A stretch of DNA of 32,676 bases. Source: a virus. The notes below the pieces were generated by a model, which was given only the letters and a program-made list of their open reading frames with translations, made no database searches and was not told where the DNA came from. The position numbers and the translations under genes are program-made. Of this stretch, positions 1 to 32,676 are shown one piece after another (the stretch's first letter is position 1; every line of letters begins with the position of its first letter). The stretch is taken from the IMG/VR virus record IMGVR_UViG_3300045747_000420, positions 1 to 32,676 of that record; one strand, 5' to 3'.

Positions 1-207
1 AGCACCAGCAGGGCGCTGGCACTCTTCACCGGAATCAGCATAGTAGGCTGGGTATGGTATGCCCTGGTCTATGACAAGATGGCCGCGCTGATGGCGTGCC
101 TTGCAATCGTGCTGGCATACATCGCCACACTGCTGGGTGTCAAACAGGTAACCGAACGTAAGGGGGCTGACAGTGGAAATCCAACAGATCCGGCAGTACC
201 TCAGTAA
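1..207 (+). CDS. Small membrane protein, 3' part (holin-like position)
   Basis: The window opens inside this reading frame, so its start is missing; 68 codons remain before TAA at 205-207. The visible part has two hydrophobic stretches (about residues 4-22 and 27-46) and a charged, Pro-containing tail, which is the build of a small two-helix inner-membrane protein. Its stop lies inside the next gene, a 35-base overlap typical of a tightly packed late phage operon. Position at the end of the late region, just before the membrane protein at 173 and the integrase region, suggests a lysis-module role such as holin. That is inference from position and shape; no specific family was recognised. Confidence 0.6.
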   Translation, partial: STSRALALFTGISIVGWVWYALVYDKMAALMACLAIVLAYIATLLGVKQVTERKGADSGNPTDPAVPQ

Positions 208-757
208 AATAGACTGGCTGCGTACCATCGCCCTGATAGCGGGTATCCTGGCGGCGTGCTCCATCATCTGGAATCATTTTTACCCAAAGCAAACCGCGTC
301 AACCACCTACACCACCACCGCACCGATCCCCGCAGTCGCCAATGTCCCTACGCAGGAGCTGCCACCACAAAAGGTGATTGTCCTGGTCAAGCAGGAAGCG
401 GTCAAGAAACTGCCAGATCTGCCGCCGGATATGAAAGCAGACCCCAAACAGCAGATCACCACCACAGCAGACATCAAGCCCAGCCCCTACGGTGGCAGCG
501 CCGTCGCCTTCATTAACACCAGCACCGGCAGATCATCGATCATCTACAAAGCCAAGGAAAGACCATGGCTCGGATTCCCGTCTGATATCACACTTGGCGT
601 GCGCTACGGCGTAACCACCCGCGCACCAGGGCAGGAAAGTCAACTCTACGCGAAATGGGATTTTTTCCGAATCGGCAGCGCCTACCTGGGAGCATACGGA
701 GAGGTATCCAGCAGGCCCGAAGCCAAAGCCATGGTTGATATGAGCATGCGATGGTAG
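173..757 (+). CDS. Membrane-anchored phage protein of the late/lysis module
   Basis: This 194-residue protein starts at GTG (173) behind a G-rich ribosome site (AGGGGG, 161-166) and inside the upstream frame. It has one transmembrane segment near the N terminus (about residues 16-35), a Thr/Pro-rich linker (about 40-75), and a C-terminal domain of about 90 residues rich in aromatic and small residues, possibly beta structure. Such a layout fits an inner-membrane protein with a periplasmic domain. The neighbouring two-helix protein and the integrase region just downstream place it at the end of the late operon. A spanin-like role is possible, but it lacks the usual coiled coil and I do not recognise the family. 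Confidence 0.6.
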   Translation: MEIQQIRQYLSKIDWLRTIALIAGILAACSIIWNHFYPKQTASTTYTTTAPIPAVANVPTQELPPQKVIVLVKQEAVKKLPDLPPDMKADPKQQITTTADIKPSPYGGSAVAFINTSTGRSSIIYKAKERPWLGFPSDITLGVRYGVTTRAPGQESQLYAKWDFFRIGSAYLGAYGEVSSRPEAKAMVDMSMRW

Positions 758-765
758 ATCAGTTC

Positions 766-1003
766 TGTTGACGATCTGTTGACGGCTTAAAATGTCACAG
801 AATGTAAAACAATGTATAAGGTATTGATATTACGTTGACGGTTTACGGGGTTTTTAACAGATATTTAGAAGGCATTATGTTTGTAACTAACTGATTTTTA
901 TTACGTATTATTTAAATTATCACACTCTTTCGTAAGGTTCGAACAGCCGTTTAATATCACTAAATATCAATATATTACACAGCTTGTTGACGGTCTGTTG
1001 ACG
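766..1003. other. attP: Candidate attP region with paired arm-type repeats
   Basis: Two direct-repeat pairs of TGTTGACG flank about 200 bases of AT-rich DNA. The left pair is at 766-773 and 777-785, the right pair at 985-993 and 996-1003, and in both pairs the copies are 11 bp apart, one helical turn. A fifth partial copy (CGTTGACGG) lies at 833-841. The right pair overlaps the 3' end of the integrase gene. Paired arm sites on both sides of a core are the known arrangement of attP in tyrosine-integrase phages. The core crossover sequence itself could not be identified. No gene is seen in 758-974. Confidence 0.6.
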
Positions 1004-2093
1004 TTTTGCGGTTTTCAAGTAACGACAGAGCATCATTCAGATCATGTGGTGCCAGATGGATATATCGGAGAGTTGTTTTGATATTCTTATGGCCCGCCCA
1101 CTTCATGACGCGGTAAATATCAACACCGGCCTGCAGCAGTCGGGTGATGCAGGTATGTCTCAGGGCATGGATCACGAAATGCTTGTCATGCTCCAGCTCC
1201 AGCTCTTCGCGCATCCGAGCCCAGACATAATCCGCCTGCACCATGTTGATTTCAAATAGCCGGGACTTATCCTTCCGCGTTTTCATGATGGCCCTTACGC
1301 GTGCTGTCATGGGTATGCTGCGGGGTTTGTCTGCTTTGTTCAGCCAGATGGTGATCATATTGTTTTTCAGATCGATGTCACCAGGTGGAAGGTTGAGTAT
1401 TTCACTTAACCTGGCTCCGGTGTCAAGCAGGCAAATATAGAGATCCGGCATTTCGCGCCACCATATTCTGGCGCTGTCTGGTTTCGACCTGGTGAAGATG
1501 TCCAGGATCTGCTGCTCTTCGGTGTCGCTGATGATCCTGATCCGGCCTTCGATCTCCGGGTCCATGTTAATAAAATCATGTGGCAGTTTGTAAAATCTCA
1601 GTATCGACCGGAGCACAGCTCTATATCTGTTAGCAGTCGAGTCTGCTGTTCCGCGCTCTGCAAGTATGTCTGACATTTTGTGCATGTGTTTTTTGCCGAT
1701 GGCATTTAGCGGTATGTCTCCTATAGTCCCCACTACTAGGCACGCGCGTCTACGCATGCTCTCCCCTGCTTTTTTTTTCTTCCATCGGTCATTGTATAAG
1801 GTTGTGATGGCTTCGGACAGCAGGGGCGATTCCTGGCTGATCTGGTAGGTGTCGAAGAATATCTCGGCTTCGGCTTTTTTGAGGGCGCTCTCGGCGTGCT
1901 GTTTCTGGCGGCCTATTGCCTGTATATGCCGCTTGCCATCAACGATAACTTTGATGTACCAGTCCGGAGAGTACGACGCTGATCCGCCGCACCTGGTGCA
2001 TGGTGGCGCGGGTGTTATTGGCTCGGTGTGCCAGTTCTGTTTGTTGCAGTCTGGACAGCGCAGTATTTTGAATATGGGATTTTTGACGGCCAT
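975..2093 (-). CDS. int: Tyrosine-recombinase phage integrase with N-terminal zinc ribbon
   Basis: This 372-residue protein should integrate and excise the phage by site-specific recombination. The catalytic set is visible: R228 in a TGARLSEIL motif, a beta-hairpin lysine (K253 or K256), H309-x-x-R312 in HALRHT, H335 in WAGHKN, and the nucleophile Y344 about nine residues later. Residues 1-36 carry two Cys-x-x-Cys pairs (C13/C16, C32/C35), so a zinc ribbon precedes the arm-binding region (about 45-80) and SAM-like core-binding domain (about 90-180). It is transcribed toward the candidate attP, and its last codons contain the right arm repeats. Length is normal for lambda-type integrases. The zinc ribbon is a less common addition, probably DNA binding. 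Confidence 0.95.
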   Translation of the reverse strand: MAVKNPIFKILRCPDCNKQNWHTEPITPAPPCTRCGGSASYSPDWYIKVIVDGKRHIQAIGRQKQHAESALKKAEAEIFFDTYQISQESPLLSEAITTLYNDRWKKKKAGESMRRRACLVVGTIGDIPLNAIGKKHMHKMSDILAERGTADSTANRYRAVLRSILRFYKLPHDFINMDPEIEGRIRIISDTEEQQILDIFTRSKPDSARIWWREMPDLYICLLDTGARLSEILNLPPGDIDLKNNMITIWLNKADKPRSIPMTARVRAIMKTRKDKSRLFEINMVQADYVWARMREELELEHDKHFVIHALRHTCITRLLQAGVDIYRVMKWAGHKNIKTTLRYIHLAPHDLNDALSLLENRKTSTDRQQAV

Positions 2094-2121
2094 GGCAGCG
2101 TACCGGGTATAACCTCGATCG

Positions 2122-2643
2122 TTACCTTTTCAGGGAGCGTATTTTTTCTTTTAATGATTCAGGGTTGTTTATTTTGATTATGACAGCTTCTTTCATCGGG
2201 CCTGATGCAGTTGTAAACTCGAGATCCCCTACTCCTAAAATCCTTTGCAAAATACTTTGTGAGACATTAGTGCTTCGGATGTCGTTTATATCGAGCTCGC
2301 ATGTTCGTTTAGATAAAATTCCACACGTACATATTATTCTCTTGCTTGTGACTTTGTATTCGTTGCTCTGTTTTTCCAGCAACACATAGATAATTACAAG
2401 TATCGGTACAACGACAGTAAATATACAAATAGCTGCAAAAATGAACCAGAAAGTATAGGCCTTCCATTCTGGTGACCCTGTCCAGATGGTTCTTTCTGAA
2501 TTAAAATCTGATCTTTCTGCGTTTAATTGTTTGCCGACTTCGGCCCTGGTATGCTCATTTACTGGAGCAGGTGCCCCGCACGCCGGACATTTGTTAATTC
2601 CAAAAGGTATCGATGTATCACATCCTGCACATTTAAGCCCCAT
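2122..2643 (-). CDS. Zinc-ribbon, bacterial PH-domain membrane protein
   Basis: 173 residues. The N terminus has a zinc ribbon (C5/C8 and C19/C22). A long hydrophobic segment follows (about 65-88), probably one or two membrane helices. The C-terminal part (about 92-170) resembles the bPH2/DUF304 domain, with the typical run of a Y-x-V-T-x-K-R start, an L-S-K-R strand and an I-x-x-I-R-S-T-x-V pattern. The ATG is preceded by AAGGAG on the minus strand. The gene lies just upstream of integrase on the same strand, so it may be expressed from the prophage. A role in lysogenic conversion or superinfection exclusion is inference from location only. It is more AT-rich than the structural genes. Confidence 0.7.
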   Translation of the reverse strand: MGLKCAGCDTSIPFGINKCPACGAPAPVNEHTRAEVGKQLNAERSDFNSERTIWTGSPEWKAYTFWFIFAAICIFTVVVPILVIIYVLLEKQSNEYKVTSKRIICTCGILSKRTCELDINDIRSTNVSQSILQRILGVGDLEFTTASGPMKEAVIIKINNPESLKEKIRSLKR

Positions 2644-2680
2644 GGCTTACTCCTTTTTCTTCCCAAGATGTACTGCATGA

Positions 2681-2690
2681 TGTATATACA
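2681..2690. promoter_or_regulatory. Palindrome TGTATATACA between divergent genes
   Basis: A perfect 10-bp palindrome sits in the 53-base gap between the minus-strand PH-domain gene and the plus-strand ribbon-helix-helix gene, directly next to the latter's ribosome site. It is a candidate operator for autoregulation by the small ribbon-helix-helix protein. This rests on sequence symmetry and position only. Confidence 0.3.
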
Positions 2691-2696
2691 ACGGAA

Positions 2697-2837
2697 ATGC
2701 GCCTTAAAACAGAGATTGTGCAGCTGAGACTCACACCTGACGAGAAGGAAGCATTAAAGGCTCTGGCAGCAAAAAAGCAGATGAGTCAATCAGAATATCT
2801 GCGATGGTTGATCGCCCGAGAGTCCGCCAGCCTTTAA
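2697..2837 (+). CDS. Small ribbon-helix-helix-type DNA-binding protein
   Basis: A 46-residue frame from ATG 2697 to TAA 2835-2837, behind a purine-rich ACGGA site. A short alternating hydrophobic strand (VQLRL), a first helix with DEKEALKALA, a turn, then SQSEYLRWLIARE form the strand-helix-turn-helix order of ribbon-helix-helix repressors (Arc/CopG/mobilisation-type). Such proteins bind palindromic operators as dimers. The palindrome at 2681-2690 just upstream is a natural candidate target. It is divergent from the PH-domain gene. The call is by pattern, without homology search. Confidence 0.6.
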   Translation: MRLKTEIVQLRLTPDEKEALKALAAKKQMSQSEYLRWLIARESASL

Positions 2838-3007
2838 TTTTTTCTTTTTCCCTCCCCTTTCACTAAATTCCCGTTATCATTGTAATGTTGTGTGGCAGTA
2901 CATTAACCAAAATGCGTATTCTGTCGCATGAGTCAAAAAGCTACTTGTTCATTAGAAACAAAAAGTATTATATGCCCCTCCTGAAGTCATTCAATTTAGG
3001 AGGTTGT

Positions 3008-3157
3008 ATGCAAGACTACGCCAGGCTGTATCGTTCCAGATCTAATAAGATGACACCGGTGCAAAAGTTAAAGCGAATCAGTAAAATACTTTCTACAAAC
3101 ATGCCGCCGGTAATCATGGTTATGTGCATAATGCTTCTGATCAGAATGGAGCGATAG
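3008..3157 (+). CDS. Small basic protein with C-terminal membrane segment
   Basis: An in-frame start exists at 2885, but ATG 3008 is preferred because TAGGAGGT (2997-3004) is a near-ideal ribosome site at the right spacing. The 49-residue product has a strongly basic N-terminal two thirds followed by a hydrophobic, Met-rich segment (about residues 33-46), so it is probably membrane associated. It ends just before an intrinsic terminator (3163-3193), making it a monocistronic unit convergent with the minus-strand gene at 3169. No family recognised. Confidence 0.5.
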   Translation: MQDYARLYRSRSNKMTPVQKLKRISKILSTNMPPVIMVMCIMLLIRMER

Positions 3158-3162
3158 TCAAA

Positions 3163-3193
3163 CGGGGATCATTGCTGATCCCCGCCCTTTTTT
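3163..3193 (+). terminator. Intrinsic terminator, plus strand
   Basis: CGGGGATCA (3163-3171) and TGATCCCCG (3176-3184) form a perfect 9-bp stem with a TTGC loop, followed by CCC and six T residues (3188-3193). It terminates the small gene ending at 3157 and overlaps the last codons of the convergent minus-strand gene. Confidence 0.8.
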
Positions 3194-3366
3194 ACGCCTT
3201 TCCATTTTTTTTTAAAATCAGCATATGCCTGCGCTCTATCATCCTCTGCCAGTAAGAGCATATCCTTCACCATCAACTGCATAAGTGGATCATCATCCAG
3301 TGCTTTTACCATATTTTTCTGATCTTCTGTGAGTTTCAGGTGTGGTTCGGCTACGCCGTACACCAT
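3169..3366 (-). CDS. Small acidic/amphipathic protein in the repressor operon
   Basis: 65 residues from ATG on the minus strand, starting 6 bases after the stop of the HTH gene at 3373-3546, so the two are almost certainly co-transcribed. The middle (about residues 12-48) is helical and rich in Met, Leu and Asp; the C-terminal 15 residues are basic. The gene's 3' end forms part of the terminator at 3163-3193. It could be an accessory to the small repressor (partner or stability factor), but no family was recognised. Confidence 0.6.
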   Translation of the reverse strand: MVYGVAEPHLKLTEDQKNMVKALDDDPLMQLMVKDMLLLAEDDRAQAYADFKKKWKGVKKGGDQQ

Positions 3367-3372
3367 TTGAAT

Positions 3373-3546
3373 TTAAGCAACTATACCCCGCTCGGTCATT
3401 AATTCAAATGCTCTCCGCTCAATACCAGGAGGAACTCCTGAACGTCTCCAAGTAGATACAGCCCCTTTTTTACGATTAAACAATGGAGCTAGATCCTGAT
3501 CTTCGGTAACAGAAAAATATTTTTTCAATTCGTCTACAGTAATCAT
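3373..3546 (-). CDS. Mini phage repressor, Cro/CI-type helix-turn-helix
   Basis: A 57-residue frame from ATG (3544-3546) to TAA (3373-3375). The middle, residues about 20-52, carries a helix-turn-helix followed by W33-R-R-S-G-V-P-P and an E-R-R-A-F-E-L helix. That is the signature of phage CI/Cro-like DNA-binding domains in which a Trp and a G-V-P turn follow the recognition helix. It lacks any C-terminal oligomerisation or peptidase domain, so it is either a Cro analogue or a minimal lysogeny repressor. It is divergent from the rightward early operon; the palindrome at 3579-3595 lies 33 bases upstream of its start. Low GC relative to the structural genes. Confidence 0.7.
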   Translation of the reverse strand: MITVDELKKYFSVTEDQDLAPLFNRKKGAVSTWRRSGVPPGIERRAFELMTERGIVA

Positions 3547-3572
3547 TTTTTTGCACCGGTCTATTTTTACGG

Positions 3573-3601
3573 TTGACAGTCTAAAAAAATTAGACTATAT
3601 G
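3573..3601 (+). promoter_or_regulatory. Rightward early promoter with operator filling the spacer
   Basis: TTGACA (3573-3578) is a perfect -35 box, followed by a 17-base spacer and TATATG (3596-3601) as the -10. The whole spacer is a palindrome: GTCTAA (3579-3584), AAAAA, TTAGAC (3590-3595). A repressor bound there would directly block polymerase. It drives the operon starting at 3659. The likely ligand is the HTH protein encoded divergently at 3373-3546 or the protein at 3659-3871. Confidence 0.75.
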
Positions 3602-3658
3602 TTGGTTCACATTCATATTTAATCACATATTCAATAAATAGCAAGGAACTTTAAAAAA

Positions 3659-3871
3659 ATGAACCAACCAGCCACGCGGGAACTTATTAAATCTAAGCAT
3701 ATCAATCTGTCGTCATGGTGCGCTGCAAATAGGTTTTCGTATCCTATGGTGCAGGCTCTTATAAAAAGCCACGGGCCAATATTGGAAACAAAAAAACAGC
3801 GAGAGGTCATTGCTGCGTTAATAGCCGATGGCCTGTATGTGCCTTCCGAGGATGAGGAGAAAGCCGCATGA
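3659..3871 (+). CDS. Small HTH-type phage regulator
   Basis: 70 residues, first gene of the rightward early operon. Residues about 8-55 carry a pattern of I-K-x-K-x-I-x-L-S-S-W-C-A-x-x-x-F followed by V-x-A-L-I, similar to the BcepMu gp16-type phage regulators (an HTH with a conserved Trp and a following short helix). It is the positional counterpart of Cro or CII. The start codon is in the right arm of an inverted repeat: GTTGGTTCA (3601-3609) and TGAACCAAC (3660-3668), so a second regulatory site around the start is possible. Stop overlaps the next ATG by 4 bases. Confidence 0.6.
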   Translation: MNQPATRELIKSKHINLSSWCAANRFSYPMVQALIKSHGPILETKKQREVIAALIADGLYVPSEDEEKAA

Positions 3872-4152
3872 GTCCTGACCAGCGAATCGAGAAGATCGAA
3901 TCTCTTTTGGAGCAGCTTCTGGCGTCGGCTGCGTATGAGTCGCCAGTGCCGCTTCCGCTGAGAGATGCTGCTATTGCCTGCCATATGGAATTACGTACGC
4001 TTCGGCAGATGGTGGACCGGAAAGAGATCCCGGCGTATCGGCATGCACAGTCTGGCAGCTGGCGGGTGTTCCCGAAAGATATCCGCGCGTATCTGATGGC
4101 GGAGTCAAACCAGTCTCCTGCTCGACGTCCCCGCATACTAAAGAGGGCATAG
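3868..4152 (+). CDS. Excisionase-like MerR/HTH_17 DNA-binding protein
   Basis: 94 residues starting in an ATGA overlap with the preceding gene. An N-terminal helix (residues 1-20, coiled-coil-like heptads) is followed by a winged helix domain (about 30-78): L-P-L-R-D-A-A-I, T-L-R-Q-M-V, then I-P-A-Y-R and S-W-R-V-F-P-K-D-I-R-A-Y-L. This is the pattern of excisionase/HTH_17 proteins. The C-terminal tail is basic. It could be the Xis that works with integrase at the TGTTGACG repeats, or an early-gene regulator. Family assignment is fairly safe; the Xis role is inference. Confidence 0.7.
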   Translation: MSPDQRIEKIESLLEQLLASAAYESPVPLPLRDAAIACHMELRTLRQMVDRKEIPAYRHAQSGSWRVFPKDIRAYLMAESNQSPARRPRILKRA

Positions 4153-4154
4153 AT

Positions 4155-4322
4155 ATGGCTCCGAATGATCCCTGCAAAAACTGTGATGATGAGCATGCCG
4201 GCTGTCTGATCAAGTGCGTGATCAACCGGGAGGCTTTCATAAGCACTGCTGATGAGAAGTATTTTAGCTGCCCTGAGTATAAGCGGCAGGAATATCAAGG
4301 ACTGGAGGGTTGTTATGCGTGA
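4155..4322 (+). CDS. Cys-rich small early protein
   Basis: A 55-residue frame from ATG 4155, two bases after the upstream stop. It contains six Cys (C7, C10, C17, C21, C39, C53) with Cys-x-x-Cys and Cys-x3-Cys spacing, consistent with a small zinc-binding fold. Its end overlaps the start of the next gene at 4315, so it is part of the translationally coupled early operon. Function unknown. Confidence 0.5.
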   Translation: MAPNDPCKNCDDEHAGCLIKCVINREAFISTADEKYFSCPEYKRQEYQGLEGCYA

Positions 4323-4563
4323 TTTTCTTGAGTTGGTGATGGGCAATAAAAAAGAGGCGCTGCATACCGGGGCAACTTTTATCCTGACACTGCTGCTGAT
4401 AAGCCTGATGGGCTGGTCGCTGCTTGATTGGCCGGTGCCTTCCAAAACTCCGACCCTGGTGGATAAGTCTATGTTACGCCTTCATACCAGTGCTGCAATG
4501 GCCGAGCATACGGCGGCTATCAATAGCAGGATGGAGTTGCAGGCGCTGCAGGTTTCCAAGTGA
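4315..4563 (+). CDS. Small single-pass membrane protein
   Basis: The open frame extends upstream to 4252, but ATG 4315 has GGAGGG (4304-4309) at ideal distance and overlaps the preceding stop, so this start is chosen. The 82-residue product has one strong transmembrane segment (about 19-38), ending with two Trp, then a polar helical tail. The next gene starts at GTG 4560 in a 4-base overlap. No family recognised; it is one of a run of small coupled early genes. Confidence 0.55.
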   Translation: MRDFLELVMGNKKEALHTGATFILTLLLISLMGWSLLDWPVPSKTPTLVDKSMLRLHTSAAMAEHTAAINSRMELQALQVSK

Positions 4564-5084
4564 TTGAGTTGTTCGAGTGCGCGCGATTAAGCGCTCGGAT
4601 CAGTAAGGCGGCCTGTGAGGGCAACCGGCAATATAAGCGTGCGTTTGCATGTGAGGGCTGCCCAGGTTTGGGGGCGGCTACTATCCTGGATATGAAGGAG
4701 ATCGACGTGCCGAAGAGATACAGTTACTGCAAGGTGGATGGCTGCAATAAGTATGTGTCGAAGGCGGGCTACTGCTGGGGCCACTGTAAGGACAACGGCA
4801 TCGACCCAAAGACGGGGGAGAAGGTTTCTACAGCCCCTATTGTAAAGGTGATCGGCAAGCCTGCTGTGAAGGCTGCTGTTGTGCAAGTCAAGCAACAGCT
4901 CGAAGAGCCTATTGTGCCGCCTGGTCAATACCGTGATTTTGATGCCATCATCACCAAGACGATTGTGGACGCTATGAATGCCAAGTGTAGTGAGTGGCTG
5001 ATGGAGCTGCATGGTATGCCACCGAGCAAGGCTATCGTGTACGCCGGTGAGATGCTCAAGGCTGTTGAGGGTTTGGGATACTGA
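4560..5084 (+). CDS. Two-zinc-finger early phage protein
   Basis: 174 residues from GTG 4560. The N-terminal block has Cys at about residues 7, 19, 31 and 34, and a second block at about 57-76 has Y-C-x4-G-C-x8-Y-C-x2-H-C. Both look like small zinc-binding modules. A Val/Lys/Pro linker (about 90-120) precedes a helical C-terminal domain. Length, two zinc modules and position in the early operon suggest a nucleic-acid-binding regulator, but I do not recognise the family. Its stop TGATG overlaps the next start. Confidence 0.6.
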   Translation: MIELFECARLSARISKAACEGNRQYKRAFACEGCPGLGAATILDMKEIDVPKRYSYCKVDGCNKYVSKAGYCWGHCKDNGIDPKTGEKVSTAPIVKVIGKPAVKAAVVQVKQQLEEPIVPPGQYRDFDAIITKTIVDAMNAKCSEWLMELHGMPPSKAIVYAGEMLKAVEGLGY

Positions 5085-5239
5085 TGATTGCCTCGGCTGC
5101 CATAGGATACTTGGCCATGAGCATACGCACCGCAGGTGCGCACTCAGGCAGTAAGGGTGTCGCCCTCCCGGCCTCCCCCTCCCTCCACAAGGGAAAAGAG
5201 AGCTGCACCAATCATCCTATGGACAGGGGGCAGTTATGA
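5084..5239 (+). CDS. Small ORF coupled to flanking genes
   Basis: A 51-residue frame whose ATG overlaps the previous stop (TGATG at 5082-5086) and whose stop overlaps the next start (ATGA at 5236-5239). The double coupling is the main argument for translation. The peptide starts hydrophobic and then is Ser/Lys-rich with no recognisable domain. The DNA inside holds a short hairpin (CGCACC/GGTGCG). It may simply be a leader that carries ribosomes to the gpZ-like gene. Confidence 0.4.
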   Translation: MIASAAIGYLAMSIRTAGAHSGSKGVALPASPSLHKGKESCTNHPMDRGQL

Positions 5240-5862
5240 TCAGAGTTGAGTTGATAGGCAAGAAGGAAGCCATTGATATCTGGGGGAACAAGCCAGTCAA
5301 TGCTGCGATGCGGGCTACTCTGCAACGTGTGGCAAAGACTGCTATGTCAACAGCCAGCCAAGAGATCAGGCTGGTCTACAACATTAAGAAGGGTGACCTT
5401 GATAAGAAGATGTCAACACAATCGGGTCATGATTCTGTTTTGATCACTTTCAGCGGCAGAGGGATCTCGTTGTCATACTTCAATGCAAGGCAGTTCACTG
5501 TGAACAAGACCATCACCCGGGGCAAGAAAGACGGCAAGGTAGGTCTGGTGACCAAGACAAGAAGCAAGGCCCATGCCTTCCAAGGTGTTGAGGTCGAAGT
5601 GTTCAGAGGTCGCAAGACCCAGCTGAGGTCTGCATTTATGGCACAGATGAAGTCTGGCCATATAGGTGTGATGCACCGATGGTCGGGTAAGTTCATGAAG
5701 GGCAAGAAGAAGGCGGCAATCGGAGAGAAGGCCGTCGTGTCAATCGCGACTATGATCCTCAATCGCAACGTCCACCCTGCCATCCTTGCCAAGGTTCAAG
5801 ATGATTTCGATAAGGTATTCAAGCAACAGATTGAATACCAGTTGAGCAAGGGCAAGTCTTGA
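5236..5862 (+). CDS. Minor tail protein Z homologue, displaced to the early region
   Basis: 208 residues. The pattern matches prophage minor tail protein Z (lambda gpZ, tail completion): an N-terminal A-x-x-A-x-x-R-V-A-K-x-A helix followed by Gln/Arg positions, a basic middle, then A-F-M-x-Q-M-K-x-G and V-M-x-R-x-x-G-K, ending in a Gln-rich helix. Lambda gpZ is about 190 residues. In lambda Z sits between FII and U; here FII-like (22728) and U-like (23027) genes abut with no Z between them, and Z lies 17 kb away at the end of the early operon. Lys codons are mostly AAG and G exceeds C, unlike genes after 5992. Ribosome site is GACAGGGGGC just upstream. Confidence 0.75.
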   Translation: MIRVELIGKKEAIDIWGNKPVNAAMRATLQRVAKTAMSTASQEIRLVYNIKKGDLDKKMSTQSGHDSVLITFSGRGISLSYFNARQFTVNKTITRGKKDGKVGLVTKTRSKAHAFQGVEVEVFRGRKTQLRSAFMAQMKSGHIGVMHRWSGKFMKGKKKAAIGEKAVVSIATMILNRNVHPAILAKVQDDFDKVFKQQIEYQLSKGKS

Positions 5863-5871
5863 AAACATCGC

Positions 5872-5915
5872 GGGTCCTTTCCGGCAGGAGATTCTGACGG
5901 GCACCAAAGCGCGCA
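5872..5915. other. cos: Candidate cos site with cosQ-like motif
   Basis: GGGTCCTTTCCGGC at 5872-5885 contains GGGTCCT, which is the known lambda cosQ packaging-termination element, followed by the same TTTCCGG bases as I recall from lambda-related cos regions. In lambda, the nicking site cosN lies about 15-25 bases to the right, which here falls at about 5895-5915 in GC-rich sequence. The phage has a lambda-type GpA terminase, which cuts at cos. The site is in a gene-free gap (5863-5991) at a sharp change in strand composition. Recalled from memory, not searched. Confidence 0.5.
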
Positions 5916-5991
5916 GAAAAACGCTAGCTAAAGACATTTTGAGTTTGCAGATTTTCATATTGATTAAATGCAATCACCAGGTGAGGCAAGT

Positions 5992-6420
5992 ATGGACAGC
6001 AAGATTAACGGATTCACCCCCGACCAGGCTCTGGAAGTTTTCCACCCTGCTGCATTAAATGAAGCGATCGTCGGCCCCTGGGTCTTCCTCCAGCTGCATC
6101 CTGGTATCGGCTGGGCCTGTCCAGATTGTGGTGAAGTCATCAAGTCCGATCGTGCTGCTGCTTCCTTCCGATCGGGTGGCCGCGTCTGTTGCCCCTCCTG
6201 CAAAAAGTTTTTCACCAACCGCACCAACACCATATTGCATGGCAGTCAGCTTGAATTTTCCGAACTGTATCTGATTGCTGTCCTCTCCGCCTTCGCCAAA
6301 CGCACCGGCGCTGATCCGGCTGCCGCCCGTCGAGAGATCGCCCGTATCTCGGGTCTCCATCCAGACTCAATCCGTAACTGGGAAAAGATATTCACTGCCC
6401 TGGAGACACCGCTTGTCTGA
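5992..6420 (+). CDS. Zinc-ribbon and HTH protein, transposase-N-terminus-like
   Basis: ATG 5992 is chosen over 5968 because GGTGAGG (5981-5987) is well spaced for it; product 142 residues. After about 35 residues comes a zinc ribbon with C-P-D-C and C-C-P-S-C pairs (about 42-68) followed by F-x-x-R-x-x-T, the look of the zinc ribbon that starts IS1595-type transposases. The C-terminal half (about 85-140) is helical with an HTH-like S-G-L-H-P-D-S-I-R-N-W. No catalytic transposase domain is present. It is the first gene after the candidate cos and overlaps the helicase start, so a replication or transcription regulator is likely. Confidence 0.6.
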   Translation: MDSKINGFTPDQALEVFHPAALNEAIVGPWVFLQLHPGIGWACPDCGEVIKSDRAAASFRSGGRVCCPSCKKFFTNRTNTILHGSQLEFSELYLIAVLSAFAKRTGADPAAARREIARISGLHPDSIRNWEKIFTALETPLV

Positions 6421-8062
6421 CACCGACAACAAAGTCATCGACATCAAAGCCGCCGTAGAAGAGCGCAAGCGCCTCGAAGAAGCCGCCCTCGCCGAAAAGG
6501 GTGACGCAGCTGAAAAAGGCCCGCGCCTCACCGCCGCCAAGATCAAACAATGCCTGCAAGCCAACGAGCTCGGCGACGGCACCTTGTTTGCCGCCATCAA
6601 CCACGGCAAATATCTGTACAACAAGACCCTCGACAAATGGCTGCAATGGCAGGGGCACCACTGGGAATACGACACCATGGAAGAGCGGTATCACGCCGTC
6701 GAAATCGTCGCCGAAACCTACCTCAAAGAAGCCTACGAGCTAAAAGACGACATCGAAGCCGAGCGTGCCAAGGGCACCAAAGATGAAGCAAATGCCTTCT
6801 TCCAGCTGCAGAAATCATACTTCGCCCGGGTCAAACGCCTGCGCTCCAACAGCGGCGCAACCGCATGCCTCACCTACAGCCACAGGATAGAAGACCCACT
6901 CGCCATCAAAGGTGACGAACTCGACACCAACCCTTGGCTGCTCGCCTGCACCAACGGCGTATTGGATCTCCGGACAGGCAAACTGCGTGACGGCCGCCCT
7001 GGTGATCACCTCTTAAAACACGTCCACCACGAATGGCGCGGCATCGACGCACCTGCCCCCGCCTTCGAAAGTTTTCTCGCCAGCGCATTAGATGGCGACC
7101 CCATGACGCACCAGGACGAGCGCGATCAGCACCGCGAGCATGTCACCGCCTTCGTACAGCGCGCCCTCGGCTACGGCATCACTGGCCACAACACCGAACA
7201 CATATTTTTAGTCTTCAACGGTGCCGGCCGAAATGGAAAAGGCGTCCTCGTCGAAACCCTGCGTTATGTCCTGGGCGGATTGGCAGGCCCCATCCCGGCA
7301 GAAATGCTGCTTGATCAGGGCAGAGCCGCCACACCATCAGGCCCCACACCGCACATCATGGCACTCAAAGGACTGCGGATCGCCTTCGCCAGCGAAACCG
7401 ACGAAGGCCGCAGGTTCAGCCCTGGTCAAGTCAAATGGTACTCAGGCGGCGACACCCTCAAAGGCCGCGACCTCAACGCCAAGGATTACATCGACTTCGA
7501 CCCCACGCACCTGCTGATCCTGCTCACCAACAACCTGCCGCACGCCCCTGGTGACGACTTCGCCTTCTGGCAGCGCCTCAAGCTCATCCCGTTTCACTAC
7601 AGCTTCGTAGCCGAACCGGACCCAAACAAGTCCAACCAGAAACAGCGCGACGACCAGCTGCGCGAAAAACTGAAATCCGAAGCCAGCGGAATCTTGGCAT
7701 GGCTCGTCCGTGGATGCTTAGCATGGCAGCAGCAAGGGCTCCGGCCACCAGATCAGGTCACCAGCGCAACCGAAGAATACCGCCTCGGCGAAGACACCAT
7801 CACCCAGTTTGTCTCCGAGACCTGCGACCAGGCCGCCGATCTGCGCAGCAACGCCACCGACATCTACAACATCTTCAAGCGCTGGTACAAAATCAACGTC
7901 AGCGCCAAGCCTGGCAGCTGCCCCGCCCAGAAGAAATTCGGCAGCATGCTCGGCAAGCAGTTCAAAAAAGAAAAGGTCGGAGGCTCCACCAGATACTTCG
8001 GCCTGCAGCTCAAAGAGAATGTGCATCAGTTGTACCCGGAAGAGACCACCGCAGGACGATGA
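6413..8062 (+). CDS. D5/P4-type SF3 helicase (primase-helicase family)
   Basis: The frame is open from 6275, but the preferred start is TTG 6413, which overlaps the upstream stop, has GGAG 10 bases before it and removes a 46-residue shadow; product 549 residues. It is the replicative DNA helicase of the phage. The D5_N domain (about 200-250) is followed by an SF3 ATPase: Walker A G-A-G-R-N-G-K-G (270-277), Walker B region I-A-F-A-S-E-T-D-E, motif C L-I-L-L-T-N-N (about 368-374), and a C-terminal winged helix (about 470-520). The N-terminal part lacks a clear primase active site; the separate primase at 8413 supplies that. The iteron region follows directly. Confidence 0.9.
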   Translation: MSDTDNKVIDIKAAVEERKRLEEAALAEKGDAAEKGPRLTAAKIKQCLQANELGDGTLFAAINHGKYLYNKTLDKWLQWQGHHWEYDTMEERYHAVEIVAETYLKEAYELKDDIEAERAKGTKDEANAFFQLQKSYFARVKRLRSNSGATACLTYSHRIEDPLAIKGDELDTNPWLLACTNGVLDLRTGKLRDGRPGDHLLKHVHHEWRGIDAPAPAFESFLASALDGDPMTHQDERDQHREHVTAFVQRALGYGITGHNTEHIFLVFNGAGRNGKGVLVETLRYVLGGLAGPIPAEMLLDQGRAATPSGPTPHIMALKGLRIAFASETDEGRRFSPGQVKWYSGGDTLKGRDLNAKDYIDFDPTHLLILLTNNLPHAPGDDFAFWQRLKLIPFHYSFVAEPDPNKSNQKQRDDQLREKLKSEASGILAWLVRGCLAWQQQGLRPPDQVTSATEEYRLGEDTITQFVSETCDQAADLRSNATDIYNIFKRWYKINVSAKPGSCPAQKKFGSMLGKQFKKEKVGGSTRYFGLQLKENVHQLYPEETTAGR

Positions 8063-8124
8063 TGGGCGGGCCGGAAGGCTCTTAAATATAGGGTAAGGGG
8101 GGAAGTATGAAACATGCAATTAAC

Positions 8125-8399
8125 AGGACAATAGGACGATGCAGGATGATAGCTTTTCGGATTGTCCTGCATCGTAACTATCCAGATTAAAACAGCAAAA
8201 CAACTGTATCAGGACGATAGGACGATAAACGCAATTGATAGGGATAATTTACACTCCCCACAGGACTTTAAGACTTTACTCTATTATTGTCCTATTGTCC
8301 TAAAACTATAAAAAAGAATAAAGAATATAAGCATTTATAGGGCAGGACAGACGGTTTTTTATAGTCCTGCTATCGTCCTAAAGTCCTGATAATAGTCCT
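8125..8399. repeat. ori: Iteron-rich candidate replication origin
   Basis: The 350-base gap between helicase and primase has no gene. It holds about a dozen copies of an 8-mer AGGACRAT in both orientations: forward at 8125, 8133, 8143 (variant), 8211 and 8219; reverse (ATYGTCCT or ATAGTCCT) at 8161, 8286, 8294, 8361, 8372 and 8392. Several are tandem at exactly 8 bp. ACGATGCAGGA (8136-8146) and TCCTGCATCGT (8165-8175) form a perfect 11-bp inverted repeat. A very AT-rich stretch (about 8301-8342) could be the unwinding element. Iterons plus AT-rich DNA beside initiator-type genes is the usual origin layout. Confidence 0.55.
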
Positions 8400-8412
8400 G
8401 GTCGGAGAGAAA

Positions 8413-9813
8413 ATGAACCTGCTCGACATCGCACAAAAAGACGGCCGCACCTACCGCAGGGTCAGCAGTATCCACGGCGGCGAATACCACGGCCCCTGCC
8501 CGTCCTGCGGCGGCACCGATCGCTTCCACGTCTGGCCCGAGCAGGGCGACTATGGCACCTTCTGGTGTCGTGGCTGCTCCCTGGGTGGCGACGCCATCGA
8601 ATACCTCATGAAGATCGAAGGCATGCCGTTCCCGCAGGCTTGCAAAGAAGTCGGAAAAGAGCTCCCCGAAAATGAAGACTTCCAGAAGCCTACATTCAAA
8701 CGCCCCACTACCGGTGAAACCTTCACCCCTCGGGAAACAAGCAGCGCCTCCGAACTCTGGATCCAGCACGCCGTCAAGCTGGGAGACTGGGCGCATGACC
8801 AACTGTTGAACAACCCTTTGCAGCTGGAAATACTCGCGTGCCGTGGCCTTGATCTGGACGCCGTCAAAAAATACAAACTAGGCTGGAACCCCGGAGAAAA
8901 AGGAAAAGACCTCTACCGCGCCCGTGAAGCCTGGGGCCTGCCAACCCTCACCAAAGAAGACGGCAAAGCAAAAAAACTCTGGCTGCCGGTCGGCCTCGTC
9001 ATCCCGTACTATTTCTGCGGCACCCTACAGCGCATTCGTATCCGTCGCCCCGAAGGTGAACCACGCTATTATCTGGTACCCGGCTCCAACATGGCACCCA
9101 TGATCCTCGGTGAAAGCACCAGGGCATACATCATCGTCGAAAGTGAACTCGATGCCCTGCTCATCCATCACCTGGCCGGAGATCTGATCGGAGTCATCTC
9201 CCAGGGGAACAGCACCGCCAAACCGGACGACGTCACAGCCTTCCTCCTTAAAAACGCCCTGTCAATACTGGTGGCCCTTGACAGTGACAAAGCAGGTATG
9301 GAGGCCTCAACCTGGTGGCAGAAACACTTTCCGCAGGCCGAACGCTGGCCCGTCCCGATCGGCAAAGATCCCGGAGAAGCCTGGAAAGCCGGTCTTGACA
9401 TCCGCGAATGGATCAAAGCAGGCCTCCCCCCCGTCATCACCATGCCGAAAATTCAGCAATCCACCCCTGTCCCCTCATCAGTCCAGGACAATAATTCTGG
9501 CGCGGGTCTTTCTGCTGCTCCTACCGAGACCGAACAGCCGCAGCAACTCGCCCAGGTAATCACCAGCAAAGACGGCCGACAGGTCTTCATCACCGACAAC
9601 CGCGCAGAATATGACCAGCTCGTCGCCCAGGGCAAGATCGTCTTCGACTCAAAAGAAATCGCCTTCGTCAAACTCTCCGGAGCCGATCAGGAGCAGGCCG
9701 CCAAATTCCTCGACGCCAAACAGACCTTCCCCGGCTGCCGCGTCATCAGCGCCGATCCCGATTACGTCCGCCCGATAGACGAACCCAAACAAAAAGCATA
9801 CTACGTCCGATAG
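8413..9813 (+). CDS. DnaG-like DNA primase (zinc finger plus TOPRIM)
   Basis: 466 residues from ATG 8413 behind GGAGAG. The N-terminal zinc finger has C29/C32 and C52/C55, with G-G-T-D-R-F-H and G-D-A-I-E-Y-L, the typical CHC2-type primase finger. A TOPRIM domain covers about 235-330, with the glutamate in I-I-V-E-S-E-L-D-A (about 241) and the D-S-D-K-A-G acidic motif (about 289). The C-terminal 130 residues are Pro/Gln-rich linker plus a small alpha/beta domain. It makes RNA primers for the phage fork and pairs with the SF3 helicase upstream. It is shorter than bacterial DnaG. The stop overlaps the ribosome site of the clamp gene. Confidence 0.9.
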   Translation: MNLLDIAQKDGRTYRRVSSIHGGEYHGPCPSCGGTDRFHVWPEQGDYGTFWCRGCSLGGDAIEYLMKIEGMPFPQACKEVGKELPENEDFQKPTFKRPTTGETFTPRETSSASELWIQHAVKLGDWAHDQLLNNPLQLEILACRGLDLDAVKKYKLGWNPGEKGKDLYRAREAWGLPTLTKEDGKAKKLWLPVGLVIPYYFCGTLQRIRIRRPEGEPRYYLVPGSNMAPMILGESTRAYIIVESELDALLIHHLAGDLIGVISQGNSTAKPDDVTAFLLKNALSILVALDSDKAGMEASTWWQKHFPQAERWPVPIGKDPGEAWKAGLDIREWIKAGLPPVITMPKIQQSTPVPSSVQDNNSGAGLSAAPTETEQPQQLAQVITSKDGRQVFITDNRAEYDQLVAQGKIVFDSKEIAFVKLSGADQEQAAKFLDAKQTFPGCRVISADPDYVRPIDEPKQKAYYVR

Positions 9814-9821
9814 GAGCCCTC

Positions 9822-11021
9822 ATGAAATTCACCATCCCCCAGAAAGAACTTGTCGCAGCACTCACCCGCTGCGCCGCCATCGCCGGTGGCAGATCCAGCA
9901 CCCCCATACTCGAGCAGGTCCTGCTCGACCCGCGTGCGGGCTGCCTGCACGTCCAGGCTACCGACCTGGAGATAGGATACCACACCGTAGTAGATGGCAT
10001 TATCTGGCTTGGTGTCGATACCTTTGTCCCTGGTGAGTATCTGCCCTTCACCCTCCCGGCAAAAAAACTGCTCGAAATCGTCAAAGCCATCCCCGTCACC
10101 ATGGTAGACTTCACCGCCGGAGACATGCAGACCTTTACCATCTCAGGCGGCACCGTATCCTACACCCTCGCCGGACTCGATCCGTCCGAATACCCGGCCA
10201 CCGAAAACATCCAGGGCAGCTTCATCACCATCCCTGCCCACACCCTGCACCAGGCGCTCGGGCCCGTCACCTACTGCCAGAGCAAAAACACAGAAAAAGC
10301 CAACCTCAACGGCAGCTGGTTCAAACTCGAAGAAAATGAAAATGACGACATCTTCCTTACCACCGCCTCCACCGACGGTCACCGCCTCTGCCTCAACAGC
10401 ATCCCCATCCCTGGCGGAGACGACGACGAAGGCCTCGACTACCTGCCCGAGCTCGCCAAAGGCATCACCATCCCCGGCAAAGGCATCTCCGAAATACTCG
10501 CCCTCGATATCAAAAGCGGAGCCGACGAAGACGGAAACACCCTCGCCGTCATCACCATGGCCAACAACAGCCTCGCCGTCTCCATCGGACACGAACGGCT
10601 CACCATCAGACTGCTCGCCACAGAATTCCCCGACGTCAACCGGGTCATCCCCACTGGCCAGACCGAGCGGATCAGCATCAAGCGCCAGTCCCTCATCGAC
10701 TCCATCCTCCGCTGCCGCATCGCCACCGACAAAGAAAACCTGCGCGGCATCGATCTCAAGGTCAACGAAGAGCGCGACGGCATCGTCCTCTCCGCCGCCA
10801 TCCCGCTTTTGGGTCTCGAAGCCCACGATCGCATCACCGCCGAAATAACCGAATCACCCGAACCCATGCGCTTCAACGCCGAATACCTGCTACAGGCCCT
10901 CAACAACATCGGCACCACCAATGTCGACATCCTCTTCAAAGGCCCGCTCACCCCCGTCATGATCGTACCGGCTGGCTCAGACTTCCCCCAGGCCGTCATC
11001 ATGCCCATGCGAGGTGCCTAA
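9822..11021 (+). CDS. dnaN: Phage-encoded DNA polymerase III beta sliding clamp
   Basis: 399 residues, against 366 for E. coli DnaN. It begins with M-K-F-T-I-P-x-x-x-L, contains S-S-T-P-I-L-E in the first domain, L-A-G-L-D-P-S-E-Y-P-A (the domain 1 to 2 signature), T-D-G-H-R-L in the second domain, F-P-D-V-N-R-V-I-P in the linker to the third, and ends with V-I-M-P-M-R, the standard DnaN C terminus that lines the partner-binding pocket. Three clamp domains are therefore all present. No polymerase or clamp loader is seen in the window, so it presumably works with host Pol III. ATG follows AGGAG by 6 bases. Its stop overlaps the next start (TAATG). Confidence 0.93.
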   Translation: MKFTIPQKELVAALTRCAAIAGGRSSTPILEQVLLDPRAGCLHVQATDLEIGYHTVVDGIIWLGVDTFVPGEYLPFTLPAKKLLEIVKAIPVTMVDFTAGDMQTFTISGGTVSYTLAGLDPSEYPATENIQGSFITIPAHTLHQALGPVTYCQSKNTEKANLNGSWFKLEENENDDIFLTTASTDGHRLCLNSIPIPGGDDDEGLDYLPELAKGITIPGKGISEILALDIKSGADEDGNTLAVITMANNSLAVSIGHERLTIRLLATEFPDVNRVIPTGQTERISIKRQSLIDSILRCRIATDKENLRGIDLKVNEERDGIVLSAAIPLLGLEAHDRITAEITESPEPMRFNAEYLLQALNNIGTTNVDILFKGPLTPVMIVPAGSDFPQAVIMPMRGA

Positions 11022-11488
11022 TGGCAAAAGACTTCGTACAGATGGATCTGTTTGAACAAGAGCCGGTCGCCGAAACCGAAGACCTGTACGCCCTGGCCAA
11101 AGAACGGGCCAAATCTACAATCACCATCAAATTGTCTCCGGAGTATTTCGAAGAAAAAGGCCTACTGCGAAAAGCAATGATCCTTACAAAGGGAATGGTC
11201 GGTATCCCCGAATCAGGAAAAATCAGTAAAGTATTTCATTGCGAAGAAAACATCTATGCAATCACCGGCAGCCTCTCAAGTGGGATTGCCGGCAACATCA
11301 AGTTTTTCGGGTACAGGCTCATCCCCCGCAACAACTGGAATGATGAAGCAATAACCCCGATAACTATTGCCGAGCATAACAACGCCCCGAGAAGATCACC
11401 GTTATCGTATACCGGCTGTCTGCTGACATACCAAAAGCAGGAATTCGTCGCTTATCGTCCTGTTGATTTTGTTCGGGCCGTAGGCTAA
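11021..11488 (+). CDS. Small protein with N-terminal clamp-binding motif
   Basis: 155 residues, coupled to the clamp gene by a TAATG overlap. Residues 7-11 read Q-M-D-L-F, almost the consensus pentapeptide (QL[S/D]LF) by which polymerases, MutS, DnaE and Hda dock on the beta clamp. The following 20 residues are acidic and probably flexible; the rest (about 40-155) is a mixed domain I do not recognise, with S-P-E-Y-F-E-E-K-G and a hydrophobic beta-like C-terminal half. It is probably a dedicated partner of the phage clamp: a recruiter, clamp-loader aid or regulator. Motif seen in sequence; role inferred. Confidence 0.75.
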   Translation: MAKDFVQMDLFEQEPVAETEDLYALAKERAKSTITIKLSPEYFEEKGLLRKAMILTKGMVGIPESGKISKVFHCEENIYAITGSLSSGIAGNIKFFGYRLIPRNNWNDEAITPITIAEHNNAPRRSPLSYTGCLLTYQKQEFVAYRPVDFVRAVG

Positions 11489-11493
11489 CAGCT

Positions 11494-11561
11494 TGCCCTG
11501 CCGTGACCATCAAGCCCTGGAGCCGTACTTCGATGGTCGGTAAACCAGGGACGGCAGGGCA
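11494..11561 (+). other. Compact pseudoknot-forming element (candidate structured RNA)
   Basis: Three pairs of complementary segments are packed into 68 bases. Outer stem: TGCCCTGCCGT (11494-11504) with ACGGCAGGGCA (11551-11561), 11 bp. Inside, GACCATC (11505-11511) pairs with GATGGTC (11532-11538), and CCCTGG (11515-11520) pairs with CCAGGG (11545-11550). The two inner stems interleave, giving an H-type pseudoknot that abuts the outer stem on both sides. It lies just after the clamp-partner gene. The order recalls HDV-like ribozymes, but the position of the catalytic cytosine appears to be T. It could equally act as a termination or processing structure. Confidence 0.5.
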
Positions 11562-11564
11562 GTA

Positions 11565-11619
11565 TATAACGGCTTGAGCTGAACCGCCGCGAAGCGGTCG
11601 GGTCGGAACGCTGGTTATA
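11565..11619. other. attC-like element 1
   Basis: TATAAC (11565-11570) and GTTATA (11614-11619) form outer R-box-like arms. An inner imperfect stem centres on ACCGC (11583-11587) and GCGGT (11594-11598), with a bulged A at 11582 and an unpaired spacer between the two stems. The right end, GCTGGTTATA, is identical to that of element 2 at 12271-12280. The next ORF begins 17 bases after the arm, as in integron gene cassettes. Less regular than element 2. Confidence 0.5.
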
Positions 11620-11636
11620 GTGCGAAGGAGTAAACC

Positions 11637-11942
11637 GTGGCAAACACACCAAATATCAGATTTTGTAGGCACTGTGACACGTTCCATTATTGGTGGGAAT
11701 CTTGTGAATACGAAAGGACAATTAAAATGACTGAAATGGAAAATGCGTTATGCGAGCAAAACAAAGCACTTGTGGAATTAGGTGAGGATAATATTGGGTT
11801 ACGGGACAGAGTAAACGTATTAGAAGAATATATTACAAGGCTTGAGATGGATTTGGAACAGGCTAACGACAATATGCGATATTGGCAACGGGCTGCATCT
11901 AAAGCAGAAGCCATTGTCAGTGAGATGGAGGAGGTAAAATGA
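11637..11942 (+). CDS. Cassette ORF 1: zinc-finger-like N terminus plus coiled coil
   Basis: 101 residues from GTG 11637 with AAGGAG (11625-11630) at correct spacing; an in-frame ATG 90 bases downstream is an alternative. The N terminus has C-R-H-C then H and a further C within 15 residues, possibly zinc binding. Residues about 30-100 form a long helix with heptad Leu/Val/Ile spacing, a coiled coil. The gene is more AT-rich than the phage genes around it. It starts directly after attC-like element 1 and is coupled to the next ORF by ATGA, so both travel as one unit. Function unknown. Confidence 0.6.
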   Translation: MANTPNIRFCRHCDTFHYWWESCEYERTIKMTEMENALCEQNKALVELGEDNIGLRDRVNVLEEYITRLEMDLEQANDNMRYWQRAASKAEAIVSEMEEVK

Positions 11943-12229
11943 ATTGGTGGGAAAATCCTGAGATAAAGAAAATGTATGCCGTAGGTCAGGGTTTCTCTGG
12001 CAAGGCACAGGACGGGCAAAAAGATGGCTGGATGCTCGAAGGTCTTTTTGAGACAGAGCAGGAAGCAATAGACCACTGCACCGTTGATGATTACGCAGTC
12101 TTTCCGCTGCCCGTTGGGATTATGACCGGTACATCGCTCCCTAATGGCATATTCTGGCCGAGACTCCAAAGCAAAGAAGAGGGACAAGAGAGACTTGAAA
12201 AATTCCGGCAAGGCGTGGTGCTGGACTAG
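11939..12229 (+). CDS. Cassette ORF 2: hypothetical protein
   Basis: 96 residues from ATG 11939 (ATGA overlap with ORF 1, ribosome site GGAGG at 11928-11932). It is rich in aromatic residues (several Trp, Phe), with an acidic segment E-T-E-Q-E-A-I-D-H-C-T-V-D-D and a charged C-terminal helix. The segment from about residue 40 resembles short domains that read a displayed value or field, but no family can be named. The stop codon is only 3 bases before attC-like element 2, the usual compact layout of an integron cassette. Function unknown; may carry an accessory (for example defence or counter-defence) function. Confidence 0.6.
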   Translation: MNWWENPEIKKMYAVGQGFSGKAQDGQKDGWMLEGLFETEQEAIDHCTVDDYAVFPLPVGIMTGTSLPNGIFWPRLQSKEEGQERLEKFRQGVVLD

Positions 12230-12232
12230 CAC

Positions 12233-12280
12233 TATAACATCAAGGCTGACCGGCCCCGTCCGGTCGTGCCGCTGGTTATA
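12233..12280. other. attC-like element 2
   Basis: Outer arms TATAAC (12233-12238) and GTTATA (12275-12280) are separated from an inner stem by unpaired bases ATCAA and GCTG. The inner stem pairs GGCTGACCGG (12244-12253) with CCGGTCGTGCC (12260-12270), leaving one extrahelical T (12267) and a terminal loop CCCCGT. Two stems, an unpaired central spacer, an extrahelical base and a variable terminal loop are the defining structural features of integron attC recombination sites. The R boxes depart slightly from the RYYYAAC/GTTRRRY consensus. Confidence 0.55.
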
Positions 12281-12298
12281 ACAAAAACAGGAGAAACC

Positions 12299-12556
12299 AT
12301 GTACCGATTCCCAAAAACAATCTTTACCTACAACGCCCCATTCGTACAGCTCGAGCATATCAAATCCGAAATGCTCGAAGTCGTCTACGCCTATGACAAC
12401 GAACAGATGAACCGTGTCGCCGAAGAGGTCCTCGACCTGATCCACTCCTGCGAAACCTTCCTGCGGATACTCGAGCAGCGGCAGGCCATCGACGTCCCGA
12501 TCCTCCATGATCTCATCGTCGAAAAAAACCGGCTGCGGGGTTACTATGCCAAGTGA
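12299..12556 (+). CDS. MazG-like NTP pyrophosphohydrolase domain protein
   Basis: The frame is open from 12266, but ATG 12299 follows CAGGAG (12288-12293) and is preferred; product 85 residues. The all-alpha pattern E24-M-L-E27 followed by E43-V-L-D46 matches the E-x-x-E, E-x-x-D magnesium-binding signature of MazG-like nucleotide pyrophosphohydrolases. In phages such enzymes hydrolyse nucleotide pools or (p)ppGpp-related signals. GC-rich, C-ending codons show it belongs to the phage rather than to the cassette upstream. Its end overlaps the next small gene. Confidence 0.6.
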   Translation: MYRFPKTIFTYNAPFVQLEHIKSEMLEVVYAYDNEQMNRVAEEVLDLIHSCETFLRILEQRQAIDVPILHDLIVEKNRLRGYYAK

Positions 12557-12689
12557 TCCGCGCTTCATGCCCTGCGTCATGATCATCTGCAGCATCCTCG
12601 CAGCCCTCATGTATGCCAGCGCGGGTGACTTCCGCCGCTCAGTCTACTGGCTCGCTGCCGCCGTCCTCAACATCACGGTAACGTTTTAA
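12546..12689 (+). CDS. Small two-helix membrane protein
   Basis: 47 residues from ATG 12546, inside the end of the MazG-like gene, to TAA that overlaps the terminase start (TAATG). Two hydrophobic segments (about 8-24 and 32-46) around a short charged turn give a hairpin membrane protein. The coupling on both sides supports translation. It sits directly before the packaging genes; possible roles include a regulator of entry or a minor holin, without direct evidence. Confidence 0.5.
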   Translation: MPSDPRFMPCVMIICSILAALMYASAGDFRRSVYWLAAAVLNITVTF

Positions 12690-13390
12690 TGACCCTCCAC
12701 CGGCTGCATAGCGAATCCCGCGCCGATCTGCTCGCCATGTACGACGAGCGTATCGCCGCACGGGATCACAAAACCGCCCTTGCCATCAAGCTCAAGATCG
12801 CGCAGCTCGATGCCATCTACCTGGGCAGCCCGCAGCCGGAACCCGAACCAGCGCCCGCCAGCTTCGAAACCCCCGCGGCCGTCGCAGCCTACCTGATTGA
12901 AGGCGGCTGGAAAGTCAGCGAGCGCAGCGTCTACAACCATATCGATCAGCGCAAACTCATACCCGATGCCCGCGGGGCCTTCACTGCCGAAAGCGTCCGC
13001 CAGTATGCCGAAGCCAACCTGATCAACAACCCCCAACGGGCCGAAAAAACCGACAGCGACGCGCTCACATTAGAAGCCAAGCAACTCGAAAACCGCCGCC
13101 TGCGTATGAAAGTCGAACAGCAGGAAGGCACCCTCATCAACTCCGAAGACGTCAAGCGCGAGCTCGAAAACATGCTCGTCTCCTTCCGCTCACGGATACT
13201 GCTGATCCCCCGCAAACTCTCCAGTCAGCTGGCCATGATGACCGACCAGCACAAAGTCGAAGAAGTCCTCACCCGAGAACTGCGCGACACCTTGACGACG
13301 TTAAGCCAGTTTGCCGTTCAAAGTTCAACGTTCGATGTTCAAGGTTCCAACTCCGAACCCCGAACCTCGAACCCCGAACAGATTTCCTAA
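12689..13390 (+). CDS. Terminase small subunit, Nu1-like
   Basis: 233 residues (lambda gpNu1 is 181). The N-terminal 45 residues are an extra helical segment; a winged HTH follows (about 53-110) with A-A-Y-L-I-E-G-G-W-K-V-S-E-R-S-V-Y-N-H and K-L-I-P-D, the DNA-binding form that recognises cos in Nu1. Then a long helix with L-E-A-K-Q-L-E-N-R-R-L-R (about 128-150) and the S-F-R-S-R-I-L-L-I-P segment typical of this family, for contact with the large subunit. The last 25 codons come from an inserted short-word repeat (13311-13380), giving a low-complexity tail rich in Ser, Asn and Pro. Gene start overlaps TAATG; stop overlaps the large subunit start. Confidence 0.8.
   Translation: MTLHRLHSESRADLLAMYDERIAARDHKTALAIKLKIAQLDAIYLGSPQPEPEPAPASFETPAAVAAYLIEGGWKVSERSVYNHIDQRKLIPDARGAFTAESVRQYAEANLINNPQRAEKTDSDALTLEAKQLENRRLRMKVEQQEGTLINSEDVKRELENMLVSFRSRILLIPRKLSSQLAMMTDQHKVEEVLTRELRDTLTTLSQFAVQSSTFDVQGSNSEPRTSNPEQIS
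13311..13380. repeat. Short-word repeat inserted in the terminase gene end
   Basis: Two kinds of repeated word follow each other: GTTCAAAG, GTTCAACG, GTTCGATG and GTTCAAGG (8-base period, 13317-13347), then CGAACCC, CGAACCT, CGAACCC and CGAAC (about 13356-13380). GTTCG and CGAAC are complementary, so the two halves can fold back. It encodes the low-complexity C terminus of the small terminase. It resembles dispersed intergenic repeats of environmental proteobacteria, recalled but not searched. Confidence 0.65.
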
Positions 13391-15297
13391 TGCAAACAGC
13401 CCTCCAACTCATAGGCAGCTGCCTCACCTGCCTGGTACCGCCGCCCCTGCTCACCGTCTCGCAATGGGCCGACGAATTCCGCTACGTCTCGCGCCGCGTC
13501 TCCCCCGAGCCGGGGCGCTGGCGTACCGATCGCACCCCTTATCTGCAAGAGATCATGGACTGCTTCAACAGCCCGCAGGTAGAAACCATCGTATTCCGCA
13601 AGCCCGCCCGTATCGGCGGCACCGAAGCCATACTCAACGCCATCGGATTCTATATCGACTACGACCCCAGCCCGATATTGTACGTCCAACAGACCGACGG
13701 CCTCGCCGAACGATTCTCAAAGAAGATCCTGCAGCCAACCATCGAAGAAACCCCCGCCCTCGCCGTCAAAGTAGACGAAGCCCGCGCCGGAAAGAGCGGA
13801 TCCACCATCCTCGAAAAAGCCTTCCCCGGTGGCGATCTGATCATCTCCGGAGCCAAAAGTCACACCAACTTCCGCATGGTCCACCGCCGTATCATCATCT
13901 GCGACGACATAGATGGATACGACGCCGACGTCGGTGGCGAAGGCGACCCCGTCTACCTTGCCATCGAGCGCGCAGCCAACGCCCCGGACAAGAAAATATT
14001 TCTCACCAGCTCGCCATCCATCTCCGGATCATCGCGTATCGATCTGGCCATGATCGACACCGATCAGCGTTTTTTCAAAATCCCCTGCCTGCGCTGCGGA
14101 GCCATGCAGGTGCTCGACTGGGAAGATCCGAAAAAACTTCCCTCCAGGTTGAGATGGCCCGCCGGAAAATTTCACCAGGCTTGGTTCGAATGTGAAAGCT
14201 GCAACGGCGAAATGAAACACCACGAAAAAATGGAAATGCTGCGTAACGGATCATGGGAGGCAACCCGCCCCTTCACCAACTCCGCCGGGTTTGATGGCTT
14301 AAGCCAGCTCTACTCTCCCTTCGTCCACTGGTCAGCCATCATCGACAAATGGTTCAAAGCCTCCAAAGACAGCGCCACCCTCAAAGTCTTCTGCAACACC
14401 GTAGCAGGGCAGAGCTGGGAAGAAGACGCCGTCGAAAACGTACCCGAGCAGCAGCTGCACGCCAGGCGTGAAAAGTACCCCGCTGCCGCACCCCTCGGAG
14501 TCACCATCATCACCGCCGGAGTCGACGTCCAGGGCGACCGCCTCGAAGTCGAGCTCGTCGGCTGGGGCCGTGGCGAAGAATCATGGAGCCTCGCCTATAT
14601 CATCCTCTGGGGCGACACCTTCAAGCCCTCCGTCTGGATGGATCTCGACACCATCCTGCAGGAACAGATCGAGCACGAATCCGGCCTCATGCTGCGGGTC
14701 TCCTGCGTCGCCATCGACAGCGGATACGCCACCGACCATGTCCACAACTACGTCAAGCCCCGGCAGACCCGCAACATCTACGCCGTCAAAGGTGATAAAG
14801 GCACCATGGGTCACCCCCTGGTCAACAACCCCAGCACCAAAAACAAAAAGAAAATCGTCCCCTTCATCGTCGGAACCTACACCGCCAAGAGTAGCATCGC
14901 CGCCCGCCTCGCCATCGTCGGCAGCGGCCCCGGCAGTTGCCACTGGCCTTTGCTCGAAGCCCAGGGCGATCATGATCCCGGTGTCGCCCAGTATGGCATG
15001 GAGTATTTCAGCCAGCTCACCGCCGAAAAGAAATACAAAACCATGTATCGCGGCATGGCCAGCTATCACTGGAAGAAAACCCGCCCGAGAAACGAAGCAC
15101 TCGATTGTCGAGTCTATGCCTATGCCGCCCTCGGCATACTCTACAACCGCAACTTCAAGCTGGAAAAACACAGCAAAGAGATGGAAAACCGCTTCGAAGA
15201 ATCACTCGCAACTCGCAGACCTGATCTAAAACAGCCGGAAAAGCCGGCAGAAAAACAAAAGAAAACACGCAGACAACATTCAAACGGCTGGTTTTAA
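13390..15297 (+). CDS. Terminase large subunit, GpA family
   Basis: 635 residues, matching lambda gpA (641). It is the packaging ATPase and endonuclease. The N-terminal V-S-Q-W-A-D-E-F-R motif and R-W-R-T-D-R-T-P-Y-L mark the GpA family. The ATPase has a deviant Walker A, R-K-P-A-R-I-G-G-T-E (about 68-77), and Walker B I-I-I-C-D-D-I-D (about 161-168). A zinc knuckle with C-x-R-C and C-x-x-C lies about 233-275. The nuclease part (about 370-590) includes G-V-D-V-Q-G-D-R-L-E and A-I-D-S-G-Y. GpA-type enzymes cut at cos and make cohesive ends, consistent with the cos candidate at 5872. Confidence 0.95.
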   Translation: MQTALQLIGSCLTCLVPPPLLTVSQWADEFRYVSRRVSPEPGRWRTDRTPYLQEIMDCFNSPQVETIVFRKPARIGGTEAILNAIGFYIDYDPSPILYVQQTDGLAERFSKKILQPTIEETPALAVKVDEARAGKSGSTILEKAFPGGDLIISGAKSHTNFRMVHRRIIICDDIDGYDADVGGEGDPVYLAIERAANAPDKKIFLTSSPSISGSSRIDLAMIDTDQRFFKIPCLRCGAMQVLDWEDPKKLPSRLRWPAGKFHQAWFECESCNGEMKHHEKMEMLRNGSWEATRPFTNSAGFDGLSQLYSPFVHWSAIIDKWFKASKDSATLKVFCNTVAGQSWEEDAVENVPEQQLHARREKYPAAAPLGVTIITAGVDVQGDRLEVELVGWGRGEESWSLAYIILWGDTFKPSVWMDLDTILQEQIEHESGLMLRVSCVAIDSGYATDHVHNYVKPRQTRNIYAVKGDKGTMGHPLVNNPSTKNKKKIVPFIVGTYTAKSSIAARLAIVGSGPGSCHWPLLEAQGDHDPGVAQYGMEYFSQLTAEKKYKTMYRGMASYHWKKTRPRNEALDCRVYAYAALGILYNRNFKLEKHSKEMENRFEESLATRRPDLKQPEKPAEKQKKTRRQHSNGWF

Positions 15298-15316
15298 TAT
15301 ACTCAGGGGGTGGACG

Positions 15317-15529
15317 GTGGCTGATTACGTAACAATAGGACAGGTAGCTCAAAAACTCGGCAAATCAGTCAGAACCGTAAAGCGCTGGTGGCTCTCAGGC
15401 CAGACGTGTCTTGAAGTCTGGGCCCCGCATCACCTTGTCGGCAAAGCCGGGATCTGCTTCACAAAGCGCTCGGTAAAAGATTTCATAGAAAAAGGCTCGG
15501 TAAAGCCCGAAGAATGGGCACCGGAATAA
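15317..15529 (+). CDS. Small HTH protein inside the head operon
   Basis: 70 residues from GTG 15317 after CAGGGGG (15304-15310). V-T-I-G-Q-V-A-Q-K-L-G-K-S-V-R-T-V-K-R-W-W is a clear HTH of the MerR/excisionase type; the rest forms a short wing and a helix ending in S-V-K-D-F-I. It lies between large terminase and the gpW-like gene, where lambda has nothing. The 10-bp repeat array and terminator just downstream could be its target. Role unknown, probably transcription regulation of the late operon. Confidence 0.65.
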   Translation: MADYVTIGQVAQKLGKSVRTVKRWWLSGQTCLEVWAPHHLVGKAGICFTKRSVKDFIEKGSVKPEEWAPE

Positions 15530-15540
15530 CCTTTTCACGT

Positions 15541-15610
15541 GGACAAAGGTGGACATGCGTGGATAAAGTATGACAAAGGTGGACAAAGGTGGACAAGAGT
15601 GGACAAGGGT
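15541..15610. repeat. Seven tandem 10-bp units (GGACAAAGGT)
   Basis: Seven consecutive 10-base units run at exact 10-bp period: GGACAAAGGT at 15541 and 15581, and variants at 15551, 15561, 15571, 15591 and 15601 that keep GGACA or GACAA. The period equals one helical turn, so repeated words face the same side of DNA. It is the only gap in the terminase-portal region. It may be a protein-binding array or a short-word repeat of the host type; the last unit builds the terminator stem. Confidence 0.75.
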
Positions 15611-15634
15611 GCCTATCCTGTCCACTTTTTTTTT
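15598..15634 (+). terminator. Intrinsic terminator formed from the last repeat unit
   Basis: AGTGGACA (15598-15605) pairs with TGTCCACT (15619-15626), with a 13-base loop, followed by nine T residues (15626-15634). This is a typical rho-independent terminator lying within the late operon, so it would reduce or regulate expression of the head genes unless read through or antiterminated. Confidence 0.7.
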
Positions 15635-15648
15635 GACACTCTTGCAGC

Positions 15649-16218
15649 ATGTCGCAACCGATCCCCTCCATAGAACCCGCCGTCATAACAGCAGGCGACA
15701 CCATAACCTGGTCACGCTCCCTGCCGGACTATCCGGCCTCGGGCGGCTGGGTTCTACATTATGCCCTGCGCGGCCTTGCCGGAGTCGTCGATCTCATCAG
15801 CAGCGCCTATCAGACTGACGACCACCTGATCAACATCTCGGCAGCAACCTCCGGGGTATATGTCGCCGGGCAGTATTCCATTCAGGGCTACGTCACCAAC
15901 GGCACCAACCGCGTCACCGTTTATGCCGGTTCCATCTCCATCACGCCAAACCTGGTCACCGCAGCCGCCGGTTACGATGGCCGCTCCCACGTCAAAAAAG
16001 TACTCGACTCGCTCGAAGCCGTAATCGAAGGCCGCGCAACCCGTGATCAGCTCCAGCTAACCATAGACGGCACAACTCTGGTCAAGATGACACCCGAGCA
16101 GATCCTCACCTGGCGTGCCCAGTATTACCGGGAATACCGCAGAGAGCTTGCCTCCGCACGCGCAGCACAGGGCAAAAACTCCGGCCGCAAAATAGTCACT
16201 CAATTCGTGAGGCGCTAA
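15649..16218 (+). CDS. Ig-like domain fused to gpW-like head-tail joining domain
   Basis: 189 residues; ATG 15649 has only a weak upstream site. Residues about 8-100 form a beta-rich, immunoglobulin-like domain (alternating hydrophobic strands, G-D-T-I-T-W). Residues about 115-185 follow the gpW pattern: helix L-x-x-L-E-A-V-I-x-G-R, a beta strand D-Q-L-Q-L-T-I-D-G, then M-T-P-E-Q-I-L-T-W-R-x-x-Y-x-x-E-Y-R-R-E. Lambda gpW has 68 residues and sits between A and B, as here between terminase and portal. It completes the head so that FII and the tail can attach. The added N-terminal domain is unusual. Confidence 0.65.
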   Translation: MSQPIPSIEPAVITAGDTITWSRSLPDYPASGGWVLHYALRGLAGVVDLISSAYQTDDHLINISAATSGVYVAGQYSIQGYVTNGTNRVTVYAGSISITPNLVTAAAGYDGRSHVKKVLDSLEAVIEGRATRDQLQLTIDGTTLVKMTPEQILTWRAQYYREYRRELASARAAQGKNSGRKIVTQFVRR

Positions 16219-18009
16219 ATGGGAATCCTCTCCACAATAGCCGAGCGATTCGGCAGCATCCGCAAACCTGATCTGCCGGTACCTGCTGCAGAAACCCGCG
16301 CCTATGCCGCCGGCCGGATCAAAAACAGCTCCGGATCCGACTTCGGCATGAGCCTGACATCCTGGTCCAAAAGCATGGATGCCGAGTTGCGCTGGACACT
16401 GCGCACCATGCGTAACCGCTGCCGCGTGCTCTATCAGAACAACGGCTATGCCAAAAAATACATCACCCTCGTCGTCAAAAACGTCGTCGGGCCCAACGGC
16501 ATCCATCTGCAGAACAAAGCCAAAGACTTCAACGGCAAGCTCGACGACATGGCCAATCAGATGATCGAAGCCCAGTTTGGCAAATGGGGAAAGATCGGCT
16601 GCTGCGACGTCACCGGTAAATTGTCCTGGAAAGATGCCCAGCGGCTCTTTATCAGATCAGTCGCCACCGATGGCGAAGTCATCGTCCGCAAAGTGCGCAA
16701 CTTTGGAAACCCCTACAAATTCGCACTGCAGTTCCTCGAAGCCGATCATCTCGACGAGAACTACAACGGCAACCACACCAACGGCAACCAGATCCGCATG
16801 GGCATAGAATACGACCAGTGGGATCGCGCCATCGCCTATCACATCCTGGTACAGCATCCGGGCGACTACACCTACGCCCGCAGCGGGGGAAACTATTACG
16901 AGCGCATCCCCGCAGCCGACATCATCCACGCCTATCTTCCCGAGCGCGCCCGGCAGGGCCGTGGCGTCCCCTGGATGCACGCCGCCGTCGATGATGTTGA
17001 CAACATGGGGGCCTACGTCGAAGCCGCCATAATCAGCAAGCGCACCTCCGCCAGCCGCATGGGTTTCCTGGTGCCGCCCGATACCGAAACCGGGACGTTG
17101 AGCGAAGACGGAGAAACCGTCGAAGGCGATCTGATCAGCAAACTCGAAGCCGGAACACTCGAGCAACTGCCGGCCGGATACAAATTCGAGCAGTTCAACC
17201 CCGCAGAGCCGGGTGGCGACTTCGACCCCTTCATGGCGCGTACCCTCAAGGGCTTCGCCTCCGCCCTCGACATATCCTATCACCATCTGGCCAGCGACCT
17301 CTCCGGCGTCAACTACACCAGCTCCCGCACCGGAGAGCTGTCAGACCGTGACACCTGGCGCACCATACAGGACTGGATGATCGAAACCTTCAACGAAAAT
17401 ATCTTCTGTGACTGGCTCGAAGTCCAACTGCTGGCCGGCCTGCTCACCTTCAACAACGGCAACGTCCTGCCCTACAGCAAATTCGACAAATTCTGCGCGC
17501 CCAACTGGGTACCGCGTGGCTGGACATGGGTAGATCCGCTCAAAGACATCAACGCCAGCATCCGTGCGCTGGAATTCGGGCTCACCACCCGCACGCGTAT
17601 CAGCGCCGAGTGCGGCGACGACTACCTCGATCTGCTCGACGAAATGCAGCAGGAAGCCAAAGCCATCACCGACCGCAGCTTCGAAGTCCAGACCACCTTT
17701 AACGGCTCCGTCAAAGAAGCACCGGTGGCGGTAGAGGTTACCGATCCGCAGGATGAGCTGGCATCGCTGCAGTTGGCCGAAAACACCAAAGCGCTGGAAG
17801 CCAAAGTTGATCGTATGACGGATGAAATAAGATCGCATTCAACCCGCGAATCGGTACCGTCAAATATCACCGTCAACAATCCGCCGATCACCGCCAACAT
17901 CAACATGCCCGAACCGGCCAAGCGCACCATCCGTAAAACCGTCACCCATAACCGTGATCAGATCACGGGCGAAATAATCAGCTCAGAAGTCGTCGAGCAG
18001 GAGGAATAA
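16219..18009 (+). CDS. Portal protein, lambda gpB family
   Basis: 596 residues (lambda gpB 533). It forms the ring at the packaging vertex through which DNA enters and leaves. Family signatures include N-x-x-R-V-L-Y-Q-N-N-G-Y-A-K-K-Y, the clip and stem region with R-A-R-Q-G-R-G-V-P-W-M-H-A-A, and S-G-V-N-Y-T-S-S-R near residue 375. The C-terminal 100 residues are an acidic coiled-coil-like tail with V-T-V-N-N-P-P repeats. It begins immediately after the gpW-like stop and is followed by the 18012 gene at 2 bases. Confidence 0.93.
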   Translation: MGILSTIAERFGSIRKPDLPVPAAETRAYAAGRIKNSSGSDFGMSLTSWSKSMDAELRWTLRTMRNRCRVLYQNNGYAKKYITLVVKNVVGPNGIHLQNKAKDFNGKLDDMANQMIEAQFGKWGKIGCCDVTGKLSWKDAQRLFIRSVATDGEVIVRKVRNFGNPYKFALQFLEADHLDENYNGNHTNGNQIRMGIEYDQWDRAIAYHILVQHPGDYTYARSGGNYYERIPAADIIHAYLPERARQGRGVPWMHAAVDDVDNMGAYVEAAIISKRTSASRMGFLVPPDTETGTLSEDGETVEGDLISKLEAGTLEQLPAGYKFEQFNPAEPGGDFDPFMARTLKGFASALDISYHHLASDLSGVNYTSSRTGELSDRDTWRTIQDWMIETFNENIFCDWLEVQLLAGLLTFNNGNVLPYSKFDKFCAPNWVPRGWTWVDPLKDINASIRALEFGLTTRTRISAECGDDYLDLLDEMQQEAKAITDRSFEVQTTFNGSVKEAPVAVEVTDPQDELASLQLAENTKALEAKVDRMTDEIRSHSTRESVPSNITVNNPPITANINMPEPAKRTIRKTVTHNRDQITGEIISSEVVEQEE

Positions 18010-18011
18010 CC

Positions 18012-18389
18012 ATGTCAGTCATCTATGCAGCCAGCTTAAAAACCACCCGTATGCAGGCCATCGTCACCGCTCTCGGTGCTGCTGCCAAACTGGTACTCGG
18101 TACCTCGGCACTCTCCGGAGCAACCGGAGTACTCGCCACGGAAACACTACCGGCCACCGCCGGAACTGTCTCGGGCAGTGTGCTCACTTTCAGCAGCACC
18201 CCCTATTCCGTTGCCGCAGCCGCAGCGGGCACACTGGCCAAAGCGGAACTGCGCACCTCGGCAGATGCAGTCATCATCTCCGGGCTCACCGTCGGGACCA
18301 GCGGAGCAGACATCATCGTCGACACCACCACCATCAGCTCAATCGGCCAGATGGTCAACATCAACTCCGGCACACTCACACACGGGTAA
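18012..18389 (+). CDS. Putative head-associated structural protein
   Basis: 125 residues, with most of the length rich in Ala, Thr, Gly and Ser in alternating beta-like pattern (V-S-G-S-V-L-T-F-S and A-V-I-I-S-G-L-T-V). The stop overlaps the next ATG (TAATG at 18387-18391). It lies between portal and protease-capsid genes in a cluster of four proteins that lambda lacks at this place. A head decoration or virion fibre role is likely from position and composition; no family recognised. Confidence 0.5.
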   Translation: MSVIYAASLKTTRMQAIVTALGAAAKLVLGTSALSGATGVLATETLPATAGTVSGSVLTFSSTPYSVAAAAAGTLAKAELRTSADAVIISGLTVGTSGADIIVDTTTISSIGQMVNINSGTLTHG

Positions 18390-18550
18390 TGACTGTGAAA
18401 ATAGTTATTTATAACAATGTGATACTGGCATCGGGTGATTTCAACGCAAGCGATTATGGTCTTGAATGCCAATTCGTTGATATTGAAGTTCCACCCGACT
18501 TCACGGCCTCCGGGTACATCTGGGACGGGTTCAATCTCGTTAGACCATAG
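18389..18550 (+). CDS. Small structural-region protein
   Basis: 53 residues from ATG 18389 (overlapping the upstream TAA) to TAG 18548-18550. The sequence is beta-like with aromatic residues (V-I-Y-N-N-V-I-L-A-S-G, ending D-G-F-N-L-V-R-P). Short proteins with an Asn-Asn turn and a terminal aromatic motif are common next to tail fibre or head fibre genes as attachment or chaperone modules. Its tight coupling supports expression. Less GC-rich than its neighbours. Confidence 0.5.
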   Translation: MTVKIVIYNNVILASGDFNASDYGLECQFVDIEVPPDFTASGYIWDGFNLVRP

Positions 18551-18559
18551 GGGTATAGC

Positions 18560-19363
18560 ATGTCAATCACAACCGTTGACGATATAGCCGCCGCGCTTTC
18601 CGGTTCGCAGAATATCGACTTTTTAAAAACGCTGACCGCTGCCAAAGCTGCCGGAGCGTTTCAATCCGGATGGATGGCGGCAGGCAATCCCGGTGCCGGT
18701 TCTGCTTCTCCTGCCTACACAGCAGGATCTGGTTACACCTGTTCCAGCGCTACAGCCGGAGCAATCCGGATGACGAACGGAGCAGTTGCTCTGTATCTGG
18801 CACGTATGGCCGCCGCTATCACGCAACCCGGCACACTGGTTTTATATGACCGACTCTGGTCGTGTTCCGGTATGGGTTTCGCCGCAGGTACGTTCACCAT
18901 CACCACGCCGGGCAGTTTGCCAGCGCGGATCACCGGCAACGGCGTAGACGTCGAAGCCTGGGTAGAACAGTTCGTAGCAGCTGGGGCCGCATCCGGTACT
19001 TTGACGTTCAACTACACCAACGCCAACACAGGCGCGGCAAAAGCAGGGGTCATCTCCGCAGTTGTCTCGGCACCTGTCGCAGGTCAGTTGCAGCCGATTC
19101 CGGTCGTCGCTGGTGACACTGGTGTACGTGCACCGGTATCTGTTGTCACGTCCGCCACCTGGACAAGCGGCACATTCGGTCTGACACTTATGAAAGCCGT
19201 AGCACGAATTTCCGTAGGGGTTGCCAGTGATGGCCGGTCGCTGGATTGGGCAGGCACCGGGCTGGCTCGGATTCCGAATGATGCCTGCCTGATGCTCGTG
19301 TACATGGCGGCAAATACCACGGCAGCAACTATTATCGGATCGATTGACATTATCGATAAATGA
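18560..19363 (+). CDS. Putative head-surface structural protein
   Basis: 267 residues from ATG 18560. A short N-terminal helical part (D-D-I-A-A-A-L-S, then T-L-T-A-A-K-A-A-G) leads into a long Gly/Ala/Ser/Thr-rich beta domain with an aromatic cluster around L-V-L-Y-D-R-L-W. The I-T-Q-P-G-T-L-V-L-Y-D-R-L-W arrangement is one I associate with phage proteins of this position, function unknown. The stop overlaps the next start (ATGA). Virion structural role by context. Confidence 0.5.
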   Translation: MSITTVDDIAAALSGSQNIDFLKTLTAAKAAGAFQSGWMAAGNPGAGSASPAYTAGSGYTCSSATAGAIRMTNGAVALYLARMAAAITQPGTLVLYDRLWSCSGMGFAAGTFTITTPGSLPARITGNGVDVEAWVEQFVAAGAASGTLTFNYTNANTGAAKAGVISAVVSAPVAGQLQPIPVVAGDTGVRAPVSVVTSATWTSGTFGLTLMKAVARISVGVASDGRSLDWAGTGLARIPNDACLMLVYMAANTTAATIIGSIDIIDK

Positions 19364-20475
19364 GCACCTGGGGCCATAAAAATAGCCTCGGTGATCCCCG
19401 GATAACCCCTGACCTGTTCAACTCGACAGCCGGGGCCGAAGTCAAAGCTGTTATCAGTGCACAATTCTTCGGGGCAGCAGGCGACGGCAGTATCAACGGC
19501 ACTCTGACAGCAACCGACATTCAGGACAGCGCCGCCCTTACCGGCGGCATAGCAGTAACCGGCTCTTTGACAGCAACAGATATTCAGGACACGGCGGCCT
19601 TCACCGGCAACGTCGTCGCAGACGCGGTTAATGGTGATCTGGCCGCAACTGATGTCAGTGACAGTGCCGCCTTCTCGGGCGGTGTAGCCATCACCGGCAC
19701 CCTGACCGCCACCGACACCGTCGACACTGCCAGCATCAGCGGCGGGGTACGCATCACCGGAACCCTGACAGCAACCGACATTCAGGATACAGCAGCCCTC
19801 AATGGCGGCATCGCAGTAACCGGCTCTTTGACAGCAACAGATATCCAGGACACGGCGGCCTTCACCGGCACCATCGTTTCGTCATCCGTCAACGGCGATC
19901 TGGCAGCCACCGACGCCGCCGACAGCGCCGCCCTCGCGGGTAGCATCGCCATCGGCGGCGATCTGACAGCAACTGATCCCGTCGACGTCGCAGAGTTTAC
20001 CGGCTCCATAGCATCAGACTCGATCACCGGCAACCTCGATGCAACCGACACCAGCGACAGCGCCGCCTTTACCGCTTCAATTCTGGTCAGCGGGACCTTT
20101 GCAGCGATCGATCAGCCGGACAGTGCCAGCCTCACGGCAAACTTCACCATCCTCGGTGATCTGGCAGCAAGCGAAGAACCGGACAGCTGCTTTATCAGCG
20201 GCAGCATCGAAGGCGGCGCACCGGTAATCAGAAGTGGTGGCGGCTCAATCCGGCCCCGACAACCATATCTACCAGATCCGGTCGCCGGCAGACTGAATGC
20301 CACTGAAGCACCGGACACCTGCCGGATCAGCGCCACCATCAGCATCAGTGGCACCCTGGCAGCAACAGAAGCACCCGACGCCTGCAGCATCAACATGGAT
20401 ATATGGCGCACCTATCACAAAAAACGCCGACTGAGAGAAGCAGAAGAAATCACCGCCTGGTTGTTGGCAGCATAA
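19360..20475 (+). CDS. Repeat-built fibrous head-region protein
   Basis: 371 residues, of which about 40-355 are 13 tandem copies of a unit near 22 residues: x-L-x-A-T-D-x-x-D-x-A-x-x-x-G-x-I-x-x-x-G. The Ala-Thr-Asp and Asp-Ser/Thr-Ala positions are nearly invariant in the first nine copies; later copies drift to A-T-E-A-P-D-x-C. A 67-bp block at 19543-19609 recurs at 19804-19870 with two differences, so the array grows by duplication. A Pro/Arg-rich insert separates copies 11 and 12. The C terminus is basic and helical. Such repeats usually make an elongated beta fibre. It precedes the capsid gene, so a head fibre is favoured over a tail fibre. Confidence 0.6.
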   Translation: MSTWGHKNSLGDPRITPDLFNSTAGAEVKAVISAQFFGAAGDGSINGTLTATDIQDSAALTGGIAVTGSLTATDIQDTAAFTGNVVADAVNGDLAATDVSDSAAFSGGVAITGTLTATDTVDTASISGGVRITGTLTATDIQDTAALNGGIAVTGSLTATDIQDTAAFTGTIVSSSVNGDLAATDAADSAALAGSIAIGGDLTATDPVDVAEFTGSIASDSITGNLDATDTSDSAAFTASILVSGTFAAIDQPDSASLTANFTILGDLAASEEPDSCFISGSIEGGAPVIRSGGGSIRPRQPYLPDPVAGRLNATEAPDTCRISATISISGTLAATEAPDACSINMDIWRTYHKKRRLREAEEITAWLLAA

Positions 20476-20484
20476 GGAGAAACC

Positions 20485-22410
20485 ATGACACAGAAAAAAA
20501 TAAAACTTGCCCCACAAGCCCGCAGCATCACACTCGACCGTGCCGCCGTCCAGCAAGACAGCCGCACCATCTCTCTGGCCTTTGCCAGCGAGCAGCCGGT
20601 CGAACGCTACTGGGGCATAGAAATACTCGATATGTCACCCGGAGCCATGCGCACCGGTCGCATGAAATCAGGAGCACCGCTGTTGTGTGACCACGACACC
20701 TGCTGTCAAGTCGGCATCGTCGAAGATATCTCTCTCGGAACGGACCGCGTGGCGCGGGCCGATGTACGCTTTGGGAAAAGCGCACGGGCCGAACAGGAAT
20801 ATCAGGACGTCATCGACGGCATCCGCACCAACGTCAGCGTCGGCTATATCATCCACGAGATGCAGGCCGAATCTGAAAAAGACGGCATCACCACCTGGCG
20901 TGTCATCGACTGGGAGCCATACGAAATCAGCATGGTGTCAGTCCCGGCAGACTACATCGCCAGCGGCGTGGGTCGTTCTGTGGAAGAGCGGGAAATCAGC
21001 ATCACCGTCAACGTCACCGCAATCGATGAATCAGAAACAACGGAAAATGAAATAGAAACCGAAACCGCAGTAAGTGATCCCACATCAACCGAAACAGAGG
21101 AGAGAAAACCCATGGAACCCAACATCCAGGAAGAAAGAAACGCCGCCCGCAAAGAAGCCCAGACCGAAGTCCGCGAAATTCTCGCCATCGCCAGCAAACG
21201 TCCCGACGTCCTCATGGATGCCGCCCGTGAATTCATCACCACCGGTAAAACTCTGGACGAATTCCGCACCTTTGCCATGGAGCGCCTGTTCGATGCCAAA
21301 CCTGTCCAGGTCTCGGCAGAAATCGGTCTCAATGACAAAGAAGCACGCTCCTTCAGCATCCTGCGTGCCATCAATGCCATGGCCAACCCGAATGACCGCA
21401 ACGCACAGGCAGCAGCCGCCTTTGAACTTGACTGCTCCCGCTCCGTTGAAGGCATCCTGCGCAAAGCACCGCAGGGCTTCTACATCCCCATGGATGTCCA
21501 GAAACGTGACCTGACTGTCGGCACTGGCAACGCCGGTGGATACACCAAGCAGACCGATGTCCTCGGCGGATCGTTCATCGAAATGCTGCGTAACCGCATG
21601 ATGACTCAGCGTATGGGTGCCACGGTCCTTTCCGGCCTTGTCGGCGATATCGCCATCCCCGGCCAGTCCGGTGGCGCAACAGCATACTGGGTGGCTGAAA
21701 ACACCGCCGTCACCAAAAGCCAGCAGACCATCAGCCAGGTTGCCATGGCCCCAAAAACTGTTGGAGCCTTCACCGACGTCAGCCGCAAGCTGCTCAACCA
21801 GTCCAGCATCGACATCAACAACCTGGTCCAGTCTGATCTTGCCAAAGTTCTGGCGCTGGCCATTGACGTCGCAGCACTGCACGGCCCCGGCACCGGCAAC
21901 GCACCGACCGGCATTGCAGCCACCGCAGGCATCGGCTCTGTAGCCGGTGGCACCAACGGTGCCGCACCAACCTTTGCCAACATGATCAGCCTCTGGTCAG
22001 AAGTCGCCATCGACAACGCCGATCTCGGCAGTCTCGGCTTCCTCACCAACAGCAAAGCCATCGGCAAACTCATGTCCACGCAAAAAGTGGCCACCTACGG
22101 CAACGACTTCATCGTCAACGCCTTCCCGGATGTCAACGGCTTCACCAACATCCACGGCATGCGCGCCGGTGTTTCCAATCAGGTCGCCTCCAACCTGGTC
22201 AAAGCCGCTTCCGGTGCTGTCTGCTCCGCCATCTTCTTCGGCAACTGGGCAGACCTGCTCATCGGTCAGTGGGGCGGACTTGATGTCCTGGTCGATCCGT
22301 ATACCGGTGGCGCAGCTGGTACCGTTCGTGTGCGCGTACTGCAGGATGTCGACATCGCCGTCCGTCATGCTGAATCCTTCTCCGCCATGCTCGATGCACT
22401 GACAACCTGA
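20485..22410 (+). CDS. Fused prohead protease and HK97-fold major capsid protein
   Basis: 641 residues. The N-terminal domain (about 10-170) is an HK97-type S78 prohead protease: L-L-C-D-H70-D and N-V-S118-V-G-Y carry the catalytic His and Ser. A Glu/Thr-rich linker (about 175-215) leads to a helical delta-like scaffold segment (about 215-300), then the HK97-fold major capsid domain (about 340-641) with G-Y-T-K-Q-T, G-D-I-A-I-P, T-D-V-S-R-K-L-L-N-Q-S and R-V-R-V-L-Q-D-V-D-I-A-V-R-H. The protease would cleave the fusion during head maturation. An internal start at 21112 may also give the capsid alone. AAGGAG precedes the ATG. Confidence 0.92.
   Translation: MTQKKIKLAPQARSITLDRAAVQQDSRTISLAFASEQPVERYWGIEILDMSPGAMRTGRMKSGAPLLCDHDTCCQVGIVEDISLGTDRVARADVRFGKSARAEQEYQDVIDGIRTNVSVGYIIHEMQAESEKDGITTWRVIDWEPYEISMVSVPADYIASGVGRSVEEREISITVNVTAIDESETTENEIETETAVSDPTSTETEERKPMEPNIQEERNAARKEAQTEVREILAIASKRPDVLMDAAREFITTGKTLDEFRTFAMERLFDAKPVQVSAEIGLNDKEARSFSILRAINAMANPNDRNAQAAAAFELDCSRSVEGILRKAPQGFYIPMDVQKRDLTVGTGNAGGYTKQTDVLGGSFIEMLRNRMMTQRMGATVLSGLVGDIAIPGQSGGATAYWVAENTAVTKSQQTISQVAMAPKTVGAFTDVSRKLLNQSSIDINNLVQSDLAKVLALAIDVAALHGPGTGNAPTGIAATAGIGSVAGGTNGAAPTFANMISLWSEVAIDNADLGSLGFLTNSKAIGKLMSTQKVATYGNDFIVNAFPDVNGFTNIHGMRAGVSNQVASNLVKAASGAVCSAIFFGNWADLLIGQWGGLDVLVDPYTGGAAGTVRVRVLQDVDIAVRHAESFSAMLDALTT
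21097..21114 (+). promoter_or_regulatory. Internal ribosome site and start for capsid alone
   Basis: GAGGAGAG (21097-21104) lies 7 bases before an in-frame ATG (21112), which is Met210 of the fusion, exactly at the linker between protease and scaffold-capsid. Initiation here would give a 432-residue scaffold-capsid product in excess over the protease fusion, the same logic as the nested C/Nu3 genes of lambda. Confidence 0.55.
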
Positions 22411-22418
22411 TCCTAACC

Positions 22419-22440
22419 GGGGCGGGGTAACTCCCGCCCC
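22419..22440 (+). terminator. GC-rich hairpin after the capsid gene
   Basis: GGGGCGGG (22419-22426) pairs perfectly with CCCGCCCC (22433-22440) around a 6-base loop. No T run follows, so it is either a weak terminator or an mRNA stabilising/processing hairpin that keeps capsid expression above that of the genes downstream. Confidence 0.6.
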
Positions 22441-22461
22441 CTACCCACTGCGAGGTTATGT

Positions 22462-22728
22462 ATGAAATTAAAGAGTCTACGAAATATGCTGGTCGATGGC
22501 CGCCACGTTGACGAAGGCGAAATCTTCGAAACCGGTGTCGACAATACCGCCCGCGTCATTGCCATGCGTAAAGCCGTACCCTGCGCAGACGATGAAGCTG
22601 ATGCACAGGCCGCTGCTGATGCACAGGCCGCTGCTGATGCACAGGCCGCTGCTGATGCACAGGCCGCTGCTGATGCACAGGCCGCTGCTGATGCCGAAGC
22701 CGCTGCCAAAACCGGCAAGAGCAAATAA
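22462..22728 (+). CDS. FI-like head protein with Ala-rich repeat tail
   Basis: 88 residues. The first 45 residues resemble the C-terminal domain of lambda gpFI and related short post-capsid proteins (M-L-V-D-G-R-H-V-D-E-G-E-I-F-E, then A-R-V-I-A-M-R-K-A-V). Residues 47-82 are six copies of D-A-Q-A-A-A, encoded by perfect 18-bp repeats, forming a long acidic helix; the last four residues are basic. gpFI helps terminase release from the filled head. Its place directly after the capsid gene agrees. The stop overlaps the next ATG. Confidence 0.6.
   Translation: MKLKSLRNMLVDGRHVDEGEIFETGVDNTARVIAMRKAVPCADDEADAQAAADAQAAADAQAAADAQAAADAQAAADAEAAAKTGKSK
22600..22707 (+). repeat. Tandem 18-bp repeat coding DAQAAA
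   Basis: Five identical copies of GATGCACAGGCCGCTGCT start at 22600, 22618, 22636, 22654 and 22672, followed by one diverged copy at 22690. Identity at third codon positions shows recent expansion; copy number is likely to vary between isolates or assemblies. Confidence 0.95.
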
Positions 22729-23030
22729 TGCAGTTCTCCCCTGACGATATGGACTCGATCCTCAGTGCCGTCGGTGAATCCATCCAGATCACCGACGGCC
22801 TGGCGGTCAAAACCATCACCGGCAAGTTCCGCAAGAACTTCCAGTCCGTATCGCCGTATGAAACCACCGTCGGCATTCTGCTCCCGGCCTTCACCTGCAA
22901 AACAGCAGACATGGCCGGGGTCAGTAATGCCGCCGTATTCCGCATCCAGTCCGTAGACTACAAACTGGATGGCAAACCCGAAGAGCAGCCCAGCGGGTTC
23001 ACCCTTGTCAAACTGGGACTTAAAAAATGA
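22728..23030 (+). CDS. Head-tail joining protein, FII-like
   Basis: 100 residues starting in an overlap with the upstream stop. The compact beta-rich pattern (I-T-D-G-L-A-V-K-T-I-x-G, Y-E-T-T-V-G-I-L-L-P-A-F, then V-F-R-I-Q-S-V-D-Y-K-L-D-G and F-T-L-V-K-L-G-L) matches the size and strand order of lambda gpFII and similar phage connector proteins (117 residues in lambda). It would bind the gpW-portal ring and receive the tail. In lambda the next gene is Z; here the U-like gene follows directly with a 4-base overlap. Confidence 0.7.
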   Translation: MQFSPDDMDSILSAVGESIQITDGLAVKTITGKFRKNFQSVSPYETTVGILLPAFTCKTADMAGVSNAAVFRIQSVDYKLDGKPEEQPSGFTLVKLGLKK

Positions 23031-23497
23031 GCGTAGCCGATCAGCTTGACACATACATCCGAGCCCAGCTGCAGAAGATCCTTACCGGGCAGAGTATCAC
23101 CCTGTTCGGAGGCACGGTCTACAGCTTCCGCACCAACGCCGGGCGGCTGGTAGACAAGCAGCTCGAATACACCGAGCACCCGGACGACATGCCCGCCCTG
23201 GTCTTCTACAGCGGCAAAAACACCAGCACCACCGAAAACGCCGAGCTGGGCATGGAAAACCACCTGCAGGAAATCAGCATCGAAGGCTTTATCGCCTCCG
23301 ACAAGGCCGGCACCGAAGGCGACGATCTCCGGCTCGACATCGCCGCCGCCATCAAAGCCGATCCCTGGTGGGGCGGTCTGATCATGGACATGCAGGGTTT
23401 CGAAACCGACACCGCCATCCAGATCGGCGACGAAGTCTTCACCGTCGTCAAAGTATCTTTCACCGTACTGTACACCGCCCCTTACGGGTCTGAATAA
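23027..23497 (+). CDS. Tail terminator, gpU-like
   Basis: 156 residues. The pattern of an N-terminal helix (R-A-Q-L-Q-K-I-L), a beta-sheet with central L-E-I-S-I-E-G-F-I-A-S, an I-A-A-A-I-K-A-D helix with D-P-W-W-G-G-L, and a final strand E-V-F-T-V-V-K-V-S-F-T-V-L-Y matches phage tail terminators (lambda gpU, 131 residues), which cap the tube at the head-proximal end. Position between FII-like and tail tube genes agrees. It starts in a 4-base overlap with the preceding gene. Confidence 0.65.
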   Translation: MSVADQLDTYIRAQLQKILTGQSITLFGGTVYSFRTNAGRLVDKQLEYTEHPDDMPALVFYSGKNTSTTENAELGMENHLQEISIEGFIASDKAGTEGDDLRLDIAAAIKADPWWGGLIMDMQGFETDTAIQIGDEVFTVVKVSFTVLYTAPYGSE

Positions 23498-23503
23498 ACC
23501 GTA

Positions 23504-23640
23504 TTAAACACAGAGACACAGAGGACACCGAGAAAATCAAAGGCAAAACTTAGGGGTAAATCAAAATCTTTTTTTTGACGTACCCATAAAGATTCAGGTT
23601 TCAGGTTTTCCTCTGTGTTCTCTGTGCCTCTGTGTTTAAC
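23504..23640. repeat. Long inverted repeat of CTCTGTG/CACAGAG words
   Basis: The left arm (23504-23536) is built of ACACAGAG words; the right arm (about 23607-23640) is the near-complement made of CTCTGTG words, about 33 bases each with few mismatches. Inside, a shorter GGGTA/TACCC pair is present. It fills the 162-base gap between tail terminator and the next small gene. I recall such CACAGAG-rich palindromes as common dispersed repeats in environmental bacterial genomes. It contains no gene. Confidence 0.8.
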
Positions 23641-23659
23641 CCGTTTTTAAGGAGTTTTT

Positions 23660-23821
23660 ATGAACAAGCTCATAACCGTCATAGGCAAAGACGATCTCGG
23701 CCACTCATGGAAGTTCGGCCAGATCATCAAGGGGCAGGAATACAGCATCGAAGAGGAAGACTTCACCGACCAGCTGTTTGAACTCCCCTCCACAAAATCA
23801 ACTAAAGGAGGGTCTGAATAA
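23660..23821 (+). CDS. Small protein before the tail tube gene
   Basis: 53 residues from ATG 23660 with AAGGAG (23649-23654) upstream; the TAA overlaps the tail tube ATG (TAATG). N-terminal V-I-G-K-D-D-L-G-H-S-W-K-F-G and E-E-E-D-F-T-D-Q-L-F look like a small beta/helix protein. Short genes in this place occur in many siphovirus genomes; function unknown. Coupled with the tail tube gene. Confidence 0.55.
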   Translation: MNKLITVIGKDDLGHSWKFGQIIKGQEYSIEEEDFTDQLFELPSTKSTKGGSE

Positions 23822-24882
23822 TGGGACTCAACGGAGCAGAAATAGTATATGCACTCAAAAAAGCCGGCACCTGGGGCACCGCAGTCGCTGCCGTTGCCGG
23901 TGACGGATTCATGGGCCTGCCGGCAAGCTTAGACCCCGACAACGAACTGATCGTCGATGATAGCCTCGGGCAGTTCTTCGTCACCGATGCCACACCCGGA
24001 GCAACCAAGCTCGAACCGACCGTCAGCGGCTACCTGCGCTACAATGATGACGTCGTGCTCTCCATGCTGGCCGCCGTCATGGGTACCGCCGGAGTACCGG
24101 TCACCCACTCCGCCGGTACGCTTTCCAAGGATCACGTCCTCAAAGTCGCCAAGAATACCGACGGCCTATTTTTCACTCTGGCCGCCAAGATCGGCACCGG
24201 CTTTGTCGAAGAGGTCCCCAGCTGGAAGATCGCCAAATGCGTGCTCACCTTCGAAACCGGAAAGCCGGTCCAGTTTGCCTTCTCCGGTCCCGGCAATGAT
24301 CTGGTCGCCGACTCCACCGTCAACACCCTCACCACGTTCCTCAGCGTCACCATCCTGGAGCCTGCCAACCGCGCCTACATGGGGCAGGTCGTCGCCCGCA
24401 TCAATGACGCATCAGGCATCGCCCTGGCTGTAGGCGATAAAGTCGGAGCTTCCAAGATCGTCGTCACACTCGAGCGCAAGCTCACCGGCGTCTATGGCTC
24501 CTACGTCGATTCCATCGGCCGCGACCTGATCGACGAACCGACTAACGACGGACTCTGGACCGGCAGCGTCTCCATTACCCTGCCGCGCCTCAAAGACAAC
24601 ACCGGCCGGCTCAAGATCAAAGGCAACACCAGCCGCAAGATGGACATCACCGTCACCGGCCCGATCATCGAAGGGGCCATCCCATACCTGTTCCTGTTTC
24701 AATTCCCGAACCTCAAGCCCAAAAAGAACAGCAACCCGCACAAGCAGGGCATTCTCGACAATACCTGGGACTTCGAGATCCTCGGCGCTACAGCGGCACC
24801 AACCGGCATGGCCGGCATCACTGACCCGTTGTGGATCACCCTCACCAACAAGATCACCACCGATCTGCTGGTCGGGCCGTAA
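23821..24882 (+). CDS. Major tail tube protein
   Basis: 353 residues. It begins M-G-L-N-G-A-E-I-V-Y-A-L-K-K-x-G-T-W-G-T, the common start of large phage tail tube proteins, followed by two beta domains: one at about 30-190 (S-G-Y-L-R-Y-N-D-D-V-V, then K-C-V-L-T-F-E-T-G-K-P-V-Q-F-A-F) and one at about 195-350. It forms the stacked rings around the tape measure. Lambda gpV is shorter (246), but duplicated-domain tube proteins of this size are known. Its gene precedes the tail chaperones, as in lambda. A strong hairpin terminator follows. Confidence 0.75.
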   Translation: MGLNGAEIVYALKKAGTWGTAVAAVAGDGFMGLPASLDPDNELIVDDSLGQFFVTDATPGATKLEPTVSGYLRYNDDVVLSMLAAVMGTAGVPVTHSAGTLSKDHVLKVAKNTDGLFFTLAAKIGTGFVEEVPSWKIAKCVLTFETGKPVQFAFSGPGNDLVADSTVNTLTTFLSVTILEPANRAYMGQVVARINDASGIALAVGDKVGASKIVVTLERKLTGVYGSYVDSIGRDLIDEPTNDGLWTGSVSITLPRLKDNTGRLKIKGNTSRKMDITVTGPIIEGAIPYLFLFQFPNLKPKKNSNPHKQGILDNTWDFEILGATAAPTGMAGITDPLWITLTNKITTDLLVGP

Positions 24883-24890
24883 AAAACAAC

Positions 24891-24920
24891 ACCCCTCTCC
24901 TTTACCAGGAGAGGGGTTTG
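24891..24920 (+). terminator. Strong hairpin after the tail tube gene
   Basis: ACCCCTCTCCT (24891-24901) pairs perfectly with AGGAGAGGGGT (24907-24917), 11 bp with a 5-base loop, preceded by a run of A and followed by TTT. It can act as an intrinsic or partial terminator that keeps the tail tube mRNA more abundant than the chaperone and tape measure genes. Confidence 0.7.
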
Positions 24921-24943
24921 AATGACATCTCAGGGAGAGCATA

Positions 24944-25330
24944 ATGAACGGTTTCGACGTATCAACCATCCGCAGTTCCGAAGACCTGGCCGTCTGGGTC
25001 GAATACAACGATCAGGTATCCGTGCTGCTGCGGCACATCCCCCGTGAAAAACTGGCCGGTATATTCAAACAGGCCACACGCACCACCTGGGATAAAAATC
25101 ACCAGCCCGAAACCACCATCGACAATATCAAATACGGCGAGCTGGTCGGAGAAGCAGCAATAGCAGACTGGGCAGGTCTGGTCGATGGCGAAGAGCCGTT
25201 CCCCTGCACCAAAGAAAACAAAGCCCTGCTGATGCGCAAATGGGGCAACTTTGCCAAGTTCGTATCAGACCTGTCCTCCGATCTGGACCGTCTGATCGAA
25301 TCCGAGCAGGATGCCGTAAGAAAAAACTGA
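24944..25330 (+). CDS. Tail assembly chaperone G-like (zero-frame product)
   Basis: 128 residues from ATG 24944 with AGGGAG upstream. Position between tail tube and tape measure, size, and helical composition are those of lambda gpG, a chaperone that coats the tape measure during tail assembly and is absent from virions. The C terminus (K-N-stop) lies in the heptamer A-AAA-AAC (25321-25327), directly before TGA 25328-25330. A -1 slip there continues into the T-like frame, producing the extended protein. Confidence 0.8.
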   Translation: MNGFDVSTIRSSEDLAVWVEYNDQVSVLLRHIPREKLAGIFKQATRTTWDKNHQPETTIDNIKYGELVGEAAIADWAGLVDGEEPFPCTKENKALLMRKWGNFAKFVSDLSSDLDRLIESEQDAVRKN

Positions 25331-25653
25331 TCGAACACCTGCGGGCTGTCAGAGACTACCCAAAGGTGAACTGCAGGGATTGTCTGGCCGCGCAAGAGCT
25401 GGACGACATCCTGCCGGCCTGCAAAACAGATGAAGGCTGCCTGATACCTCCGCTGCTGCCGGATGCGGCCCGCGTGATGGAAATCAGGGACCGGCTGATC
25501 AGACTGCACCGGCTCAAGATCGGCCCCGAAATACTCAGGATCTACAGCGCCACCCGCCGTGATCTGGAACTGATGGCCCTCGCGGAAGACGAACTGAACG
25601 AGAAAGGAGACACCGAAGATGGCAATGGACCTGAAATGGATGTTGAGTGCTGA
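24944..25653 (+). CDS. Tail assembly chaperone GT-like, by -1 frameshift
   Basis: At the heptamer A-AAA-AAC (25321-25327) the two tRNAs can re-pair one base back, and translation continues with CTG-ATC-GAA in the -1 frame to the stop at 25651-25653. The product is about 236 residues: 128 from frame zero and 108 from the extension. The extension has four Cys (N-C-R-D-C and a later C-x6-C, about residues 146-168), maybe zinc binding, and a helical end. A frame from ATG 25240 covers the extension but its N-terminal 30 codons are only a shadow of the G-like gene. Slippery sites in this location are conserved in long-tailed phages. Confidence 0.8.
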
Positions 25654-27709
25654 TGACAAAGCCTCTCCGGTATTCGACAAACTCAAGGGTTCTGCCACCG
25701 AAGCCGCCAAAGGTGTAGAAGGTGCCTTCACCGGTGCCATGGGCAAGTTCAACCTGCTCACCGGGGCCGTCTCTGCCATGATGACCGTCGCTGCAGGCGG
25801 AGCTTTCAGCAAGGTCATCAAAGAAACCGTCGCCTGGACCGGCGAAGCGGTATCCCTCTCCAAGGCCCTCGGCATCACCACACAGGCCGCATCCGTCCTC
25901 AACCTCGCCCTGGGTGACGTCTACCTCTCCAAAGAAACCATGCTCGCCGGTGCCGGTCGGATCGCCAAAACCCTCAAGACCGAAGAAGAGGCATTCCAGA
26001 AACTCGGCGTCGCCACCCGTGACCAGTCCGGACATTTCCGCTCCACACTCGAAATCATGACTGATGTCAATACCAAGCTGGGCACCCTGCGCGAAGGCAC
26101 CGACCGCAACATCGCCGGCATGTCGATCTACGGCAAAAGCTGGGGAGAGCTCGGCGGACTGATCAAGCTGAACAGTGATGTCATGAAAGATGCCGAAGAA
26201 AAAGCCAAGCGCCTCGGGCTCGAAGTCGGCGAAGAGAGCGTCAAAAACGCCAAAAAATACAAAGCCGCGCTCAACGACATCGAAGACGTCGGTAAATCCC
26301 TCGCCGTCAGATTCGGAACCGTCCTGCTCCCCGCCCTGGTCAAGGTCGGGGCCTTCCTCGGCAACAACGGCCCGGTGCTGTCCGATGCCTTCCGCTGGTC
26401 GCTCAATGCCCTCGGATTCTCCGTCAAGACACTGGGAGAGTGGCTCGGCCTGATGGGGTACCGCGCCGTCACCTTCGGAGCAATCCTCAAATCGGCACTG
26501 ACCGGAAATTTTGCCGATGCCAAGCGCGAATACGCCAACTTTGTCGCCGCCGGAGATGACTTCAACAAGCGCACAAAAGAGCGCTGGGGCGCAGACTGGG
26601 GCAAAGACGCCGACATCACCAGCAAAGCCATCAAGGGTGATCAACTCCCCACCGACTTCACCGCCAAAGCCGACGCCGATGCCGCCGACAAGAAAGTCAA
26701 GATCTGGAAAGACGCTGCTGTAAAGATCGTCAATGGCGAACTGGACTCACTCAAGAAACGGCTCGACCAGGAGAAAGAACATCTTAAAAAAGTACAGTCG
26801 CTTTATGAAGAGCATGTCAAAGAGCTGGATACCTTCCGGGAATCCGCCCAGAAAATAAAAGACAAGATCACCGCCCGCAATAAAACCGCAGCCGATGATG
26901 CGCTGGCCGCCAGCCGGATCGGCGAAGACAGCTATCAAAAATACTTCCGTCAGCAGGCCGAGCTGCAGACCGAAATGAACGACCTCGAGAACAGCCCCGG
27001 ATGGTCATCCAAAAGCATCATCGAAAAGGCCGAAAAATACAACGACCTGATCGACAAAGCCAAAACCTACGCCGACACCGTCAAGACAGGGGCCGTCGAA
27101 AATGTCAGCGCCCAGGATGCCGAGCGCAACTTCCTGATTGTCAAAGAATCCGCCGAAGCCAGCATCAACAGACTGCTCGGCACGCAGGAACAGCAGCTTT
27201 TCGACAATACCGTCAAGCTCGATGAGTCCGTAGAAAAACAGCAAAAGGTTGTCACCTTGCTGGAAAACCAGAACCTCAAACTAGAGGCCATGAAAAAGAA
27301 CATCGAAGCCATCACAGACAAAGACGTCAACATCAACATCGTCGTCACCGGCATGGAACAGCTCAGCAAGATCCAGGCTGTCATGAATGGCGGCACCTCC
27401 ACCGTATTCAACCGGCAGCAGGGTTTATCGGCCAGCGAATACTACCAGCAGGGCGATTCCATGTACTGGGGCGATGGATCATATGCAGGTCCGGCGTATG
27501 CCCGTGGAACGGATTACGTCCCGGCCGATGGCCCGGCCTACCTGCATAAAGGCGAAGCCGTCATCCCGGCAGCCCAGAATACCGGCGGCGGCAATGTCAC
27601 CGTCCCCAATATCAACGTCTATGTCCAGAACGGCGACTCCAAAGAGATCGCACGCAACGTCTGGCCCGAAATCCAGAAGCTGCAGACCCGTTACCGGAGC
27701 GCCACATAA
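25619..27709 (+). CDS. Tail tape measure protein
   Basis: 696 residues from ATG 25619 (AAGGAGA upstream), overlapping the GT extension end. Features: a hydrophobic Gly/Ala/Met segment (about 40-65), a long Ala-rich helical region, strong coiled coils (about 370-460 and 540-570), and a C-terminal block with Y-A-R-G-T-D-Y-V-P-A-D-G-P-A-Y-L-H-K-G-E-A-V-I-P-A-A, a typical ending of tape measure proteins. At about 0.15 nm per residue a tail of roughly 100 nm is predicted, assuming the usual relation. It sets tail length and goes into the host envelope at DNA injection. Confidence 0.88.
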   Translation: MAMDLKWMLSADDKASPVFDKLKGSATEAAKGVEGAFTGAMGKFNLLTGAVSAMMTVAAGGAFSKVIKETVAWTGEAVSLSKALGITTQAASVLNLALGDVYLSKETMLAGAGRIAKTLKTEEEAFQKLGVATRDQSGHFRSTLEIMTDVNTKLGTLREGTDRNIAGMSIYGKSWGELGGLIKLNSDVMKDAEEKAKRLGLEVGEESVKNAKKYKAALNDIEDVGKSLAVRFGTVLLPALVKVGAFLGNNGPVLSDAFRWSLNALGFSVKTLGEWLGLMGYRAVTFGAILKSALTGNFADAKREYANFVAAGDDFNKRTKERWGADWGKDADITSKAIKGDQLPTDFTAKADADAADKKVKIWKDAAVKIVNGELDSLKKRLDQEKEHLKKVQSLYEEHVKELDTFRESAQKIKDKITARNKTAADDALAASRIGEDSYQKYFRQQAELQTEMNDLENSPGWSSKSIIEKAEKYNDLIDKAKTYADTVKTGAVENVSAQDAERNFLIVKESAEASINRLLGTQEQQLFDNTVKLDESVEKQQKVVTLLENQNLKLEAMKKNIEAITDKDVNINIVVTGMEQLSKIQAVMNGGTSTVFNRQQGLSASEYYQQGDSMYWGDGSYAGPAYARGTDYVPADGPAYLHKGEAVIPAAQNTGGGNVTVPNINVYVQNGDSKEIARNVWPEIQKLQTRYRSAT

Positions 27710-28134
27710 TGCCCGCCACCTTCACACATAGCGGTGGCAGCATCACCTTCACCCGCACACCACAGCGGCCCGATCGGTCGCTCGATGTAATCCAGCCGGC
27801 CCGCACATCCGCTGGCGGCTCACGCTTTGGTTTCGCCCATACCATCATCAACCAGGCAATCAGATTGCGCCTCCGGCTCACCACCGCCGAAAAAAACGCC
27901 CTGCTGGCCTTTTTCAACAGCACCGTCAAGGGCATGTCCGAAGTCTTTATCTACACCGACCCGATGGGCAACGCCCAGTCAGTCCGCTTTGGCACACCCC
28001 GCCTTAATGGCCTGCGGGAAAAAGCCTACGACAGCTGGGAAATCACCGTAGCACTGCGGATCTTCGGTGGGGATTGGCTCTGGCCATCAGGCGACACCCT
28101 GCTCTGGTCCAACGGCGACACCATGGGAGTATAG
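27709..28134 (+). CDS. Distal tail protein (tail tip, M/DUF-like)
   Basis: 141 residues; the ATG overlaps the tape measure stop. Beta-rich with pattern F-T-H-S-G-G-S-I-T-F, then L-R-L-R-L-T-T-A-E-K-N-A-L-L-A-F-F-N-S-T and F-I-Y-T-D-P-M-G. A short beta domain with a central helix and an F-x-Y-T-D-P-x-G hairpin fits distal tail ring proteins placed right after tape measure. In lambda gpM holds this position; family identity not certain. Confidence 0.6.
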   Translation: MPATFTHSGGSITFTRTPQRPDRSLDVIQPARTSAGGSRFGFAHTIINQAIRLRLRLTTAEKNALLAFFNSTVKGMSEVFIYTDPMGNAQSVRFGTPRLNGLREKAYDSWEITVALRIFGGDWLWPSGDTLLWSNGDTMGV

Positions 28135-28137
28135 CAA

Positions 28138-29073
28138 ATGGCAAACATTAAAATCGACGATCCCAGCATATACGCAGAAACCGTCAACCTGACCGACCGG
28201 GTACCGCTCTCCCAGGGCGACGGCCTGCCCAAATCCGCCTCCCTTCAGCAGATCGTTGATCTGGGCGGCGGTGGCGGCACAATGGCCCTACTCGGAATAT
28301 TCTTCGGTACCGCAGCAGAAATCGCCGCCATACCAACCGGCGACAAATACGCCACCGAAGCCCTGTGGATTGCAGCAGGTCGTCTGGTGGATACCTACTG
28401 GCTGTTCTTCGAAATGCAGGCAGCGGGCGGCGGAGGCGGAACAGTCCTATTCACCGATAGCTTCAACAACAGCACGCTCGATACGGCAAACTTCACCTCC
28501 AACACCGCAGCATCAGGCACCGTAGTCGAAGGCGCAAGCGGCCTGGCGATAGATTCACCCGCAGCCGAGGACGCCTCATTCATCACCTACAAGACCGCCA
28601 TGCCGCTGGCAAACCGAAAATATACCATCCGGCTGGCAATCCAGACCACCGCAGAGGGCTGGGCCATAACCACCGTCAAAAACGCCACAGAACCGGCCCC
28701 GATGAATACCGGCGACCTCGGCCCGCTGACCCGTCTGGATATGGTCGGCAACCTTACCGGCGTTTTGCTTGGTTACATTAACGACGCCGACGCACAGATC
28801 TGGTCCATCAGCACCATCGGAACGGAAAGTTTCGCGCTCGACGACGAAATCGATATCACCATCGAAACAACCGCCACGCAGTTCCGCTACACCTACAGCC
28901 TGGCGGACGGATACGCCACACCAATCGCTCAAAGCGCCTGGATCGACTGGTCATCCGTAAAGAGTAACCCGGCGACCGATGGCGTCAATCACTGGCTCAC
29001 CATCGGCGATATAGCCCTCAACGGCGGCGCTCAGAGCCATAGAGTCAAACTGTTCAAAGTGGAGTCGTTCTAA
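28138..29073 (+). CDS. Tail protein with lectin-like beta domain
   Basis: 311 residues. An N-terminal segment of about 65 residues ends with G-G-G-G-G. A second Gly-rich linker (about 97-102) leads to a C-terminal domain of about 200 residues with the pattern D-S-F-N-N-S-T-L-D-T-A-N-F, then strand-rich sequence ending W-L-T-I-G-D-I-A-L-N-G-G. This fits a concanavalin/laminin-G-like jelly roll used for sugar binding. The N terminus resembles the short anchor that starts many tail fibre or tip proteins. Next to the propeller protein, it may be part of a receptor-binding or surface-binding complex. Confidence 0.55.
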   Translation: MANIKIDDPSIYAETVNLTDRVPLSQGDGLPKSASLQQIVDLGGGGGTMALLGIFFGTAAEIAAIPTGDKYATEALWIAAGRLVDTYWLFFEMQAAGGGGGTVLFTDSFNNSTLDTANFTSNTAASGTVVEGASGLAIDSPAAEDASFITYKTAMPLANRKYTIRLAIQTTAEGWAITTVKNATEPAPMNTGDLGPLTRLDMVGNLTGVLLGYINDADAQIWSISTIGTESFALDDEIDITIETTATQFRYTYSLADGYATPIAQSAWIDWSSVKSNPATDGVNHWLTIGDIALNGGAQSHRVKLFKVESF

Positions 29074-30165
29074 ATGCCGGTTCTGACCAAAACAGGAGCT
29101 GCCACAAACATTGTGGACAAATATACCAACAACCCTCTCTGGAATCTGGAGGGTAACGGTATCTTCATCCAGTTCGGCAGCGCCGTGCATTTCTATTTCA
29201 GCGATCAGTACAACGTGTCCGGCCATGTCCGCATTGCCACCGATGCAGACGCCGCAACATGGGGCACACCGCAGACCGTCATCGCTTCCAACGGCTCCTG
29301 GTGGACAGCCTGCAAAGACCCCGATACCGGCATCATCTATGCTCTCGGCACCTCCAGCCCCGGGAATGATGGCGATGTCTACGCCTTCAAATCATCAGAC
29401 GGATTAACCTTCACCGCCATCAACAACGGCAATCCGGTACTGTCTCAGCCCGCCGATGCCAACTCCGTCTGGTATCACCGCTGGAATACAAAACTGGTCA
29501 TAGTCGATGGCATCTTTCATCTCTGGATGGATACCGCCTATTCTGGTTCGCTCGGTCCTATCGGCGGCGCGGTTCCATCGCTCGGCATCACCCTCAACTG
29601 GGGGCAGGCGTACAGCTTCGCATCACTGGGAGTCGGTGACACGCTCAATTTTGAGCCGAACAAAACAACCACCTGGGCCATACCGCAGGGCAACGCGCTG
29701 GAGGCGATCTACATACCGGAGCGCAACGCAATCTTTTTTATTGACGCCCACTTCCCCGACCCGAACCAGCTTGACGGCCATAACGGGCTGTATTCCCATA
29801 TCCGCGCCCTGTCAGCCTCTGCCTATGCAGACCTGTCTGACTGGGCAAACTACACCGAGCTGGATTTCGGAATCGAAGGCGAATGGTATCCCGATCTGGT
29901 CAATCGCCGATCCGTCAGCGACCCCGGCATTAACACCATCACCGGAAAAACATCAGCCGCGATCTTTGCCTACAACTACGACCAGGAAAACCAGAATGTC
30001 GAATACTCCGATCTAACCCTGTTGGAGCTGTATGACGCATCCGGAGGGGTAAGCTACCCCGCCGCTGCAGTTACAACCTACACCCTCAACCGGATCATCG
30101 ACATGGCCGGAAACGAATACACCATCAAAGACTCCGCTGGTAATGACATTTTTCCACTGGAATAA
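29074..30165 (+). CDS. Beta-propeller tail protein, GH43/32-like
   Basis: 363 residues starting immediately after the preceding stop. Repeated blade-like motifs with W and D-G turns are visible: G-N-G-I-F-I-Q-F, F-Y-F-S-D, then S-D-G-L-T-F, W-Y-H-R-W-N-T-K-L-V-I-V-D-G-I-F-H-L-W-M-D-T-A-Y. It resembles five-bladed propellers of glycoside hydrolase families 43 and 32 or sialidase-like folds. Acidic residues at several blade starts could be catalytic but cannot be assigned. As a tail component it could bind or cleave a surface polysaccharide. The last 40 residues form an extra strand region, perhaps trimerisation. Confidence 0.55.
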   Translation: MPVLTKTGAATNIVDKYTNNPLWNLEGNGIFIQFGSAVHFYFSDQYNVSGHVRIATDADAATWGTPQTVIASNGSWWTACKDPDTGIIYALGTSSPGNDGDVYAFKSSDGLTFTAINNGNPVLSQPADANSVWYHRWNTKLVIVDGIFHLWMDTAYSGSLGPIGGAVPSLGITLNWGQAYSFASLGVGDTLNFEPNKTTTWAIPQGNALEAIYIPERNAIFFIDAHFPDPNQLDGHNGLYSHIRALSASAYADLSDWANYTELDFGIEGEWYPDLVNRRSVSDPGINTITGKTSAAIFAYNYDQENQNVEYSDLTLLELYDASGGVSYPAAAVTTYTLNRIIDMAGNEYTIKDSAGNDIFPLE

Positions 30166-30168
30166 ATA

Positions 30169-32676
30169 ATGATCAATCGCCTCTACCATAGCGGTACCGA
30201 TACCACCATCCAGTTCCCTGGTCCGGCCCTGCGTGAATCCAGCGAATCTCATGAGCTGTACCAGAACAGCGGCCATGACTCTGCCCGCACCTTTTTCTGC
30301 TACAGCCGCAACCAGGTACATCATGCGGAATACGCGCTGGTGTACTCCCGCGTTCCAACTGCCGTACTGGACGCCCTGTATTCATTTCTGCAGTCACGCA
30401 ATGGCGATAAAAACACCTTTACCTGGTACGACGAAAACGGCGACGCCCACACTGTCCATTTCGCCACCGGCCATCTGGAATCACTGGAGACCAACCCCGG
30501 CCTGCACCGCTGCCGCTTCACCCTGGCCGAAAAACCGACCGGAGCCACCCTGATCACCGGCACTGAAACCGACTGGGATGCCGTCGCCGGCCGCAGCATC
30601 GACGTCACCCCGATCTGGATACTGCGTACCCTGTTCGAAGGCGTCCAGCGGGATATCTCGGACAGCGCCTGGCAATTCCCCGCCTCCAGCCTCAACGGTT
30701 TCACCACCACCCTGCCGCTGGTCGCACAGTGGGGCCAGATCCGCGAGAATATCTCCGGCTACATCGGCGAAATGCTGATCTCCGATTTCAACATCACCCT
30801 GCTGGTGGATCAGGACGACGACAACAGCATCTATCACCTGGCGCTGCGTGATGCCATCGAAAAGAATCCGGTCGATCTCTATCTCACCTTTGCCGAGCTG
30901 GACCCGCTCATCACCGCTCCGCGCCTCATGTTTCGCGGCAATGTCAAAGATGTCGACATCCCCGATCAGACACAAGTCAATCTGGTCATCGAAGATGAAA
31001 CCGCCAAGCTGCAGCAGTATCTCGGCACGCGGATCAGCAGCGAAGTGTACCCGCTCTGTGATCCGGACGTGGTAGGAAAACTGATACCGATTGTGTATGG
31101 CTCTGTGTCCAAATTACCGGCGTTGTGTGTGGAATCCGGCTGGGTCACCTCGCTAAAAAGTGACATCTCGGCAAGCCAAACAACCATTGATATTACCGAA
31201 TTGCCAGCCGGAAAAGCGGTATACAACACGCAAATCATTATTGACGACGAAATAATGACCATCACATCGGGGCGACCACCAGAGACCGCCAGACGCAATT
31301 ACGCACTATCATCATTAGGAGCCAATACAGCGGGATCCATAGCTAACGACACAAGATATAGCATGGCCACTATAAATAATGGCACTCGAAGATTTTCTGG
31401 CGTGGACGGTTGGTATTCTTCCGACGCGGCAAATTCAGGCATACACTGGGGGCAAATCAACTTCAAGTTTCCGGTAGTTGTCGATGAGGTCAGATTTTAT
31501 AACATTTCAGACGACTATGTAACCAGGACGACAGATCCTGATATAACTACCCCGGCGACCCTGTATCAATCCGCGTCTTTTAAAATATATTTGCTATTGC
31601 TTGACGGAACGTATCAGGAGGTCTACTCAACAACGACCTGCGATAAGGCCTGCGTAATTGCCACCTTTGCCGGCATCACGGCCAAAGGGGTACAGATTAA
31701 TTTAATCACTGGCCGGCGTGATGGGCAAGGCTGGAACATGGTGGAGTTGGAGGCGTATGGAGTTGAGTATGTAGATACGAACCCAGTCACAACCTCGCTG
31801 AGTGTTCTGCGGGGGCAGGGTGGTTTCCCTGCCGCTGTTCACACCAAAGGCTCCACTGTGATGCAGAAGATGCTACCGACCGAGCCTTTGGTGTATCTAT
31901 TGGCGGATCATTTTCTTGATGCTATCGGAAATATTGTGGCGCGAGTCCGTGGCGTGGATGTCGACATAACGTCCGATGTTTCTAAATATCTGGGAACTGC
32001 GGGCAGTCAGTTGGCAAAATATCCAGGTAAGGCAGCCATAACAATTCCCGATTTTGCAAAGGTCAACCAAAGAATCTCGCTTTCCCTGGATGGCGACCCT
32101 GCAGCCGTAGATCCTTTGCATGGTCACGCCCCGGATGCTTCCGTTTTGACAGCCTTCGGCCCCCAAACAGCTTCGGGGGCATCCGGGACCTTGATCGCCA
32201 AGAACTGGATTGTAAGCGCCGCAGACAATATCGCGAAAAAAGATTTTGTGAGTATCATACAAAACGTGACTTTCCCTGATCCTGGCGGGGTTATTGATAC
32301 GGGTGCCACAACAACCATGTCACTGGTTGTTAATTTCCAGAATCAATACCACGACTGGTCGCCATTCCCCACCATAGGGCTGTATATCCAGAGTAATGGT
32401 TATCGCATATCAGACATCTATGCTCTGGACGTCCATGATAAAACCGACTGGACAATCCCCCTGAATTATTACAGCGCTTCCGCCAAGCAAGGCAATACTG
32501 TCAGCCTGGTTATGTATTTCAAGGGTAATGGGACGAACAACAGTTATAAGATTGTGGTGTACGGGACAATAAAATCAGGGACCAGATCTGGAAAATATTC
32601 TCCCCAGACCATTGCAGTAAAGCAGAATTACTCTGGTGTATCTGTAAATAAAGGAACTCTGCAGTTGAATGGTAAT
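30169..32676 (+). CDS. Large tail hub/receptor-binding protein, 3' end beyond window
   Basis: Open from ATG 30169 to the window end, 836 codons without stop. The N-terminal part (about 1-300) has helical and beta structure and C-ending codons, with F-R-G-N-V-K-D-V-D-I-P-D-Q-T near residue 255, resembling phage tail-tip proteins of the gpL/hub type. From about residue 304 (near 31080) codons become AT-richer. Residues about 400-535 have W-Y-S-S-D and S-G-I-H-W-G-Q-I-N-F-K-F-P, the look of an F5/8 type C (discoidin) sugar-binding domain, followed by further beta domains. It is likely the host-range determinant; the rest of the gene is outside. Confidence 0.7.
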   Translation, partial: MINRLYHSGTDTTIQFPGPALRESSESHELYQNSGHDSARTFFCYSRNQVHHAEYALVYSRVPTAVLDALYSFLQSRNGDKNTFTWYDENGDAHTVHFATGHLESLETNPGLHRCRFTLAEKPTGATLITGTETDWDAVAGRSIDVTPIWILRTLFEGVQRDISDSAWQFPASSLNGFTTTLPLVAQWGQIRENISGYIGEMLISDFNITLLVDQDDDNSIYHLALRDAIEKNPVDLYLTFAELDPLITAPRLMFRGNVKDVDIPDQTQVNLVIEDETAKLQQYLGTRISSEVYPLCDPDVVGKLIPIVYGSVSKLPALCVESGWVTSLKSDISASQTTIDITELPAGKAVYNTQIIIDDEIMTITSGRPPETARRNYALSSLGANTAGSIANDTRYSMATINNGTRRFSGVDGWYSSDAANSGIHWGQINFKFPVVVDEVRFYNISDDYVTRTTDPDITTPATLYQSASFKIYLLLLDGTYQEVYSTTTCDKACVIATFAGITAKGVQINLITGRRDGQGWNMVELEAYGVEYVDTNPVTTSLSVLRGQGGFPAAVHTKGSTVMQKMLPTEPLVYLLADHFLDAIGNIVARVRGVDVDITSDVSKYLGTAGSQLAKYPGKAAITIPDFAKVNQRISLSLDGDPAAVDPLHGHAPDASVLTAFGPQTASGASGTLIAKNWIVSAADNIAKKDFVSIIQNVTFPDPGGVIDTGATTTMSLVVNFQNQYHDWSPFPTIGLYIQSNGYRISDIYALDVHDKTDWTIPLNYYSASAKQGNTVSLVMYFKGNGTNNSYKIVVYGTIKSGTRSGKYSPQTIAVKQNYSGVSVNKGTLQLNGN

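Follow-up and report, generated by a model that had tools for sequence, protein, structure and literature searches.

The viral record analyzed here, the whole of which (32,676 bases) is termed the window, very likely carries a one-cassette phage array of the CALIN type, most probably belonging to a phage-resident integron lineage. The window phage genes include a phage integrase, a D5-type primase, a beta clamp and a GpA-type terminase. Two hairpins and two coupled open reading frames sit between the open reading frame at 11021-11488 and a small MazG-like gene at 12299, and the array is flanked by the beta clamp gene and the terminase genes. The two hairpins are identified as attC sites; their recombination by an integrase is inferred and has not been shown. 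The features of the region are listed below, where R1 and R2 are attC covariance models trained on bacterial-type and phage sites, respectively, and L154 and L163 are phage arrays with duplicated cassettes.

11564..11620, minus strand: attC site 1 (hairpin 1); R2 29.2 bits, E=8.5e-5; R1 12.6 bits, E=0.63; R' box 11564-11570, R'' box 11614-11620, predicted crossover between 11569 and 11570
11570..12237, plus strand: predicted cassette unit (attC 1 + ORF A + ORF B), 668 bp, inferred from the boundaries of the L154 and L163 duplications
11637..11942, plus strand: ORF A, 101 aa, GTG start, AAGGAG ribosome site
11939..12229, plus strand: ORF B, 96 aa, ATG overlapping the ORF A stop (11939-11942)
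12232..12281, minus strand: attC site 2 (hairpin 2); R2 27.8 bits, E=1.9e-4; R1 17.9 bits, E=0.028; R' box 12232-12238, R'' box 12275-12281, predicted crossover between 12237 and 12238
12299..12556, plus strand: MazG-like gene following the array; weak MazG match below the curated cut-off

Hairpin 1 (11565-11619, 55 nt) and hairpin 2 (12233-12280, 48 nt) both have the form TATAAC...GTTATA, and in each the 6-nt ends are perfectly complementary. The initial annotation had described two similar hairpins with shared ends, one of them TATAAC, and its coordinates were exact. It had also claimed an inner stem, an unpaired spacer and an extrahelical base, as in attC sites. These are clear in hairpin 2, which displays a clean inner stem (GGC-AC-GACC / GGTC-A-GCC); the inner stem of hairpin 1 is imperfect, with several mismatched inner pairs in the R2 alignment. 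The R' boxes of the window, GTTATAT and GTTATAG, deviate from GTTRRRY; the AAC/GTT and the R''/R' complementarity are present. DNA folding z-scores of the plus strand are modest, -1.2 for hairpin 1 and -2.5 for hairpin 2. Folding by itself is weak evidence for either site, and the hairpins were therefore tested with covariance models.

The R1 model was built from 22 attC sites, none of them from the window, with the variable middles trimmed. The training sites came from class 1 cassettes (plasmids and phage P1), Shewanella phage M16-3, a Vibrio phage array and Tetrasphaera phage TJE1. When the window is scored with R1 without filters, hairpin 2 ranks first and hairpin 1 third, both on the minus strand. 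The R2 model was built from 19 R1 matches located beside phage-encoded integron integrases and contains no sequence from the window, L016, L059 or L063. It recognizes exactly hairpins 1 and 2 in the window, 611 bp apart, and the next match has only 8.3 bits. The background is low, with one R2 match in 697 kb of 67 other phage loci, and R2 reciprocally recovers the class 1, Vibrio, Shewanella and TJE1 attC sites, each on the correct strand. The attC covariance search that had been proposed as a check is thus passed, the matches being on the minus strand. The identity and orientation of the attC sites are shown by these sequence comparisons. The agreement of R2 with other phage sites is partly built in, as the model is phage-trained; independent support comes from R1, from the stop-codon counts and from the duplications described below. 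The weak points of the window case are that the array has a single cassette and that R1, which lists both sites, gives hairpin 1 only at E=0.63.

A home-made stem scanner was also tried; it was too noisy in AT-rich phages and the covariance models were used instead. A search of viral contigs with the exact end pattern returned 92 stretches, most of them evidently chance occurrences, and four other contigs with real arrays.

The two open reading frames are arranged as initially described: the GTG of ORF A at 11637 is 17 nt past hairpin 1, and the ORF B stop, TAG at 12229, is 3 nt ahead of attC 2 and not flush with it. A stop codon 3 nt before the R' box of attC 2 represents the phage-type gene orientation defined below, and no open reading frame of at least 60 aa ends at either R'' box of the window. 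The claim that these frames are AT-richer than the phage genes holds against the contig, i.e. the GC content is 40% in ORF A, 49.5% in ORF B and 54.8% in the contig. The ORF A protein has a Cys/His-rich start followed by a coiled-coil-like region, and it has no convincing family match; ORF B has no family match, and tblastn detected no phage relatives of either. With the beta clamp and ORF B as queries, close relatives of the window phage were not found in the collections searched, and therefore no comparison with an empty site is available; these collections likewise gave no relatives of ORF A or ORF B at any other place.

An integron integrase is also missing, as first claimed. The TIGR02249 model gives only matches below its cut-off, which fall on the ordinary phage integrase at 975-2093, and the attI model R3 has no match in the window; the contig may be incomplete. 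As the window has neither intI nor attI, the array is of the CALIN type, and the proposed small, phage-borne CALIN is supported in the form of an integrase-less array of two attC sites. One part of the initial annotation needs correction. The attC sites point opposite to the open reading frames, and the cassette is attC + ORF A + ORF B rather than the open reading frames followed by attC.

Related phages encode an integron integrase of their own. L093, one of the four contigs with arrays found by the end pattern, encodes a protein that scores 305 bits against TIGR02249, the NCBIfam integron integrase model, where the cut-off is 265; the closest solved structure is IntI4. Searches with the L093 IntI gave about 20 viral contigs, together with 10 contigs that come mostly from Geobacter/Deltaproteobacteria metagenome-assembled genomes (MAGs). 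The carriers of this clade are about 30 phages or prophages, with Geobacter/Deltaproteobacteria MAGs as hosts where these are known. In 18 aligned IntI sequences of the clade the catalytic residues R-K-H-R-H-Y are invariant, and a run of about ten residues follows FATHWLE that is not seen in the canonical IntIs compared. A quick tree has a branch (SH-aLRT 99) that separates 29 phage-clade IntIs from 18 others, which include IntI1, Vibrio, Shewanella and chromosomal IntI-like proteins from the same host group. The bacterial sample is limited; the clade itself is shown by the sequences. In the order of a Geobacter carrier, 6 of 141 genomes matched at E<=1e-100. No IntI in the annotated phage collection exceeds about 38% identity to the L093 protein.

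Loci L176, L177 and L178 (genomes G012 and G008) encode integron-integrase-like proteins with N-terminal extensions, in open frames of 457-493 codons. These are distinct from the phage IntI clade; attC-like sites are present upstream in L177.

With R1 at E<=0.5, all 19 matches in the phage IntI loci are on the minus strand and upstream of a plus-strand intI. R2 gives 61 matches in the IntI loci, 19 of them the training sites, and all are upstream of intI and on the opposite strand to it. Some IntI loci (L161, L125 and L127) show no attC at E<=3; several IntI loci are contig ends. A conserved motif, TAACATCnATTA..GCC..GGC..TATAAC, is found upstream of intI in an alignment of 29 loci. Its conservation is shown, and it is likely to be the attI of these phages. 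The order in the related phage loci is attC arrays upstream, then the attI-like motif, then intI, with the genes in the phage direction. The arrangement of IntI and attC is thus the usual integron geometry.

Near intI in these loci are genes for replication (primase, TOPRIM protein, beta clamp, helicase loader), genes for terminase and portal proteins, which belong to several families, or both. In prophage L123 the order is primase, beta clamp, small terminase, array, intI, large terminase, portal and capsid gene, and the similar location of the window array is evident from the sequences. A homologue of the window MazG-like gene directly follows intI in L102 and L096. The window portal protein is 57% identical to that of L123, but the large terminase subunit (TerL) is only about 27% identical, thus the window phage and the L123-type phages are mosaic relatives.

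Cassette genes that were sampled encode N6/N4, C5 and Dam-type DNA methyltransferases and DUF5131, DHH, YopX and DUF5662 proteins; weaker matches are to ASCH, radical SAM, MazG and SspD. The presence of DNA methyltransferases in several relatives suggests an anti-restriction benefit of the cargo, which is an inference.

The genes of the phage cassettes are inverted relative to attC. At 49 of 63 phage attC sites the R' side coincides with the end of a gene encoded on the same strand as intI, and at 7 of 63 a gene ends at R''; the commonest last three bases before the crossover in the R'-ending genes are TAA. The same stop-codon test applied to control arrays gives the opposite picture, 4/48 at R' and 33/48 at R'', the 48 sites being from bacterial arrays, captured arrays and TJE1. 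The difference is highly significant (Fisher p=5e-14 for 49:7 vs 4:33), with the reservation that sites within one array are not fully independent. The phage count leaves out L063, where the genes appear to run in the usual direction; adding L063 brings the totals to 49 R'-type and 10 R''-type sites among 72. The inversion is shown by these counts. The possibility that the phage attC sites point the same way as the genes was considered and rejected on the strand of the model matches, the stop-codon counts and the duplications in L154 and L163.

L063 (IMGVR_UViG_3300007775_000018) has about nine attC sites in 3.8 kb; in the region concerned, 351-3566, the few genes that abut attC are in the usual bacterial orientation. 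No intI was found in this contig.

Two natural duplications show the boundaries of the cassette. L163 has a tandem duplication of a 547-bp cassette unit, with copies at 7287-7839 and 7834-8386. The bases to the left of ATAAC differ between the copies (GGC vs CAG), and attC and gene are identical up to the next TAAC. L154 contains two copies of a 715-bp stretch, at 7755-8469 and 9201-9915, with a methyltransferase cassette between them; the junction is with attC for one copy and with attI for the other, at TCTAAC in either case. The boundaries of the copies thus define the moving unit as attC plus gene, cut at the left end, and map the crossover to TAA/C (the slash marks the point of exchange). 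The duplicated cassettes are 100% identical in both loci. This suggests recent integrase activity, which is inferred, as no recombination was observed.

In the proposed mechanism, IntI would bind the folded, single-stranded form of attC in the manner of known integron integrases; the predicted recombinogenic strand is the plus strand of the window. The exchange would occur at R', which on the gene strand reads RYYYAA/C. Each cassette would consist of attC and then the gene, with the stop codon usually ending at the crossover, and a new cassette would land beside attI, in line with the phage genes. Expression as part of a phage operon is likewise an inference. The window phage would have lost intI and attI or never had them, and without these its cassette would therefore be movable only if an integrase were supplied in trans; this mobility, like recombination activity in general, is inferred. 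The window array is at most an integrase-less offshoot of the phage integron lineage.

A bolder reading, which we consider more likely than not, is that phages of Geobacter/Deltaproteobacteria-type hosts maintain an integron of their own, with an IntI clade, a conserved attI and inverted cassettes near the packaging genes, and swap small accessory genes by means of it, e.g. anti-restriction methyltransferases. The window phage would then hold an integrase-less array that can be serviced in trans.

Of the competing explanations, the one that survives best is that hairpin 2 is a modified attI and not an attC, and that the window is a platform which has lost intI alone. In its favor, hairpin 2 starts with TATAACATCAA, which resembles the attI motif, and TAACATCAA is common to hairpin 2 and attI. 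The position of hairpin 2, immediately ahead of the MazG-like gene, is also that of attI in L102 and L096. However, R3 has no match in the window and R2 scores hairpin 2 as a full attC. This explanation is considered unlikely, although an attI remnant is not excluded.

A second explanation is that the phage acquired the cassette from a bacterial array, be it a host chromosomal integron or another, so that the phage is a mere carrier and there is no phage integron lineage. Phages with captured pieces of bacterial integrons have been published (PMC9892861), the window cassette is AT-richer than the phage, and Geobacter-group genomes have IntI-like genes of their own, one with attC-like sites. 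Against this, the gene orientation in the window is the phage type, opposite to most of the bacterial control arrays, the phage-trained R2 gives the window sites far higher scores than the bacterial-trained R1 does, and the array occupies the junction where related phages keep intI. Capture from a host is thus very improbable. Phages with their own IntI and attI-like site have the arrays that come closest to the window array by attC model score, gene orientation and genomic position, and a host-chromosomal origin is therefore not required. The suggestion that the phage transports integron cassettes is modified to this extent, i.e. the cassette need not derive from a host chromosomal integron.

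That the hairpins are ordinary repeats (terminators or REP-like palindromes), attC-like by chance or convergence, has in its favor the modest folding z-scores and the weak hairpin 1 score with the bacterial model, but is very hard to sustain, as only these two hairpins stand out with R2, which matches about once per 700 kb elsewhere, and as they share one orientation, flank one gene unit and sit where related phages have attC arrays beside intI.

The preferred reading, a CALIN-type array from a phage-resident lineage, can be compared with known systems. Phage CALINs, and bacterial integrons captured by phages, have been reported, and five of six phage attC sites were found to recombine with IntI1 (Qi et al. 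2023, PMC9892861). The published phage CALINs, e.g. that of Tetrasphaera phage TJE1, where R2 recognizes two sites, are similar to the window in having at least two attC sites with cassette open reading frames and no integrase, and DNA methyltransferase cargo is common to them and the related phage arrays. They differ in that their genes run in the usual direction or their attC sites are mixed, and no phage-specific IntI/attI lineage was described with them; in the phage arrays analyzed here the genes run opposite to the usual direction with respect to attC, and an IntI and an attI-like site of their own are present in related phages. Captured integrons (Vibrio p16, Shewanella M16-3, and P1 with class 1 integrons) also place IntI, attI and/or attC arrays in phage genomes. 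Their IntIs are host or clinical ones, however, and the L093-type IntI clade stands apart.

Class 1 and sedentary chromosomal integrons share with the phage systems the attC architecture, an IntI family protein with the catalytic residues, an array on the attI side and attC sites that point away from intI. Their genes normally run away from intI with stops at R'', whereas those of the phage arrays run toward intI with stops at R'. Reverse integrons, in Treponema denticola and others, have intI and cassettes in one direction (PMC6557892, PMC7691350). In Treponema the cassettes come after intI and the stop codon is in R'', unlike the phage arrays, where the cassettes are upstream of intI and the stop is on R'.

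The literature searched, which did not extend to most subscription papers or to any preprints, gave no description of inverted cassettes of this kind or of an IntI clade in phages. Phage CALINs and captured bacterial integrons are already published; an IntI clade of phages that has an attI of its own and cassettes in inverted orientation appears to be a new form. Integrons have so far been studied as bacterial devices that are sometimes picked up by phages or plasmids. A phage-resident lineage, if confirmed, would mean that viruses themselves use integron recombination. Phages and bacteria would thereby have a concrete path for exchanging cassettes, and integron cassettes would not need to be read from the usual Pc promoter side.

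The window displays other repeats. A third, far stronger hairpin, with a 10-bp GCCCTGCCGT/ACGGCAGGGC stem, is at 11483-11563, immediately before attC 1. Its left end is abutted by the TAA stop of the open reading frame at 11021-11488, as in phage cassettes, but it is without R'' and is scored by neither attC model; it may possibly be a decayed attC. Direct and inverted AGGACAATAGGACGAT-like repeats at 8119-8393, between the primase gene and the next gene, could represent an origin or a regulatory region. Several GTGGACAAAG-like repeats of about 10 nt precede the gene at 15649; they lie in a row at 15539-15616. A 41-nt imperfect inverted repeat (ACACAGAGACACAGAGG...), whose arms are 70 nt apart, is located between two phage genes at 23496-23647.
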